NCBI GenBank assembly: GCA_026706485.1 | Contig: JAPOYR010000010.1 | Span: forward strand, 62,001-126,000 | DNA length: 64,000 bases | Source: Chloroflexota bacterium | Lineage (GTDB): Bacteria; Chloroflexota; UBA11872 | Direction: 5' to 3' | Shown here: positions 1-64,000 of the stretch, in pieces | How positions within the stretch are numbered: the first letter of the stretch is position 1 | Layout of the letters: each line of letters opens with the position of its first letter | Notes under the pieces: generated by a model | What the model was told of the DNA's origin: nothing | What the model saw: only the letters and a program-made list of their open reading frames with translations | Database searches by the model: none | Program-made: the position numbers and the translations under genes

Positions 1-983
1 ACGTAGGTCGTGGCTTCCCCGACCGGTGAGGCCACGATCGGCACACCGGCCACCATCAAGTCCATGTATCGCACCGAGCACTTCGAGCGGTTGGCCACGG
101 TGTCCGCCATCGGCATGAGCGCGACATCACAGTCCGCGAAGAACGCTCCAAGCTGCGCGAAGTCGATCCATCCGCAAGGCCGGACGCGGTCGGACAAGCT
201 CTGCGCTTCGAGGACTGGCAGCAGGTGCGGCAGCGGCGAGTGAGGCCCGGCGCCCACAATGGACAATGTGAGATTGGGCACACGTGTCAGCGTGCCGACC
301 ACGAGCCGCACCCAATCGTCGGGGGACGCGTCGTAGAAGCGCGTATAGATCACCGCGTGGGGGCGCGGCGGGGTCGACGACGGTTGCGGAGTCTCGCCCC
401 ACGCCCGATAGGTGGCGGCCTCATAGCCGTTCACGATGCGCTTGACCGGTTCAGCGCCGCGCCGCCACGCCAGTTCCGCGCTGGCGGCGGTGCGCGCGTC
501 GCAGGCCCCGAGGCCCCAGGTCTCCTGCCGCTCGAATATCTCGCGCTGCCACCAGGAGTAGGGCTCGTTGACGCTCCACCCGGCCTTGCCTTCCCAATCG
601 TCACAGTCCAGCACCAGCCCCGGCCGGTCGCGCTTGCGCCAGAGCAAGGCTTGCACCAGCCCCGACACCGCCTTGGGCTTGAACAGGTGGACGATGTCCG
701 GTCGCCACTGCGCGAGCCGGTGCACGGCGCTTCTGGCCAGCGCCACCTGCGTCCACGGAGCCCCGACCAGCGGCAGGGCCGCGCCGCGCGGTCGGGGGAG
801 TGCGTGGACCTCGACGCCGGCATCGCTCCACCGCCGCCCGTAGCTGGCCGGATCATCGTAGGGAGGAACCACCACCCGCACCTGGTGCCCGCGCGCAGCC
901 ATGGCGCGCGCCATCGGCATCACGCGGCGCGCGGTCGTGTTCTTCGGCGCGAACCCAAAGGGCGCGACGTAGACCAGGTTCAC
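1..983 (-). CDS. glycosyltransferase, GT-B type (partial, C-terminus off the window)
   Basis: Read on the minus strand from a GTG at 983, two bases after the stop of the upstream membrane protein, so the two are probably translated together. The frame stays open to the window edge. The N-terminus (VNLVYVAPFGFAPKNTTARR) followed by ARGHQVRVVVPPYD is the typical first Rossmann strand and loop of GT-B glycosyltransferases. A later stretch, DIVHLFKPKAVSG, fits the same fold. Next to a YfhO-like protein it probably adds sugars to an envelope polymer or lipid, but donor and acceptor cannot be read from the sequence. The C-terminal part is missing. Confidence 0.75.
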   Translation of the reverse strand, partial: MNLVYVAPFGFAPKNTTARRVMPMARAMAARGHQVRVVVPPYDDPASYGRRWSDAGVEVHALPRPRGAALPLVGAPWTQVALARSAVHRLAQWRPDIVHLFKPKAVSGLVQALLWRKRDRPGLVLDCDDWEGKAGWSVNEPYSWWQREIFERQETWGLGACDARTAASAELAWRRGAEPVKRIVNGYEAATYRAWGETPQPSSTPPRPHAVIYTRFYDASPDDWVRLVVGTLTRVPNLTLSIVGAGPHSPLPHLLPVLEAQSLSDRVRPCGWIDFAQLGAFFADCDVALMPMADTVANRSKCSVRYMDLMVAGVPIVASPVGEATTY

Positions 984-984
984 G

Positions 985-3909
985 CTAGGCCGCGCGTCGC
1001 CAGGCCAGCAGCGCCAGCACCCCCAGCACCCAGAGAGCACCGGCGACGCCGCTGACGATGGCGCCGACGCGCAGCGGGTGCGATGAGAACTCAAACGTGA
1101 CCGTATGCCGCCCGGCGGAGGGAATCAGCACAGCCCGTTGCGCCAGATTCGCCTGCCAGATCGTGGTGCGTCCGCCGTCGATATATGCCTCCCAACCCGG
1201 GTACAACGTGTCGTTGAGCACCAGCATGCGCGGGCCCTCGGAGACGACCTCGATGGTGACGCGCTCCGGGGTGTCCTCGATCATCACGGCCGTCGCCGGG
1301 GCGTCGAACCTGATCCAGGCGTCGCGCGTTCCAAACTCACGCCTGAGGCGCGCCACGTCGTCGGGAAGGACGAGACCCACCGGCTCACGGCGTTGCATGA
1401 TTCCCATGTCCTCCAGGGCACGGCGAATCGGGTTAGAAAGCTCAGGGTCACGTGTCGACGTGGTCAGCCACGCCTCCTCGGTTGGGACAAACCCCGGGTA
1501 CGACAGCGCCCGGCTGGCGCTGGCAACGGTTCCCGCCAATCCCACGCGCACCGGCATCCAAATGCGCTGGGCCTCCCGCGCGCGCCGCGTGATGGTCACG
1601 TCTCCGGCCAGCTCCACGAGCATTCCGCGTCCGGGGCGCAGGAGCACGCCCACCGACGACCCGTCGTCCAGCAGCAGCGAGAGTCCGCGGACGTCGAGCA
1701 CTCCGCCGAGCGGCTCAATGGTGATGTCCGTGACGTGCATGGAGGTTTCCAATCGCGCGCTCGACAGCACCGTGTGCGGCGGCAAGCCGTCCCGCGACGG
1801 CGTAGGCGACGCATTCGCCAGTCCGACAAACGTCGGGTCGCCGGCGTCGCGCTGCAGCGGCCACTCGACCTCACCGCCGCCCGCGTCGGTCAGCACGATG
1901 CGGCCGGCCTCGGGGCCGGTGTCGCCAGGAGCCCCAGACGCGAGAATGGCGACGCCCGTCACGCCGGCAACATCGAGGGCGTCGATGTGGAGCGGCTCCC
2001 TGAGTCTCGCGACCAGCCGCAGATCGAACGCGGCGACATCGGTCTCGAAGGCGTCGAAGCGATCGTCTATCACCACGTCAACACTCAGCATGTCCAAGGC
2101 GTGATTCGACGGCACGGTCTTGAGCTGATTCAGCAACAGCGCGTCGGGATGGGCCGCCGAGCCGGGAATCACCGTCTCGCGCAGCGCCACGTGGGTGGAG
2201 AGCGGCAAGAGGCCGCCGTCGTAGCCGTCGGGCGTGTCCAGCCCGTAGGCCATGGTGAGATTCGGATTCAAGATGTCCCGGTTCTTCCAGGCCACCTTGA
2301 ACTCTCGCCACGGCACCTCGCCGAGCTGATCGAACCACGCGCTGGCAAGCGCCGCACGGTCGGGATCGTTGATCTCGTAGGAGGGATCGGCCATCGAGAG
2401 GACCCTTCCCGAACCGGCAATCTCGTTCAAGCGCGGCAGTGACTGGCCCTTTGCTTCGTAGGCGTCAATGGGAATCGCTTCCCTGATGGCCGCGGGGCCG
2501 GCCGCTGCGGCAAGCTCCGCGACGACGATGAGGGGCGCCACCCAGGCGACTGCGGGGCGGGGCGCCAGCATGGCGAGCGTCACGAAGACGACCGCGACCG
2601 CGGCGACGAGCCCCCACGTCCAGGCAAGACCGTCGCGCAGGGGCGGCTCGGCGATAGCAACTCCGAGCGACAACCCGCCCAATCCCGCGAGCACCGCGAG
2701 CCAGGCGCCGAGCCGCCGGAGGCGCTCGCGCCGCGGCCGGTCCGATGCCGCCATCAGCGCGTCGGCGCCGTAGGCCGCCAGCAACGCCAGCGCGAATACG
2801 GCGACGAGGAGCCAGCGCGCCGGCACGCGGAAGAGCGCGACACCAGGCACCACCCGATGCGCCAACCCGAACAACGGCGTTGCCGGTCCCAAGGCCAGCA
2901 GGATCGCCACCAACGCCGCCAGGACTAGAAAGACAACGCGCGGCTCGCGCCAGCGATGCACCGCGCCAAGCGCCGCCAGCACAACGCCCACGACGCCGAC
3001 GTAGGCCACGAACTCCGTGCTCGACGGCAGATGCAGAAACGTTGGGAGCAGGCCGGGCAGCGCCTCTCCAGTCGGCAGCGAAAAGGAGACCGCCTCGTGA
3101 AACATCAGCCCGCCGGAACGGATGCCCTCACGCGAAAGATCGAGGGCCGGCACGATCTGGGCCGCGGCAAGCCCGGCGCCGCCCACGACGCCGATGAGCC
3201 ACATTGACAGCCCGATCAGCGCCCCATGCGCTCGCTGCCGCGAGGACGCATTCCCCACACGCCGGAACCCGGCCACGAGCGCCCAGGCCAAACCCAGCAT
3301 CAAGCCCATATAGGCCGTCTGCGGGTGACCGGCCAGCATCATCAACGCCACGATCAGCGGCGCCACCGCCCACCAGCGCTTGCCCCCCGCCACGCCCAGT
3401 TCGATGGCCAGAATCAGCAACGGAATCCATGCAGCCACGCTGACCTGGTTGATGTGCTCCATCTGCCCGGCGAAGAACCCGCTGAACGCGAAGGCCGCGG
3501 CTCCGGTCGCAGCGGCTGGCCACCCGAGGCGCAGGCCCACGCGAATAAGGGCCAACATCCCGACGGCTCCCAGCGCCACGTGCAGCATCAACGCCGTCGA
3601 GAGAGCACGCGCCGGATCCAGCAGATACAGGGGCCAGTTGGGCGGATAGAGCACCGCCGACTGCGTGTTCGCCAGGAACGGCACGCCCATGAATACGTGC
3701 GGATTCCAGAGCGGAAGGCGGCCCTCGCCAAGCGACGCCGCGGCGTAGGCCCAGTAGGGATAGAAATAGGTCTGCGTGTCGTATCCCGAGAGCACCAGGC
3801 CCTCGAAGATCAGCCGGCTGTAGATGGTGAGCAGGCCGGCTAATGCCAGACCCGCAGCCGCGATGACGCCCAGGCGCGATCCACGCGGCCGCGCGTCAAT
3901 CGTCGTCAC
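985..3909 (-). CDS. YfhO-like multi-spanning membrane protein (GT-C type)
   Basis: A 974-residue protein with one N-terminal membrane segment, a loop rich in aromatic residues and prolines (SGYDTQTYFYPYWAYAA, then LPLWNPHVFMG), many further hydrophobic helices in the N-terminal half, and a soluble C-terminal domain before a last hydrophobic helix near residues 950-970. This is the layout of the YfhO family, whose members act in glycosylation of cell-wall polymers or lipids, probably as GT-C enzymes using polyprenyl-linked sugars. It lies 20 bases after the ANTAR regulator gene and directly before a glycosyltransferase, which supports an envelope glycan role. Substrate unknown. Confidence 0.75.
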   Translation of the reverse strand: MTTIDARPRGSRLGVIAAAGLALAGLLTIYSRLIFEGLVLSGYDTQTYFYPYWAYAAASLGEGRLPLWNPHVFMGVPFLANTQSAVLYPPNWPLYLLDPARALSTALMLHVALGAVGMLALIRVGLRLGWPAAATGAAAFAFSGFFAGQMEHINQVSVAAWIPLLILAIELGVAGGKRWWAVAPLIVALMMLAGHPQTAYMGLMLGLAWALVAGFRRVGNASSRQRAHGALIGLSMWLIGVVGGAGLAAAQIVPALDLSREGIRSGGLMFHEAVSFSLPTGEALPGLLPTFLHLPSSTEFVAYVGVVGVVLAALGAVHRWREPRVVFLVLAALVAILLALGPATPLFGLAHRVVPGVALFRVPARWLLVAVFALALLAAYGADALMAASDRPRRERLRRLGAWLAVLAGLGGLSLGVAIAEPPLRDGLAWTWGLVAAVAVVFVTLAMLAPRPAVAWVAPLIVVAELAAAAGPAAIREAIPIDAYEAKGQSLPRLNEIAGSGRVLSMADPSYEINDPDRAALASAWFDQLGEVPWREFKVAWKNRDILNPNLTMAYGLDTPDGYDGGLLPLSTHVALRETVIPGSAAHPDALLLNQLKTVPSNHALDMLSVDVVIDDRFDAFETDVAAFDLRLVARLREPLHIDALDVAGVTGVAILASGAPGDTGPEAGRIVLTDAGGGEVEWPLQRDAGDPTFVGLANASPTPSRDGLPPHTVLSSARLETSMHVTDITIEPLGGVLDVRGLSLLLDDGSSVGVLLRPGRGMLVELAGDVTITRRAREAQRIWMPVRVGLAGTVASASRALSYPGFVPTEEAWLTTSTRDPELSNPIRRALEDMGIMQRREPVGLVLPDDVARLRREFGTRDAWIRFDAPATAVMIEDTPERVTIEVVSEGPRMLVLNDTLYPGWEAYIDGGRTTIWQANLAQRAVLIPSAGRHTVTFEFSSHPLRVGAIVSGVAGALWVLGVLALLAWRRAA

Positions 3910-3929
3910 CGTGCGCGCGCCGCTGCTTG

Positions 3930-4502
<573 letters not shown>

Positions 4503-4577
4503 GCCACTATCACCTTCAGCGCGGAGGCCGGGTGGATCGCCCGGCGCAGAGTCAGCCTAGCAGCATCCAGATTCGCG

Positions 4578-4607
4578 TTGACGCCCTCACCCCACAACCC
4601 CTAGTAT
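4578..4607 (+). promoter_or_regulatory. putative sigma-70-type promoter of dnaN
   Basis: TTGACG at 4578-4583 and TAGTAT at 4602-4607, separated by 18 bases. Transcription would start near 4614, about 65 bases before the dnaN start. It sits in the divergent gap between the ANTAR gene and dnaN. No DnaA box (TTATCCACA) was seen in the gap. Confidence 0.55.
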
Positions 4608-4680
4608 CCGCTGGCCATGCACACCCTATGGATGGCGTGTGCGGTGATGAAAATCCGCAAATGATTGGGAGGACATGCGG

Positions 4681-5826
4681 ATGCGTGTGACCTGCCTGCA
4701 AGAGAACCTGAGCCGCGGCCTGGCGCTCGTGAGCCGCGCCGTCGCCACCCGGAGCACGCTGCCCGTGTTGAGCAACGTGCTATTGCAGTCCGAAGACGGC
4801 GGGCTGCGGCTTTCGGGCATGAACCAGCAGCTCGCGATGTCGGTGTGGCTGGGCGCGAGCGTCGAAGACGAGGGCGCCATCACCGTGCCCGCCCGGCTGT
4901 TGAGCGATTTCGTCGCCCAGCTTCCCGAGGGGCCGGTGACCGTGGCCACCGACGATGAAACCGACAGCCTCAGCGTCGCGTCCGGTCGGTACCAGGCCAA
5001 GATCAAGGGGCTGAGCGCCGAAGATTTTCCGCCCATCCCGACGACGGGCGACGAGCGCGAGGTCGACCTGGCCACCGACCTCCTGGCCGACGTGATCGGT
5101 CAGGTGGTGACCGCGGCCGCAACCGACGACAGCCGACCGGTGCTGGCCGGCGTGTCGATCACCATCGGCCCGGACCACATCGAGCTGGCCGCCGCCGACG
5201 GCTATCGACTGGCCGTGCGCCGCGAGGACGTGGAAACTGGCCTGGCCGAGCCGGTGCAGATCGTCGTGCCGCGTCCAGCCATGGTCGAGCTGCAGCGAAT
5301 GCTGGCCGACGATCCGGGCACCGTGACCATCGGGCTCAGCGAAACGCAGTCGCAGGTCTTGTTCCGCACGAGCACAGTTACCTTCATCGCCACGCTCATC
5401 GACGGGCAGTTTCCGAATTACCCGCAGCTGATCCCAGGCGAAGTCGACACGCGCGTCGTGGTCGACACGCAAGCCTTTGCGCAGGCCACCCGCATCGCTT
5501 CCCTCTTCGCAAGCTCCGGGGCAAATGTCATCAAGCTGCACGTGCAGCCAGGCGCCGAAGGAGAATCCGGCCGCATGGTGCTGACGTCGAACTCGGCCGA
5601 GCTTGGCGAAAACTCCGGCGAGCTCGACGCCGAGGTCAGCGGCGACGGCGGGCTCATTGCCTTCAATCCCCGCTTCTTGTCCGAGTGCCTGGGCTCGATC
5701 GCCACCGAGCGCATCTCGGTGGGCACCTCCGGCGCCACCAGCCCCGGACGATTTCGTCCCGTGGACGGCGACCAGGAGGTCGAGACCCACAGCCACGTGA
5801 TCATGCCCATGCACACGGTGAGCTAG
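4681..5826 (+). CDS. dnaN: DNA polymerase III subunit beta (sliding clamp)
   Basis: About 381 residues, the usual length for the clamp. It forms a ring dimer around DNA that tethers the replicative polymerase. The N-terminus MRVTCLQENLSRGL, the LPVLSN motif in the first domain, the AADGYRLAVR segment in the second and the C-terminal VIMPM are family hallmarks. Two in-frame ATGs exist at 4675 and 4681. The Shine-Dalgarno GGGAGG at 4667-4672 is only 2 bases from the first but 8 from the second, so 4681 is chosen. The gene is not next to dnaA or recF, unlike the classic origin cluster. Confidence 0.95.
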   Translation: MRVTCLQENLSRGLALVSRAVATRSTLPVLSNVLLQSEDGGLRLSGMNQQLAMSVWLGASVEDEGAITVPARLLSDFVAQLPEGPVTVATDDETDSLSVASGRYQAKIKGLSAEDFPPIPTTGDEREVDLATDLLADVIGQVVTAAATDDSRPVLAGVSITIGPDHIELAAADGYRLAVRREDVETGLAEPVQIVVPRPAMVELQRMLADDPGTVTIGLSETQSQVLFRTSTVTFIATLIDGQFPNYPQLIPGEVDTRVVVDTQAFAQATRIASLFASSGANVIKLHVQPGAEGESGRMVLTSNSAELGENSGELDAEVSGDGGLIAFNPRFLSECLGSIATERISVGTSGATSPGRFRPVDGDQEVETHSHVIMPMHTVS

Positions 5827-5860
5827 GCATCGCGGGCGACCGTCGCCGTCAGGTCGCGGC

Positions 5861-7477
5861 ATGACCGCTGCCGCCGGCTTGGGCAGCCGGGCGTTTGTGA
5901 GCACCGGCCGAGGACCGGTGGTGGCGGCGCACACGATGGTGTCGACCGGCCACCCTCTGGCAACGGCCACGGGGATTCGCCTGCTCCTGGACGGCGGCAA
6001 CGCGTTCGATGCCGCGATTGGGGCCGCCGCCGTCATCGCGGTGGTCGAGCCCAGCTCCAACCAAATCGGCGGCGACGTGTTTGCGCTCTGTCGTCCGGCG
6101 GCCACGGGCATCGTCGAAGCCGTCAACGCCAGCGGGCCGGCGCCGACAGCCGCTGATCCATCGGGCTACGCCGAGGGCATTCCCACCCACGGGCTGCGGT
6201 CCGCCACGCTGCCGGGCGCCGTCGCCGCCTGGGAGGTGATCAACCGGCGGTATGGGCAGGCGCCGCTGGAGCGCCTGCTGGCGCCCGCCATCGTGTATGC
6301 CAGCGGCGGGTTTCCCGTCGACATGGCGCTGGCCGGCGCGATCAGCCAGTCGCTCGAGGCGCTCAAGCAATTCCCCGCCACGGCCGCGGTGCTTTGCCCC
6401 AGCGGTCGCGCACCGCGACCCGGCGAGACTCTGGTGCAGCCGGACCTGGCGCGGACTCTCCGCGAGATCGCGGCCAATGGATCCGCCGGGTTCTACCAGG
6501 GGCTGTTTGCCGAGCGCTTGCTGCAAGCATCCGAAGCATCCGGGGGAGATTGGTCCGTCGAAGACCTGGCCGCCATGCCGGTTGAAGTCCTCCCGCCGCT
6601 GCGCACGGTCTATCGCGGCTATGCGGTGCTCGAGCAGCCGCTGCCGTCGCAGGGCTATCTCGTGCTCGCCGACCTCAACATCGCCGAGGGATTTGACGTG
6701 GCGGCGCTGCGATTCGGCACGGCGAACAGCCTCCACATCATGGTCGAGGCGCACAAACTGGCCTTCGCCGACCGCTTGGCGCACCTCGGCGACCCCGCGC
6801 ACGTGGACGTCCCCGTCGACATGCTCGTGTCCAAGGAGTTCGCCGCCCGGCGGCGGATGATGCTGAACCCAGCGCGGGCATCAGTGCGTCCGGCGTCGAA
6901 TGACCCGAGCGGTGTGGGACAGGACACCACGGCCGTGTCCGTCGTGGACGAGGACGGCAACGCCATCACACTGATTCAGAGCGTCTTTCAACAATTGGGC
7001 TCGGCGTTCATCGTTCCGGGGACCGGCGTGCTGCTCAACAATCGAATGAATGGGTTTTCGCTCGACCCGGCGAGTCCCAACTGCCTCGCCGGAGGCAAAC
7101 GGCCCATCCATACGCTCAACACCTACATGGTCCAGCGCGAAGGTGCGTTGATGATGCTGGGCGGGTCGCCGGGCGGCCATTTCCAGACCCAGGCAAACTT
7201 CCAAGTCTTGACCAACGTCATCGACCACGGGATGCACTGGCAGGCCGCGATGGACGCCCCACGCTGGTATCACGACGCCGACACGGACACGTTGACGCTT
7301 GAGTCTCGGTTCGAGTTGGACGTCGCCAGCGCCCTGGAGCGGCGTGGTCACGGCGTCGCCTGGGCGCCCGCGTTCACCCCGCGTGCCCGCAGCCAAGGCA
7401 TCATGCTCGACCCGGCGAGCGGGGCCCGGTTTGGCGCAACCGACCCACGATGGCACGGACAAGTTCTAGGGTATTGA
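5861..7477 (+). CDS. ggt: gamma-glutamyltransferase family protein
   Basis: 538 residues of an N-terminal-nucleophile hydrolase that cleaves gamma-glutamyl bonds (glutathione and relatives) and transfers or hydrolyses the glutamyl group. The autoprocessing site is visible: D355-T356-T357 followed by SVVDEDGNAIT, with Thr356 expected to become the N-terminal nucleophile of the small subunit. The GGSPGG loop and the RPIHTLN segment match the substrate-binding part. No clear signal peptide is present at the N-terminus, so a cytoplasmic YwrD-like form is likely rather than the periplasmic type. It starts 34 bases after dnaN, with no obvious functional link. Confidence 0.85.
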   Translation: MTAAAGLGSRAFVSTGRGPVVAAHTMVSTGHPLATATGIRLLLDGGNAFDAAIGAAAVIAVVEPSSNQIGGDVFALCRPAATGIVEAVNASGPAPTAADPSGYAEGIPTHGLRSATLPGAVAAWEVINRRYGQAPLERLLAPAIVYASGGFPVDMALAGAISQSLEALKQFPATAAVLCPSGRAPRPGETLVQPDLARTLREIAANGSAGFYQGLFAERLLQASEASGGDWSVEDLAAMPVEVLPPLRTVYRGYAVLEQPLPSQGYLVLADLNIAEGFDVAALRFGTANSLHIMVEAHKLAFADRLAHLGDPAHVDVPVDMLVSKEFAARRRMMLNPARASVRPASNDPSGVGQDTTAVSVVDEDGNAITLIQSVFQQLGSAFIVPGTGVLLNNRMNGFSLDPASPNCLAGGKRPIHTLNTYMVQREGALMMLGGSPGGHFQTQANFQVLTNVIDHGMHWQAAMDAPRWYHDADTDTLTLESRFELDVASALERRGHGVAWAPAFTPRARSQGIMLDPASGARFGATDPRWHGQVLGY

Positions 7478-7507
7478 CCCGGCTGGCGATATGCTGACGT
7501 TCGCCCC

Positions 7508-9142
7508 ATGGGCCAATCTGCCGCGGAGACCTGGAGAACGCTGATCGACGCCCCAACGTCCGCCGGCGACCACATGCCGCCCGCACCAAGCGACTCGCCG
7601 TCCAACTCGTCGCGCATCGCGCTGGTGCTGGTGACCACGTTCTTTTCCGGCATGTCGATCCTGGCCGTCGAGATCACGGCCTCTCGCCTGCTGGCGCCGT
7701 TCTTCGGCACCAGCACCATCATTTGGGCCGTCGTCATCGGGCTGACGCTGCTGTATCTCTCCATCGGCTACTGGATCGGCGGCATGGTGGCGGATCGCCG
7801 GCCGCGTGAGTCGACCCTGTTCCACATCATCGCCATCGCGGCATTTGGCGTGGGGCTGATTCCTTTTGTCGCCGGCCCGGTGCTCGAAATCTCGTCCGAG
7901 GCCATCGCGAGTTTGAGCGGGGGGCTGTTTTTTGGCTCCCTGGTCGGCGTGCTGCTGCTGTTTTCGGTGCCGCTGACCATGCTGGGCATGGTGTCCCCAT
8001 TTGCGATTCGCCTGGTCACCCGAGACGTGCAGCACGCTGGCCGCCGGGCCGGGCAGGTCTACGCGCTCAGCACCATCGGCAGCATCGTCGGGGCTTTTCT
8101 GCCCGTGCTCACCCTTGTGCCGACCTTTGGCACACGCCTGACCTTCTTGATCTTCGCTTGGGTGCTGCTCGGCCTGGCGCTACTCGGCGCGCGAAGCAAC
8201 GTGCGCCGGGTCATCTACGCCGCCTTTGCCGTCATCATCATCATCCTGTGGCTCGTCATCCGGCCCGGCGCCGTCCGGCCCGTGGACGGCTTGGTGTGGG
8301 AGGGCGACTCCGCCATTCAGTTCATCCAGGTCATCGACGATCCGGGGCGGGGGCTGCGCCTGGTGCTCAATGAGGGCATTGGCACTCACTCCATCTACCA
8401 CCCCGAGCATCTGCTCACCGGCGGGCCGTGGGACTACTTCCTGCTGGCGCCACTGATTGGCGGACAAGCGATGGCCGACGTGGACTCCCTCCTGGTCGTC
8501 GGCCTTGGCGCGGGCACGGTCTCCAAGCAGTACACCGCCGTGTACGGCGACGACGTGAAAATCGACGGCGTCGAGCTCGATCCCAAGGTCATCGAGCTCG
8601 GCCAGCGCTACTTCGACATGAACGAACCGAATCTGAAAACCATCGCCGCCGATGGCCGCACCTTCCTCCAGCATTCAGACGACCGCTACGACGTCATCGC
8701 CGTGGATGCCTACCGCCAGCCCTACATCCCGTTTCACCTAGTGACCCGCGAATTCTTCCAGGAGGCCCGCGACCGCCTGCGGCCAAACGGCGTACTGGCG
8801 CTCAATGCCGGGCGCACCGGCCAGGACTTTCGCCTGGTCGAAGTCCTGTCATCCACGATGCGGGCCGTCTTTCCCTACATCTACGTGATCGACCTTCCGA
8901 CGGGCTACAACAACAGCCTGATCTACGGCGCCTTGCGCCCGATTTCCGACGAAGAGCTCCATGCCGCCGCGCTGGCGACCGACAATCCCGTCATGGAAGT
9001 GATCGCGAAGCGCCCGTGGCGGCTGCGACCCGTACCGGAGTCCACGGAGGTCTACACCGACGACTGGGCGCCCGTTGAACGCCTGATCGACGACATCATC
9101 GTGCGCGAGGCGCTTGGCGGCGCGCGGGGGCGAGCGCGATAG
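7508..9142 (+). CDS. membrane-fused spermidine synthase-like methyltransferase-fold protein
   Basis: 544 residues. The N-terminal half (about 35-255) has around seven hydrophobic helices, beginning with IALVLVTTFFSGMSILAVEI. The C-terminal half carries a Rossmann methyltransferase fold with VVGLGAGTVSK (about 330-340), the acidic GVELDPKVIELG strand end, and AVDAYRQPYIP. This is the fused membrane/spermidine-synthase type found in many bacteria. Whether it makes a polyamine is unknown. The SpeE active-site loop usually has a D-x-x-DP-x-GP-type pattern, here replaced by DAYRQPYIP. An alternative ATG exists at 7574, just before the first membrane helix. No partner such as speD is nearby. Confidence 0.75.
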   Translation: MGQSAAETWRTLIDAPTSAGDHMPPAPSDSPSNSSRIALVLVTTFFSGMSILAVEITASRLLAPFFGTSTIIWAVVIGLTLLYLSIGYWIGGMVADRRPRESTLFHIIAIAAFGVGLIPFVAGPVLEISSEAIASLSGGLFFGSLVGVLLLFSVPLTMLGMVSPFAIRLVTRDVQHAGRRAGQVYALSTIGSIVGAFLPVLTLVPTFGTRLTFLIFAWVLLGLALLGARSNVRRVIYAAFAVIIIILWLVIRPGAVRPVDGLVWEGDSAIQFIQVIDDPGRGLRLVLNEGIGTHSIYHPEHLLTGGPWDYFLLAPLIGGQAMADVDSLLVVGLGAGTVSKQYTAVYGDDVKIDGVELDPKVIELGQRYFDMNEPNLKTIAADGRTFLQHSDDRYDVIAVDAYRQPYIPFHLVTREFFQEARDRLRPNGVLALNAGRTGQDFRLVEVLSSTMRAVFPYIYVIDLPTGYNNSLIYGALRPISDEELHAAALATDNPVMEVIAKRPWRLRPVPESTEVYTDDWAPVERLIDDIIVREALGGARGRAR

Positions 9143-9188
9143 GGCAACTCGGAGTGATTTCTTGGCGACGGCACGATTCCGGCGTCGT

Positions 9189-9204
9189 CCGTCACTTCTG
9201 ACGG
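9189..9204 (+). terminator. hairpin after the spermidine-synthase-like gene (weak terminator candidate)
   Basis: CCGTCA-CTTC-TGACGG is a perfect 6-bp stem with a 4-base loop, 46 bases after the stop at 9142. No uridine tract follows, so it would be at best a Rho-assisted stop or mRNA 3'-end hairpin. A second 6-bp hairpin lies at 9242-9257. Confidence 0.3.
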
Positions 9205-9309
9205 CCGGATTGCCTTGACTTCGGCGCACGGGCCGGCACGGACGGCTCCCCAGCCGTGAGCGAAGGCACGCCGTGCAACCCTGTGCAGGGAGGGTTTGAG
9301 CAAACTCGA

Positions 9310-10761
9310 ATGTCCCGCACCCAGCGACGGAGTTCACGACGCGCCGTGCTGCGCGCCTCGGTTGGTGTAGCGGCGGCGGCCCTTGCCGCGGCGTGCGGCG
9401 AAGGCGTTCCAGACTCGCAAACCACCCCCACGCCAATTGCCCCAGCCCCGGCGGAGCCGACGGCGCCGTCTGCCACCCAGGTGTCAACCCCGGCCTCACC
9501 AGAAGCTGCGACTCCGCCGGCGTCCCTCACGTCAGCCACGGACACGCCGGCGCCAACGGTGGCACGGACGACGGTGGGAGCCGCGCCGCCCACGGCCCAG
9601 GCGCAACCGGTGACAGCGGCTCCGGCAGCGATTCGCACGGCTGTGCCAACGGGCGCCACCGCGCCCGCGGCAGCTCGATCACCGACATCGCCCACAGCCT
9701 CCCCCGCGACGGCACCGCCGGTCACGGCGGCTCCCCGGCCTACGGCCGTCGCCGTCGGGCGGCCAACCGCCGCTCCGACGCCAACGCCGCGCACAACCCC
9801 AACGCCTGTTGCGACGCCAGCCCCCGAGGCAACGCCGACGCCCACACCGTCTCCGCACCGTTCGCCGTTGACCGGCCTGCCAATCTCGGCGGAGGCGCTC
9901 GACCGTCGCGTGGTCGCGGTCAAGATCGACAACGCCCCGGGGGCCCGTCCCCAGAGCGGTCTGAGCCAGGCGGACATCGTCTACGAGCACGAAACCGAAG
10001 GCTCCGTGACCCGCTACACGGCGTTTTTCCTGGATAGCGAGGTCGACCTTGTCGGACCGATTCGCAGTTCGCGATTCGTGGATCGCGACCTCGTCCAGCA
10101 ATTCGACGCGCTGTTCGCCCACGTCGGCGCCAGCCAGCCGGTGATGCAAGACCTGCGTGCTTCGGCCGCGGCCGACATGGACCAGTTCTACTTCGCCGGG
10201 GACCGCCCCTACACGCGTCTCACGAGCCGCCCGTCGCCGTTCAACGTGTACGCGAGCCTGGCTAGCCTGCGCGACTTCGGCGCCCGCCGCTATTCAACCC
10301 GACGCTGGATTGAAGGTCTGGAGTTCACGGAGGATCCTCAAGGTCTCGGCGCCGTGCGGTCCATCACCATTCCGCCGGGCCCGCAAACCTATTTTCAAGT
10401 GCACTACAGCTATGACCCGGCCATCGGACAGTGGCGACGCTCGCTGGCCGGTGCTCCGGACATCGACGCGGCAAACGATGCCCCCATCACCGTCGCCAAC
10501 GTGGTGATTCAGCACGTCGATATCCGGGTCACGGCCTTTATCGAGGACTCGCTCGGCAATCTCTCGCTGGCGATCCCCACCACCGGCTCGGGCCCGGTGA
10601 CCGTGTTTCGCGATGGCTTGCGAATCCAGGGCACGTGGGAACGGCCCAATGCCAAGGCCGTCACGCGTTTCAAGACCGCGCGCGGCACCCCGTTGGAGCT
10701 GCGGCCCGGCCATACCTGGGTCCACCTGCTCGACGTCGACCAGCCCGTCGACAGCGGCTGA
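9310..10761 (+). CDS. DUF3048 (YerB-type) lipoprotein
   Basis: About 483 residues from ATG 9310. The N-terminus MSRTQRRSSRRAVLRASVG has a twin-arginine-like pattern, then a hydrophobic Ala-rich segment and a lipobox-like LAAAC, so it is probably exported and lipid-anchored. A long linker of about 145 residues made of Pro, Thr and Ala follows. The C-terminal domain (from SPLTGLPIS onward) has VVAVKIDNAPGARPQSGL, ADIVYEHETEG and RYTAFF, typical of DUF3048; YerB of Bacillus is the best-known member and its role is unclear. An in-frame GTG at 9256 would put 18 extra residues before the signal, so the ATG is preferred although GGGAGGG (9288-9294) is 15 bases away. Confidence 0.8.
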   Translation: MSRTQRRSSRRAVLRASVGVAAAALAAACGEGVPDSQTTPTPIAPAPAEPTAPSATQVSTPASPEAATPPASLTSATDTPAPTVARTTVGAAPPTAQAQPVTAAPAAIRTAVPTGATAPAAARSPTSPTASPATAPPVTAAPRPTAVAVGRPTAAPTPTPRTTPTPVATPAPEATPTPTPSPHRSPLTGLPISAEALDRRVVAVKIDNAPGARPQSGLSQADIVYEHETEGSVTRYTAFFLDSEVDLVGPIRSSRFVDRDLVQQFDALFAHVGASQPVMQDLRASAAADMDQFYFAGDRPYTRLTSRPSPFNVYASLASLRDFGARRYSTRRWIEGLEFTEDPQGLGAVRSITIPPGPQTYFQVHYSYDPAIGQWRRSLAGAPDIDAANDAPITVANVVIQHVDIRVTAFIEDSLGNLSLAIPTTGSGPVTVFRDGLRIQGTWERPNAKAVTRFKTARGTPLELRPGHTWVHLLDVDQPVDSG

Positions 10762-10827
10762 TCTCAACCGCGGCGTTCTTCGCCGGTGGCGTACGCTAGC
10801 GGCGCCCATCGCAGGCCGGAGCCCGTC

Positions 10828-11829
10828 ATGACCACCGAGCGCGTTGTCCTACTTCCCGAGCCGCAGCACCAGATGCTCTTGCAGCATCGCCAAGTCGTCG
10901 AGGAGGCAGGCGGAACCATTCGGCACGCCGACCTGCACGATGCCGCGGTTCGCCGCGCCGCCCTGCCGGAGGCGACCGTCGTCGTGGTGCAGGGACACGA
11001 AATGGTTGACGAGGACTTCGCCGCCGGCGCGAGCTTGCACGCCGTGTGCTGCTGGTCGGACGGCGTGGACACGGTGGACTTGGAAGCGGCCACACGGCAC
11101 GGCGTGCCGGTTGGCAACGTTCCCGACCTCTGCATCGACGAAGTGGCCGACCACGCGCTGATGCTGCTGCTGGCCTGCTACCGCCGGCTCGGCTTTGCCT
11201 ACCGGCAGATCCACGAGCGCCTGCCGCTCTCGCGCTACGACATCTGCGACGCTGCGGAGCCGTGGCCCCGGCTGCGCGGGCTCACCCTGGGCCTGCTTGC
11301 ATTCGGCAACATCGCGCAGGCCATGGCCCTGCGGTGCCAGGTGCTGGGCATGTCGGTCATCGCGCACGATCCCTACATCGACCCCAGCGTCATGCACGAC
11401 ATGAATGTCGAGCCCGTCGAATTCGACGACCTGCTGCGCCGTTCCGACTATCTCTCGATCCACGCACCGCTCAATCCGAACACTCACCACCTGTTCGACG
11501 CTGACGCCCTGTCGAAGATGAAGTCGAGCGCGTTTCTGATCAACACCGCGCGGGGGCCGATCGTGGACGAGGCGGCGCTTGTGGCCGCGCTCCGAGCGGG
11601 AACAATTGCCGGCGCCGGGCTGGACGTGTTCGAGGTCGAGCCCGCGACCCACGACAACCCGCTGCTCTCGATGCCCAACGTCGTCACCACGCCGCATCAC
11701 GCCGGCGAGTCCGATGAGATGCACGCCTTCGGTCCCGAGGCGGCCATGAACGACGTGGCCCACGTGTTGCGGGGCAATCCGCCGCGATCCGTTCAGAACC
11801 GGGCCGTGCTTGGCGAAGGCGGCGGCTAG
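10828..11829 (+). CDS. D-2-hydroxyacid dehydrogenase family protein
   Basis: 333 residues from ATG 10828, with a GGAG-like site about 8 bases upstream. The NAD-binding domain has LGLLAFGNIAQAMA, a version of the GxGxxG loop with Ala at one glycine position. The catalytic set is present: Arg in INTARGPIVDE, Glu in VFEVEP and His in TTPHHAGES. The family reduces 2-oxo acids to D-2-hydroxy acids (3-phosphoglycerate, glyoxylate, D-lactate and similar), and the substrate cannot be read here. It lies 46 bases before an RNase J-like gene, an unexplained pairing. Confidence 0.85.
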   Translation: MTTERVVLLPEPQHQMLLQHRQVVEEAGGTIRHADLHDAAVRRAALPEATVVVVQGHEMVDEDFAAGASLHAVCCWSDGVDTVDLEAATRHGVPVGNVPDLCIDEVADHALMLLLACYRRLGFAYRQIHERLPLSRYDICDAAEPWPRLRGLTLGLLAFGNIAQAMALRCQVLGMSVIAHDPYIDPSVMHDMNVEPVEFDDLLRRSDYLSIHAPLNPNTHHLFDADALSKMKSSAFLINTARGPIVDEAALVAALRAGTIAGAGLDVFEVEPATHDNPLLSMPNVVTTPHHAGESDEMHAFGPEAAMNDVAHVLRGNPPRSVQNRAVLGEGGG

Positions 11830-11875
11830 CTTCGCGCCATGTGTGGCGCGCGCGTCGGGCGCAAGGCATAGCCCC

Positions 11876-13459
11876 ATGTCCGTACGGGTCACCGGCTGGG
11901 GCGGCATCGGCGAGATCGGCGGCAACAAGCTGCTGCTGGAGGACGACGACTGGCAGGTGCTGCTCGACTTTGGCAAGTCGTTCGGCGCCCACGCGCGCTA
12001 CTTCGAGGAGTTCCTCACCCCGCGCACCACGACCGGCGCGTTCGACTTCCTGCGAACAGGGTTGCTTCCGCCGCTCGAGGGCTTGTATCGGCCGGATCTC
12101 GAGCTGCTGCCGGAGGTCAGGACCTTCTGGACCCGCGCAAGGAAACAGGCCGGCTACCGGAATGACGTGCGACCGCGCGCGGTGCTGCTGTCGCACGCGC
12201 ACCAGGACCATCACGGGCACCTGTCGTTTCTGAATACCGACATACCCATCGTCAGCAGTTCGACCACCGCGCTGATCGTCAAAGGGATGCAGGACTGCGG
12301 CCAGCCCGGCCTGGAAAACGAAACCGTCATCGTCCGACCCCGAATCCCCGACGGCACGGTGCTCAAGACCGAGCAGGCGTCCGGCGACCAGCGATCCTGG
12401 TCCCTGGTCGATGGGGACGCCTGGACTGACGCGGCCGAAAGCTTCTGGATGACGCCCCACTTCAACAAGCAGACGGCAGGTTGGACGCTGCGCGGCACGG
12501 CGCCGTTCAGCGGAGCAATCGACGGTCATCGCGTCCGCGCCTTTCCGGTGGACCATTCGATACCCGGCGGGAATGGATTCGCCATTGAGACGTCGGTCGG
12601 CTGGATCGCGTATTCGGGTGACATTCGCATGCACGGTCACGGCGGCGATCTCACCCGGCAGTTCGCCCGCGAACTGCGAGATCTCGACCTGGCGCTGCTG
12701 ATCTGTGAGGGAACCCAAGCCTCGTCCGAAGGTCCCGCGGCCACCGAAGAAGGGGTTCGACAAAGCGTGCATGAGGCTGTCGGCAAAGCTGAAGGGCTGG
12801 TGGTGGGCGATTTCAGCCCGCGCAACTTCGAGCGGCTCGACACGTTTCTCGATGCGGCGCGACACGCCGGACGGCAGCTCGTGGTGCTGGAGAAGGACGC
12901 GTTTCTGCTGCACGCGCTCGCCACCGCCGATCCCACAACGCCGCTGCCTGATCCCGCGCGGGGCCCCCTGGTCTATCGCGAGCGGCGCGAGAGTCGCAGG
13001 GCCTGGGGGCAGCTGGTGGCCGAGACCTACGGCAACGCCATGGTCGATCCAGACGAAATCGCCCGCTCGCCCGGCGAGTTCGTCTTGGCGTTGAGCTTCT
13101 ACGACGTGCTGCGGCTGCTAGACGTCGATGCCGGCGGCGGCACCTGGATCTACTCCACCAGCGAGCCGTACAACGAGGAGCAGGTCATGGACATCAACCG
13201 GCTGCGGCAGTGGGTGGACCTGTTGCAGATGGAGATGCTGGGCCGACTCGGCGACGATCCCAGCCAGGAGCGCTTTCACGCCTCGGGGCATGCCTCGGGA
13301 CCCGACCTGCTCGAGTTCATCGAAATCGCCCAGCCGCGCCGCTTGATGCCGATCCACCTGGAATCGGCGGGCTTGGACTTCTACCGCAAGCACGTGCCGG
13401 CCCTGGGAATCGAGCTTGCCGAACCGGTGTGGGGGCAGGCGGTTGAGGTTCCGCCCTAG
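11876..13459 (+). CDS. metallo-beta-lactamase/beta-CASP hydrolase, RNase J-like
   Basis: 527 residues. The start GGIGEIGGNKLLL resembles the first strand of RNase J. The metal-binding motif H107-A-H109-Q-D111-H112 is intact, and later metal or active-site elements appear in PVDHSIPGGNG, YSGDIRMHG, HASGHASGPDLLEF and LMPIHLE. These match the order of motifs in beta-CASP nucleases, which cut or degrade RNA using two zinc ions. It departs from standard RNase J in its long insertions (for example 40-100) and in the lack of the usual separate C-terminal domain. The upstream in-frame start at 11810 would overlap the preceding gene, so ATG 11876 is used. An RNA substrate is inferred. Confidence 0.75.
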   Translation: MSVRVTGWGGIGEIGGNKLLLEDDDWQVLLDFGKSFGAHARYFEEFLTPRTTTGAFDFLRTGLLPPLEGLYRPDLELLPEVRTFWTRARKQAGYRNDVRPRAVLLSHAHQDHHGHLSFLNTDIPIVSSSTTALIVKGMQDCGQPGLENETVIVRPRIPDGTVLKTEQASGDQRSWSLVDGDAWTDAAESFWMTPHFNKQTAGWTLRGTAPFSGAIDGHRVRAFPVDHSIPGGNGFAIETSVGWIAYSGDIRMHGHGGDLTRQFARELRDLDLALLICEGTQASSEGPAATEEGVRQSVHEAVGKAEGLVVGDFSPRNFERLDTFLDAARHAGRQLVVLEKDAFLLHALATADPTTPLPDPARGPLVYRERRESRRAWGQLVAETYGNAMVDPDEIARSPGEFVLALSFYDVLRLLDVDAGGGTWIYSTSEPYNEEQVMDINRLRQWVDLLQMEMLGRLGDDPSQERFHASGHASGPDLLEFIEIAQPRRLMPIHLESAGLDFYRKHVPALGIELAEPVWGQAVEVPP

Positions 13460-13588
13460 CGACTTCGGCGCCCGAAACAGGCGAGGCGTCGAAGCCTGCC
13501 CCGCCGACACTGCCCGCACGCGTCACCGAGCGCGAGACGATTGCAGGCTGGCCCGAGGTCAGGTCCGGAAACCCGCACTCCGTACAGA

Positions 13589-13981
13589 TTAGAGGCAGGC
13601 CTCGGCCCAGCGAACTACCGCTTCTGCAATTCCCAGCGCTTCCACATACTCCTGATCAGAAACAGGCTGGGCGATGCTGGGATACCGGGTAGCCGTTGCG
13701 AATGGGTTCAGCTTCTCGGCTTGCCGGATCGCTTCCGGCACATCTTCGCCGGCATCCTCGAGCAAGGTCAGCAAGAGACTGATGTCATGCACGTAGGGAA
13801 AATCGACGCCCCGCGCGAGTAACAGGGCTTTTACTGCTTTCTCCGCCGCCTGCTGGGCATCGAAGCACAGATCTTCGAGGTAGATGCCCGATGCACTATT
13901 CGCGGCTTTGGAGAGATTGCTTCGGGCGCGGTTCAGCCATTCCCGAGGATCGTCGGGCGGGTAACGCCTACGCGGCTTCAT
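13589..13981 (-). CDS. HEPN-domain protein (likely toxin of a HEPN/MNT pair)
   Basis: 130 residues, all-helical, matching the HEPN family: WLNRARSNLSKA in the first helix, then CFDAQQAAEKAVKALLLARG, the conserved VHDI segment and a final ATRYP. Such proteins pair with minimal nucleotidyltransferases. In studied pairs the HEPN protein is an RNase toxin that the partner silences by attaching nucleotides. The usual RNase motif R-x4-6-H is not clear here: the nearest pattern is R57-x7-H65. It is encoded downstream of the nucleotidyltransferase gene with a 14-base overlap, so the two are co-translated. Confidence 0.8.
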   Translation of the reverse strand: MKPRRRYPPDDPREWLNRARSNLSKAANSASGIYLEDLCFDAQQAAEKAVKALLLARGVDFPYVHDISLLLTLLEDAGEDVPEAIRQAEKLNPFATATRYPSIAQPVSDQEYVEALGIAEAVVRWAEACL

Positions 13982-14294
13982 AGACCACGGTGCCCTCCCG
14001 TAGGGCAGGCTTGATTATCAGCGCATGGCTGTCCTTGTAGCGCTCGACATGCGCCGGCGCGACGACTGTCGCATCAACGGCAACCCGAACTCCGCGCAGG
14101 TTTCGGTAGATGCGCGCAGCGAGGTCGCGCTCGTCATCGGCATCCTTGACCACCAGCAAATCCACATCGCTGTTGCGCCCCATCTCACCGCGGGCCGCCG
14201 AACCAAACAGAATGACCTTCTCAGGCCGAGCAACCTCGACCACACGCCGCACGATGTCGTCGAGGGTGTCGTGGTCAAGCCTCTGATTGTTCAT
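13968..14294 (-). CDS. minimal nucleotidyltransferase (MNT), likely antitoxin of the HEPN partner
   Basis: 108 residues from ATG 14294. It shows the polymerase-beta-like nucleotidyltransferase signature: G31-S32-AARG, the metal-binding D43 and D45 in SDVDLLV, and a third acidic residue D74 in VDATVV. The catalytic set looks complete, so it should transfer a nucleotide to a target, most likely the HEPN protein encoded immediately downstream with overlap. A GTG/TTG-type extension to 14333 exists but would add residues before the normal family start. Toxin-antitoxin function is inferred from the pair and from studied MntA/HepT systems. Confidence 0.8.
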   Translation of the reverse strand: MNNQRLDHDTLDDIVRRVVEVARPEKVILFGSAARGEMGRNSDVDLLVVKDADDERDLAARIYRNLRGVRVAVDATVVAPAHVERYKDSHALIIKPALREGTVVYEAA

Positions 14295-14513
14295 GCGAAT
14301 CTCGCTAAGGCTCAGGCCGACACAACTCCGCAAACATCATACGGGCGGCAGACCGGTTGAGTGCTTGGGCCCGAGTCGCCGCATGTCGCCCTCGTTGATC
14401 GGCCACCTATCGCTGGGGTGATCGCGGTCCGAGCCGAAGCGAAACGTATTGACGCGGCCAAGACCACCGGCGACCATCAAGCACGCTAGTCGCCCTTCTC
14501 AGGCTTGGCATCG

Positions 14514-15563
14514 ATGGCTCGCAGGATCGTCGACCTCACCCAGCCACTGGCTCCCGACGGAGCCGCTGGGTCATTCAGCGTCCGCGAATACGAGCGGCCG
14601 CGCAGCGGCCACGGCGTGTTTCATCGGGTTGACATGGAAACCACGGTCGGCACGCACGTCGTCACGTCGCGGCGCTATCTGGCGTCGGGCTATTCGCTGT
14701 CCGAGGCCCCGATTGACCGATTCTTCGGCGAGGGCGTGGTGGTGCGGCTGGCGGCGTCGAACGGCGCGACCGAGATCACCCAGATGGACTTGGACGAAGC
14801 GGCGGGAGATCGCCTGCGCCGCGACGACATTGCCGTCCTGGCGCTGCCGCCCGAGGCCTCGGGCGGCGCCCGGCTCTCGGTGTTTGCCTCGCAATGGCTC
14901 TGGGACAAGGGCGTCAAAATGCTGGTGCTCGATGAGCGCATTGCCATCGGCTCGTCCCCGTCGTGGAACGAAGAGCGCACCGTGCTCACGTCGCTATTCG
15001 CCAATGAGATTCCGGTCGTGCGCGGCGCCACGAACACCGATCAGCTCAGCGACGAACGCTTCGCGGTGATGGCGCTGCCCATGCGTATTGAGGGCGTCGA
15101 AGCCTGGCCGGTTCGCGTGGTTGCCCTCGATCCGGGCGAGCCGCCGAGCGATGAGCCTCCTCCGGCTCAAGCCGTCACTGACGAAGCGGCCACAGCCGCA
15201 CCCGACGCCGAGGCTTCCGAAGCGGACACGCAGGATGTATCCGGAACGGCGGCGGCAGCTGCACCCGACGCCGAAGTCTCCGAAGGCGATGGGCCGGCCG
15301 TAGAGCCGCCAGCCGCCGCGGCGGAGCCGACGGCCGCAGCAACAGGCGACGCCGAGCCAGAGCAGGATGCGCCGACTGCCGAGAAGCGAACGGCCGAAGC
15401 CCCCGACGCCGAGCCCGCGACGACGGAGGCGTCGGCCTCGGATGCCGAAGGCGATGCCGCCGGCGCCGACGATGCCGAAGAAGCGGCGCCCGAAGTGGCC
15501 GATGCCAAGGCCGCCGACGACGTCAGCGACGCGGAATCAGAATCGTCTCGCCAATCTGGATAG
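14514..15563 (+). CDS. cyclase-fold (kynurenine formamidase-like) protein with long acidic tail
   Basis: 349 residues from ATG 14514. Residues 1-207 follow the cyclase/kynurenine formamidase family: MARRIVDLTQPL at the start, a VGTHVVTSRRYL segment, LFANEIPVVRGATNTDQL, and PVRVVAL at the domain end. The metal-binding pattern HxGTHxDxPxH is broken: only His48 remains, with T44, V50, S52 and R54 at the other key positions. Residues 208-349 are a disordered-looking tail of Ala, Asp, Glu, Pro and Thr. The last 13 or so codons overlap the convergent LysM gene. It may be a binding or scaffold protein rather than an enzyme. Confidence 0.7.
   Translation: MARRIVDLTQPLAPDGAAGSFSVREYERPRSGHGVFHRVDMETTVGTHVVTSRRYLASGYSLSEAPIDRFFGEGVVVRLAASNGATEITQMDLDEAAGDRLRRDDIAVLALPPEASGGARLSVFASQWLWDKGVKMLVLDERIAIGSSPSWNEERTVLTSLFANEIPVVRGATNTDQLSDERFAVMALPMRIEGVEAWPVRVVALDPGEPPSDEPPPAQAVTDEAATAAPDAEASEADTQDVSGTAAAAAPDAEVSEGDGPAVEPPAAAAEPTAAATGDAEPEQDAPTAEKRTAEAPDAEPATTEASASDAEGDAAGADDAEEAAPEVADAKAADDVSDAESESSRQSG
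15198..15287 (+). repeat. imperfect direct repeat inside the acidic-tail coding sequence
   Basis: Two 27-base copies (15198-15224 and 15261-15287), 63 bases apart, each beginning GCACCCGACGCCGA and encoding APDAE-(A/V)-SE. The 21-codon spacing keeps the frame, suggesting that the tail grew by in-frame duplication. Confidence 0.6.
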
Positions 15564-16035
15564 TCCACGGCTCGTCGATCCCGTTGACCGCGGCAATCTC
15601 TTCGAACGAAAACCCGAAGCGACTGGCGATGCCGGCCAGCGTGTCGCCGGGCTCGACGATGTACCCGATATAGCGGGCGGGTCGCTCGGTACGCACCGGC
15701 ACGACCGTGGGCGTCGGCACCGTGGTCACCCTCAGTTCGGGCAGCGGCAGGTTGATGTTGGCGGCGGGCGGAGTCACCACCGAGAGTCTGGGGCCGGACA
15801 CGGTCGGCGTGCGCGCCGGCGCCGCAGCGGTTGGCCGTAGAACGTCCGGCATCTCACCGCGAGCGCGAAGCACGTTGTCGGCCACGACGATGAACACCAC
15901 CGCTGCCACCACCAGGATCGCCGCGACGACAATGACCAGCGTGCCTGCCGCGCTTGGGCCCGGTTCTTCGGCCGGAGACGGCGCGACCGGCCGCCTGCCG
16001 TCGCCTACGTCACGATCCGTGTTGGACAGAGACAC
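15523..16035 (-). CDS. membrane-anchored LysM-domain protein
   Basis: 170 residues: a short polar N-terminus, one hydrophobic helix at about 31-53, a Pro/Thr-rich linker (about 65-120) and a single C-terminal LysM domain (about 124-170) with YIVEPGDTLAGIASRFG and IQIGETILIP. LysM binds N-acetylglucosamine-containing glycans such as peptidoglycan, so the protein probably ties the membrane to the wall. The helix-in, domain-out layout suggests type II topology. The stop lies inside the convergent cyclase-like gene, giving a 41-base antisense overlap. No catalytic domain is attached. Confidence 0.85.
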   Translation of the reverse strand: MSLSNTDRDVGDGRRPVAPSPAEEPGPSAAGTLVIVVAAILVVAAVVFIVVADNVLRARGEMPDVLRPTAAAPARTPTVSGPRLSVVTPPAANINLPLPELRVTTVPTPTVVPVRTERPARYIGYIVEPGDTLAGIASRFGFSFEEIAAVNGIDEPWTIQIGETILIPRR

Positions 16036-16111
16036 CTCGGCGGAATCTACCAGCGGGAGGCAGGCGGCGGGCTGAAGCGAGTTCCCGGCGGCATACAGCG
16101 GCCGGACAGCC

Positions 16112-16190
16112 TGGGGTGAGCGAGGGGACTTGAACCCCCAGCCTTCTGGGCCACAACCAGACGCTCTAACCTAATTGAGCTACGCCCACC
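16112..16190 (-). tRNA. tRNA-His (anticodon GTG)
   Basis: On the minus strand the sequence folds as a full cloverleaf. The acceptor stem GTGGGCG pairs with CGCTCAC (one G-U), the extra 5' G(-1) at 16190 faces the discriminator C at 16115 as in bacterial tRNA-His, and CCA is encoded (16114-16112). The anticodon stem TCTGG/CCAGA holds the loop TTGTGGC with GTG at 16154-16152. The T arm has TTCAAGT. A TATAGAAT-like -10 element lies just upstream on the minus strand, around 16205-16212. Confidence 0.95.
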
Positions 16191-16233
16191 ATGCGATGTC
16201 GAATTCTATAACGACCTTCCGGTCCCGAATCCG

Positions 16234-16262
16234 TTGGGCGCGGCATCGGTGCGATGTACAAT
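16234..16262 (+). promoter_or_regulatory. putative promoter of guaB
   Basis: TTGGGC at 16234-16239 and TACAAT at 16257-16262 with a 17-base spacer. Initiation would fall near 16269, giving a leader of about 150 bases that contains the hairpin at 16351-16375. Confidence 0.5.
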
Positions 16263-16350
16263 GCCTCAATGTTGAGTGGTCTTGTGCCGCGTTGGGATCG
16301 AGCGCACGTTTGCCCGTGCGCCTGACGCGGCTGAATGTCGCTGGTACCGC

Positions 16351-16375
16351 ACCCCGATCGGCCGTCGATCGGGGT
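16351..16375 (+). promoter_or_regulatory. perfect 10-bp hairpin in the guaB leader (possible attenuator)
   Basis: ACCCCGATCG (16351-16360) and CGATCGGGGT (16366-16375) are exact inverted repeats around a 5-base loop GCCGT, followed by GCTTT. It ends 41 bases before the guaB start. The stem is strong enough to pause or stop RNA polymerase, but the uridine run is short. It could be an attenuator or a terminator separating guaB from upstream transcription. Confidence 0.5.
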
Positions 16376-16416
16376 GCTTTGCGTTCCGGGGAGGCTCCGG
16401 ACAGGGAGGTTACGGC

Positions 16417-17937
16417 GTGAGCGTTGAGTCAGATCCGCTGCGGACCGAAGAGCTGCACTCGGTGGGCAACCGGACGATCGTCGAAGGCTTGACCTTTGAC
16501 GACGTTCTCCTGGTCCCGGGACGATCCGAGGTCCTTCCCACCGATGTGTCGACGCGCACGCGCATCACCCCGCGAATCACGCTCAATGTTCCCTTGGTTT
16601 CGGCGGCGATGGACACCGTCACCGAAGCCCGCATGGCCATCACGCTGGCGCGGGCCGGCGGGATTGGCGTGATCCACCGCAACCTGGGACTCGAGGATCA
16701 GGCGCTCGAAGTCGACAAGGTCAAGCGCTCGCAGTCCGGAATGATCGTCGACCCCATCACCCTGCCTCCAACGGCCACTGTGGGCGAGGCCAATGAGGTC
16801 ATGGCGCGATACCGCATTTCGGGCGTGCCGATCACCGACTCCCGCGGGCAGCTGGTCGGCATCCTCACCAACCGCGACCTGCGCTTTTGCCGCGATGACG
16901 CGATGCAGGTCGCCGATTTGATGACGACGGAGCGCCTGGTCACCGCACCGGTTGGAACCACGCTCGAGCAGGCCGAGGAGCTGCTGCATCTGCACCGCAT
17001 CGAGAAGCTCCCGGTTGTGGACGACAGCGGCCAACTGCGCGGCCTCATCACGGTCAAGGACATCGCCAAGCGCGAGGAGTTTCCCGGCGCCGTTTATGAC
17101 GCGTCAGGACGATTGGTTGTGGCCGGCGCCATTGGCACCCACAACGAAGGGCTGCCACGCGCCCGCGAGCTGGTTTCGGCAGGAGCCGACGCCGTGGTGG
17201 TGGACTCCGCCCACGGCCACCACAGCGCGGTTATCGACACGGTTCGCCGCGTCAAGGAGTCGCTCGACGTGGACGTGATCGCCGGCAACGTGGCAACCGC
17301 GGCGGGCGCCAGCGCGCTGATCCAAGCGGGCGCCGACTGCGTCAAGGTCGGCATCGGCCCCGCGGCCATCTGCACCACGCGCGTGGTGGCCGGCGTGGGC
17401 GTGCCTCAACTCACCGCCATTTCCGACTGCCTCGGTCCGTGCAGCGAGCACGGCGTGCCGCTCATCGCCGATGGCGGCGTGCGCTATTCGGGTGACATCG
17501 CCAAGGCGATCGGCGCCGGCGCGGCCGCGGTCATGATCGGCAACATGTTCGCCGGCACGGACAACAGCCCGGGCGAGATCGTCTACCGACAGGGCGAGCG
17601 ATTCAAGGAATACCGCGGCATGGGCTCGATCGGCGCCATGATGGAGCGCGCGGGCGCTTCACGCGACCGCTACGGTCAGCACCAGGTGCAGGATGCCGCC
17701 AAGCTGGTGGCCGAGGGCGTGGAAGCCCAGACGCCCTATCGCGGTCCCACGGTGAACATGATCAGTCAGCTTGTCGGCGGCCTCCGGTCGGCGATGGGAT
17801 ATGTCGGCGCGGCCGACATCCGCGAGCTCCAGACGAAGGGCCGATTCGTTCGTGCTTCCCGTGCCAGCGTCGATGAGGGGCACCCGCACGATGTCGTGCT
17901 CATCAAAGAGGCGCCCAACTACCACGCGCCGCGCTAG
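16417..17937 (+). CDS. guaB: inosine-5'-monophosphate dehydrogenase
   Basis: 506 residues from GTG 16417, which has GGGAGG 7 bases upstream (16404-16409). The longer frame back to 16276 runs through the hairpin and is rejected. It oxidises IMP to XMP with NAD+, the committed step of GTP synthesis. The N-terminus has [12 protein letters not shown], two CBS domains follow (about 100-220) and the barrel resumes with [13 protein letters not shown]. The catalytic Cys is in [11 protein letters not shown], where most family members have GPGSICTT. The flap region [12 protein letters not shown] and the C-terminal [12 protein letters not shown] segment are normal. Confidence 0.95.
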
Positions 17938-18021
17938 CCGGCGCGCTCGCGCACCGGAACGACACCTGAAGTACACCGCGCGGGCACGAGGCCGCCGCAT
18001 GCGCCGCTCCGTCACGCGTCG

Positions 18022-20022
18022 ATGAGCCTGATCCTGGGAGTGGACACGGGCGGCACGTTCACCGACGCCGTCCTGCTCGACGCGGACTCCGGGACGGTCA
18101 CAGCCGCGCACAAGGCGCTCACCACCCACGAGAATCTGGCCGTCGGCATCGAGGCCGCGCTAGATGGGTTGCCCGCCGATGTCTGGCCGCACGTGCATCG
18201 AGCGGCCCTGTCCACCACGCTGGCGACCAATGCCGCCCTGGAGGGGTTGGGAAGCCGCGTCGGCTGCATCCTCATCGGATACGACCCCGGCGTCATGCGG
18301 CACTACCGCCTGGACCGCCACGTTCGCGCCTCCGCGGTTGCGCACGTGGGAGGACGCCACGACATCTTCGGCGAGGAGGTGACGCCGCTCGACGAGAATG
18401 GGCTGTGCGACGCGGTGAAGCGCCTGGCGCCCGAGGTCGACGCGCTGGCCGTTTCGAGCTACCTCGCGCCGCGCAATCCGGATCATGAGCGGCGCGCGGT
18501 GCGTTTGGTCAGCGAGCTCACCAGCCTGCCGGTGGTGGCCGGCGGCGCCCTGAGTTCGCAGATCAACTCCATTCGCCGCGCCACGACGGCCACGCTCAAC
18601 GCCAAGTTGCTGGCCGTGACCAGCGAGCTGCTCGACACGCTGGAGCATGCAGTCCGGCGGCGCGGCGTGAGCCCGGCGCCAATGGTCGTCCGCGGCGACG
18701 CGACGCTGATGGCGCTGGACCTGGCCCGCGAACGGCCCATTGACACCCTGTTCTCGGGACCCGCGGCCAGCGCCGTCGGAGGCGCCAGGCTGGCCGGCAT
18801 CGACCAGGCGGTCGTGGTCGACATGGGCGGCACGTCCACCGACGTTGGAATTCTCGACGGCGGACGCCCGAACCTGAGCAAGCGGGGCGCATCTCTCGCC
18901 GGCTGGCGGACGGCCGTGCGCGCGGCCGCCGTGCGCTCGGCAGCGATCGGCGGTGACAGCCGCGTACGAGCGGACCCACTCGACCTCGTCATCGGACCCG
19001 AGCGCGTCGTGCCGCTGTCGCGCGCCGCCCGCGAGTCGCCCGAGATCCGCGACCGCCTGGCCGAGCTTGACGCGCAACGCCTCTCGCATCGGCTGGTCCC
19101 GGTATGGGAGTTCTTCGCCCTGGGCCGACCTCGCGCCGACGAAGTGGTATCGACCGGCGAGCAGCGCGTGCTGGAGGCGCTCGAACACGGTCCAATCGAC
19201 GTGCTCACGCTTGCCAGGCAGGCCGGCGTCGCCGACGCCCGCCTGGTCCCCATCGACGGCCTGGTTGCGCGCCGGCTGGTCACCCGGATCGGGCTCACCC
19301 CCACCGACCTGCTGCACGTGCGCGGCGACTACACCGAGTTCGATGTCGACGCAGCGGCCCTCGCCAACCGCATTGCCGCACGCGAGAGCCGCACCGAGTA
19401 CGACGCGTTTGTGGCGCGCGTCCACGAGGCCGTGATTCGCGCGCTGTGTGTCGCCACCCTGCGCCGCGCCATTGCCGCGGGGCGGCCCGATCTCGCCGAA
19501 TCGGACGAGAAGCTCGGCGCCTACTTGCTCGATGCGAGCGCGTCGCCGTCCAGCCGCGTCGGGCCGCTGGACGTTGGTTTGGGTCTCACGCTGCCGCTGA
19601 TTGCCCTCGGCGCCGCGGGGGCGGCATGGTTGCCCCAGGTGGCGAGCCGTCTCCGCACCGAGGTCATCGTTCCCGATCACGCGGCCGTCGCGAGCGCGGT
19701 TGGCGCCGCGTCCACCCGCATCGTGCAGGAAATCGAGGTGCTGCTGCGACCGCAATATCTGCGCCGCGGTGGAGTCATCGACTACGCCGTCCACAGCCCT
19801 GCGGGTCGCGCGATGTTCGCCTCCGAGTCCCAGGCCCGCGAGCATGCGCTTGCCGTCGGCCCCCGCCTCGCCGCGGAGGCCGCCGCCGAGGCCGGCGCGT
19901 CCTGCCCCACCATCGACGTCGATGAACACACCTGGAGCCTCGACCAGGACGACCCCGAAGCGCCGGCCCAACTCATGGAAACCCGCTTCCGTTTTACGGC
20001 CACGGAGGCCGGCACCGCCTAG
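18022..20022 (+). CDS. hydantoinase/oxoprolinase family protein (divergent HyuA-like)
   Basis: 666 residues of an ASKHA ATPase-type fold. The N-terminal phosphate loop LGVDTGGTFTDAVL and the second one VVDMGGTSTDVGIL (about 270) are intact, and the ALSTTLATNAALEG segment is typical. After the core there is GGDSRVRADPLDLVIGPERVVPL instead of the GGGSIA loop of classic HyuA. A stretch at about 377-432 (GEQRVLEALEHGPIDVLTLA onward) looks like a winged helix. Classic members hydrolyse 5-membered cyclic amides with ATP together with a HyuB subunit, but none is encoded here. The exact reaction is unknown. Confidence 0.75.
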   Translation: MSLILGVDTGGTFTDAVLLDADSGTVTAAHKALTTHENLAVGIEAALDGLPADVWPHVHRAALSTTLATNAALEGLGSRVGCILIGYDPGVMRHYRLDRHVRASAVAHVGGRHDIFGEEVTPLDENGLCDAVKRLAPEVDALAVSSYLAPRNPDHERRAVRLVSELTSLPVVAGGALSSQINSIRRATTATLNAKLLAVTSELLDTLEHAVRRRGVSPAPMVVRGDATLMALDLARERPIDTLFSGPAASAVGGARLAGIDQAVVVDMGGTSTDVGILDGGRPNLSKRGASLAGWRTAVRAAAVRSAAIGGDSRVRADPLDLVIGPERVVPLSRAARESPEIRDRLAELDAQRLSHRLVPVWEFFALGRPRADEVVSTGEQRVLEALEHGPIDVLTLARQAGVADARLVPIDGLVARRLVTRIGLTPTDLLHVRGDYTEFDVDAAALANRIAARESRTEYDAFVARVHEAVIRALCVATLRRAIAAGRPDLAESDEKLGAYLLDASASPSSRVGPLDVGLGLTLPLIALGAAGAAWLPQVASRLRTEVIVPDHAAVASAVGAASTRIVQEIEVLLRPQYLRRGGVIDYAVHSPAGRAMFASESQAREHALAVGPRLAAEAAAEAGASCPTIDVDEHTWSLDQDDPEAPAQLMETRFRFTATEAGTA

Positions 20023-20046
20023 CCAACCTCGATCGGCCCGCTCGCC

Positions 20047-20052
20047 TATAAT
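20047..20052 (+). promoter_or_regulatory. consensus -10 element upstream of greA
   Basis: TATAAT at 20047-20052, a perfect -10 hexamer in a GC-rich gap 68 bases before the greA ATG. The expected -35 position (CAACCT, 20024-20029) is poor, so an activator or an alternative -35 may be used. Confidence 0.45.
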
Positions 20053-20119
20053 CGACACCGTCACCGCGCAGCGCACCATGCCAGCCCGGCTGCGGCTTTG
20101 GGGGAGGCGAACGAAGCCT

Positions 20120-20578
20120 ATGGCGACCAAGTTCTTGACCGAGGAAGGGCGTCTGCGCCTCGAGGCCGAGCTTCACGAGCTGAAGACGGTGAAACGCCCG
20201 GAGATCATCCGGCGCATCCACGAGGCCAAAGAGTTCGGCGAGCTGAGCGAGGGCAACGAGCCGGACGAGGTCAAGAACGACCAAGCGTTCACCGAAGGCC
20301 GCATCATGATGCTCGAGCGGCTGCTGCGCGACGCCATCATCGTCAGCGAGCATTCGTCCGACACCGTCAGCATCGGCGCCACCGTCAGCGTCCGCGACGA
20401 CGGCGAGAGCCAGCGTGAGTTCACCATTGTCGGGACCGAGGAAATCGACCTCGCCACCGGCAAGATTTCGAACGAATCGCCGCTGGGCCTGGCGCTCGTG
20501 GGGCGCAAGGTCGGCGAGCATGTGACCGTGGAGACGCCCGCAGGCACGCGCGCCTACGAGATCACAGGAATCACCTGA
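20120..20578 (+). CDS. greA: transcription elongation factor GreA
   Basis: 152 residues from ATG 20120, with GGGGGAGG about 13 bases upstream. It rescues backtracked RNA polymerase by stimulating cleavage of the nascent RNA. The N-terminal coiled coil begins FLTEEGRLRLEAELHEL, and the acidic tip is EFGELSEGNEPDEV, where many GreA proteins have GDLSENAEY. The C-terminal FKBP-like domain ends with SPLGLALVGRKVGEHVTV. The next gene, lysS, begins at or just before the greA stop, so they are co-translated. Confidence 0.9.
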   Translation: MATKFLTEEGRLRLEAELHELKTVKRPEIIRRIHEAKEFGELSEGNEPDEVKNDQAFTEGRIMMLERLLRDAIIVSEHSSDTVSIGATVSVRDDGESQREFTIVGTEEIDLATGKISNESPLGLALVGRKVGEHVTVETPAGTRAYEITGIT

Positions 20579-20580
20579 TC
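20566..20580 (+). promoter_or_regulatory. ribosome binding site and non-standard start region of lysS
   Basis: AGGA at 20566-20569 lies 5 bases before CTG 20575 and 8 before ATC 20578, both in frame with lysS and overlapping or touching the greA stop (20576-20578). No ATG, GTG or TTG occurs in frame between this site and ATG 20638. Confidence 0.45.
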
Positions 20581-22041
20581 GCGGAGCCAGCGCCGGGCGA
20601 CCGTCTCTACGAGGCGCGGCTCGCCAAGCTGAACCGCATGGCCGCCGCGGGCGATCCCGTGTTTCCCTCCCGCGTGCCCCGCTCGCACCGGGCGGCAGAC
20701 GCGCGCTCGCTGGTCGACGATCCGAACGGCCCCGAGGTCGACGTCGCCGGACGCGTGATGTCACTGCGGCGGATGGGCAAGACGAGCTTCGCGGCAGTGC
20801 GCGACGGCTCGGGTGAGATCCAACTCTTTCTGAACGCCAGCGAGCTTGGCGCGGATGCCTATCGGCACGTCCTGGACGTGATCGACGTGGGCGACATCGT
20901 GTCGGCGGGCGGGCCGGTGTTTCGCACGCGTGCCGGCGAGCCGTCGGTGCGCGTGCAGCGCCTGACGGTGGCCGTGAAAGCCCTCCGGCCCCTGCCTGAG
21001 AAGTGGCGCGGCCTGCAGGACCCGGAAGCGCGGTACCGCCAGCGCTATCTCGACGTCATCGCCAATCAAGACGTGCGCGAGCGCTTCGAGGCGCGGACCA
21101 GGATCGTCAGCACAATCCGCCGCGTGCTCGACGCGCAGGGGTACATGGAGGTGGAAACCCCCTCGCTGCAGCCCCTCTACGGCGGCGGCAGCGCCGTGCC
21201 CTTCACCACCCACTACGAGGCCCTGGGACGCGACTTCTACCTGCGCATCGCCGACGAGCTGTATCTCAAGCGCCTGCTGGTCGCCGGCTACGAACGCGTG
21301 TATGAGATCTGCAAGGACTATCGCAACGAGGGCATTGACCGTACCCACTGCCCCGAGTTCACCATGCTCGAGGCCTATCAGGCCTTCGCCGACCTCGGCG
21401 ACATGCTCCGGCTCACCGAGGCGCTGGTGGTGGAGGCGGCACGGGCAGTCGCGGGGGACACACGCGTCGCCTACGGCGAGACGACGCTCGACTTCACGCC
21501 GCCATGGCGGCAGGTGACCTACCGCGACGCGATGCTCGAGGCCGTGGGAATCGACCTCGACGACGAGCAGTTGAGCGATGAGCAAATCCGCGAGGCGGCG
21601 GTCGGCCGCGGCGTGGCACTCGAGGCCGGCGCGGCACGCGCCCGCATGCTCGATGAAATCACCAAGACCTGCGTGGAGCCCGCGTTCGTGCAACCGACCT
21701 TTCTCACCCGCTACCCGGCCGAGACGACGCCCCTGGCCAAGCGCGCCCCAGACGACCCGCGTTATGTCGAGCGGTTCGAGCCATTCGTGCTGGGCATGGA
21801 GTTGGGCAATGGCTATACCGAGCTGAACGATCCCATCGATCAGCGCCGCCGCCTGAGCGAGCAGGCGGACGACGATGCTGAGGCGCATCCGGTTGACGAG
21901 GATTTCATTCGCGCGCTGGAGCACGGCATGCCGCCGGCGGGCGGCCTGGGTCTCGGCATCGACCGGTTGACGATGGTGCTCACGGACGCGCCCAACATCC
22001 GCGACGTCATCCTGTTCCCCCAACTGCGAACGCCTGCGTAG
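20575..22041 (+). CDS. lysS: lysyl-tRNA synthetase, class II
   Basis: Charges tRNA-Lys. The N-terminal OB fold covers DVAGRVMSLRRMGK and RDGSGEIQLF. Class II motifs follow: ETPSLQPLYGGGSAVPF, the motif 2 region ICKDYRNEGIDRTHCPEFTMLE, and motif 3 GLGLGIDRLTMVL near the C-terminus. The first ATG (20638) would give 467 residues but cuts into the conserved N-terminal helix RLYEARLAKLNRM that precedes the Pro-containing turn in this family. Reading back in frame reaches CTG 20575 or ATC 20578, giving about 487-488 residues, the normal length, directly at the greA stop with AGGA upstream. Start therefore tentative, function certain. Confidence 0.9.
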   Translation: MIAEPAPGDRLYEARLAKLNRMAAAGDPVFPSRVPRSHRAADARSLVDDPNGPEVDVAGRVMSLRRMGKTSFAAVRDGSGEIQLFLNASELGADAYRHVLDVIDVGDIVSAGGPVFRTRAGEPSVRVQRLTVAVKALRPLPEKWRGLQDPEARYRQRYLDVIANQDVRERFEARTRIVSTIRRVLDAQGYMEVETPSLQPLYGGGSAVPFTTHYEALGRDFYLRIADELYLKRLLVAGYERVYEICKDYRNEGIDRTHCPEFTMLEAYQAFADLGDMLRLTEALVVEAARAVAGDTRVAYGETTLDFTPPWRQVTYRDAMLEAVGIDLDDEQLSDEQIREAAVGRGVALEAGAARARMLDEITKTCVEPAFVQPTFLTRYPAETTPLAKRAPDDPRYVERFEPFVLGMELGNGYTELNDPIDQRRRLSEQADDDAEAHPVDEDFIRALEHGMPPAGGLGLGIDRLTMVLTDAPNIRDVILFPQLRTPA

Positions 22042-22106
22042 AATCGGGGACAGAAGAACTCGGCCCGCGGTGCGTCGGCCGTTGCGATTCGATACGTTGC
22101 CCCCAC

Positions 22107-23393
22107 ATGCTTCCCCTGCGATTCATTCGTGAGAACGCGGACTTGGTGCGCGCCGGGCTGAGCGCCCGGGGCGACGACGCGCCACTGGATGGACTGCTGG
22201 AGCTGGACCGGAAACGGCGCGCGCTGCTGGTTGACGTGGAAGGCTGGCGAGCCGAGCGCAAACGCGTCTCCCGAGCCATCGGCACCGCGTCGGATGCTTC
22301 CGAGCGTGAGGCGCTGATTGCCCAAACGCGGGCGTTGTCGAAGGACCTCGATGCGTCCGAGCCGAAGTTGGGACAGATCGAAAGTGACCTCGATCGCCTC
22401 CTAGGGGAATTCCCCGCGTTGCCGCATGCGTCCGCTCCGGCCGGGCAAGACGCCAACGACAACCCCGTGGTCGCAGAGCACGGCACTCCGCCCGCCTTCG
22501 ACTTCGAGCCGCGTCCGCACTGGGAGATCGGCGAGACGCTGGGCGTGCTCGACTTTCCGCGGGCGGCAAAGATCGCCGGATCGGGCTTCTGGCTATTTCG
22601 GGCCGGCGGGGCGCGCCTGCAGCGCGCCCTGGTCGCCTGGGCCATTGACTTTCAGGTACGCGAGCATGGCTACCTCGAAGTTTTGCCTCCGGCACTTGTC
22701 ACAAGCCGGGGCATGGCCGACTCGGGCAAGCTGCCGAAGTTCGCCGACGATTCCTATGGGTTGCCCGCCGACGACCTTTGGCTCAATCCGACGGCCGAGG
22801 TGCCGCTCACGGCCATGCACCGCGACGAAGTCTTGGACGGCGGCACACTGCCACTCCGCTACGTGGCCTACACGCCGGCGTTTCGCCGCGAGGCGGGCGC
22901 CGCGGGCATCGACACGCGGGGCCTCCAACGCTTGCATCAGTTTGACAAGGTCGAGCTGTACGCCTTTTCCCTGGCCGAGCAGTCGTACGAAGAGTTGGAG
23001 ACGATGCGCCGGCACGCCGAGGCGGCCATCGAGGCGCTGGGACTGCCCTATCGCACGCTGGAACTGTGCACCGGCGATCTTGGATTCACCTCCGCCAAGA
23101 CCTACGACCTGGAGGCCTGGGCGCCGGGCGTGAACGCCTGGCTGGAGGTCTCGTCGATTTCGAATTGCGAGGCGTTTCAGGCACGTCGCGCCGGCATCCG
23201 GACCCGGAAGCCCGGTGGCAGCCACACGGAATTCGTGCATACGCTCAATGGGTCCGGGCTTGGTATGGCCCGTACGATGGTGGCCATTCTGGAGAACTAC
23301 CAGCAGGCGGACGGCACAGTCCGCGTGCCGGAGGTTCTCCAGCCGTATCTCGGCGGCCAGAAAGTGCTTGAGGTGGAGCCCGGATGGCAGTAG
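22107..23393 (+). CDS. serS: seryl-tRNA synthetase
   Basis: 428 residues, the usual length. Charges tRNA-Ser and, where present, tRNA-Sec. The N-terminal coiled-coil arm (about 30-100) begins after MLPLRFIRENADLVRAGL. The class II core has LNPTAEVPLTAMH, the motif 2 region YTPAFRREAG with GLQRLHQFDKVEL, and motif 3 TLNGSGLGMARTMVAILE. It follows lysS by 65 bases and overlaps the next gene by 10 bases, suggesting translational coupling. Confidence 0.95.
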   Translation: MLPLRFIRENADLVRAGLSARGDDAPLDGLLELDRKRRALLVDVEGWRAERKRVSRAIGTASDASEREALIAQTRALSKDLDASEPKLGQIESDLDRLLGEFPALPHASAPAGQDANDNPVVAEHGTPPAFDFEPRPHWEIGETLGVLDFPRAAKIAGSGFWLFRAGGARLQRALVAWAIDFQVREHGYLEVLPPALVTSRGMADSGKLPKFADDSYGLPADDLWLNPTAEVPLTAMHRDEVLDGGTLPLRYVAYTPAFRREAGAAGIDTRGLQRLHQFDKVELYAFSLAEQSYEELETMRRHAEAAIEALGLPYRTLELCTGDLGFTSAKTYDLEAWAPGVNAWLEVSSISNCEAFQARRAGIRTRKPGGSHTEFVHTLNGSGLGMARTMVAILENYQQADGTVRVPEVLQPYLGGQKVLEVEPGWQ

Positions 23394-24322
23394 ACCCGGT
23401 GATCGACCGGCATCCCACTCTGCAGCTCATTGGCCGCACGCCGCTGGTTGAAACCCGCCTCTTCCGGGATCGCTATCCGAGAGCAAGGGTCTTTGCCAAG
23501 GTGGAGGCCTTCAATCCGGGCGGGTCGATCAAGGATCGCCCCGTCGCGCGCATGCTGGCCGACGCGCAGGCGCGCGGCGACCTTCGCCCCGGTCAAACCA
23601 TCCTCGACTCGTCGTCGGGCAACGCGGGCATCGCCTACGCGATGATCGGCGGGCTCCTGGGGCACGACGTCGAGATCGTGATGCCCGACAACGCCAGCCG
23701 GGAGCGCGTGCAGCGCATCACGGCGCATGGCGCGCGCATTCGCTTCACCGACGCCATCCTGGGCTACGACGAGGCCATGCGTGAGGTCCAGCGCCGCCAT
23801 GAAGCGGCCCCCGAGCGCTACTACTTCGCCGACCAGTACAGCAACGAATCGAACTGGCAGGCGCATTACGACGGCACGGCGAGCGAGATCCTGGCCCAGG
23901 CCCCGCCCGACATCACGCATTTCGTCGCGGGCGTCGGCACCGGCGGCACGATCACCGGCGTCGCGCGCCGATTCGACGAGGTATCCCCCGACGTGCGGAT
24001 CGTGTGCGCCACTCCACCGGAGTTTCCGGGTATCGAGGGCTTGAAACCCATGGGGCCCGACCACCTCGTACCGGCAATCCTCGACGCCACGCTGATCGAC
24101 ACCTGGGTCGATATCGACGTGGACAAGGCTCGCGAGTTTTCCGTGCAACTGGCGGCCGAGGGACTCTTCGTCGGGCAATCGGCCGGCGCCTACATGTATG
24201 CGGTCGAAACCGTGCTCGCGGACGACCCGGACGCCGTGGTGGTGACGTTGTTTCCCGATGCCGGCGATCGCTACTTCAGCACCGGACTCTGGGACGTGGC
24301 GCCGACGCTCGCGAGCCCGTGA
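23384..24322 (+). CDS. cysteine synthase family PLP enzyme
   Basis: 312 residues of the fold type II PLP family. The PLP-binding Lys lies in NPGGSIKDRPVA, the substrate-binding loop is SSSGNAGIAYA and the phosphate loop is GVGTGGTITGVARR. The end GLFVGQSAGAYMYA matches CysK and CysM proteins. The likely reaction is replacement of the O-acetyl or O-phospho group of an activated serine by sulfide. Its ATG overlaps the serS stop by 10 bases. The loop around residues 205-220 (ATPPEFPGIEGLKPMG) leaves the CysK/CysM/cystathionine beta-synthase choice open. Confidence 0.85.
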   Translation: MAVDPVIDRHPTLQLIGRTPLVETRLFRDRYPRARVFAKVEAFNPGGSIKDRPVARMLADAQARGDLRPGQTILDSSSGNAGIAYAMIGGLLGHDVEIVMPDNASRERVQRITAHGARIRFTDAILGYDEAMREVQRRHEAAPERYYFADQYSNESNWQAHYDGTASEILAQAPPDITHFVAGVGTGGTITGVARRFDEVSPDVRIVCATPPEFPGIEGLKPMGPDHLVPAILDATLIDTWVDIDVDKAREFSVQLAAEGLFVGQSAGAYMYAVETVLADDPDAVVVTLFPDAGDRYFSTGLWDVAPTLASP

Positions 24323-24401
24323 TCCCGACCGTCGACATAGCGGCAGCGCCATCACGAATGCGACCCGCTCTTATCCGAACTCATCCCAGTGGAGAGCCGG
24401 C

Positions 24402-25247
24402 GTGAAGCCTTTGCGCCTGGGATTCAATCCGCGCATTGCGCCCGAGAGCCGGCGCCGCTTCCATCAACGCTTGCGGCACGTCGTCGAGGTCGCGGTGCAC
24501 CTGGAGTTCGACGTCGTCGAGCTTGGGCTTTCGACCCACATGCACGATTTGGGCTTGACGACCATCTTCGACCCGCAGGCCATCGAGATCCTCGACGACG
24601 CTCCGCTTCGGTTCCATCTCAACCTGTTCGCCGACGCCGCGATGTCGGAGCGCTCGGCCATCACCGACGTGACCAGCTACTCGCGCAGCGTGGCGCTGCG
24701 GCAAATCGTGCAGATCGTCGAGTTTTTCGAGCACCGGCACGCCATGGAGATGTACGTGGTGCACCCGGGTCGCCGGGTCACCCACGAGGCCGCGCACCTG
24801 GACGCGCTGCGGGAAAGCATGCGCACGCTGCACAACCTGTTCCCGGGACTCCCGATCGCCATCGCGAACGCGAGCGGCGAGGCAGTGCTGGGGCGCATCG
24901 ACAGCGTGCTCAACGCGCTCGACAGCGCGCGCCACTTTCGCTTCGCCCTGCATACGGGATTCGCGTTCCATTCCGTGGATGCGAACCACCTGGCGTTCGA
25001 GGCCCGCATGGACTACCTGCGCCGCTTCGTGGATCAAATCGCGGAGATTCGCTGGCACAACACCGCGCCGGGCACGCGTCCCAGCGTGCCGTTGCACCGC
25101 ACGCTCGAGGACGGGCTGGATCTCGCCATGCTGATGCGCACCGTGGGTCGCAATCCGGGCACGCTGCACATGATCGAAACGGTCGGCCTGGACCCGCCGG
25201 CCCTGGTGCGCGAGGTGCGGACGCTGCACCGCGCCCTTAACGCGTAG
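24402..25247 (+). CDS. TIM-barrel protein, xylose isomerase/AP endonuclease 2-like
   Basis: 281 residues from GTG 24402, with a GGAGAG-like site about 6 bases upstream. An alternating pattern of hydrophobic strands (RLGFNPRI, FDVVELGLS, LRFHLNLF, MEMYVVHPG, LPIAIANAS, HFRFALHTGFAF, IRWHNTAPG) fits a TIM barrel of the sugar-isomerase/endonuclease IV-like superfamily. Metal-ligand candidates are the Glu in VELGLS, the His in VVHPG and the His in LHTG. The closest role, sugar isomerisation or an endonuclease-like reaction, cannot be fixed. It is the last gene of the plus-strand block and converges with the ABC permease gene 3 bases away. Confidence 0.65.
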   Translation: MKPLRLGFNPRIAPESRRRFHQRLRHVVEVAVHLEFDVVELGLSTHMHDLGLTTIFDPQAIEILDDAPLRFHLNLFADAAMSERSAITDVTSYSRSVALRQIVQIVEFFEHRHAMEMYVVHPGRRVTHEAAHLDALRESMRTLHNLFPGLPIAIANASGEAVLGRIDSVLNALDSARHFRFALHTGFAFHSVDANHLAFEARMDYLRRFVDQIAEIRWHNTAPGTRPSVPLHRTLEDGLDLAMLMRTVGRNPGTLHMIETVGLDPPALVREVRTLHRALNA

Positions 25248-25250
25248 GCG

Positions 25251-26342
25251 CTACTCCCAGCGAAACAGGCGCACCGCCAGCGCCACGAACACGACCAGGT
25301 AGGCCGCCATGGCCGCCACGGAGATTCCCATGGGAATGCTGGTCGCGCCGCCGATCATCAACTGGCGCGTGGCCTCGGCCAGATGCGTCAGCGGGAGCAC
25401 GTTGATCACCGGCCGCAGCCAATCCGGCATGAACTCCAGTGGGAAGAAGACGCCTGAGATGAACATCATCGGAAACGTCACAACCTGCGCCACCGGAAAG
25501 AATCCCTGCTCGGTCTTGGTGAACGAACCGAGGAAGAACCCAATGGCGAGGAAGGCGAGGCCTCCAAGCACCACCACGCCCGCCAGCGCAGCCAGCGACC
25601 CGGGGTCGCTGTTGAGCCGAATGTCGAACACCAAGCGCCCGACGATGATGAGAATGGCGGACTGCGCCAGCACCAGGACCATGCGCAGGATCAAATCGGC
25701 GCTCACAAGCGTGAGCCGGGACACGGGCGTCGCTTGCAGCCGGCGCAGCACGCGCCGCTCGCGCAGCGACACAATATTCACCGCGCCGAACACGCCCGCG
25801 TTCATCACGCTGAAAGCCACGATGCCGGGCACGATGAAGTCGATGGTCGACAGCCGCTCGCTCCGAAGGGTCTGAAACGCCGGGCGCACGACCGGCTGGC
25901 TCCGCGTGAGCGTGCGATCCACCACCTCGAACGCTTGCAGAATCACCGGCACCACGACCTGCTGGCTGCTCTGCCGCGTCTCGTCATAGTGGATGTCAAC
26001 CGACATTGGGGAACCGGCGTCAATCGACGCGCCCCATCCACTCGGGATCGCGATCACCGCGCGGCGATCACCGTCCTCCAAGCTGGCAATTTCGTCGGTC
26101 AAGCTGCCCCGCGACAAGTCGAACGCGTCCATCGCCCTCAGCGTGTCGACGAGCACGCCGGCCTGCGGCGATTGATCCCCATTGACCAGGCCGATTTCGT
26201 ATCGCGTGGCGGTGTCGCGGCCGAATACCAGGCCGAAGATCAAGACGAAGAGCAGCGGAAACGCGAACGTCCAGAAGAGGGCGGCCCGATCCCGCGCGAA
26301 CTCGCGCGTGTTAGCCAGCGTGAGCTGAGCGAGGGCTCTCAA
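25251..26342 (-). CDS. ABC-2 type transporter permease
   Basis: 363 residues. An N-terminal helix (FWTFAFPLLFVLIFGLVFG, about 24-42) is followed by a large extracytoplasmic domain (about 45-180) and five hydrophobic helices (from VPGIVAFSVMNAGVFG to AYLVVFVALAVRLF). This is the layout of ABC-2 exporters of the drug/lipid type. Its ATG overlaps the stop of the ATPase gene by 4 bases (26339-26342), so the two form one transporter. Substrate unknown. Confidence 0.88.
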   Translation of the reverse strand: MRALAQLTLANTREFARDRAALFWTFAFPLLFVLIFGLVFGRDTATRYEIGLVNGDQSPQAGVLVDTLRAMDAFDLSRGSLTDEIASLEDGDRRAVIAIPSGWGASIDAGSPMSVDIHYDETRQSSQQVVVPVILQAFEVVDRTLTRSQPVVRPAFQTLRSERLSTIDFIVPGIVAFSVMNAGVFGAVNIVSLRERRVLRRLQATPVSRLTLVSADLILRMVLVLAQSAILIIVGRLVFDIRLNSDPGSLAALAGVVVLGGLAFLAIGFFLGSFTKTEQGFFPVAQVVTFPMMFISGVFFPLEFMPDWLRPVINVLPLTHLAEATRQLMIGGATSIPMGISVAAMAAYLVVFVALAVRLFRWE

Positions 26343-27253
26343 TCTCGCAACGTCCGTCCGGTGAGCTTGAGGAACACGTCTTCAAGCGTGGCCCGGCGCA
26401 GCCGCAGGTTCTGAATCGGCTCGCCACGCTCCCGACCAAGGTGCAGCAGCGCCGCCATCGACGCCGGCACGTCGTCGCTGAACATGCTCACGCGGTCGCC
26501 CTGGATGGACGCGTTCACCACCGCGGGGAGCGACTCGATGTCGGCTTCGGTCAGACCGTCGCGCTGGCTGAACTCGATCGCGTCCTCGGCGAAATGCGTC
26601 CGCACGAGAGCTTCGGGCGTTTCCATGGCGATGATGCGGCCGTGGTCCATCACGGCCACGCGATCGCAGAGGCGCTCGGCCTCCTCCATGTAGTGCGTGG
26701 TCAGCAGCACCGTGCGGCCTTCGGCCTTGAACTGCTCGATGGTTTCCCACAGGCTCCGCCGGGCCTGTGGGTCCATGCCGGTGGTCGGCTCGTCGAGAAA
26801 GATGATCGGCGGGTCGTTGACCATCGCGAGCGCTACCGATAGCCGCTGCTGTTGTCCGCCGGACAGGTCCTTGACGAACGCGCGGCGCCGCTCCTCCAGG
26901 CCCAGGAGCGCCAGAAGATGGTCGGCTACGCCCGCCCGTCCGTAGAACGAGGCGAAGAGCTCGATCACCTCGGCCACGCGCAACCGCGGGTAGAGCGACA
27001 CCTGCTGCAGTTGGACGCCAATCTTGCGCTTGAGGTCGCCGGCATCGCGTCCCGGGTCCAGACCCAGCACCTGCACCGCTCCGGAATCGCGCGGGCGCAG
27101 CCCTTCCATGATCTCGACCGTCGTGGTCTTGCCCGCGCCGTTCGGCCCGAGCATGCCGAAGACCTCACCGATCTCGACCGTGAATGAGACGCCGTCGACG
27201 GCCTTGACGTCGTCGTAGGCCTTGCGGAGATCTTGGACTTCGATGACGGGCAT
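26339..27253 (-). CDS. ABC transporter ATP-binding protein
   Basis: 304 residues from ATG 27253 (MPVIEVQDLRKAY), preferred over an upstream start at 27316. Walker A GPNGAGKTTT, signature LSGGQQQRL, Walker B IIFLDEPTTGMD and switch His in LTTHYMEEA are all intact. The C-terminal part (FAEDAIEFSQRDG onward) is the extension common in DrrA/CcmA-type exporters. It energises the ABC-2 permease encoded just downstream with a 4-base overlap. Confidence 0.93.
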   Translation of the reverse strand: MPVIEVQDLRKAYDDVKAVDGVSFTVEIGEVFGMLGPNGAGKTTTVEIMEGLRPRDSGAVQVLGLDPGRDAGDLKRKIGVQLQQVSLYPRLRVAEVIELFASFYGRAGVADHLLALLGLEERRRAFVKDLSGGQQQRLSVALAMVNDPPIIFLDEPTTGMDPQARRSLWETIEQFKAEGRTVLLTTHYMEEAERLCDRVAVMDHGRIIAMETPEALVRTHFAEDAIEFSQRDGLTEADIESLPAVVNASIQGDRVSMFSDDVPASMAALLHLGRERGEPIQNLRLRRATLEDVFLKLTGRTLRD

Positions 27254-27324
27254 ACCGGAAGTCAACGATATGGGCGCCGCTTGCCCACCAAAGTGACCGA
27301 TCTCACCAAGCGCCACGTGGCGGG

Positions 27325-29295
27325 CTACGGCAAACGCCGCAGGATCATCGCCCCCTGTGGGTCCACGGTCGCGCGCCAGCGGGGCGCCACCCAGGTGGTC
27401 GCGTCGGACTGGGTGACCACGGCCGGACCTTCAAGCTCGAAGCCGACGCCCAGGTCGTGGCGCGACAGCAGCGGCACATCGCGCACCGCGCCGTCGGCCA
27501 GGGTGGCTTGCGTCGTCCCAGTCTTCGGGGCACCGGTTGCCGAGGGCGCCGACGGCGCAATCGACGGCTGCGGCACCGAGGCGACGAGCCGCGCCACCAC
27601 AATCTCGACCGGCGCGTCCGGCCGGCTGTGGGCATAGCGCTGCTGATGTCGCTTGTGGAACTGGCGCACGGCCTCAGGCACTCCGCCATCCCCCAGCGGC
27701 ACGCTTAACTCGAAGGACTGCCCCACATACCGAACATCGAGCAGCCGCTGCAGCCGCGGCTCGCGTGCCGGGGCTAGGTCGTCGCGCGCCGTCTGCTCGA
27801 GCGGGTCGAAGAGTTCTCGTAACCGATCCGGGGTCAGCGCGTGCGCCTCGTCGAGCACGGTGGCGGTGTACTCGCGCGTGTGGGCGCCGGTGAGGGCGCC
27901 GAGCGCGGACAGCACGCCGGGATGCGGCGGCACGAGCACCTGCTCGATCTCGAGCCGTTCCGCCAGCTCGCAGCAGTGCATCGGACCCGCCCCGCCAAAC
28001 GGAAGCAAGGTGAAGTCGCGTGGGTCGAAGCCGCGCTCCAGCGTGATCACGCGCAGCGCGCGATCCATGTGGGCATTCGCCACCGCGATGACCGCGAGGG
28101 CCGCCCGGCGCAGCGCGGCATCGGAATGCTCGTCGTTGGCAACGAGCCGTCCGACCGCGCGGCGGGCCTGCGCGGCGTCGAGGTGAACGCGATCTCCAAG
28201 GGCCGCATCCGGGGCAAGCCGGCCCAGGACCAGGTTCGCGTCGGTCACGGTGGGCTCCACGCCGCCCCGGCCATAGGCGGCGGGGCCCGGCATGGCGCCC
28301 GAACTCCGAGGACCGACCCGCAGGGCGCCGGCCTCGTCGAGCTGGGCAATCGAGCCGCCGCCGGCGCCGACCGTGTGAATGTCCGTCATGGGAATGGCCA
28401 CGGGCAGGCCGGCGACTTCGGCATGGGTCGTGCGCAGCGGCTCTCCGGGGCAGACGGCCACGTCGGTCGACGTGCCGCCCATATCGAGCGTGGCGATGTT
28501 GCTGATGCCGGAGGCGCGCGCGACGTGCTGCGCGCCCACGACGCCGGCGGCGGGACCGCTGAGCACCGTGCGCACCGGCGCCTCAGCCGCCTCCACCGAG
28601 CGCAGCACGCCACCGTTGGACTGGACCACCCACAGGGGGCCGGGCATGGCCGGTTCGAGCCGGCGCAGGTAGCTGGCAACGACCGGCGCCACGTAGGCGT
28701 CGACCACCGTCGTGCTGGTGCGCTCGAATTCGCGGTATTCCGGCAGAACGTCGGACGAGAGGGAGACGGCCTCCACGCCCGCCCGGCGCAGCGCCTCACG
28801 CACCGCGCGCTCATGGTCGGGCTGCAGAAAGCTGAAGAGCAGGCAAACGGCGGCGGATGCCGGATTCAACCGCCGCACGCGGGCCTCCAACCGGTCGAGT
28901 GATGCCTGGTCGATTGGGGTGACGACGCTGCCGTCCGCGCCCACGCGCTCGGTCACCTCGAGCCGGCGGTCCCGCGGAATCAGTGGCGCTGGCCGCTCGG
29001 GCTCCAGCTCATAGAGCGCCGGACGATTCTGGCGACCGATCTCGAGCACGTCGCGAAAGCCCTCCGTCGTCACCAACACGGAACGGGCGCCGCGGCGCTC
29101 GAGCAAGGCGTTGGTAGCCACGGTCGACCCGTGCACGATGGCGTCGGCCGACCCGATGCCGCCGACGTGCAGGCCGTCCACCACCGCCTGCTCGGGTGCG
29201 CTCGGCGTACTGGGGACCTTGAATACGCGCATCGCGCCGTCGGCGATGACGACGAAATCGGTAAACGTGCCGCCCACGTCCACGCCAACCCGCAC
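27325..29295 (-). CDS. hyuA: N-methylhydantoinase A/5-oxoprolinase family protein
   Basis: About 656 residues. Starting at GTG 29295 places GGAGGAG four to five bases upstream, better than the upstream GTG at 29331. It has the classic HyuA layout: VGVDVGGTFTDFVVI, HGSTVATNALLERRG, a second phosphate loop LDMGGTSTDVAV, HTVGAGGGSIA, PGPAAYGRGGVEPTVTDANLVLG, and FGGAGPMHCCELAE. The family hydrolyses hydantoins or 5-oxoproline with ATP, normally with HyuB, which is not in the window. It lies after the tandem GH42-like genes on the same strand, possibly in one catabolic unit. A second, divergent HyuA-like gene is at 18022. Confidence 0.85.
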   Translation of the reverse strand: MRVGVDVGGTFTDFVVIADGAMRVFKVPSTPSAPEQAVVDGLHVGGIGSADAIVHGSTVATNALLERRGARSVLVTTEGFRDVLEIGRQNRPALYELEPERPAPLIPRDRRLEVTERVGADGSVVTPIDQASLDRLEARVRRLNPASAAVCLLFSFLQPDHERAVREALRRAGVEAVSLSSDVLPEYREFERTSTTVVDAYVAPVVASYLRRLEPAMPGPLWVVQSNGGVLRSVEAAEAPVRTVLSGPAAGVVGAQHVARASGISNIATLDMGGTSTDVAVCPGEPLRTTHAEVAGLPVAIPMTDIHTVGAGGGSIAQLDEAGALRVGPRSSGAMPGPAAYGRGGVEPTVTDANLVLGRLAPDAALGDRVHLDAAQARRAVGRLVANDEHSDAALRRAALAVIAVANAHMDRALRVITLERGFDPRDFTLLPFGGAGPMHCCELAERLEIEQVLVPPHPGVLSALGALTGAHTREYTATVLDEAHALTPDRLRELFDPLEQTARDDLAPAREPRLQRLLDVRYVGQSFELSVPLGDGGVPEAVRQFHKRHQQRYAHSRPDAPVEIVVARLVASVPQPSIAPSAPSATGAPKTGTTQATLADGAVRDVPLLSRHDLGVGFELEGPAVVTQSDATTWVAPRWRATVDPQGAMILRRLP

Positions 29296-29441
29296 GCGTC
29301 TCCTCCGCAAGTTCTTGGCGCCCTCGGCCACGCAGCTCGATGGTCAGGCTGTCGCCCGGTGCGCATTGTGACCCATGCCGAGGCGTGCCGGAGCAGGGGT
29401 ATCCCGTCGGCACTAGGTCGTCGGCCGAATCCCGGTCTTGA

Positions 29442-31562
29442 TCACACCGCCGGGCAGTGGACGACGGCAACCTCCCACTGGTCAATGGTGAGCCCGATGG
29501 CGTTGTCCTCAACGGCGAGATCGGCCTCGCGGAGAAGGTCGCGTGCCGCGGTGATCGGCCAGCGCGGGCGCAATTGCACCTGCGCCGTGGCCCGCTCCAG
29601 GTTGAAGACGAATACCAGCCAACCGCCCTGCCGCGAACGCCGCACCACCGGCACCACCGGGTCGCCCTCGATCACCACGGGCGCCTCGATGCCGGTCTCA
29701 TCCAGCAGGCCCTGCACCACTTCCGGCTGCCCGATGTCGCCGAAGCCCGCCGAGAGGGTCAATCCGTACCACGTGAAGCGGCCGTCGACTGTCCGCACCC
29801 CGACGCTGGCTCCATCGAGGGTGGCGATGGTGCGGGTATCCCCCACCGGCTCCAACACGGCATAGCCGCAGGGGCTGGTGACCTCATGCGCGCCCTGAGG
29901 GCTGCTCAGCAGGTTGCGCTTCTCCTCGATGTCGTAGTCGGTCACCGCCGAGAAATCGGCCACCCGCACGCCCAGCCGCTCTGCCAGGCCATCTGGCGGG
30001 CCGTAGCTGGACTGCCCGTCGCCCTGGTAGATCCCGAAGCTGCCTTCCGCCACCAGCCGGGTGTCCGGGCAGTGCTCCAGCGTGCGCTCGATGCGCTCGC
30101 GCACCTCGTCCGTCATCAGCGTCACGTTGGGCAGGAACAGCAGCCGATAGCCCGACCAGTCCATGCTCGGGGTGACCACGTCGGCCGGGACGCCGTGCGT
30201 CCATAGCGTGCGGTACACGCCCCGCACGTCGGCCAGGTAGCGCTCGTCCTCGTTGTTGTAGCCGAACAGCTCCTGCGATTCGGGGTGATAGACGATCCCG
30301 ACCGCGGCGCGCGGACACTCCAGCGGCAGGTGATCGCTCAGGCCGCCGATTTGCCCAATGGCCCGCGTCACGGCAGTGAATCGCGGCGTGGGCTCCCCGT
30401 CCAGCGCCACCAGGTTGTAGCCCGGCGACTCGAAGCTCAGGTATTCCGGCCGGTGCTGCCAGAACATGGCCCCCGAGGCGCCGTGCGCCAGGGTCATCCA
30501 GACCAGGGTGGTCAGCTCGCGCGGGTCGGATTGCTTCTTCCACGTCACCCCGCCTCGCGACATGCCCGAGTAGATCTCCTCGTTCCACCAGCGCCCCCGC
30601 TTCCCCGCGCTGCGCGACCAGTCGAACCCGAACGCGCGATCCGCGAGCTGGTACGGATCTCTGGAGGTCAGCAGGTTGTTCGAGGGCATGGACATGCCCC
30701 AGCTGTCCGCAATGGCCGCGCAACTCTCGTCCCACGGCCGCGGAAACCAAGCGCCGTGGGAGCGGGTTTCGTGGACCGGATCAAGCCGCTTGGTTTCGTC
30801 AATCATCCATTGCAGGTGACCGGCCAGGTTCTCGTAGTGGAATCGCCGGTACAGCAGCATCTCCACCACGTTGTCATTCGACCGCGGCGGCTCCACGTCC
30901 TCCCAGCGGCGGTAGCGGCGCAACAGGCGCTTGTTCAGCTCTTCCAACGTGAAGCGCTCCCGCAGCCAGGCCTCGTACCGCGCCAGCGTGTGCGGGCAGT
31001 AGCAGGGATATCCGTCGCTGTCGCGGCAGAATGCCGACGTGAGGTTGATCCCGTCCCAGATCCCCCAGATCAGCAGGCTCGGCCGCTCCCGGTAGCGCGT
31101 CACCACATGGCGCAGCAGCGCGCCCGCGTATTCACGCCAGACCGGGTGGTCGTAGCAGTGCATCTGGGAGCCTTGCGGCGTGGCCGCGCCCGCGGTCGGC
31201 GACACCCGTTCCCCGCGGTAGGTGACCACCCGCATGTCGGGATGTTCGCGTGTCAGCCACTCGGGGCAGGCACCGTGCGTAGCCAGAATGATGTCGAGCC
31301 AAATCTGGATATCGTGTTCGGCCGCCAGATCGAACAGCCGGTCAATGTCCTCCAGCTCATACTGGCCCGGTCGCGGCTCCATGTGGTTCCAATAGGTGAA
31401 GCTGCGGACGATGCGGAAGCCCGCGGCGTTCAAACGCGCGAAGTCGTCGTCCCAGAGTTCGAGCTTGGGCATCGGGGCGCGGTAGTACCCCACCCCAACC
31501 GGAAACGGGACGCCGGGAATGCCGAAGAGCTCCTGGTCAGACATCTGGCTCGGTCCCTTCAT
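29442..31562 (-). CDS. GH42-like glycoside hydrolase, copy 1 of a tandem pair
   Basis: 706 residues. The catalytic-type barrel begins with VGVGYYRAPMPKLELWDDDF and FRIVRSFTYWNHMEPRPGQY, as in family 42 beta-galactosidases. CYCPHTLARYEAWLRERF is the Cys-rich segment of that family. The C-terminal part has a glutamine-amidotransferase-like middle domain and a beta domain. The strand-4 acid/base site, usually an Asn-Glu pair, reads IWGIWDGIN, so it lacks NE. A Glu pair in WWNEEIYSG is the best nucleophile candidate. No signal peptide. Sugar substrate unknown; a pseudo-enzyme is possible. Confidence 0.75.
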   Translation of the reverse strand: MKGPSQMSDQELFGIPGVPFPVGVGYYRAPMPKLELWDDDFARLNAAGFRIVRSFTYWNHMEPRPGQYELEDIDRLFDLAAEHDIQIWLDIILATHGACPEWLTREHPDMRVVTYRGERVSPTAGAATPQGSQMHCYDHPVWREYAGALLRHVVTRYRERPSLLIWGIWDGINLTSAFCRDSDGYPCYCPHTLARYEAWLRERFTLEELNKRLLRRYRRWEDVEPPRSNDNVVEMLLYRRFHYENLAGHLQWMIDETKRLDPVHETRSHGAWFPRPWDESCAAIADSWGMSMPSNNLLTSRDPYQLADRAFGFDWSRSAGKRGRWWNEEIYSGMSRGGVTWKKQSDPRELTTLVWMTLAHGASGAMFWQHRPEYLSFESPGYNLVALDGEPTPRFTAVTRAIGQIGGLSDHLPLECPRAAVGIVYHPESQELFGYNNEDERYLADVRGVYRTLWTHGVPADVVTPSMDWSGYRLLFLPNVTLMTDEVRERIERTLEHCPDTRLVAEGSFGIYQGDGQSSYGPPDGLAERLGVRVADFSAVTDYDIEEKRNLLSSPQGAHEVTSPCGYAVLEPVGDTRTIATLDGASVGVRTVDGRFTWYGLTLSAGFGDIGQPEVVQGLLDETGIEAPVVIEGDPVVPVVRRSRQGGWLVFVFNLERATAQVQLRPRWPITAARDLLREADLAVEDNAIGLTIDQWEVAVVHCPAV

Positions 31563-31656
31563 CCGCGTGCCGGCCTCCGCTCAAGGCCAACGGACTGCCG
31601 CCCGCCATGTCTCTCCGATCCAACATGACAAGCCGGATAAGGTTTCCTCGCACCGC

Positions 31657-33744
31657 TCAAGCCTCTGAGCAGTGGACGACGGCGACTTCCCACTGGTCGA
31701 TCTCGAGCTGGAACGCGTTGTCCTTCAATGCAAGATCGGCCTGCGCCAGGAGATCGCGCGCCATGGTCGTCCGCCAGCGCGGTCGCAGATTCACCTGCGC
31801 CGCGGCCCGCTTCAGATTGAACACGAACACCAGCCATCCCCCCTGCTGCGAACGCCGCACCACCGGCACCACTCGGTCGCCTTCCAGCGCCACCGGCGCT
31901 TCGATGCCGGCCTCGCCCACCGCCCCCAGCACCACATCCCGCTGGCCCACATCACCGAAGCCCGCCGACAGGGTCAGCCCATACCACGTGAACCGCCCGT
32001 CAGCGGTCTGCACCGCGACGGTGCCCCCATCCAGGGAAGCAATGGCGCGCGTCTCCCCCCGCGGCTCCAGCACGGCATAGCCGCAGGGGCTCGTGATCGC
32101 GTGCCGGCCGTGGGGCGTCTGCACCACGTTGCCTCCCTGCTCGATGTCGTATTCAGTCACTGCCGAAAAGTCCGCCACCCGCACCCCCAGCCGCTCGGCA
32201 AAGCCCTCTGGCGGACCGTAGCTGGACTGCCCGTCGCCCGTGTAGAGGCCAAAGCTGCCCTCCGCCACTAGCCGCGTCTCCGGGCACTGCTCTAGGGTGC
32301 GCTCGATCCGCTCCCGCACGCCGTCGGTCATCAGCGTCACGTTGGGCAGGAACAGCAACCGGTAGCCCGTCCAGTCCATGCTCGGGGTCACCACGTCAGC
32401 CGGCACGCCGTGCGCCCACAGCGTGCGGTACACACCCCGCAGGTCGGCCAGGAAGCGGTCGTCCTCGTCGTTGTAGCCGAACAGCTCCTGCGATTCGGGG
32501 TGATAGACGATCCCGACCGCGGCGCGCGGACACTCCAACGGCAGGTGCTCGCGCAGGCCGTCGATCTGCCGGATGGCCCTTGTCGCAGCCGCAAATCGCG
32601 GCGTGGGCTCCCCGTCCAACGCCACCAGGTTGTAGCCCGGCGATTCGAAGCTGAGGTACTCCGGCCGGTACTGCCAGAACATGGCCCCCGAAGCACCGTG
32701 CGCCAAGGTCATCCAGAGCAGCATAGTCAGCTCGCGCGGGTCCGATTGCTTCTTCCACGCCACCCCGCCGCGTGACATGCCGGCGTAGATTTCCTCGTTC
32801 CACCAGCGCCCGTACTTCCCCGCGCTGCGCGACCAATCGAACCCGAACGCTCGCCCCGATACCTGGTTCGGGTCTCTGGAGGTCAGCAGGTTGTTCGAGG
32901 GCATGGACATGCCCCAACTGTCGGCGATGGCCGCGCAGTCCTCGTCCCAGGGGCGAGGGGACCAACCGCCGTGGGAGCGGGTCTCATGGTCGGGATCGAT
33001 CTGCTTGGTCTCGTCGACCATCCATTGCAGGTGGCCGGCCAGGTTTTCGTAGTGGAAGCGCCGGTACAGCAGCATCTCCACCACGTTCCCATTCGACCGC
33101 GGCGGCTCCACGTCCTCCCAGCGGCGGTAGCGGCGCAGCAGGCGCTCGTTGAGCTCGTCCAGCGTGAAGCGCTCGCGCAGCCAGGCCTCGTACCGCGCCA
33201 GCGTGTGCGGGCAGTAGCAGGGATAGCCGCGTGCCGACGCTAGGCCGACACCGTCCCAAAGGCCCCATATCAGCAAGCTGGGCCGCTCCCGGTAACGCGT
33301 CACCACGTGGCGAAGCAGCGCGCCCCCGTAGTCGCGCCAGGCCGGGTGGTCGTAGCAGTGAATCTGCGAGCCCTGCGGCGCGGCCGCGCCCGCAGTCGGC
33401 GCTACCGGTTCCCCGCTGTTGGTGACGATCCGCATGTCGGGATGCTCGCGGGTCAGCCATTCGGGGCAGGCCCCGTGCGTAGCCAACGTGATGTCGAGCC
33501 AGACCTTGAGTTCGTGCTTCGCCGCCAGATCGAACAGCCGGTCAAAGTCCTCCAACTCATACTGGCCCGGTCGCGGCTCCATGTGGTTCCAGTAGGAGAA
33601 GCTGCGGACAATGCGGAAACCCGCCGCGCGCAATCGCGCGAAGTCCTCGTCCCAGACGTCAAGCTTGGGGATCGGCGCGCGGTAGTACTCCACCCCAACC
33701 GGAAACGGATCTCCTGGAATGCCAAAGTTGTGGTCTGCAGTCAT
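31657..33744 (-). CDS. GH42-like glycoside hydrolase, copy 2 of a tandem pair
   Basis: 695 residues, closely similar to the following gene along its whole length (for example VEYYRAPIPKLDVWDEDF, CYCPHTLARYEAWLRERF, RWWNEEIYAGMSRGG). It is shorter by a few residues near 175-185, where the other copy has an extra segment after its WDG motif. The strand-4 site reads IWGLWDGVG, again without Asn-Glu. The pair lies 94 bases apart in the same direction and points away from rex. A duplication that kept the altered site in both copies suggests that the site is under selection rather than decaying. Confidence 0.75.
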   Translation of the reverse strand: MTADHNFGIPGDPFPVGVEYYRAPIPKLDVWDEDFARLRAAGFRIVRSFSYWNHMEPRPGQYELEDFDRLFDLAAKHELKVWLDITLATHGACPEWLTREHPDMRIVTNSGEPVAPTAGAAAPQGSQIHCYDHPAWRDYGGALLRHVVTRYRERPSLLIWGLWDGVGLASARGYPCYCPHTLARYEAWLRERFTLDELNERLLRRYRRWEDVEPPRSNGNVVEMLLYRRFHYENLAGHLQWMVDETKQIDPDHETRSHGGWSPRPWDEDCAAIADSWGMSMPSNNLLTSRDPNQVSGRAFGFDWSRSAGKYGRWWNEEIYAGMSRGGVAWKKQSDPRELTMLLWMTLAHGASGAMFWQYRPEYLSFESPGYNLVALDGEPTPRFAAATRAIRQIDGLREHLPLECPRAAVGIVYHPESQELFGYNDEDDRFLADLRGVYRTLWAHGVPADVVTPSMDWTGYRLLFLPNVTLMTDGVRERIERTLEQCPETRLVAEGSFGLYTGDGQSSYGPPEGFAERLGVRVADFSAVTEYDIEQGGNVVQTPHGRHAITSPCGYAVLEPRGETRAIASLDGGTVAVQTADGRFTWYGLTLSAGFGDVGQRDVVLGAVGEAGIEAPVALEGDRVVPVVRRSQQGGWLVFVFNLKRAAAQVNLRPRWRTTMARDLLAQADLALKDNAFQLEIDQWEVAVVHCSEA

Positions 33745-33873
33745 CTCGACAAGCTCCGTTCCCGCGCGTGAGCCGGTCCCATGGTATCCGCCGTGAGCCT
33801 GGCAAGATCGAGCATGCTAGATTGCGGCCGTCTCGCGCTCGACGTGCCGACCGCGAAACCCTGGCGCCATTGC

Positions 33874-34533
33874 ATGGCTGATCGCCGTTCATCCCAACGC
33901 ATTCCCCCAACCACGGTGCGGCGCCTTTCGGCCTACTACCGCGCGCTCGGCGCGCTCGTGGAGCAGGGCGTGCCGCACGTGTCCTCCAAGGTGCTCAGCG
34001 ATCTCGCCGGGTCCACGGCGCCGCAGGTGCGCCGCGACCTGGCCTATTTCGGATCGTTCGGTACGCGAGGCGTCGGCTACTCCGTCAACGCTCTGCGGAG
34101 CCAGCTCGCCCGAATCCTAGGAATCGACCGCTCGTGGCCGCTGGGATTGATTGGGGTGGGCAATCTGGGCCAGGCGTTGCTGGCCTATCGCGGCTTTCGC
34201 GGACCCGAATACACAATCGCCGCCGCATTCGACGCCGACCCGGCCAAGATTGGCGTCGTGGTTGAAGGCGTCCAAGTGGTCGACGTGTCCAGCTTCGCGA
34301 GCGAGGCGCGTCGGCTCGGACTCGCGATCGCGCTGGTGGCGGTGCCCGCCGAGGCCGCGCAGGCCGTCGTTGACCAAGTCGTGGCCGCGAATGTGCACGC
34401 CATTCTCAACTTCGCGCCGGCGCAGTTGCGCGTCCCACCCGGCGTCCGACTCTCGAACGTCGACCTCTCAATGGAAGTGGAGTCCCTCACCCACGCGCTT
34501 ACCGACGGACGGCATGGCGCGGGCGGGGCGTGA
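33874..34533 (+). CDS. rex: redox-sensing transcriptional repressor Rex
   Basis: 219 residues from ATG 33874. An upstream in-frame start at 33781 adds 31 residues not typical of the family. The winged helix (about 10-60) ends with APQVRRDLAYFGSFGTRGVGY, the signature that joins DNA binding to the dinucleotide domain. The Rossmann loop GLIGVGNLGQAL and the C-terminal swapped helix (NVDLSMEVESLTHAL) follow. Rex senses NADH/NAD+ and leaves DNA when NADH rises. Its gene is 71 bases upstream of nuoA, with a likely Rex operator between them. Confidence 0.95.
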   Translation: MADRRSSQRIPPTTVRRLSAYYRALGALVEQGVPHVSSKVLSDLAGSTAPQVRRDLAYFGSFGTRGVGYSVNALRSQLARILGIDRSWPLGLIGVGNLGQALLAYRGFRGPEYTIAAAFDADPAKIGVVVEGVQVVDVSSFASEARRLGLAIALVAVPAEAAQAVVDQVVAANVHAILNFAPAQLRVPPGVRLSNVDLSMEVESLTHALTDGRHGAGGA

Positions 34534-34552
34534 TGCGTATCATGAGCGCGGC

Positions 34553-34570
34553 TTGTGAAGTCCGTCACTA
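34553..34570 (+). promoter_or_regulatory. putative Rex operator upstream of nuoA
   Basis: TTGTGAAGTCCGTCACTA at 34553-34570. Compared with the Rex consensus TTGTGAA-N4-TTCACAA, 12 of the 14 defined positions agree. It lies 34 bases before the nuoA ATG, where bound Rex would block transcription or early elongation. A TATCAT hexamer at 34538-34543 could be the -10 of the promoter it overlaps. Confidence 0.6.
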
Positions 34571-34604
34571 ACTGTCAACCGACGAGGGGTAGCAGCGCGT
34601 CCTA

Positions 34605-34967
34605 ATGCCGTCCTGGATCGCCGTTGTCATTCTCATCGCGCTCGCGCTTCTCTTCACCATCGGCAGTTTCGTCGGGACGATGGCCCTCAAGCCGCGCCGC
34701 AAAGACTCGGTGAAGGGCGAGGCCTACGAGTCCGGCATGCCCCCCATCGGCGACACGCGCGGCCGCCACAACGTCCGCTTCTACATCGTGGCCATGCTGT
34801 TCCTGATCTTCGACGTCGAGTTGGCGTTCCTCTATCCGTGGGTGGTGCTCTACAGCAATCTCGACGAACAGCTCTTCTTGTTCATTGAAGCGTTGGTGTT
34901 CATCGGCATCCTCGGCGTCGGCTACGTCTACGCGTGGCGCAAGGGCGCCCTGGACTGGAAGAACTAG
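34605..34967 (+). CDS. nuoA: NADH-quinone oxidoreductase subunit A
   Basis: 120 residues with three membrane helices (about 4-26, 62-84, 90-112). The conserved loop KGEAYESGMPPIGD holds the quinone-site side, where most members have YECG; here Ser replaces the Cys, as in many bacteria. FDVELAFLYPWVV is the family hallmark in helix 2. First gene of the nuo cluster; only 3 bases separate it from nuoC, so nuoB is not in its usual place. Confidence 0.95.
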   Translation: MPSWIAVVILIALALLFTIGSFVGTMALKPRRKDSVKGEAYESGMPPIGDTRGRHNVRFYIVAMLFLIFDVELAFLYPWVVLYSNLDEQLFLFIEALVFIGILGVGYVYAWRKGALDWKN

Positions 34968-34970
34968 CCC

Positions 34971-35549
34971 GTGATCAGCACGGCGCCGACACCGACGATC
35001 GAGGCGGCAGGCATCGTGAGCCGCGTGCGCGAGCTTGCCGGAGACGCATCCGAAGGTGGCCGCGTGGTGCGGGGCGACCCCGTCGTCGAGATTTCATCCG
35101 ATGCCGTCAACACGCTGGCCGAAGCGCTGCGCGATGACGCCGAGTTGGGCTTCGAGCAGCTGATCGACCTGACGGCGGTGCACTGGCCGGCCGATGTCGG
35201 GCGCGAGTTCGAGCTGGTCTACCAGTACCGCTCGCTCAGCAACAACCTGTTCCTCCGGGTAAAGACGCGCGTATGCGACGGCGGCTCGGTCGCCACGCTG
35301 GCCCACACCTACCAGTCCGCGCGCTGGCTGGAGCGCGAGGTGCACGATCTGTTCGGCGTGCGCTTCGAGGGCCATCCGGACCTGCGCCGCGTGCTCCTGC
35401 CCGAGGGCTACGAAGGCCACCCGCTGCGCAAGGACTATCCGGTCGAGGGCCCGACCTTCCCCGAGGACGCCCACCGCAACGATCTGTTCGGACAGCTGGA
35501 CCCGGATGACTTCTGGGACGAGCCGGAGGCCGGAGCGTCGGGCTCATGA
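34971..35549 (+). CDS. nuoC: NADH-quinone oxidoreductase subunit C
   Basis: 192 residues from GTG 34971. The C-terminal signature ERE-V-HDLFGVRFEGHPDLRR followed by LRKDYP is the 30-kDa subunit mark. NuoC sits on the peripheral arm between NuoB and NuoD and has no cofactor. The protein is not fused to NuoB: no CxxC-type N2-binding segment is present. It overlaps nuoD by 4 bases. Confidence 0.95.
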   Translation: MISTAPTPTIEAAGIVSRVRELAGDASEGGRVVRGDPVVEISSDAVNTLAEALRDDAELGFEQLIDLTAVHWPADVGREFELVYQYRSLSNNLFLRVKTRVCDGGSVATLAHTYQSARWLEREVHDLFGVRFEGHPDLRRVLLPEGYEGHPLRKDYPVEGPTFPEDAHRNDLFGQLDPDDFWDEPEAGASGS

Positions 35550-36778
35550 GCGTCGAAACCGGCACCGCCAGCATGTTCGGCGATATCGAACAGGTCAGCG
35601 AAAACCAGATGGTGCTCAACATGGGGCCGCAGCATCCCAGCACACACGGCGTGATGCGGTTGCTCATCGAGGTCGACGGCGAAACGGTCACCAAGTGCAC
35701 GCCGGACGTGGGATTCCTGCACCGCGGCGTGGAGAAGCTCATCGAGACCCACGACTACCGCGGCGGCATCACGCTCACCGACCGCATGGACTACACCGCC
35801 GGCCCGTCGAACAACATGGGCTATCTCATGGCCATCGAGAAGCTGATGGGCATGGAGGACGAAATCCCGCTGCGGGCCAAGCTGCTGCGCACGGCGGTGG
35901 CCGAACTGTCGCGCCTGGCGTCCCATCACATCTGGATCGGCACGCACGCGCTGGACATCGGCGCCATGTCGGCCTTCCTGTGGTCCCTGCGCGAGCGCGA
36001 GAAGATCCTGTATCTCTTCGAGCAGGCCTGCGGCGCGCGCCTCACAACGTCGTTCATGCGCGTGGGCGGCACCGGCCCGCACGACGTCCCCGAGAGTTGG
36101 GTGGAGAACGTTGATGCGTTTCTCGACAGCTATACCCTCGACGAGCTCAACAGCCTCCTCACCGGCAACGAGATCTTCCAGAGCCGCACTCGCGGCGTGG
36201 GCGTCATTCCCGCCGAGCAAGCCCTGAGCTACGGGCTCACCGGCCCTTCCCTTCGGGGATCGGGCGTGGACTGGGACCTGCGCAAAGCGCGGCCCTACGC
36301 CGCCTATGACTTGTGCGACTTCGAGATTCCCGTGTTCCCTGAGGGCGACGTCTACGCGCGCTACCTGGTGCGGCTCAACGAGATGTACCAAGCGACGCGG
36401 ATCGTGCGGCAGTGCATGGAGCACCTCCGCGATCTGCCGCCGGACGCCCCGTCCAACGCGGACCGTCCCGACCTGGTGCCGCCGGACGTGGGGCGGGTGC
36501 CATTCGACATGGAAGCGATGATCAATCACTTCAAGCTGGTCATGCACGGAGTCCAACCCCCGGTCGGCGAGGCCTACTTCGGCATTGAGGGCCCCAAGGG
36601 CGAGTTGGGCTACTACTTCGTAAGCGACGGCAGCGGCATGCCCTATCGCTGCCACGTACGCTCGCCGTCGTTCGTCAATCTCGGCGTCATGGAGGATGCG
36701 GCGGTCGGCGGCCTGATCGCCGACACCGTGGCGCTGATCGGAAGCATCGACATCGTGTTGGGCGAGGTGGACCGGTGA
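35546..36778 (+). CDS. nuoD: NADH-quinone oxidoreductase subunit D
   Basis: 410 residues. The 49-kDa subunit of the quinone site. It has NMGPQHPSTHGVMR with the His that contacts quinone, DVGFLHRGVEKL, MDYTAGPSNNMGY and the C-terminal RCHVRSPSFVNL. No hydrogenase-type Cys ligands remain, as expected for complex I. The gene overlaps nuoC by 4 bases and nuoG by 4 bases. Confidence 0.96.
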   Translation: MSVETGTASMFGDIEQVSENQMVLNMGPQHPSTHGVMRLLIEVDGETVTKCTPDVGFLHRGVEKLIETHDYRGGITLTDRMDYTAGPSNNMGYLMAIEKLMGMEDEIPLRAKLLRTAVAELSRLASHHIWIGTHALDIGAMSAFLWSLREREKILYLFEQACGARLTTSFMRVGGTGPHDVPESWVENVDAFLDSYTLDELNSLLTGNEIFQSRTRGVGVIPAEQALSYGLTGPSLRGSGVDWDLRKARPYAAYDLCDFEIPVFPEGDVYARYLVRLNEMYQATRIVRQCMEHLRDLPPDAPSNADRPDLVPPDVGRVPFDMEAMINHFKLVMHGVQPPVGEAYFGIEGPKGELGYYFVSDGSGMPYRCHVRSPSFVNLGVMEDAAVGGLIADTVALIGSIDIVLGEVDR

Positions 36779-39207
36779 GCAACGAACTCATCAGCCTTAC
36801 GGTTGACGGCGTCGAGGTGCAGGTGCCCGCGGGCTCCACGGTCCTGCAAGCCTGTGAGTCGATCGGCGTCGACATTCCAACGCTCTGTACCGATCCGCGT
36901 CTCGACCCTTACGGCGCTTGCCGCATGTGCGTGGTGGAGATCCAGCCCGGGCCGCCGCGGCCCATGGCCTCCTGCACCATGCAGGCCGCGCCCGGCATGA
37001 ACGTGGTCACGGACAGCAAGTCGATCAAGGAAATCCGCAAGCACGTGATCGAGTTGCAGCTCCAGCACCACCCGCTGGACTGCCCCTACTGCGACCAGGC
37101 CGGCACGTGCGAGCTGCAAGACGAGACCTTCGATCAGGAGATCTTCCAAAGCCCCTACGAGACGGTGCCCAAGGCCCATCCCGAGGAAATCCTCAACGAG
37201 GTGATCCTCATCAACCACAACCGCTGCATCCTGTGCGGCCGCTGCGTGCGGATCTGCGACGAGCAGATCGGCGTCTACGCCCTTGACTTTGTCCATCGGG
37301 CCATCGGCACGTTCATCGCGCCGGCGCAACACAAGGAGATGGACTGCGAACGCTGCGGCATGTGCATCGAGACGTGCCCGGTGGGCGCGCTGCTCAGCCG
37401 CCCGTTCAAGCATGCGGCACGGAGCTGGCAGACCGACAAGACCGCGTCGACTTGCCCGCACTGCTCGGTGGGCTGCTCATTGCTCGTGGAGTCCCGCCAC
37501 GGCGACGTGGTGCGCACGCGCACCAACGGCCTGGAGGAACCGGCCAACGGCATCCTCTGCGCCAAGGGATTCTTCGGTCATTCGTTCGTCAACAGCGGCG
37601 ACCGGCTGACGCAGCCGCTCATCCGCCGTGACGGGCGCCTGGAACCGGCAACCTGGCGTGAGGCCATTTCCCACGTCGGCGGCGCGCTGCGCGGCGTGAT
37701 CGACCGCGACGGCCCCAGCGCGGTTGGCGCGGTCGGTTCGCCGAACTGCACCAACGAAGACAACTACGCCCTGCAGCGATTTACGCGAGACGTGATCGGC
37801 AGCAACAACGTCTACAGCCAGTCCGGCGGCTTCCACGAGACGTTCCACGCGCTCACGTCGGTGCTGGGCGGCCAGGCCGTACTGCGATCACAAAATGAGC
37901 TGCTGGAGTCGGACGTGATCCTGGTGATCGGCGCCGACATCGGCCAGACCCACAACGTCATCGGTGCGCACATCAAGCGCGCCGCGCGGCGGAACGGCCG
38001 CCAGTTGCTCGTGGCCACGCGGCTGGCCAGCACACTCGACCGATACGCGGCGGCCACCGTGCGCGTGCGACCCGGCGGCGAGGCGGCATTGCTGGCCGCG
38101 CTGGCCGGGCGTGACGACCTGCCCGAAGCCGTGACCGGCGCTTCCGACGAATCGCTGCAGGCTATGCGCAAAGCCCTCGCGGCCGCCGGCTCCATTGCCG
38201 TCGTGTGGGATACCGGCGTTTGGACGCTGGGCCGCACCACGGAGTTGGCTTCAGCCGCGGCCGGCCTCGCGCAGGCGTTTGCGGACGTCCGCCTGTTTCC
38301 GCTGGCGGAACGGGCCAACACGGTGGGCACGCTGCTGACCGGAATGGCGCCCGACACGCTGCCGGGCTTGCGGCCCGTCAGCGATGCCGATGCACGGGCC
38401 GAGGTCGAGGGTGCGACCGGCGCGCCGCCGCCACAGGACCCGGGGCCGTCCCTCGACGCCTTCCTGGAGGGCGATGCCAAGGCGCTGTACGTGATGGGCG
38501 AGGACCTAGTCGGCAGTGCCGGCGATCCCGACGCCATGCGTGGGCAACTGGAAGGCCTCGATCTTCTGATCGTCCAAGACATCTTCATGAGCCCGACCGC
38601 CGAGGTGGCCGACGTGGTGCTTCCGGGCGCCTCGTTCGCGGAAAAGGGCGGCCACTTCACCAACTTCGAGGGTCGGCGCGGCGCGCTCGCTCCGGCCATC
38701 ATCCCCGTCGGCGATTCCCGCCCGGACTGGGAGATCATCGCGAGGCTCGCCGCCGCGCTCGGCAACGACTTCGGCTGGCGATCGCACGAGCCGATCTCGG
38801 CGGAGCTCGAGCGCCTCTGGCGCATGCCCGACATCGAAGGCGGCGAGCCGGTCGCCGACCTCAACGGGGCGTTGGCGCAGACCAACGGTTCGGCGGGCTT
38901 CACGCTCGCCACCGAGCAGCACCTCTATACCGCCGGCGTGACCGGTCGGCACGCGCCGAGCCTGTCCCTGATGCTGCCGGAGGCCGTTGCCGAGCTCAAT
39001 CCCTCGGACGCCCAGGACCTCGGCTTGGTCGACGGCGACCCCATCAGCGTGGCGTCGCACACCGGAGCGCTGAATCTCAAGACCCTGGTGGCGAGCCGGG
39101 TGCCGCGCGGCGTCGTCAATCTGCCGGACCGATTCCTCGATGCGCCGCCGCGGCGCCTCGACCCCACGGGCCCGAATGGGATTCCCGTGCAAGTGACGAA
39201 GCGTTAG
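36775..39207 (+). CDS. nuoG: NADH-quinone oxidoreductase subunit G, with formate-dehydrogenase-like C-terminal domain
   Basis: 810 residues from GTG 36775. The N-terminal [2Fe-2S] ligands are C38, C49, C52 and C67. H99, C103, C106 and C112 form the His-ligated cluster. Two ferredoxin motifs follow (C151-C161 and C191-C201). A C227-x2-C230-x3-C234 plus C262 motif starts the molybdopterin-type domain. The position of the catalytic Cys/Sec in formate dehydrogenases reads NVYSQSGGFHETFH, so no molybdenum ligand is visible and FDH activity is not expected. With no nuoE or nuoF here, this subunit probably receives electrons from another donor or from subunits encoded elsewhere. Confidence 0.9.
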   Translation: MSNELISLTVDGVEVQVPAGSTVLQACESIGVDIPTLCTDPRLDPYGACRMCVVEIQPGPPRPMASCTMQAAPGMNVVTDSKSIKEIRKHVIELQLQHHPLDCPYCDQAGTCELQDETFDQEIFQSPYETVPKAHPEEILNEVILINHNRCILCGRCVRICDEQIGVYALDFVHRAIGTFIAPAQHKEMDCERCGMCIETCPVGALLSRPFKHAARSWQTDKTASTCPHCSVGCSLLVESRHGDVVRTRTNGLEEPANGILCAKGFFGHSFVNSGDRLTQPLIRRDGRLEPATWREAISHVGGALRGVIDRDGPSAVGAVGSPNCTNEDNYALQRFTRDVIGSNNVYSQSGGFHETFHALTSVLGGQAVLRSQNELLESDVILVIGADIGQTHNVIGAHIKRAARRNGRQLLVATRLASTLDRYAAATVRVRPGGEAALLAALAGRDDLPEAVTGASDESLQAMRKALAAAGSIAVVWDTGVWTLGRTTELASAAAGLAQAFADVRLFPLAERANTVGTLLTGMAPDTLPGLRPVSDADARAEVEGATGAPPPQDPGPSLDAFLEGDAKALYVMGEDLVGSAGDPDAMRGQLEGLDLLIVQDIFMSPTAEVADVVLPGASFAEKGGHFTNFEGRRGALAPAIIPVGDSRPDWEIIARLAAALGNDFGWRSHEPISAELERLWRMPDIEGGEPVADLNGALAQTNGSAGFTLATEQHLYTAGVTGRHAPSLSLMLPEAVAELNPSDAQDLGLVDGDPISVASHTGALNLKTLVASRVPRGVVNLPDRFLDAPPRRLDPTGPNGIPVQVTKR

Positions 39208-39210
39208 CCG

Positions 39211-40212
39211 ATGGACGGCTGGGAATGGCTGATCGTCGCCATCAAGTGCGTGGTGATCCTGCTGATCTTCCTGGGCGCGCCGCTGATCCTGGTGCTGGTC
39301 GAGCGCTGGACGCTCGGGCGCCTGCAATCGCGCATCGGCCCCAACCGCGTGGGGTGGAGCGGAACGCTGCAAACGGCGGCCGACGGGCTGAAGCTGGGCA
39401 TCAAGGAAGACCTGATTCCACGCGGCGCCGACAAGCTCGTCTTCTGGTTTGGGCCGGTATTCCTGGTGGTGCCGGCGCTGGCCGCGTGGGCCATCGTGCC
39501 CGTTGGGCCGAAGGTCGGCCTCGGTCGAGACATCGGTTTGTGGGCCGTCGACCTGAACGTGGGCATCCTGTTCTTCCTCGCCATGGGCTCGCTGGGTGTC
39601 TACGGCGTGGTCATGTCGGGATGGTCGTCCAACAGCAAATACGCCCACTTCGGCGCGCTGCGCGCCAGCGCCCAGGTCATCAGCTACGAGCTCATCATGG
39701 GGCTGGCGGTGCTGGCCGTGATTCTCTACGCCGGGTCGCTCAGCCTCATCGATATCGTCGAGCAGCAGCGCGGGCTATGGTTCATCGTCCCGCAGTTCGT
39801 AGGGTTTCTGCTCTTCGTGATTGCCGGCGTGGCCGAGACCAATCGCGTGCCGTTCGACCTGCCGGAAGCCGAAAGCGAGATCGTCGCCGGCTTCCACGTG
39901 GAGTACTCCGGTATGCGATTCGCGATGTTCTTCATCGCCGAGTACGCCAACATCATCCTGATCTCGGCCATCATCACCACGCTCTATCTCGGCGGCTGGC
40001 TGGGCTGGACCATTCCGGGCATGGAAGGCCTAACCGGTATCGTCTGGTTCGCGCTGAAGACCGTCGCGTTCATTGCGATGTTCCTGCTGCTGCGGGCCGC
40101 CCTGCCCCGGCTGCGCTACGACCAGCTCATGAGCTTCTGCTGGAAGTTCCTCATGCCCATCGGAATCATCAACGTGCTTCTGGCCGCCGGCCTGCGCATG
40201 GCATGGAGTTGA
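39211..40212 (+). CDS. nuoH: NADH-quinone oxidoreductase subunit H
   Basis: 333 residues with about eight membrane helices. The quinone-channel loop is present: ERWTLGRLQSRIGPNRVG near the N-terminus and GVAETNRVPFDLPEAESEIV in the middle, with the conserved EAESE acidic run, then HVEYSGMRFAMFF. It joins the peripheral arm to the membrane arm. It starts 3 bases after nuoG and lies 7 before nuoI. Confidence 0.96.
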   Translation: MDGWEWLIVAIKCVVILLIFLGAPLILVLVERWTLGRLQSRIGPNRVGWSGTLQTAADGLKLGIKEDLIPRGADKLVFWFGPVFLVVPALAAWAIVPVGPKVGLGRDIGLWAVDLNVGILFFLAMGSLGVYGVVMSGWSSNSKYAHFGALRASAQVISYELIMGLAVLAVILYAGSLSLIDIVEQQRGLWFIVPQFVGFLLFVIAGVAETNRVPFDLPEAESEIVAGFHVEYSGMRFAMFFIAEYANIILISAIITTLYLGGWLGWTIPGMEGLTGIVWFALKTVAFIAMFLLLRAALPRLRYDQLMSFCWKFLMPIGIINVLLAAGLRMAWS

Positions 40213-40219
40213 GAACGCG

Positions 40220-40711
40220 ATGCCGCTAGGTTCAGGAATTCTCAAAGGCTTCGCCACCGTCTTCAAGGTGGGCGCGCGCAAGCCGGCCACGATCATGTAC
40301 CCCGAGAACGTGCGCGACATCGCCTATCGCTTCCGGGGTCAGGTCGGCATGCGCCGCGACGAGGTCACGAACGGCCTCACGTGCGTGGGCTGCGGACTCT
40401 GCGAGACGGCATGCCCGAACGACGTAATTCGTGTCGACACGAGCGAGGGGGAAGACGGCACCCGCGTGGTGGACCGCTATCTCTTCGACGTGGGTCGCTG
40501 CGTCTTCTGCTACTTCTGCATCGAGGCCTGCCCGGTCGACGCGCTCCAGCGAACCCACGACTTTCACCTGGTCACCGAGGATCGCCGCGGTCTGTTGATC
40601 GACGGCTTCAAGATGATTGAAATCTACGAGCACGATCTGGAAAACCGGTCGCTCGAAGACCAAAACATCGGTCCGGGAACACGTCCCCGGCTGTGGTTCG
40701 GCGATGACTGA
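40220..40711 (+). CDS. nuoI: NADH-quinone oxidoreductase subunit I
   Basis: 163 residues. Two [4Fe-4S] motifs: C55-x2-C58-x2-C61-x3-C65 (TCVGCGLCETACPNDVI) and C94-x2-C97-x2-C100-x3-C104 (CVFCYFCIEACPVDAL). These are clusters N6a and N6b on the way from NuoG to N2 in NuoB. It overlaps nuoJ by 8 bases. Confidence 0.95.
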   Translation: MPLGSGILKGFATVFKVGARKPATIMYPENVRDIAYRFRGQVGMRRDEVTNGLTCVGCGLCETACPNDVIRVDTSEGEDGTRVVDRYLFDVGRCVFCYFCIEACPVDALQRTHDFHLVTEDRRGLLIDGFKMIEIYEHDLENRSLEDQNIGPGTRPRLWFGDD

Positions 40712-41294
40712 CAACCTCGCCGAAGTCATCGCCTTTTGGTATCTCGCCTTCATGGCCGTCACGGGCGGCGTGGGGGTGCTGGCGCTTCGCAACCCCGTGC
40801 ACTCGGCCCTGTCGCTGGTCTACGTGATTTTCCACGTAGCCGGGCTGTTCGTGATCCTGGGCGCCGGATTCCTGGCCGTGGTCCAGATCATCGTCTACGC
40901 CGGCGCCATCGTGGTGCTGTTTCTCTTCACGCTGATGATGCTGGATATGCGCGGAATCGCGCACGAGCGGTTCGTCCACCGTCAGCTGTGGCTGGCGCTG
41001 CCGTTGGCCGTGCTGCTCGCGATTGAGGCCGTGTTCGTCGGCGTGGGCACGCCCGAGGTCCGCGAGGCGTTTCTGGGGGCATTTCCGCCGCAGACGATCT
41101 CGGACCTCGGCGGCAGCACCCAGGCCATCGCCGCGGTCCTGTTTAGCGAGTACCTGCTGCCGTTCGAGGTAGCCAGCGTCCTGCTGCTCGTCGCGGCCAT
41201 CGGCGCGATCATCCTGGCGCGGCGCTTCGATCGCGAGCTCGAAGCCATGCCGGACGCAGCCGAGGCTGGCGAGTCGGGCGAGGCTGCCTCCTGA
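40704..41294 (+). CDS. nuoJ: NADH-quinone oxidoreductase subunit J
   Basis: 196 residues from ATG 40704, which overlaps the nuoI stop. An upstream start at 40617 lies inside nuoI and is rejected. Five membrane helices, with the family pattern NPVHSALSLVYVIFHVAG followed by VVQIIVYAGAIVVLFLFTLMML, the segment with the pi-bulge that changes conformation during turnover. The C-terminus is acidic. Its stop overlaps the nuoK ATG by one base. Confidence 0.95.
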   Translation: MTDNLAEVIAFWYLAFMAVTGGVGVLALRNPVHSALSLVYVIFHVAGLFVILGAGFLAVVQIIVYAGAIVVLFLFTLMMLDMRGIAHERFVHRQLWLALPLAVLLAIEAVFVGVGTPEVREAFLGAFPPQTISDLGGSTQAIAAVLFSEYLLPFEVASVLLLVAAIGAIILARRFDRELEAMPDAAEAGESGEAAS

Positions 41295-41593
41295 TGGATC
41301 TCAACGCTTACCTGGTCGTCGGCGGCCTGCTCTTCTCGCTCGGAGTGCTGGGCACGCTGCTGCGCCGCAACATCATTGTGATGCTCATTTCGATCGAGCT
41401 GATGCTCAACGGCGCCAACCTCACGCTGGCGGCCTTCTCGACCTTCCTCGAGGACATGGCCGGCAACGTGATGGTCATCTTCTCGCTCACCGTCGCGGCG
41501 GCCGAGGTCGCCGTCGGTCTGGCGATCCTGGTCGCCCTGAGCCGCGTATTCCCCGTGGTCAACATCGACCAGTTGGACGATCTGCGCGGATGA
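41294..41593 (+). CDS. nuoK: NADH-quinone oxidoreductase subunit K
   Basis: 99 residues, three membrane helices. The conserved Glu residues for proton transfer are in ISIELMLNGANLTLAAFS and in VAAAEVAVGLAI. It is part of the antiporter-like membrane arm next to NuoJ and NuoN. Followed by a 30-base gap before nuoL, the widest spacing in the cluster. Confidence 0.95.
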   Translation: MDLNAYLVVGGLLFSLGVLGTLLRRNIIVMLISIELMLNGANLTLAAFSTFLEDMAGNVMVIFSLTVAAAEVAVGLAILVALSRVFPVVNIDQLDDLRG

Positions 41594-41623
41594 CCCCGCA
41601 CCTCGCGCAGCAAGGCGGCGGCC

Positions 41624-43555
41624 GTGTTTGAGGTCGTCTGGCTGATCCCGTTCGCGCCGCTGTTGGGGTTCGTCGTCAACGGCGTCGCCGGGCGGCGCAT
41701 CCCGCGCGCGACCGGCTGGATTTCCACCGGCGCCATCCTTGGCTCATTTGTGCTCACCGTCGCGCTGTGGATCGGCGGCATCACGGCGGACCAACCTGGC
41801 TGGACCTTCTATCCATGGGTCGATTCGGGCACGTTCGCCGTCAACATCGGCTTCCTGCTCGACCCGCTCGCCATCGTCATGCTGCTGGTGGTCACGGGCG
41901 TCAGCGCACTGGTGGCGCTCTACTCCGTGGGCTACATGGACCACGACGCGGCGAAGTCCCGGTTCCACACCTGGATTCCGCTCTTCGTGTTCAGCATGGT
42001 CATGCTGGTCATGTCGGACAACCTGCTCCAGCTCTTCATCTTCTGGGAAATGGTGGGGCTGTGCTCGTACCTCCTAATCGGCTACTGGCACGACCGACAC
42101 AGCGCCAACATCGCCGCCACCAAGGCCTTCCTCGTCAATCGCATCGGAGACTTTGGGTTCATCATCGGCATCGTCCTGGCGTTCTTCCACTTCGACACGC
42201 TCCGTTATCGCGAGATCTTCGAGGTCATTGGCGACAAAGACCCGGCCATGACCACGGCCATCGCCTTCCTGCTGTTCGTCGGGGCCATGGGCAAGTCCGC
42301 CCAGTTCCCGCTCCACGTGTGGCTGCCGGACGCTATGGAAGGCCCTACACCCGTCAGCGCGCTGATCCACGCCGCCACGATGGTCACGGCGGGGGTCTAC
42401 ATCGTGGCGCGGATGAATCCGCTCTACACGGTTTCGCCCGAGGCCCTGATCTTCGTCGCCGCCATCGGGACGGTCACCGCTTTCGTCGCCGCGACCATCG
42501 CCCTGGTCCAAACCGACATCAAACGCGTGCTGGCGTATTCAACCGTGAGCCAGCTGGGGCTGATGTTCGTGGCCCTTGGGGCCGGTGCGTATTCCATTGC
42601 CATCTTCCACCTGGCGACGCACGCGTTTTTCAAGGCGCTGCTGTTCCTTGGGTCCGGCAGCGTCATCCACGCCCTCAACGACGAGCAGGACATGCGCCAG
42701 ATGGGCGGGTTGTGGCGCAAGATGCCGCTCACCTACGGCACCTTCCTGCTCGGCGGCCTGGCCCTTGCCGCCGTGTTTCCGCTCGCCGGCTTCTGGAGCA
42801 AGGACGAGATCCTGGCCAGCGCGTTTCTGAAGGCCACCGCACCCGCGGGCGCGTCGCTTGCCGCCGACCACGGCGCGGGCATTTTCTGGCTCTTTTTCAT
42901 CGTCGGCCTGGTGGTGTCGCTCATGACGGCGTTCTACACGCTGCGAATGATCCTGATGACGTTCCACGGCAAGCCGCGGAACCAGGAGCTCCACGACCAC
43001 GCCCATGAATCGCCCTGGGTGATGACCCTGCCGCTCGGCATCCTGGCGATCGGCGCGGTCGTCGCGGGCGCAGCCCTCGGGATTCCGCCCGAGCACGGCT
43101 TTCTCCACGAGTATCTCTACAAGACGGCCGGCATCATCCACTTCGAGGGCGCCGGCGATCCGCCCACGGTGGCGCTCGCCGTCATCTCGACGGTGGTGGC
43201 GCTTGCCGGCGTGGCCATCGCCTACCTCGCCTACCGGCGGGGCGTTCCGATCCCGGACGCCGCGCGCCGTCTGGCTCCGGGCGCCGAGAAGCTTTTCCAG
43301 CGCAAGTGGTACATGGACCATCTCGGCGACGGCCTGATGGTGATGTTGACTCGCGCCATCGCCGTCGTGTCGTGGGGCTTTGACGCCGGCGTCATCGACG
43401 GCCTGGTGAACGCGTCAGGCACAGTCACGCGCCGCCTGAGCGGCGAAGTGCAGCGCTTGCAGACCGGCCAGGCGCAGAACTATGCCCTGCTCATGGTTGT
43501 GGGCATCGTGCTGGTTATCGGCGGGCTCATGATCTTCGGGGGGAACGCCTCATGA
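41624..43555 (+). CDS. nuoL: NADH-quinone oxidoreductase subunit L
   Basis: 643 residues from GTG 41624. The distal antiporter-like subunit with about 15-16 membrane helices and the C-terminal lateral helix. Family marks: FIFWEMVGLCSYLLIGYW with the catalytic Glu, SAQFPLHVWLPDAMEGPTPVSALIHAATMV with the broken helix, and LAYSTVSQLGLMF. The C-terminus (RKWYMDHLGDGL) is also typical. It overlaps nuoM by 4 bases. Confidence 0.96.
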   Translation: MFEVVWLIPFAPLLGFVVNGVAGRRIPRATGWISTGAILGSFVLTVALWIGGITADQPGWTFYPWVDSGTFAVNIGFLLDPLAIVMLLVVTGVSALVALYSVGYMDHDAAKSRFHTWIPLFVFSMVMLVMSDNLLQLFIFWEMVGLCSYLLIGYWHDRHSANIAATKAFLVNRIGDFGFIIGIVLAFFHFDTLRYREIFEVIGDKDPAMTTAIAFLLFVGAMGKSAQFPLHVWLPDAMEGPTPVSALIHAATMVTAGVYIVARMNPLYTVSPEALIFVAAIGTVTAFVAATIALVQTDIKRVLAYSTVSQLGLMFVALGAGAYSIAIFHLATHAFFKALLFLGSGSVIHALNDEQDMRQMGGLWRKMPLTYGTFLLGGLALAAVFPLAGFWSKDEILASAFLKATAPAGASLAADHGAGIFWLFFIVGLVVSLMTAFYTLRMILMTFHGKPRNQELHDHAHESPWVMTLPLGILAIGAVVAGAALGIPPEHGFLHEYLYKTAGIIHFEGAGDPPTVALAVISTVVALAGVAIAYLAYRRGVPIPDAARRLAPGAEKLFQRKWYMDHLGDGLMVMLTRAIAVVSWGFDAGVIDGLVNASGTVTRRLSGEVQRLQTGQAQNYALLMVVGIVLVIGGLMIFGGNAS

Positions 43556-45033
43556 GCGGCGAAGCCGCACTCAATCTCCCGCTGCTGTCGCTGCTGCTGT
43601 GGCTGCCGCTGATCATCGGCATCCCCATGGTGCTGCTCGCGCGCACGCGTGACCTACAGGCGCTGTCGGCCTTCGGCGCCACGCTGGCTCAGCTGATCCT
43701 CGCGATCATCATCGTCATCACCTTCAACACCGAGTTCGATCCCGAGCTGGCCTATCAGCACGGCGAGTTCGCCGAGTGGATCCCGGCTCTCGGCATCAAC
43801 TACAAGCTGGGGGTCGATGGCATCTCGATCCTGATGGTGCTGCTGACGGGCATCCTCGGTCCGGTCGTCGCGGCCACTTCGTGGCTGACGATCAAGACCC
43901 GAGCGCGCGAGTTTTTCCTGAATCTGCTGCTGCTGCAGACCGGAATGATGGGCGTGTTCGTCACGCTCGACTTCATCCTGTTCTACGTGTTCTGGGAAAT
44001 GATGCTGATCCCGATGTACCTGATGATCGGCATCTGGGGCGGCGAGCGCCGCATCTACGCGACGATCAAGTTCTTCCTCTACACCTTCGCCGGCAGCGTG
44101 CTGATGCTGGTCGCGATTCTGGCGCTGCGCTTCAACACCGGCACCTTTGACATCGAGGCCATCCCGGCGCACATGCAGGACGCCGCGATCGGACTGCAAC
44201 GGTGGGTGTTCGTGGCGTTCCTGCTCGCCTTCGCGATCAAGGTCCCCATGTTCCCCTTCCACACGTGGCTGCCCGACGCCCACGTGGAGGCCCCAACGGG
44301 CGGCAGCGTGCTGCTGGCGGGCGTGCTGCTAAAGATGGGCGCCTACGGTTTCCTGCGCTTCATGCTGCCGATGACGCCCGACGCCGTGGCCGACCTGCGC
44401 GGGCTGCTCATCGTGCTCTCGATCGTTGCCATCATCTACGGTGCCCTCGTCGCCATGGTCCAACCCGATCTCAAGAAGCTCATCGCCTATTCGAGCGTGA
44501 GCCATATGGGCTTTGTGACCCTGGGCATCTTCAGCGGCTCGCAGACCGGCATCGACGGCGCCATCATCCTGATGATGAGCCACGGGCTCGTCACCGGCGC
44601 GCTGTTTCTCGCCGTCGGCGTGGTCTATGACCGCGCCCACACCCGCCAGATTGCGGAGCTTGGCGGACTGGTGACGCGGATGCCGGCCTATGCCGTCGCG
44701 CTTGGATTCTTCACGCTGGCTTCGCTCGGGCTGCCGATGCTGAGCAGCTTCGTCGGCGAATTCCTCGTCCTGGTCGGGGCGTTCGACTACGGCATCGGCG
44801 CCGGCGTCACGGCCGCGATCGGCGTGGTGCTCGCGGCGGCCTACATGCTCTGGATGTACCAGCGCGTGGTGCTGGGCCGCCTGCGGAACGACGCGCTCAG
44901 CACGATCAGTGACATGAACCGCGTGGAGGCGGCGGCATTCGCCGCGCTGGCCGTGCTGGTGCTGTGGATCGGCATCTATCCGGCGACATTCATTGACATG
45001 ATTACCGGCGCGACGGCCGGGTTGGTGAGCTAG
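43552..45033 (+). CDS. nuoM: NADH-quinone oxidoreductase subunit M
   Basis: 493 residues, about 14 membrane helices. Key features: FYVFWEMMLIPMYLMIGIWG with the conserved Glu, FPFHTWLPDAHVEAPTGGSVLLAGVLLKMGAYG, and LIAYSSVSHMGFV. One of three antiporter-like proton-pumping subunits. The start ATG overlaps the nuoL stop; nuoN begins 4 bases after its own stop. Confidence 0.96.
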   Translation: MSGEAALNLPLLSLLLWLPLIIGIPMVLLARTRDLQALSAFGATLAQLILAIIIVITFNTEFDPELAYQHGEFAEWIPALGINYKLGVDGISILMVLLTGILGPVVAATSWLTIKTRAREFFLNLLLLQTGMMGVFVTLDFILFYVFWEMMLIPMYLMIGIWGGERRIYATIKFFLYTFAGSVLMLVAILALRFNTGTFDIEAIPAHMQDAAIGLQRWVFVAFLLAFAIKVPMFPFHTWLPDAHVEAPTGGSVLLAGVLLKMGAYGFLRFMLPMTPDAVADLRGLLIVLSIVAIIYGALVAMVQPDLKKLIAYSSVSHMGFVTLGIFSGSQTGIDGAIILMMSHGLVTGALFLAVGVVYDRAHTRQIAELGGLVTRMPAYAVALGFFTLASLGLPMLSSFVGEFLVLVGAFDYGIGAGVTAAIGVVLAAAYMLWMYQRVVLGRLRNDALSTISDMNRVEAAAFAALAVLVLWIGIYPATFIDMITGATAGLVS

Positions 45034-45037
45034 CGCC

Positions 45038-46567
45038 ATGGGCGAAGTCAACGCTGCCGACCTGACCTGGATTCTGCCGGAGATCATCGTGGCGGGCAGC
45101 GCCATGTTGCTGTTGCTGTGGACGGCGATCCTGCGCAACGACGACCGCTGGTGGTCGGTCAGCATCGCCTTGGGCGCCAACGCCATGGCGGGCATCGTGA
45201 TGGCGTTGCGGCAGCCGATCGACGGCGGCGCGCTCGAAATCTTCAGCGGTCAGTTGGTCATCGACAGCTTCTCAACCTTCTTCCGCGCCCTGTTCCTGGT
45301 CGTCGGATCGCTTGCCGTCCTGACCGTCGCCCAACGCTTCGAGCGCGTACCGTTCACCGAGACGGCGGCCACCTTGCAGTTTTCGCTCAGCGGCATGCTG
45401 CTCATGGCCGGCGCCGTCGACTGGGTGACGGCGTTCATCGCCCTGGAGTTGATGGCGGTGCCGGTGTACGTGCTCACGGCCATGACGCGGTTCCGGCGAG
45501 ACTCGGTCGAAGCGGCGATGAAATACCTCGTACTCGGCGCGTTTGCGACCGCGGTGCTGGTCTACGGCATCGCCTGGACCTACGGCCTCACGGGCACGAC
45601 CTACTTTCCGGAGCTTGCCGAACGCATCATGACCGTCGGCGCTAGCCCGTGGATGCTGTTTGCCATCGGCCTCATCCTCGTCGGCTTTGGGTTCAAAGTC
45701 GCCGCGGTCCCATTCCACGCGTGGACGCCCGACGCCTACCAGGGCGCGCCCACGCCGCTGGCCGCATTTATCTCCGTAGGTCCGAAGGTCGCCGCCGTGG
45801 CGCTGCTTGCGCGCGTCGTCGGGCTCGGATTCGGATTCCAGGGCGCCGACACGGGCGCCGATCCAGCGGTTGTGCTCAACGTCGCTCTGGCCATCGCCAT
45901 CATCGCCACCGCGACGATGATCGTCGGCAACCTCGTGGCCATCTCGCAGTCCAACATCAAGCGCATGCTCGGATATTCGAGCATTGCGCACACCGGCTAC
46001 ATGCTGGTCGGACTCGCGGCGGTCACGCGGGTCGAGACCGACACCGGATTCGCGTCATTCGACTTCGTGGGCCTGCCGTCGGTGCTGTTCTACGGCTTCG
46101 TCTACGCCTTCATGAACTTCGGCGCGTTCGCCGTTGCGCACGTCGTCGAGTATCAGACCGGAAGCAACGAGATCTCCGCATTCCGGGGCCTGATGCAGCG
46201 GTCCCCGGTGCCTGCGGCGGCCATGGCGGTGTTCATGCTTGGATTGACGGGCATCCCGCCGCTGACCGGCTTTTTCGGCAAGCTCTATATCCTTCAGGCC
46301 GCGGTTGAGTCGGACTTGGGCTGGCTCGCCATCGTGTTGGTCGTGACGTCGGTCGTTTCGGCGTTCTACTACCTGCGCGTGATCGTGCAGATGTTCATGA
46401 GCGATCCCGACGCCGAGGCAGCGTCGGACGGCGAGCCCTCAGCTGAAGTGGCCGACCTGCACACCGCCGTCATCACAGCCACCGCAGGCGCGACGTTGGC
46501 GCTTGGCATCGTCGGCGGCGGCATCCTGGCCTGGGCCCAGTCGTCCGTCGCGACGGGCCTCTTCTAG
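45038..46567 (+). CDS. nuoN: NADH-quinone oxidoreductase subunit N
   Basis: 509 residues, about 14 membrane helices. AFIALELMAVPVYVLTAMTRF carries the conserved Glu, VAAVPFHAWTPDAYQGAPTPLAAFISVGPKVAA the pump motif, and LGYSSIAHTGYMLVG the central His. Last gene of the nuo cluster. It converges with the aminotransferase gene 12 bases away, with no clear terminator hairpin in between. Confidence 0.96.
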   Translation: MGEVNAADLTWILPEIIVAGSAMLLLLWTAILRNDDRWWSVSIALGANAMAGIVMALRQPIDGGALEIFSGQLVIDSFSTFFRALFLVVGSLAVLTVAQRFERVPFTETAATLQFSLSGMLLMAGAVDWVTAFIALELMAVPVYVLTAMTRFRRDSVEAAMKYLVLGAFATAVLVYGIAWTYGLTGTTYFPELAERIMTVGASPWMLFAIGLILVGFGFKVAAVPFHAWTPDAYQGAPTPLAAFISVGPKVAAVALLARVVGLGFGFQGADTGADPAVVLNVALAIAIIATATMIVGNLVAISQSNIKRMLGYSSIAHTGYMLVGLAAVTRVETDTGFASFDFVGLPSVLFYGFVYAFMNFGAFAVAHVVEYQTGSNEISAFRGLMQRSPVPAAAMAVFMLGLTGIPPLTGFFGKLYILQAAVESDLGWLAIVLVVTSVVSAFYYLRVIVQMFMSDPDAEAASDGEPSAEVADLHTAVITATAGATLALGIVGGGILAWAQSSVATGLF

Positions 46568-46579
46568 ACCGCTACGGCC

Positions 46580-47932
46580 TCAGTCGGCCATCAGGTCGAC
46601 GCACGCGGCGTCCACCCGGTCCAGCGTGTCGTCGATGACCGTTGCGTCGTGCGCGGTGCCGAAGCCGTGGTGGCCAACCACCACCTCGTAGACGTGGAAA
46701 TAGACGCCGCGCGCGTAGCAGGCCCGCGCGAATTGCTTCAGGGTGTCGGAGTCGTGGCCGGCGATGTCCTGATAGGCGCGCGGCTCCACGTCCGGGTCGA
46801 GGCCGAAGTAGAGCGCGAATCGCGGGCCGACGCCCTGCACGCGGCAGCGAATGTCCCGGTGCTCGAAGATGTCCCGCAAACCGCTGTACAACCGCTCCGA
46901 CATCGCCAGCAGGCCCGTTTCACCGTCGAAGACGCCGGGAGCCTCCAGCGCATCGAGCGTGGCCAACGCCGCCTTGACGCCGAAGATGTGGCCGGAATAC
47001 GTCCCGCTGTGGGCCGACTCGCCCAGCGGCGCCAACTCCGACATCACCTCACGCCGACCCGCGATGACCGCGAGCGGCACGCCGTTCGCCACCGCCTTGC
47101 CCAGCAGCGTCACGTCGGGCGTGACGCCGTAGAAGCCCTGCGCGCAGTCGGCGCCGGTGCGGAATCCCGACAAGACCTCGTCGAAGATCAGCACGCTGCC
47201 GTGATCGCGCGTGATCTCGCGCACGGCCCGCAGGTAGTCGATGTCCGCCAGCAGGGCGCCGGCGTTGTAGTTGATCGGCTCCATGATGACGGCGGCAATG
47301 TCCGTCCCATGACGCTCGAAGGCATGGTTCACGGCCGACAGGTCATTCCAGGGCACGACGATCACGGCGTCGGCAAACGCGGAAGGGATGCCCGCTGAAT
47401 CCGCGGAGGTCTCCACGATCTCGCCGGGCGTGACCGTGCGAGGCTCCGGATGCGTGTTGTAGAGCACGTGCTCGTGGATGCCGTGGAAATGGCCCTCGAA
47501 CTTGAGAATCTTCGTCCGTTGGGTATGGGCTCGCGCCAATCGGATCGCCGCCATCGTGGCTTCCGAGCCCGAGTTCGCGAAGCGCACCATCTCGGCCGAG
47601 GGCACCAGGTTCACGATGCGCCGCGCGAGCTGCTCCTGGTAGACCGTCTCGGGTCCGTGGATGATTCCCATGTCGAGCGCCTGCTCGATCGCCCCGCGTA
47701 CGCCGGCGTGGTCATACCCGAGGATGACGGAGCCGAATCCGGAGAAATAGTCTAGATACCGGCGGCCGTCCGGCGCGATGATGTAGGGGCCTTCCCCACG
47801 GGCTGCGAGCATCGCCTGCCCCAGCGCCGCGTTTTCACGCGCCGTCCCCGAGATGCCGGCAACCAGGACCTCGCGCGCCGACTCGAAGTGGACGGCGGCT
47901 GAATCGGCCCGGGGCGGCCGCTCCACGTTCAT
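46580..47932 (-). CDS. class III aminotransferase, glutamate-1-semialdehyde aminomutase-like
   Basis: 450 residues of fold type I PLP enzyme. It has DYFSGFGSVILGYDH near the N-terminus, RFANSGSEATMAAIRLARAHTQR with the cofactor-phosphate loop, the Asp of LIFDEVLSGFRTG, and the Schiff-base Lys in LLGKAVANGVPLAV. The overall pattern is closest to HemL-like proteins, but the active-site stretch VLIFDEVLSGFRTG is shared by other class III aminotransferases, and no tetrapyrrole gene is nearby. A transaminase of unknown substrate is the safer call. It has its own transcription unit, 148 bases downstream of acpP. Confidence 0.8.
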   Translation of the reverse strand: MNVERPPRADSAAVHFESAREVLVAGISGTARENAALGQAMLAARGEGPYIIAPDGRRYLDYFSGFGSVILGYDHAGVRGAIEQALDMGIIHGPETVYQEQLARRIVNLVPSAEMVRFANSGSEATMAAIRLARAHTQRTKILKFEGHFHGIHEHVLYNTHPEPRTVTPGEIVETSADSAGIPSAFADAVIVVPWNDLSAVNHAFERHGTDIAAVIMEPINYNAGALLADIDYLRAVREITRDHGSVLIFDEVLSGFRTGADCAQGFYGVTPDVTLLGKAVANGVPLAVIAGRREVMSELAPLGESAHSGTYSGHIFGVKAALATLDALEAPGVFDGETGLLAMSERLYSGLRDIFEHRDIRCRVQGVGPRFALYFGLDPDVEPRAYQDIAGHDSDTLKQFARACYARGVYFHVYEVVVGHHGFGTAHDATVIDDTLDRVDAACVDLMAD

Positions 47933-48080
47933 TGGCGTGCTTTCAGGGTCACAACGCGTCGTCGCCGCTGCCGATAGTACCCGCGCGCCACGGGCTCATC
48001 CGCAGCCAAGGCATCAGTCGAAGGTACCCGGCGCGAACGGCCGACCGAAGCCCTACGACTATGGCCGCTCCGCAGTCGCC

Positions 48081-48320
48081 CTAACCCGACTCGACGTTCG
48101 TGTCGATGTAGTCCAGCGCGTCCTTGACGGAGACGATCTTCTGGGCGTCTTCGTCAGGAATCGTGATGTCGTATTCGTCCTCGAGCGCCATGATCAACTC
48201 AACCTGGTCCAGCGAGTCGGCGTTGAGGTCCTCGACAAACTTCGACTCCTCCCCGATGTCCTCGGCGGGGATATCAAGCTTGTCGGCGATTACGGCCACT
48301 ACCCGTTCAAACGTTGCCAC
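48081..48320 (-). CDS. acpP: acyl carrier protein
   Basis: 79 residues, four-helix, strongly acidic. The phosphopantetheine attachment Ser36 lies in NADSLDQVEL. It carries the growing acyl chain in type II fatty-acid synthesis and is loaded by FabD and extended by FabH and FabF, all encoded in this window. The gene is the last of the fabF-accB-bioY-acpP unit, 3 bases after bioY. Confidence 0.96.
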   Translation of the reverse strand: MATFERVVAVIADKLDIPAEDIGEESKFVEDLNADSLDQVELIMALEDEYDITIPDEDAQKIVSVKDALDYIDTNVESG

Positions 48321-48323
48321 GCA

Positions 48324-48941
48324 TTACCTCTCTCTGTGTAGCCCGGCACTGCTCGCAATGGTCGCCGCGATGGCGGCCTTGATGGCGTCGTACCAGATGA
48401 AAATCCCGGCGCCATTGAGCCAGGCCAGCCCCCACGGATTGGACTTGTCAGTGGCGAGCAGATAGTACAGGGCGAGGTGGTTGACGCCAAAGATGTAGAT
48501 GATCGGAATGCCCGCCAGCGCGGCCGGCAACTCGACCTTGGCGAATCGCTCGATCACTCCCTGGCTGCCGTCCGATCGGGCCTCGTAGCGCCGGCGCAGA
48601 AACTGCGCAGTCAGACCCACCACCACCGCCGCGATGACAAATCCGTAGATGTACCCGGCCGACGGCGAGAAGAAGTAGGCCGGTCCGCCGCCGCGAGCGA
48701 AAATGGGCGCTCCGGCGAATCCGATGATTGCGTAGAGGCCCATGGAGGCGCCGGCGCGCCAGGGACCGAGCAGCAGGCCGGCCAGCAGCACCATCAACAC
48801 CTGCAAGGTGTAGGGGACGGGTTCGGCCTCGACTTTGGCGTGCGCCGCCGGCCACATCATCACCGTGAATGCGCCAATGAGCAGGGCGTCGGACACCACA
48901 ATGGACGGGCGGCGACGTACGGCTGTGATCACGGTCGACAT
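48324..48941 (-). CDS. bioY: BioY-type biotin transporter (S component)
   Basis: 205 residues with about six hydrophobic helices. Family marks are VPYTLQVLMVLLAGLLLGPWRAGASM in the second helix pair, GFAGAPIFARGGGPAYFFSPSAGYIYGF with the biotin-binding loop, and a C-terminal amphipathic helix. BioY takes up biotin alone or as the S component of an ECF transporter; no EcfA or EcfT gene is in the window. Lying between accB and acpP it would supply the cofactor that AccB needs. Gaps of 3 bases on both sides show co-transcription. Confidence 0.88.
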   Translation of the reverse strand: MSTVITAVRRRPSIVVSDALLIGAFTVMMWPAAHAKVEAEPVPYTLQVLMVLLAGLLLGPWRAGASMGLYAIIGFAGAPIFARGGGPAYFFSPSAGYIYGFVIAAVVVGLTAQFLRRRYEARSDGSQGVIERFAKVELPAALAGIPIIYIFGVNHLALYYLLATDKSNPWGLAWLNGAGIFIWYDAIKAAIAATIASSAGLHRER

Positions 48942-48944
48942 GGG

Positions 48945-49385
48945 TTAAGGATACCCACCCTGGGCTGTAGCTTCCGCGTCCACGCGCAGCAGCGGCTGGC
49001 CCGCGGCCACGCCGTCACCGCTGCGCACCAGAACGCGCGCCACCCGCCCATCAACGTCGGACAGCACTTCGTTGAACACCTTCATGGCCTCGACGAGACC
49101 GACCAGGTCACCCTCGCGAATCTGCTGACCCACCTGCACAAACGCGGGATCGCCGGGCTTGGGCGTGGCGAAGAATGTGCCGGCAAGCGGCGCCCGCACC
49201 AGGTGGCCGGCCGGCTCCGCCGGCGCGACGGCAGCCGGAGCGCCCGCCGGTTCACGCACGGCCGAGAACCCGGCCCGGCGCAAGCTCACCCGCTCCGAGC
49301 CGATGCGGATCTCGAGCTCGGCGAGGTTGAAGTCGCGCATCGCGTTGAGCACGGCGGTCACGCGCTGCCGAACGTTGACGTTCAC
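48945..49385 (-). CDS. accB: biotin carboxyl carrier protein of acetyl-CoA carboxylase
   Basis: 146 residues. The N-terminal part (1-30) is a helix that binds the biotin carboxylase, a Pro/Ala linker follows (about 45-62), and the C-terminal biotinyl domain has the target Lys102 in VEAMKVF. It moves the carboxyl group from biotin carboxylase to the carboxyltransferase to make malonyl-CoA. accC, its partner, is about 7 kb away at 56592. It sits 16 bases after fabF and 3 before bioY. Confidence 0.95.
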   Translation of the reverse strand: MNVNVRQRVTAVLNAMRDFNLAELEIRIGSERVSLRRAGFSAVREPAGAPAAVAPAEPAGHLVRAPLAGTFFATPKPGDPAFVQVGQQIREGDLVGLVEAMKVFNEVLSDVDGRVARVLVRSGDGVAAGQPLLRVDAEATAQGGYP

Positions 49386-49401
49386 TCCGCAGCGGCCACC
49401 C

Positions 49402-50643
49402 CTAGCCGGCGTCAGACCCGACGATCAGCGCGGCGTTCTGTCCTCCGAAACCGAAGCTGTTCGACATCACCCGGCGGAGTGGCAACTCGCGAGCCTGGTT
49501 GGGCACGTAGTCCAAGTCGCAGGCCGGATCCGGCACCTCGTAGTTGATCGTCGGCGGCGCCACGTTATCCCGCAAGGCTTGCAGACAGAGAATGAGTTCC
49601 ACGGCCCCCGCGGCGCCGATGAGGTGGCCCATCATCGACTTCGTGGAGCTGACCGGAACATCCGCCGCCCCGTTGTTGAAAATGGCCTTGAGGGCTTGGG
49701 TCTCGGCGGCGTCACCCTGTTCGGTGGCGGTGCCATGGGCGTTGACGTAGTCAATGTCGGAGCTGTCGAGCCGGGCGTTCCGCAGGGCGTTCTCCATGGC
49801 GAGACGTGCGCCGCGGCCGTCGGCCGGGGGCTGGGTCATGTGGAAGGCGTCGGCGGATGCGCCGTATCCCAGGAGCTCGCCGCAAATCTCAGCCCCTCGC
49901 GCCGTCGCATGCGCATGGGACTCGAGAATCAAGACTCCCGCGCCCTCGGCGGCGACGAATCCATCGCGATCCCTATCGAATGGACGCGACGCGCGCTCGG
50001 GCTCGTCGTTTCGCGTCGAGAGCGCCCGCCCGGCGCAGAATCCGGCGAGACCAATGGGCGAAATCGCGCCTTCGGTGCCGCCCGCCAGCATGACGTCCGC
50101 CTCGCCGCGCCTGATGACCTCGGCCGCCTCACCGATGGAGTGCGCGCCTGTCGCGCAGGCGGAGACCACGGCGAGATTGGGCCCCTCGATCCCGTACTCC
50201 ATCGAGACCATTCCGGCGGCCATGTTCCCGATGATGAGCGGAATCAGGAAAGGGCTTACCCGGGACGGGCCGCGTTCGCGGAGCACATCGGTTTGGTTCT
50301 GCAGGAACACCAGGCCGCCAATTCCGGTGCCTATGTAGACGCCGACACGGTGGCGATTGGCATCGGTGATTTCGAATCCCGAATGCTCGAGCGCCGCCCG
50401 CGACGCTTCCAGCGCAAACTGCGTGAACCGATCGGTGCGGCGCGCGTGCTTGGCGCCGAGCTTCGCCTTGGGGTCCCACGGGATGACCTCACCCGCGATC
50501 TGCGACGTAAAAGCGGCGGTATCGAAGGCCGTGATCCGCCCAATGCCGCTTCGTCCGCTCAGAACGGCCCGCCACGTCTCGTCGGCGTTGTCCGCGAGTG
50601 GGGTCACCGCCCCATAGCCTGTCACGACGACTCGATCGTCCAT
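49402..50643 (-). CDS. fabF: 3-oxoacyl-ACP synthase II
   Basis: 413 residues from ATG 50643 (MDDRVVVTGYGAVTPL). Longer in-frame starts at 50664, 50682 and 50763 add residues not usual for the family. It condenses malonyl-ACP with acyl-ACP during elongation. The catalytic triad is present: Cys in VVSACATGAHSI, His in VNAHGTATEQGD and His in SSTKSMMGHLIGAAG. The C-terminal NSFGFGGQNAALI loop is typical. It heads the unit with accB, bioY and acpP and is divergent from fabH. Confidence 0.93.
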   Translation of the reverse strand: MDDRVVVTGYGAVTPLADNADETWRAVLSGRSGIGRITAFDTAAFTSQIAGEVIPWDPKAKLGAKHARRTDRFTQFALEASRAALEHSGFEITDANRHRVGVYIGTGIGGLVFLQNQTDVLRERGPSRVSPFLIPLIIGNMAAGMVSMEYGIEGPNLAVVSACATGAHSIGEAAEVIRRGEADVMLAGGTEGAISPIGLAGFCAGRALSTRNDEPERASRPFDRDRDGFVAAEGAGVLILESHAHATARGAEICGELLGYGASADAFHMTQPPADGRGARLAMENALRNARLDSSDIDYVNAHGTATEQGDAAETQALKAIFNNGAADVPVSSTKSMMGHLIGAAGAVELILCLQALRDNVAPPTINYEVPDPACDLDYVPNQARELPLRRVMSNSFGFGGQNAALIVGSDAG

Positions 50644-50834
50644 GGAAATCCGTGCTGATGCCATGAGGGCTGGCGCAAACATGGGATAGGCGCGCCGCAG
50701 CGAGTATATCGCGGGATGGGTCTCCGAATGCCATTTGCGTGGCGTCCGCGTCCGGTCGAACAAGAATCGGCTTCGCGCTATTCTGCGATGCGGGCCGCCA
50801 CGGCGGCCGATTTTCGTCTACACCGAGAGGTTCC

Positions 50835-51899
50835 ATGTCGGCCACGATCGTCGGTTGGGGAATGGCGGTCCCGGAGCAGATTTGGACCAATACCCATCTC
50901 GAGTCCATGGTGGACACCACCGATGCCTGGATCGTGTCGCGGACCGGCATCCGGCAGCGCCGAATCGCGGACGACGGCGACACGACCTTCAGCCTGGGAC
51001 TCGACGCGGCCACGCGGGCGCTGGAGCAGGCGGGACTGACCGCGGCCGACGTCGACATGGTCATCGTGGCCACGCTCACGCCGGAAACGCCCATGCCGGC
51101 GACGGCCAACCTGATTCAGGACGCCATTGGAGCCCGCAGCGCCGGCGCGTTCGATCTCAATGCCGCCTGCGCCGGCTTCACCTACGGGCTGGAAATCGGG
51201 CGCGCGCTTATCGACGCCGGGTCGGCGCAGACCGTACTGGTGATCGGCTCCGAGACGATGTCACGGGTCGTCGATTGGACCGACCGCTCGACCTGCGTCC
51301 TGTTCGGCGACGGCGCGGGCGCCGTCGTCATGCAAGCCAGCGCCGCCGGGGGGATTCGGGGCAACTCGCTCGGCTCCGACGGAAGCGGAGCTCCGCTGCT
51401 GCACATTCCCGCCGGCGGCAGCAAGCTGCCCGCGAGCATCGAAACAGTACGGGATCGCCTGCATCTGCTCTCGATGAACGGGCGCGCGGTCTACAAGTTC
51501 GCCGTCAAGGCCACGGTCCGCGCGGCGGCCGTGGCCATGGCGCGCGCCGGGTGGCAGCCCAGCGACCTCGATCTCTTCATCCCACATCAAGCGAATCTGC
51601 GGATCATCGACGCCGTCGCCAATGAGCTGCGCTTGCCGGAAGAGCGGGTCATCGTCAACGCCGATTTCTACGGCAATACGTCGTCGGCGTCGATCCCAAT
51701 CGCCCTCTGCGAGGCCATCGCTCAGGGGCGCGTGAATCAAGGTGACCGCCTTGTCCTGGTGGGTTTCGGAGCCGGGCTTTCCTGGGCCGCGGTGGCGGTG
51801 GAGTGGACAGCCCCAGTCACGCCGAGCGATGGCCGCGCGTCGGGCATGAGCGCCACCGTGCCGCAAAAGTCCGCATCGGCCGCGAGGCGCCTCCCCTAG
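50835..51899 (+). CDS. fabH: 3-oxoacyl-ACP synthase III
   Basis: 354 residues from ATG 50835, with GAGAGG about 4 bases upstream. The longer frame to 50739 is rejected. It starts fatty-acid synthesis by joining acetyl-CoA (or a branched acyl-CoA) to malonyl-ACP. Triad: Cys112 in LNAACAGFTYG, His near 249 in PHQANLRIID and Asn near 279 in YGNTSSASI. It has a C-terminal extension of about 25 residues after GLSWAAVAVEW. Divergent from fabF across a 191-base gap in which I see no clear operator. Confidence 0.92.
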   Translation: MSATIVGWGMAVPEQIWTNTHLESMVDTTDAWIVSRTGIRQRRIADDGDTTFSLGLDAATRALEQAGLTAADVDMVIVATLTPETPMPATANLIQDAIGARSAGAFDLNAACAGFTYGLEIGRALIDAGSAQTVLVIGSETMSRVVDWTDRSTCVLFGDGAGAVVMQASAAGGIRGNSLGSDGSGAPLLHIPAGGSKLPASIETVRDRLHLLSMNGRAVYKFAVKATVRAAAVAMARAGWQPSDLDLFIPHQANLRIIDAVANELRLPEERVIVNADFYGNTSSASIPIALCEAIAQGRVNQGDRLVLVGFGAGLSWAAVAVEWTAPVTPSDGRASGMSATVPQKSASAARRLP

Positions 51900-53095
51900 T
51901 CCGCCAGGACCGCCTCAAGCCCCCGAACCAGTCGCCGCACGCCTTCCCGAATCTGGTCCTCGGGCAGATAGCTATAGGCCAGGCGAATATCGCGGCGCCG
52001 CGCGCCGTCGGCGAAGCAGTGGTGGCCGGCGAGATAGGTGACGCCGTGATCCTCAATCGTGGGACGAATCGCCTCGCTATCCACTCCCTCGGGCAGCGTG
52101 AGCCACACGAAGAAGCCGCCCACCGGGCGCGTCCAAGTGCATCCCAAGCGGGCCAACGGCTGCAATTCTTCGAGCATGGCGTCACGCCGGGCTCGATAGA
52201 GCGTGCGCAGCGCGGGCACGCGTTCGGACAACGCGCCGCCGGCTAGGTATTCCGCCGCTGCCCAAGCCGCAAACGGACTGCTCGCGCTGTCAGCCTTCAA
52301 GCTGCACATGGTCGCCACGTCTTCCGGATCGGCCAGGGCCCAGCCCAGCCGCATGCCGCCGGCGACGAGCTTTGAAAACGTGCCCATCTTGATGACCCGC
52401 TCGGATCCGGCCAGCGCATACAACGCCTTCGGGCGGCTGCCGTCGAAGATCAAATCGCCGTAGGCGTCATCTTCGAGAAGCGCCAGGTCGAGACGCTGCG
52501 CAAGGTCGGCGAGCTCCCGCCGGCGGGTATCCGACGCGTTGGTGCCAATCGGATTGTGGACCGTGGGCATGGTGTAGACGACGTTGGCCTCGGTGCCGGC
52601 GGTGCGCAGGCGCTGCACCGTTCCCTCAAGCGCCTCCGGGTCAATCCCCTGCTCATCCGCGGGAACCCCAACAACCTCGAGACCAAGCCCGCGCAAGAAC
52701 CACAATGCGCCGATGAAGGTGGGCGACTCGACCAGAATGGTCCCGCCGGCCGGCACCAGCAAACGCGCGGTGAGCACAATGGCCTGCGACGCGCCGCTGG
52801 TGATGAGCACGTGTTCGGGACCCACCGGAAGGCCCTCGGTGGACCGCACCCAGTCGGCGACAAATGCCCGCAGCGGCTCGGGACCGGAGACGGGGCCGTA
52901 TTGCAGCGCATCGGCGTTCCGCTGCGCCATGAGATCGCGGGTCACGCGGCCCAGATCGTCATACGGAAAACTCGCGGCGTCTGGAAACCCGAAGGCCAGG
53001 CTCAGCACTCCGGGCCGCTGCATCGACCAGTTCGGCCGCAGAGGGTTCTGCTCCATCGCCCGGGCAACCGGACTGTGAAAGCGGCTAAGGCTCAT
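51896..53095 (-). CDS. PLP-dependent aminotransferase, class I/II (2-aminoadipate aminotransferase-like)
   Basis: 399 residues. It begins at the body of a fold type I aminotransferase without an attached regulator domain. PLP-site features: ITSGASQAIVLTARLL, YTMPTVHNPIGT with the Asn, LLEDDAYGDLI with Asp and Tyr, and the Schiff-base Lys in MGTFSKLVAGGMRLGW. The pattern GFPDAASFP near the N-terminus is typical of the LysN/ARO8-like group, which acts on 2-aminoadipate or aromatic amino acids; specificity cannot be settled. Its stop overlaps that of fabH by 4 bases. Confidence 0.88.
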   Translation of the reverse strand: MSLSRFHSPVARAMEQNPLRPNWSMQRPGVLSLAFGFPDAASFPYDDLGRVTRDLMAQRNADALQYGPVSGPEPLRAFVADWVRSTEGLPVGPEHVLITSGASQAIVLTARLLVPAGGTILVESPTFIGALWFLRGLGLEVVGVPADEQGIDPEALEGTVQRLRTAGTEANVVYTMPTVHNPIGTNASDTRRRELADLAQRLDLALLEDDAYGDLIFDGSRPKALYALAGSERVIKMGTFSKLVAGGMRLGWALADPEDVATMCSLKADSASSPFAAWAAAEYLAGGALSERVPALRTLYRARRDAMLEELQPLARLGCTWTRPVGGFFVWLTLPEGVDSEAIRPTIEDHGVTYLAGHHCFADGARRRDIRLAYSYLPEDQIREGVRRLVRGLEAVLAD

Positions 53096-53164
53096 CCGCC
53101 GATCGTATCAGCGCGAGCCCGCCGCGCTCGGTACCATCCGCAGACAGGCCCCCGGGACACCCAG

Positions 53165-53695
53165 ATGGTCTCGCAGCGACTTTGGAGCCCGTGGCGATTG
53201 GAGTACGTGGCGGCGGCGACCGACGAGACGTCCGATTGCCCGTTTTGCACCGACCACCTGACTGCGGACGGTCTTCCTGAGCTGATCGTCAAAGCCGGGC
53301 GGCTGACGTACGCCACCCTCAACCTGTTTCCCTACAACAACGGGCATCTCATGGTGCTGCCCTACCGTCACGTGGCGGACATCGTGGACCTGACGCCCGA
53401 CGAGGCGGCTGAACTGATGCACCTCTTGACGCAAGGGCGGATGGCGTTGGGCAACGCGCTGGGACCGGATGCCTTCAATGTCGGAATGAACCTCGGCCGC
53501 GCCGCCGGCGCCGGCATCCCCGCCCACCTGCACTTTCACCTCGTGCCGCGCTGGGAAGGCGATACCAGCTTCATGGCCGTGACCGCCGACACCAAGGTGC
53601 TCCCGGAGTCGCTGGACCAAACAAAGCGCCGGCTGATCGAGGCGTGGCCCAGCGACGACGAAATGCCGCCGGCTACGCCGCCGGGAGCAGGCTGA
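53165..53695 (+). CDS. HIT-family nucleotide hydrolase
   Basis: 176 residues from ATG 53165 (MVSQRLWSPWRLEYV). A frame extending to 52556 runs through the aminotransferase gene in antisense and is not coding. It has CPFC near the N-terminus (zinc-like pair), FPYNNGHLMVLPYRHV and the catalytic histidine triad H121-x-H123-x-H125 in AHLHFHLVPRW. The length and start match the Ap4A hydrolase/phosphorylase type, which breaks dinucleoside polyphosphates or adenylyl conjugates. It overlaps the end of lepB by 23 bases on the opposite strand. Confidence 0.92.
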   Translation: MVSQRLWSPWRLEYVAAATDETSDCPFCTDHLTADGLPELIVKAGRLTYATLNLFPYNNGHLMVLPYRHVADIVDLTPDEAAELMHLLTQGRMALGNALGPDAFNVGMNLGRAAGAGIPAHLHFHLVPRWEGDTSFMAVTADTKVLPESLDQTKRRLIEAWPSDDEMPPATPPGAG

Positions 53696-54263
53696 TGCGT
53701 TCCGGCGCCGGTTCGAAACCGGGGGAGGCGCCTTGCAGCACGCCAAAGCTGCCCACCGGCCAATACACCAGCCAGACCTTCCCTACGATCGCCGCCTCCG
53801 GCACGATGCGGAAGCGCCGCGAATCGATGCTTTGCCCTCGATTGTCGCCGAGCACGAAGTACCCCTGCTCGGGAACGACCAGGCTGCGGTCTCTCCCGGG
53901 TGCGGTTACTCCCGGAAAGTACGCGTCTTCATCCAGGCGACGCCCGTCCACATAAACACCGCCGTCGTGGAATTCGATCGTCTCATTTGGCAGCCCGACA
54001 ATTCGCTTCACCAGGTCTTCCTCGGGATTGGCCGGCGATCGAAACACCACCACGTCGCCACGATCGGGCTTCGCGGCGACGTATGCCAGCTTGTTCACCA
54101 GGAGGAATTCCCCGTTTTCGAGAACGGGCACCATGCTGCCGCCGTCCACGCGAAAGTTCTGCACCACCATCCGCGTGCCGAAGAAGATCAGCAATGCCAG
54201 GAGCACGGTTTCCGTGATCTCGAGCAAGACATTGCTATTGCGCCGCAGCACCGCCGGAGCCAT
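53673..54263 (-). CDS. lepB: signal peptidase I
   Basis: 196 residues from ATG 54263 (MAPAVLRRNSNVLLE). Upstream in-frame residues to 54497 overlap the divergent rluD gene and are rejected. One membrane helix (about 12-34), then the catalytic Ser43 in GGSMVPVLENGE and Lys86 in LVKRIVGLP, and the box E motif GDNRGQSIDSR. It cuts signal peptides of Sec and Tat exported proteins on the outer face of the membrane. Convergent with the HIT gene, divergent from rluD across 94 bases. Confidence 0.93.
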   Translation of the reverse strand: MAPAVLRRNSNVLLEITETVLLALLIFFGTRMVVQNFRVDGGSMVPVLENGEFLLVNKLAYVAAKPDRGDVVVFRSPANPEEDLVKRIVGLPNETIEFHDGGVYVDGRRLDEDAYFPGVTAPGRDRSLVVPEQGYFVLGDNRGQSIDSRRFRIVPEAAIVGKVWLVYWPVGSFGVLQGASPGFEPAPERISLLPAA

Positions 54264-54357
54264 TCCCCATGAGACGGGCGGCCCGAACCGGGCGCGCCCG
54301 GCACGAGTATAGGCAGCGGCCACGCGCGGGCGCGGACGTGACGGCCAGGCCGCGACC

Positions 54358-55293
54358 GTGAGCGCGGCCGAGCAGAGCCTCGTCGTTCCCGATTCCGCTG
54401 CCGGACGCCGGCTGGACCGCTTTGTGGCCGATGCCGCCCCAGCGTTGAGCCGCACGCGCGCGGCCCGGCTGATCCAGGCCCAGCGTGTCCTGGTCAACGA
54501 CGAGCCCCGAGACCCCGACTATCGCGTGTCTGCCGGCGACCACATCGTGGTTGAAGTCGACGAGATCCGCAGCTCCCTGGCACCCGATTTCCGCCCGCTG
54601 CGCGTGCTGCTCGAAACGCCCGATCTCGTCGTCGTTGACAAGCCGCCGGGGGTGGTCATGCACCCGGGAGCCGCCGATGAGCCGGCGACACTTGCCCATC
54701 AGCTGGTCGCCCACTATCCCGAGGCGGCCGCCATCGGCAATCCGCGCCGACCGGGCATCGTGCACCGCCTGGATCGCGACACCTCGGGCGTCGTCCTCAT
54801 CGCGCGGACGGCGGCGGCCTACCATTCGCTCCAGCACGCGTTCGAGCGCCGCGAAGTCCGCAAGCGTTACCTGGCCGGGGTGCACGGCCGCCCTACGGTC
54901 GCAACCGCCGAAATCGATGCTCCCGTCGGCCGTCACCCGACCCGCCGCACCCACATGGCCGTCACCCGGTCAGGCCGCCCGGCCCAGACTGCCTACACGG
55001 TGCGTGCGACGAGCGCGAGCGCCGCACTGCTCGACGTGCGCCCGCGTACGGGTCGGACGCATCAGATTCGCGTGCACCTGGCGTCCATCGGCCACCCGGT
55101 GCTGGGAGATGCGCGCTACGGGCCGCAGCCGCCGGTGGCCACCCGCCAACTGCTGCACGCCTGGATGCTCGAGTTCACGGATCCGGCCGGTGATCGCTGG
55201 CGGGTGGCGGCCGCGCCCCCCGCCGACATGCGGCGCGAGCTGCGGGAAGTCGAGCTCGATCCGCCGGCCACGCCGCCCACCCGCAAGCTATGA
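54358..55293 (+). CDS. rluD: RluA/RluD-family 23S rRNA pseudouridine synthase
   Basis: 311 residues from a GTG start. An N-terminal S4 RNA-binding domain (about 16-65, AGRRLDRFVADAAP, RLIQAQRVLVND) is followed by the catalytic domain with VVDKPPGVVMHPG and the nucleophile Asp139 in HRLDRDTSGVVLIAR. RTGRTHQIRVHLASIGHPVLGDARYG is the family C-terminal motif. It isomerises uridines in 23S rRNA, probably in the helix 69 region as for RluD. In many bacteria it follows lspA; here it follows a divergent lepB instead. Confidence 0.9.
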   Translation: MSAAEQSLVVPDSAAGRRLDRFVADAAPALSRTRAARLIQAQRVLVNDEPRDPDYRVSAGDHIVVEVDEIRSSLAPDFRPLRVLLETPDLVVVDKPPGVVMHPGAADEPATLAHQLVAHYPEAAAIGNPRRPGIVHRLDRDTSGVVLIARTAAAYHSLQHAFERREVRKRYLAGVHGRPTVATAEIDAPVGRHPTRRTHMAVTRSGRPAQTAYTVRATSASAALLDVRPRTGRTHQIRVHLASIGHPVLGDARYGPQPPVATRQLLHAWMLEFTDPAGDRWRVAAAPPADMRRELREVELDPPATPPTRKL

Positions 55294-55314
55294 CTGCGGG
55301 CTAGACGACTCCGA

Positions 55315-56148
55315 CTAAGTGCTCACCGCCGGTTCGGCGCCGGCCTGGCCGTCGGCCTCCTCCGGTTCATCCTCCGGCGCCGCCACGCGGGCCAGCACCA
55401 CGCCGATCTCATAGAGCGCGTAGACCGGCACCGCCACCGATAGCTGGGTGAAGGGGTCCGGGGTGGGCGTGATGACGGCAGCCAGGATCACAATCGCGAC
55501 GATGGCGTAGCGGCGGTATTTCCCCAGGGTGCTGGCCTTCACGACGCCGATCTTTGCCAGTGCAAAGATGAAGAACGGCGTCTCGAAGGCAATGCCAACC
55601 GCCAGCAGAATGCGCAAGACGAACGTGACCCAGGTCGCGACTGTGAACTCCGTGGCAATCGATCTCGGCGCGAATCCCGCCAGAAACCCAACCGTGAAAC
55701 GCAAGACCACGAACCACGCGAACGCCGCCCCGATGAGAAACGCGACCGCGATCGCCGGAATGCTCAAGTACAGCCAGCGCTTTTCGTGCTCATAGAGACC
55801 CGGCGCCACGTACGCCAGCACCTGATACAGCACGATCGGACTGGCGATGCCCAACCCGACGATGATTGAAATCATGAAGAACGTGAACAGGGTTTCCGTG
55901 GGGGAAATCTGCTGCAAGATGGCGCCGCGCGGCAGCGGATACTGCACGACCTCGAACACGAAGTCCTTGAACGGCCAGACGATCAGGCTGGCCACAATGA
56001 CGGCCAGCACGGCAATGGTGAGTCGGGTGCGCAGCTCCTGGAGGTGCTCGCGCAGCGTCATCACGCCGCCGAGTTCCGCCTGCGAGTCCTGCGACTCTTC
56101 CTCGGGCTCCTGCGGGGGTTGGGCAGGTCGGTCCGCGTCCATAGCCAA
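55315..56148 (-). CDS. tatC: Sec-independent protein translocase subunit TatC
   Basis: 277 residues. Acidic N-terminal tail (about 1-30), then MTLREHLQELRTRL, six membrane helices and a Pro/Glu-rich C-terminus. The region FYVFxxP of other TatC proteins appears as YEHEKRWLYLSIP. TatC recognises the twin-arginine signal and builds the translocon with TatA. No tatA gene is in the window. The DUF3048 lipoprotein at 9310 has a twin-arginine-like signal and could be a client. Last gene of the recG-to-tatC unit, 9 bases after nusB. Confidence 0.93.
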   Translation of the reverse strand: MAMDADRPAQPPQEPEEESQDSQAELGGVMTLREHLQELRTRLTIAVLAVIVASLIVWPFKDFVFEVVQYPLPRGAILQQISPTETLFTFFMISIIVGLGIASPIVLYQVLAYVAPGLYEHEKRWLYLSIPAIAVAFLIGAAFAWFVVLRFTVGFLAGFAPRSIATEFTVATWVTFVLRILLAVGIAFETPFFIFALAKIGVVKASTLGKYRRYAIVAIVILAAVITPTPDPFTQLSVAVPVYALYEIGVVLARVAAPEDEPEEADGQAGAEPAVST

Positions 56149-56157
56149 GCCTACCGC

Positions 56158-56589
56158 CTACGACGCCGGCGAGTCCGCCTGTCGCCTCACGTGAGTCCCC
56201 AGCGCGCCGTTGACGAGACGCCGCCCGCCCTCCGTGCAGTATTGCTTCGCAAGCTCCACCGCCTCGTTGATCGCCACCGCCGGCGGCACGCGACCGGAGT
56301 CGATCTCGGCGATGCCGATTCGCAGAATAGCCACCTCGAGTTGGGCCATCTGGGCGATGGGCCATGCGGGGGCCAACTCGCTGATTGTCGCATCCAGGTC
56401 ACCCAAACGCGCCGCGACCTCCTGGACAAGAGTCTCAGCGTAGGCCCGCGCGTCAGCCGCCAGGCCCAGTTCATGTTTCCGCGACGCGAAGAGATCCAGC
56501 GGATCGCCGCCGCGCATCGACGCTTCGAACAGCAGGCGCATGGCGGCTTCGCGGGCGGCGCGTCGGTCGCGGCGCGGGCGTGCAGCCAC
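56158..56589 (-). CDS. nusB: transcription antitermination factor NusB
   Basis: 143 residues, all helical. AAREAAMRLLFEASMRGGDP at the start matches the family's RRxARExALQxLYQ element. WPIAQMAQLEVAILRIGIAEI and PPAVAINEAVELAKQYCTEGGRRLVNGALG are the C-terminal signature. It binds boxA RNA with S10 for rRNA antitermination. Between accC (2 bases) and tatC (9 bases) in the same unit. Confidence 0.93.
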   Translation of the reverse strand: MAARPRRDRRAAREAAMRLLFEASMRGGDPLDLFASRKHELGLAADARAYAETLVQEVAARLGDLDATISELAPAWPIAQMAQLEVAILRIGIAEIDSGRVPPAVAINEAVELAKQYCTEGGRRLVNGALGTHVRRQADSPAS

Positions 56590-56591
56590 CG

Positions 56592-57950
56592 TTAGGCCGT
56601 TACGCCGTCCACCCGGTCGTGCAGGGCTTCGACATATCCCACGTCGTAGGTACCTTCGGCGAACTGCGCGTCATTCAGCACGGCCTGGTGAAAGGCCAGG
56701 TTGGTCGCCGGGCCCTCGATCATCGTCTCGGCCAGGGCGCGACGCGACCGATCGACGGCCTCCGCACGCGACTCGCCCCACACGATGAGCTTTGCCAGCA
56801 GCGAATCGTAGAACGGCGGCACCTCATAGCCGGCGTACACGTGCGTGTCCACGCGCACCCCGTAGCCACCGGGAAAGTGCAGCCGCGCGATCCGCCCGGA
56901 ATCCGGGCGGAAGTCGCGCGTCGGATCTTCGGCCGTCAATCGAAACTCGATCGCATGGCCGTTGCGGCCCACGTCCGCCTGGGAAACGCCGAGCGACTCG
57001 CCGCCGGCGATACCGAGCTGCGCGGCAACCACATCCAGACCGGTGATCGCTTCGGTGATGGGGTGTTCCACCTGAATGCGCGCGTTGGCTTCCATGAAGA
57101 AGAAGTCGCCGCTCGCGTCGACCAGGAATTCGACGGTGCCCGCGCTGTGGTAGTTGAGCGCCTGCATCAGCCGCACCGCGGCCTGTGTGATGTCATCGCT
57201 CAGACCGTGCGGCAGATTGGGCGCCGGGGCCTCCTCGATGAGCTTCTGATAGCGGCGTTGAATCGAGCACTCGCGATGCCACGCGTGCAGCACGGTTTGC
57301 CCGTCGCCGATCACCTGCACCTCGACGTGACGGGGCGACTCGATCAGTTTTTCGACGTAGAGGTCGCCGCTGCCGAATGAGGCGCGCGCTTCGGCCTGCG
57401 CCAGCGAGAAAAGCCCGGTCAACTCATCGGGATCGGCAACCGGTCGGATGCCGCGGCCCCCGCCGCCGGCCGCCGCCTTGAGCACCACCGGGAACCCAAT
57501 CTCCCGCGCGACTTCACGCGCATGGGTGGCGTCGCGCACCGGCTCCTCGGACCCGGGAACGACCGGCAGGCCTGCCGCCACCGCCGCCGCACGGGCCTGA
57601 ACCTTGTCGCCCAACGCCCGAATGGTGTCGGGGGCCGGTCCCACGAACGTCAGGTTGTAGCGGGCGCACACCTCGGCGAAGTAGGCATTTTCGGCCAGGA
57701 ACCCGGCGCCGGGGTGCACCGCGTCGGCACCGGTGTTGAGCGCGGCGCCGATGATGTTAGGGACATTCAGATAGCTCGCGCTCGAGGCCGCGGGACCGAT
57801 GCACACCGACTCGTCCGCAATTCGCACCGGAAGACTGTCCGCATCGGCCTCCGAGTAGATGGCCACGGTTCCAATCCCGAGGTCATGACACGCCCGAATG
57901 ACTCGCACCGCCATTTCGCCGCGGTTGGCCACCAGTACTTTTTCAAGCAC
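56592..57950 (-). CDS. accC: biotin carboxylase subunit of acetyl-CoA carboxylase
   Basis: 452 residues. ATP-grasp enzyme that carboxylates biotin on AccB. It has KVLVANRGEMAVRVIRAC, the glycine-rich ATP loop AAAGGGGRGI, HRECSIQRRYQKLIEEAPAP and MEANARIQVEHPITEAITG. Two changes from common sequences are visible: HPGAGFLAENA instead of HPGYGFLSEN, and ANAR instead of MNTR before IQVEHP. The acidic and basic residues that hold ATP and bicarbonate appear kept. Between fabG (6 bases) and nusB (2 bases). accB is at 48945 and no accA or accD is in the window. Confidence 0.93.
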   Translation of the reverse strand: MLEKVLVANRGEMAVRVIRACHDLGIGTVAIYSEADADSLPVRIADESVCIGPAASSASYLNVPNIIGAALNTGADAVHPGAGFLAENAYFAEVCARYNLTFVGPAPDTIRALGDKVQARAAAVAAGLPVVPGSEEPVRDATHAREVAREIGFPVVLKAAAGGGGRGIRPVADPDELTGLFSLAQAEARASFGSGDLYVEKLIESPRHVEVQVIGDGQTVLHAWHRECSIQRRYQKLIEEAPAPNLPHGLSDDITQAAVRLMQALNYHSAGTVEFLVDASGDFFFMEANARIQVEHPITEAITGLDVVAAQLGIAGGESLGVSQADVGRNGHAIEFRLTAEDPTRDFRPDSGRIARLHFPGGYGVRVDTHVYAGYEVPPFYDSLLAKLIVWGESRAEAVDRSRRALAETMIEGPATNLAFHQAVLNDAQFAEGTYDVGYVEALHDRVDGVTA

Positions 57951-57956
57951 TCGGCG

Positions 57957-58721
57957 TCATCCCATGTGGAGGCCGCCGTCGATCGTCATGACCTGCCCGG
58001 TGATATAGGAAGCGTCGCTGGATGCGAGAAACGCCACCGCGCCGGCAACGTCGTCAGGCGTGGCGAAGCGCCCCAACGGGATGCGGTCGATGATCCACTT
58101 GCGAAGCTCTCCCTCCAGATCATCGGTCAGCGGGGAGATGACGAATCCCGGCGCGACGGCATTCACCGTGATCCCACGAGCGGCCACCTCGCGCGCCAGC
58201 GCAAGAGTGAATCCGACCAGCCCGGCCTTAGCGGCGGCGTAGTTCGTTTGACCGGCGTTGCCTCCGGTTCCGGCCACCGAGGAGATGTTGATAATTCGCC
58301 CGTCGCGCTGCCGCAGCATGCCCCGCACCGCCCGCCGGGAGCAGGCGAAGGCCGAACGCAGATTCGTACGAATCACGTCGTCCCAGTCCTCGTCCCGCAT
58401 CCGCATCAGCAGCGAGTCTCGAATGATGCCGGCGTTATTGATCAGCACGTCCAGGCCGCCGAGGACTCGGATTGCCTCGTCCACGACGTGGTTGGCGCCC
58501 TCGGTGGTCGACAGCTCACCTCCAACGACCACGGCCGATCCGCCCGCATCCTGGATTGACGCGGCGAGCTCTCGCGCCTTGGCCTCGTTTCGGTTGTAGT
58601 GCAGCACCAGACGCGCACCCTCGGCACCCAGGCGACGCGCGTACGCCTCGCCCAGCGCGCCCGAGGCCCCCGTGATCAACGTCCGCCGATCGGTCAGGCG
58701 GCCAGCTATGGGGTCAGACAT
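57957..58721 (-). CDS. fabG: 3-oxoacyl-ACP reductase
   Basis: 254 residues from ATG 58721, overlapping fabD by 8 bases. A longer start at 58760 lies inside fabD. NADPH-binding TLITGASGALGEAYA, the NNAG strand, and the catalytic Ser148, Tyr161 and Lys165 (SSVAGTG, NYAAAKAG) are complete. The VAPGFVISPLT and SYITGQVMTIDGG ends are typical of FabG, which reduces 3-oxoacyl-ACP in elongation. Confidence 0.93.
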   Translation of the reverse strand: MSDPIAGRLTDRRTLITGASGALGEAYARRLGAEGARLVLHYNRNEAKARELAASIQDAGGSAVVVGGELSTTEGANHVVDEAIRVLGGLDVLINNAGIIRDSLLMRMRDEDWDDVIRTNLRSAFACSRRAVRGMLRQRDGRIINISSVAGTGGNAGQTNYAAAKAGLVGFTLALAREVAARGITVNAVAPGFVISPLTDDLEGELRKWIIDRIPLGRFATPDDVAGAVAFLASSDASYITGQVMTIDGGLHMG

Positions 58722-59706
58722 TGCGCAGTTCCTTCGCCGCGGCGTCGGCCGAATCAGCATCGTAGACGTTGAGCAGGGAAACGTCTTGCCTTGCGCGGCG
58801 CAGCATGCTCGTCAGCAGGCCCTTGTGCCCGAATTCCACGATGTGGGTCACACCCAACGCACCGAGTGTGCCCACCCCGCGCCACCACTGCAACGGGGCC
58901 GCCACGTGCTCGGCGAGTTCCACGCGCAACTCGGCGGCCGTGTGCAGCGGCTGGCCGTCCATGTTGGCGATGACCGGAATCCGGGGATCCGTGAGCGGCG
59001 CGGCCAGCAGGCGCTCGCGCATCACATCGCGCGCCGGCAGCATGGCAGCCGTGTGAAACGCCCCGGAGACGTCCAGCGGCACCACTCGCCGCGCACCGGC
59101 CGCCTTGGCCGCCTCGGGAAGCTCGTCCAGCGACGCCAGATCTCCGCCAACCACCACCTGGCCCGGCGTGTTGATGTTGGCAACGGAGAGATAGCTCCCC
59201 GGCACACGCGCGCGAATCTCGGCCACGACGGTTTCCGTCTGATCCGGATCCAGACCCAGAACAGCGCTCATGCGTCCCGGCCGGTGCGCCGCGGCCTGCT
59301 GCATTGCCTCTCCGCGCGCGGCAACCATGGCCATCGCGGTGCGAGTGTCGAGCGACCGGGCGACGGCAACGGCGGCCCACAAGCCCACGCTGTGCCCGGC
59401 CAAGGCGCGCACGGGCAGCGTATGGCCGTCGCTGCGCGCGTCCTGGCCCAGAGCTTCGGTGAACGTGGCAAACGCCGCGAGGGCCACGGCCACGACGGCC
59501 GGCTGCTGGACGCGGGTAGGGTGTAATGCCTCATCGGGACCGTGGAAGCAAAGCGCGGCCAGATCATCGCCAAAGGCCGAGTTTGCGGCGGCAAATACCT
59601 CGCGCGCGGCGCCGGATCGGGCAAAGAGGTCCCCGCCCATCCCGGCCGCTTGGGCGCCCTGGCCCGGAAAGACGAAGGCAATCCCTGGCTTGCCGGCGGT
59701 CGTCAC
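58714..59706 (-). CDS. fabD: malonyl CoA-ACP transacylase
   Basis: 330 residues. FVFPGQGAQAAGMGGDL at the N-terminus, catalytic Ser106 in ALAGHSVGLWAA, and the second His in VVPLDVSGAFHTAAMLPA near 205-220. It moves malonate from CoA to ACP, supplying FabH and FabF. It directly follows rpmF (15-base gap), with plsX and fabH missing from the usual rpmF-plsX-fabH-fabD order. Confidence 0.93.
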   Translation of the reverse strand: MTTAGKPGIAFVFPGQGAQAAGMGGDLFARSGAAREVFAAANSAFGDDLAALCFHGPDEALHPTRVQQPAVVAVALAAFATFTEALGQDARSDGHTLPVRALAGHSVGLWAAVAVARSLDTRTAMAMVAARGEAMQQAAAHRPGRMSAVLGLDPDQTETVVAEIRARVPGSYLSVANINTPGQVVVGGDLASLDELPEAAKAAGARRVVPLDVSGAFHTAAMLPARDVMRERLLAAPLTDPRIPVIANMDGQPLHTAAELRVELAEHVAAPLQWWRGVGTLGALGVTHIVEFGHKGLLTSMLRRARQDVSLLNVYDADSADAAAKELRNV

Positions 59707-59721
59707 CGCCGCCCGCGCCCG

Positions 59722-59922
59722 CTACCGATACTTGGCAGCCTGCTCGCTCGGCTCAACGACCACGGTGCCGCGCAGATTGCCGCACACCCCGCAGACGTGA
59801 TGGCTTCGCATCAGCGCGTGACAGGTTGGGCAACGCACCAGGGTCGGGCTGGCAACGCGGATTTGATTGCGGCGACGGCGGCGGCGCGAACGCGTCAGCC
59901 GTCGTTTAGGTTGAGCTCCCAT
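59722..59922 (-). CDS. rpmF: 50S ribosomal protein L32
   Basis: 66 residues, very basic N-terminus (RRLTRSRRRRRR) and the zinc-binding cysteines C31-x2-C34 and C44-x2-C47 in RCPTCHAL and CGVCG. It is the zinc-binding form of L32. Nine bases after the DUF177 gene, a linkage found in many bacteria. Confidence 0.95.
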   Translation of the reverse strand: MGAQPKRRLTRSRRRRRRNQIRVASPTLVRCPTCHALMRSHHVCGVCGNLRGTVVVEPSEQAAKYR

Positions 59923-59931
59923 AGGCTCCCA

Positions 59932-60453
59932 TTATCCCTTAGTTCCCGGCATATCAGGAAACATTGTGGCGCGAAGCTCGGCCAACCGGCTCCAGCGCGG
60001 ATCGATCGCCGCCTCGGCGGGCTCTTCGGAGCGTTCCAAGCCGGGACACTCCGGCCGGCAAACCGGCATCAGCGGCAGCGCGGCAATCAGGCCCTCGGCC
60101 AGGAACGGCGTGAGATCGAGGTTGTGTTGATCGTCGAGCGGCCATACGGCCTCGAGACCCGATTCCTCGGTCGCAGCCCCGTCCGAGTCGATCAAGAACT
60201 CGCCGTCAGCCTCGAAGCGCAAGGTCTGCCGGGCGGGCTCCAGGCAGCGCGCGCACGGTTGCTCGACCGACGCCTCGAATTCGCCGGATGCGTGGATCGC
60301 GCCACTCAGGCGCACCAGACGCACCCGGCCCGCCACCGAGGTCGCCAATTCGGTGACGCTGAGCGCCTCGGGCGGCGCCAGGACGTCGTACGACCGGCTG
60401 GTCCCGGGCGGCTCGCGCACGAATGCCGCGACGTTGAACACGAAGTCGTTCAC
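59932..60453 (-). CDS. DUF177 (YceD-like) protein
   Basis: About 173 residues from GTG 60453 (VNDFVFNVAAFVREPPGTSR), which falls where family members start. A longer frame to 60519 overlaps the upstream gene by 44 bases and is not preferred, although no strong Shine-Dalgarno precedes either start. The Cys pair in PCARCLEP is the family mark, with a second pair-like CRPEC near the C-terminus. YceD-like proteins are tied to 23S rRNA metabolism and are usually next to rpmF, as here. Confidence 0.75.
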   Translation of the reverse strand: MNDFVFNVAAFVREPPGTSRSYDVLAPPEALSVTELATSVAGRVRLVRLSGAIHASGEFEASVEQPCARCLEPARQTLRFEADGEFLIDSDGAATEESGLEAVWPLDDQHNLDLTPFLAEGLIAALPLMPVCRPECPGLERSEEPAEAAIDPRWSRLAELRATMFPDMPGTKG

Positions 60454-60475
60454 GATGACCAGAGGGGTGAGCGGC

Positions 60476-60958
60476 CTAGACGGTCTCTTCGTCGCCGAGT
60501 TCGGTGATACCGGCGGCATCCTCGTCGAGCGCCGAAATTCCGCGGCGAATGCTCGCCAGGTGCGAAATCAGGCGGTGCTCGATATCGCGCAGCATGTTGA
60601 GCGCGTAGACGTCCATTTCCTCCCGCGACGCCTCGGTTCGCTCTTCCGCCGCCTCGATGATCTGCTCCGCCCGCGCTTCGGCCTGGCGGACGATCTCCTC
60701 GTCGCGCAGCATTTGATCGGCCTGCTCACGCGCTTGCTGGATGATCTGCTCGGCCTCCATCTGCGCCGATTGCGGAATCTGCTCGCGTTCCCGCAGCACC
60801 CGCCGCGCCTCCCGGACTTCTTCCGGAATGCGAATGCGCATTTCGTCGACAATCTCCAGCAGCGCGCGCTCGTCCATCACGATGCGACGCATCATCGGCA
60901 CGCGCTGGGCAGCAGTCACCAGGGCCTCGAGACGTTCGATCAGGTTGATGAGATCGAT
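60476..60958 (-). CDS. SepIVA/DivIVA-like coiled-coil protein (start codon ATC)
   Basis: 160 residues when read from ATC 60958. The first GTG, at 60919, cuts off DLINLIERLEALV, which matches the normal start of this family. AGGAGG at 60968-60973 lies 9 bases before the ATC and would be far (48 bases) from the GTG. The body is a continuous coiled coil (about 35-125) rich in Glu, Arg, Gln and Ala, including QMEAEQIIQQAREQADQML. The order coaD - this gene - DUF177 recalls the SepIVA neighbourhood of mycobacteria, where it acts in septation and elongation. A cell-division or envelope scaffold role is inferred. Confidence 0.8.
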   Translation of the reverse strand: MDLINLIERLEALVTAAQRVPMMRRIVMDERALLEIVDEMRIRIPEEVREARRVLREREQIPQSAQMEAEQIIQQAREQADQMLRDEEIVRQAEARAEQIIEAAEERTEASREEMDVYALNMLRDIEHRLISHLASIRRGISALDEDAAGITELGDEETV

Positions 60959-60973
60959 GGCTAGCTACCTCCT
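60956..60973 (-). promoter_or_regulatory. Shine-Dalgarno AGGAGG and ATC start codon of the SepIVA-like gene
   Basis: AGGAGG occupies 60973-60968 (minus strand), inside the end of coaD, followed by 9 bases and then ATC at 60958-60956. The first standard codon in frame is GTG 60919, 13 codons later. Confidence 0.65.
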
Positions 60974-61456
60974 CGGCGACGCATCGCCGTATTTCGCGGC
61001 CACGGCCGTGGCAACGTTTGCCGGCACAAACGGCGCCACGCTTCGGCCCAGGGCACCGATCTCCCGCACCAACGACGAACTGACGTAGGCATGCTCGGGC
61101 GCTGAGAGGAAGAACACCGTATCCAACTCCGGCGCCAGACGGCGATTCATCGCCGACAGCGCAAATTCATACTCAAAGTCCGAGACCGCTCGCAGCCCGC
61201 GCACCAATACGCTCGCTCCAATGTCCCGCGCAAAGTCTACCGTGAGTCCCCGATAGTCGCGCACCGAGACGTTGGGCAAGTGTGCGGTTGCCTCCCGCAC
61301 CAGCGTGACCCGTTCCTCGGTGGAAAACAGCGTGCGCGATTCCGGCTGTTCGTAAACCCCGGCCACGACTTCGGCATGACATGCCGCGCTGCGCGCGATG
61401 ATGTCTAAGTGTCCGTTGGTCGCTGGGTCGAATGTGGCAGCAAAAAGCGCCCGCAT
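60965..61456 (-). CDS. coaD: phosphopantetheine adenylyltransferase
   Basis: 163 residues. FAATFDPATNGHLDII holds the TxGH-like nucleotidyl-transfer motif with His16, RGLRAVSDFEYEFALSAMNRRL is the family core, and HAYVSSSLVREIG the second one (ISSTxxR type). It adds AMP to 4'-phosphopantetheine, the step before CoA, and so supplies the ACP prosthetic group made by other enzymes of this unit's pathway. 30 bases after rsmD and 6 before the ATC of the next gene. Confidence 0.95.
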   Translation of the reverse strand: MRALFAATFDPATNGHLDIIARSAACHAEVVAGVYEQPESRTLFSTEERVTLVREATAHLPNVSVRDYRGLTVDFARDIGASVLVRGLRAVSDFEYEFALSAMNRRLAPELDTVFFLSAPEHAYVSSSLVREIGALGRSVAPFVPANVATAVAAKYGDASPRR

Positions 61457-61486
61457 ATGGCAAAGCCGCTGGGGATGCGAGCGCGA

Positions 61487-62077
61487 TTATAGCGACGTTC
61501 GCTCGTTGCCGGACTTCCCGTCCCCCGATCGACAATAGATGGCAAAAGCTCCATCACCGTGACGTCGAAACTTCCATAGCTGCCAGGTTGGCGGGGGCTC
61601 GGGCGCGGCGCGCCGCGCGCTGAATTCAGCAACAATCAAGCCATCGGAGGCCAGGACGCCCGGCTGAGCCAGCCGGTTCATGAGCGGAATCCACGGGTCA
61701 TCGGCGTAGGGCGGGTCCGCCAGGATCAACCCGTAGGGCCCCCCTGCCGCCAGGTCGGCGCGAAGCACATCGGCGCGCTCGACGCTGGCGGCATGCTCCA
61801 GCTCGAGCCGGCGAAGATTGGCGCGAATAACCGCGCACGCGCGCGAGTCACGCTCGATGAATCGCACATACTCGGCGCCGCGGCTGAGCGCCTCGATTCC
61901 AAAGGCGCCCGAGCCCGCGTAGCAATCCAGCACCCGCGGCGGCGGTGGAGCGCCCAGGGAGTCGAAGACGGCGGCCCGGAGACGATCGATCGTCGGCCGC
62001 GTGCCGGGCGCGACCTGGATGCCGTGCCCGCGCAGCTCACCGGCCACAACCCGGAGCCCGCGCCCCCTGGATGCCAT
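61487..62077 (-). CDS. rsmD: 16S rRNA (guanine966-N2)-methyltransferase
   Basis: 196 residues. The N-terminus RGLRVVAGELRG, the target-binding RPTIDRLRAAVFDSLG, the SAM site VLDCYAGSGAFGIEALSRGA and the catalytic D121-P-P-Y124 are all kept. It methylates G966 of 16S rRNA in the assembled 30S subunit. Directly before coaD, the common rsmD-coaD order. Confidence 0.95.
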   Translation of the reverse strand: MASRGRGLRVVAGELRGHGIQVAPGTRPTIDRLRAAVFDSLGAPPPPRVLDCYAGSGAFGIEALSRGAEYVRFIERDSRACAVIRANLRRLELEHAASVERADVLRADLAAGGPYGLILADPPYADDPWIPLMNRLAQPGVLASDGLIVAEFSARRAAPEPPPTWQLWKFRRHGDGAFAIYCRSGDGKSGNERTSL

Positions 62078-62112
62078 TCAGATCTCGCGGCGGGAGCCGA
62101 TGGGCCGGACGC

Positions 62113-64000
62113 TTAGCTCCATTCGCTCTCCTGCAGCATCGACTGAACGGCAGCCGCCAGCGGGCCGTGCTCCGGGCGCTCGAGCTCCGGGTCGGCCTGG
62201 ATGAGGGTTTCGGCATCCTCACGGGTTCGCCAGATCATCTCCATGTCGCTCACGCTCGCGAACTGAAAGCTCGTCAACCCATGCTGCCGCGTGCCCAAGA
62301 TATCGCCGGGGCCGCGCAGCTCCAGGTCGCGCTCGGCGAGCTCGAAGCCGTCGTGAACGTTCTGGAGGATGCGCAGTCGAGCGTTTTCCGTGGCGTCCGT
62401 GGTGTCGCTCAGCAGCAGGCAATGGCTCTGCTGCCCGCCGCGTCCGACGCGCCCGCGCAACTGGTGCAGCTGCGACAGCCCGAAGCGCTCCGCGCCCTCG
62501 ATCATGATCACGCTGGCCTGCGGCACGTCGATGCCGACTTCTACGACCGCCGTGCCGACGAGGATCTTCACCTCGCCGTCCCGAAAGGCCCGCATCACCG
62601 CGTCCTTGGCTTTGGCGCTCAGGCGCCCGTGCAAGAGTCCGATGGCGTGCGCGAGATCGGGATAGACCTGCGTGCTGAGACGCTCGAACTCATCCTTGGC
62701 GGATCGCACCTGAAGCGACTCCGATTCCTGGATCAGCGGACAGATCACGAAGGCCTGTCCGCCGGCTTCCACCTGCTGGCGCAGGAAGGCGTAGGCGTCG
62801 GCCCGGCGCGATTTCGGCACCCAGGCCGTACGCACCGGTTTCCGCCCGCCGGGCATCTCGCGAATCGACGTGACGTCCAGGTCACCGTAAAACGTCAGCG
62901 CCAAGGTGCGCGGAATGGGGGTGGCGGTCATGGCCAGCAGATGCGGGTTGTAGCCCTTGGCCCGGATCTCCCCGCGCTGCTGCACGCCAAAGCGATGCTG
63001 CTCGTCCACGACGGCGAGATTCAGCCGGGCGAACCGCGCGCTTTGCTGGATGAGCGCCTGCGTACCCACGACCACGCCGATTTCTCCGGCAGCGACCTCG
63101 CGCCAGAGTCGTCGCTTGGCCGCGGCCGGAATGCCGCCGCTGATGCGCTCGACGCGCACACCCAACGGCTCCAGCAGGTCGCCGAGCGTCTGCGTATGCT
63201 GCTCGGCCAACACCTCGGTTGGCGCCATCATGGCGCCCTGCCAGCCGGCACGGCAGACCGCGAACAGCGCGCCGGCGGCCACGGCGGTCTTGCCCGAACC
63301 CACGTCGCCTTGCACGAGCCGGCTCATGGGCGTGTCGCGGCGCAGATCGGTGAGAACCGCCGCCAGCGCCGCGCGCTGATCCTCCGTGAGCTTGAACGGC
63401 AGCCTGGCGCCAAAGTCCGCCATTGCGTCGCGGTCGAACTCGATCGGCCGGCCGGGCTGAGAGTCACGCCAGCGCCCGCGGTGCGTGAGGATCGCCAGCT
63501 GATAGACCAGCAGCTCGTCGAACGCGAGGCGCGCCTTTGCCGCGTCGGCGCTCGCCGCCGAGTCCGGCCGGTGCATCATCACCACCGCGTCCGCAATCCC
63601 AGGCAAATCGCGGCGCTTTCGCAGCGCGTCCGGCAGCGGGTCGTCCAAGAGGTCGGCGTGCGAATCCACGGCGGCGGACACCCACCGGCGCAGCTGGCGC
63701 TGCGTGACGCCCGCGGTCAACGGGTAGACCGGGACCAACCGGCCGGCGTGGAGCCGCTCCGCCGCGTCCAGCTCGTACTCCGGACTCGTCAGCTGCAGCC
63801 CGTGCTGGCCGTAGTCCACGCGACCGGCAAGCGCCACGTTTGGCCGACCGGAGAGCGTGTTCGCGAGATACGGCTGGTTGAACCAGACCGCGGTGATCTG
63901 GCCGGTCTCGTCCTGCAAGACCGCCTCGGTGATGCTGAGGCGTCGGGTCCGCGCGCGTCGCGAGGCGACGTCTACGATCGACCCGACCAGCGTCACGTCT
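62113..64000 (-). CDS. recG: ATP-dependent DNA helicase RecG (partial, N-terminus off the window)
   Basis: The open frame runs to the right edge. The visible C-terminal part begins in the OB-fold wedge (VTLVGSIVDVASRRARTRR), which binds the branch point. Helicase motifs follow: Walker A QGDVGSGKTAVAAG, the DEQH box VVDEQHRFGVQQR, MTATPIPRTL and RGRVGRGGQQSHC. RecG remodels stalled forks and Holliday junctions. The C-terminus (LELRGPGDILGTRQHG) is normal. The true start lies beyond 64000. Confidence 0.95.
   Translation of the reverse strand, partial: DVTLVGSIVDVASRRARTRRLSITEAVLQDETGQITAVWFNQPYLANTLSGRPNVALAGRVDYGQHGLQLTSPEYELDAAERLHAGRLVPVYPLTAGVTQRQLRRWVSAAVDSHADLLDDPLPDALRKRRDLPGIADAVVMMHRPDSAASADAAKARLAFDELLVYQLAILTHRGRWRDSQPGRPIEFDRDAMADFGARLPFKLTEDQRAALAAVLTDLRRDTPMSRLVQGDVGSGKTAVAAGALFAVCRAGWQGAMMAPTEVLAEQHTQTLGDLLEPLGVRVERISGGIPAAAKRRLWREVAAGEIGVVVGTQALIQQSARFARLNLAVVDEQHRFGVQQRGEIRAKGYNPHLLAMTATPIPRTLALTFYGDLDVTSIREMPGGRKPVRTAWVPKSRRADAYAFLRQQVEAGGQAFVICPLIQESESLQVRSAKDEFERLSTQVYPDLAHAIGLLHGRLSAKAKDAVMRAFRDGEVKILVGTAVVEVGIDVPQASVIMIEGAERFGLSQLHQLRGRVGRGGQQSHCLLLSDTTDATENARLRILQNVHDGFELAERDLELRGPGDILGTRQHGLTSFQFASVSDMEMIWRTREDAETLIQADPELERPEHGPLAAAVQSMLQESEWS

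Follow-up and report, generated by a model that had tools for sequence, protein, structure and literature searches.

Initiation factor IF3 discriminates against start codons other than AUG, GUG, and UUG, and the gene that encodes it, infC, starts at AUU or AUA and is autoregulated by IF3 (as in Escherichia coli; in Staphylococcus aureus the codon is AUA). Outside infC, conserved AUH starts are already known from a handful of genes, namely, pcnB, ccpN, and cvfC1. The inefficient AUU start of pcnB limits the amount of its protein in E. coli (Binns and Masters 2002, as described in PMC13009471), and in Staphylococcus and Bacillus, ccpN (AUA) and cvfC1 (AUU) combine a conserved AUH start with an extended Shine-Dalgarno (SD) sequence (PMC13009471). 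Conserved AUU/AUA starts with an extended SD in S. aureus yield about 10% of the expression obtained with AUG, and one of them reaches up to 30% in rich medium (PMC13009471). In E. coli, excess IF3 lowers both noncanonical initiation and reinitiation, the effect on reinitiation being smaller when an SD is present (PMC2268962).

The gene that we compare with these systems encodes a coiled-coil protein and lies on the minus strand of the window, i.e., the whole 64,000-nucleotide stretch of DNA analyzed, which comes from a 3.37-Mb Chloroflexota genome. Like infC, it has an AUH codon that follows a strong SD and is conserved across species, and by analogy it would be expected to be sensitive to IF3. 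It differs from infC in that the order to which the window belongs uses AUC instead of AUU or AUA and, since the product is a coiled-coil protein, in that there is no autoregulatory loop. It shares with ccpN and cvfC1 a conserved AUH start outside infC, although gene and phylum are different and AUC, AUA, and ACG all occur here within one family, in several lineages. The pcnB gene, in contrast, is unrelated and represents a single case in E. coli.

Genes on the minus strand follow the order rsmD, coaD, coiled-coil gene, yceD, and rpmF. The upstream neighbor, coaD (61456 to 60965), encodes pantetheine-phosphate adenylyltransferase (TIGR01510, 177.8 bits), and the downstream neighbor, yceD, runs from a GTG at 60453 to 59932 (DUF177/YceD; PF02620, 69.9 bits). 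An NCBIfam profile identifies rsmD, whereas rpmF is inferred from a small open reading frame with C-x2-C motifs that adjoins yceD. The coiled-coil protein itself gives weak matches to DivIVA-type profiles, which stay below the curated cut-offs, with 15.8 bits versus 28 for DivIVA in Pfam and 24.6 bits versus 260 for Wag31/DivIVA in NCBIfam. Its predicted structure (pLDDT 83, pTM 0.37) consists of helices at residues 3 to 17, 21 to 24, 30 to 43, and 46 to 155. A SepIVA-like identity is plausible; we take this label from the weak profile matches and from a gene order that we presume to be that of the SepIVA operon, which holds a YceD gene. SepIVA (Rv2927c/MSMEG_2416), found in mycobacteria and Streptomyces, is a small DivIVA-like coiled-coil protein. 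In Mycobacterium smegmatis it affects cell length and septation (PMC7654743), and the SepIVA literature searched made no mention of its start codon.

Around the junction with coaD, the minus strand reads GCC GAGGAGG TAG CTA GCC ATC, continues with GAT CTC ATC AAC CTG ATC, then with GAA CGT CTC GAG GCC CTG, and arrives at GTG. The SD, AGGAGG (60973 to 60968), lies within the 3' end of coaD, whose last codons (CCG AGG AGG TAG) supply its letters, and is separated by 9 nucleotides from an ATC at 60958 to 60956. The TAG stop of coaD (60967 to 60965) falls between the two, 6 nucleotides or two codons before the ATC and in the same frame, and is thus also the in-frame stop upstream of the coiled-coil gene. 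No in-frame ATG, GTG, or TTG able to give the conserved N terminus occurs between this stop and the ATC, and the earliest such codon in the whole gene is the GTG at 60919. On these points, the original prediction of an ATC start at 60958, with AGGAGG 9 bases before it and GTG 60919 as the first canonical codon, agrees with the sequence. Its coordinates, spacing, and codon were right, but of the 13 codons that it counted after the ATC, only 12 (D L I N L I E R L E A L) precede the GTG, and the V that closed its residue string is GTG 60919 itself. Read from the ATC, the coding sequence spans 60958 to 60476 and comprises 160 codons plus a stop. Judged from the sequence comparisons below, translation very probably starts at this AUC.

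The choice of gene callers, a 147-amino-acid protein starting at GTG 60919, has in its favor that this is the first canonical codon in frame. Comparison with relatives makes it very improbable. The upstream segment DLINLIERLEAL is kept as protein while its codons change synonymously, all the way down to homologues that begin with ATG at the position of the ATC, and the order's remaining genera lack the GTG, with L or I at that residue. A start at the GTG would also cost the protein the ATC and the following 12 codons (60958 to 60920) and, with them, most of predicted helix 1. Indeed, no homologue was found that lacks the N-terminal segment and starts at the GTG, as the original prediction would have had it if wrong. 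The CTG at codon 6 was rejected as a start, relatives having CTA, CTT, or CTC there.

The ATC itself is conserved throughout the order. The gene is present in all 23 other genomes of the order that were compared, and 23 of the resulting 24 genomes (L001 to L022 and L024) have ATC at exactly this codon, protein identity over these genomes falling to about 60%; the sole exception, L023, carries AGC at this position and an ATG 12 codons upstream. When 22 genomes were aligned by codon, the first codon was ATC in 22/22, whereas of the 60 other columns in which the residue never changes (Met and Trp excluded), none kept to one codon. Other isoleucine columns mix their codons, with ATA in 10, ATC in 8, and ATT in 3 genomes at codon 4 (GTC in the last one) and ATT in 15 and ATC in 7 at codon 7, so that codon 1 does not behave as an ordinary isoleucine codon. 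Across the family, the N-terminal pattern at the ATC position is M-D-[IL]..L[IV][ED]RLE, and the class-level relatives L025, L026, L029, and L030 have ATG at that very codon, followed by D-I-F-A-L-I-E-R-L-E. The proposal that ATC replaces ATG precisely at the start of the family is thereby borne out. The same data bear on a sequencing or assembly error with G as the true base: different projects, covering several species and more than 20 assemblies, all read the same base, and with no support for an error found at the ATC, its probability is negligible. That the true base might be ATG's, which the original prediction had named as a way of being wrong, therefore fails against many independent assemblies.

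Since coaD and the coiled-coil gene share a frame and lie only two codons apart in this genome, ribosomes that read through the TAG of coaD, or shift frame, could in principle produce a CoaD-coiled-coil fusion. In L008 and L020, however, the stop after the SD lies in another frame, and L021 and L022 have two in-frame stops, the last of which (TAA) directly precedes the ATC. As the frame of the stop differs among relatives, readthrough is ruled out as a general mechanism; a fusion would also leave the SD pointless and the ATC codon unconstrained. We consider this explanation extremely unlikely.

To place the AUC start in a wider context, we scored 141 distinct sequences from across the phylum, including 60 further phylum loci and 80 loci from named genomes. 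At the family start position, ATG was found in 67, ATC in 48, ATA in 6, GTG in 5, ACG in 4, and TTG in 3 sequences, and the 8 sequences with other codons probably start upstream. Among the 58 sequences with ATC, ATA, or ACG, 35 (29 with ATC, 22 of them from the window's order, 2 with ATA, and 4 with ACG) have no in-frame ATG, GTG, or TTG back to the preceding stop. In 7 more, the sole upstream canonical codon is a GTG within the SD (AAGGGGGTGA); this GTG, three codons upstream, was considered as a start in other lineages and rejected for being part of the SD. With some canonical codon upstream, the remaining 16 are less certain to start noncanonically. ACG occupies the start position in homologues L195, L196, L198, and L201, with GGAGG upstream and no in-frame ATG, GTG, or TTG. 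On the single-gene tree, which is short and partly poorly supported, canonical and noncanonical starts have interchanged at least 12 times. Control genes of the same loci were canonical in 216 of 218 cases (coaD, 81/82; rsmD, 25/25; yceD, 71/72; rpmF, 39/39), the yceD exception being possibly misaligned. The sole coaD exception, L019, belongs to the same order and has an ATC start after GAGGTAACCC.

Noncanonical starts in the order also extend to other genes. The original prediction treated the ATC as an oddity of one gene, a picture that has to be widened, since such starts recur phylum-wide in the family and this genome has other genes of this kind. The infC gene of the order (L141 to L165; G000:C10:176209-176709 in the window's genome) lacks a conserved canonical start. 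In one family of the order, infC has an invariant CTG after AAGGAG or GGGAG, and in members of the other family it has ATA after AAGGAGGTAGCG. Read from sequence, CTG or ATA is thus the apparent infC start in this order, with less certainty than for the coiled-coil gene because a TTG lies nearby in many cases. A second infC-like copy, with ATA, is present in G014. We further screened orthologs between about 0.95 Mb of the window's genome and 0.8 Mb of a complete sister-genus genome, obtaining 216 pairs and 47 raw candidates for noncanonical starts, most of which were rejected as having ATG, GTG, or TTG at the likely start and an upstream tail aligned by chance. Besides the coiled-coil gene, two of the candidates inspected combined a conserved N terminus with the absence of any upstream canonical start, and relatives confirmed both. 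The first is an ABC exporter (G000:C10:170010; L340 to L358), whose start position holds ATA in 19/19 genomes from the family of the window's genome, compared with a share of 4.4% for ATA among isoleucine codons. The second is a CNNM/HlyC-CorC membrane protein (G000:C10:146742; L370 to L391), whose 19 sequences divide by genus into 6 with ATA and 13 with ATC. Noncanonical starts would thus account for roughly 1 to 2% of the genes examined, a figure from a sample screen and not from a census. An ABC transporter ATPase on another contig (G000:C6, near 153001 to 173000; L285) reads GAGGTTCCC followed by ATC, with a canonical start only 42 codons later, and its sister-genus homologue (G006) has ATG.

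Next, we asked how such codons might be decoded. The 16S rRNA of the genome ends in a normal tail (GGAUCACCUCCUUUCU), its IF3 aligns over its length to solved IF3 structures, and 49 tRNA matches were obtained with Rfam. Among the tRNAs scanned, a single one is of the initiator type, with a CAU anticodon and the three G:C pairs. The tRNA-Ile(GAU) resembles a regular elongator, and neither the 16S tail nor the scanned tRNAs nor IF3 showed a sign of an altered genetic code. A special initiator tRNA, for instance with a GAU anticodon, would account for several AUH starts together, and in an assembly that is 98% complete a tRNA gene may have been missed. Given that the CAU tRNA is the only one of initiator type found and that the AUA and ACG starts of relatives would require yet further tRNAs, we regard such a tRNA as highly improbable. 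We instead propose that the ordinary CAU initiator tRNA pairs with AUC despite a mismatched third base, and that the strong SD enables initiation there. The median SD:anti-SD pairing energy was -13.2 kcal/mol for noncanonical versus -9.3 kcal/mol for canonical homologues, a difference that is significant when phylogeny is left aside. With phylogeny, no significant link between SD strength and start codon was seen among only 6 supported independent pairs, so that compensation of a weak codon by a strong SD is not established phylogenetically and is only a suggestion. No special RNA structure was seen around the start (z score, 0.93). Ribosomes terminating coaD at the stop between SD and AUC could additionally assist initiation.

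Whether the AUC serves regulation is a separate question. It could be a start without any regulatory role, merely tolerated owing to relaxed start selection in the order or to translational coupling. Consistent with this, unrelated genes of the order use AUA or AUC (the ABC exporter, the CNNM protein, and coaD in L019), and a stop codon lies in the SD-AUC interval here and in most members of the order. On the other hand, ATG is one point mutation away, yet ATC was retained in all but one of the 24 genomes of the order. This retention, while all other invariant columns change their codons, suggests selection for a weak codon, and the canonical starts of the neighboring genes imply that selection on starts is not generally relaxed. 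IF3, moreover, is normal in sequence when set against solved IF3s. We therefore hold a nonregulatory AUC to be a realistic but somewhat improbable explanation. The data suggest instead that the start is weak on purpose and may be adjustable. Initiation at such a codon would be inefficient, and the coiled-coil protein would most likely be scarce relative to CoaD and YceD. Because IF3 rejects starts other than AUG, GUG, and UUG, synthesis of the protein would vary inversely with IF3 activity, as it does for infC. By analogy with infC, we place about even confidence in the start codon making expression of the coiled-coil gene dependent on IF3. The apparent noncanonical infC starts of the order fit such control without demonstrating it.

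No reports of noncanonical starts in Chloroflexota or for this gene family were found in a search that mostly did not reach subscription literature. As far as checked, neither this gene nor this phylum had been linked to such starts before, and it is equally new that they range over AUC, AUA, and ACG and that one order has several genes of this kind. Gene callers limited to ATG, GTG, and TTG truncate proteins of this kind, and the invariance of the codon at position 1 offers a comparative test for such starts in any clade. It is tempting to speculate, though we consider it doubtful, that this order and, in part, the phylum possess a standing class of genes starting at AUC, AUA, ACG, or CUG, infC among them, which IF3 controls jointly and to which the SepIVA-like division gene belongs phylum-wide. 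Such a class would be a translation-initiation regulon linking the state of the ribosome to cell division. An IF3-sensitive level of expression, if the codon does set one, would couple the amount of a division-like protein to the state of translation initiation.
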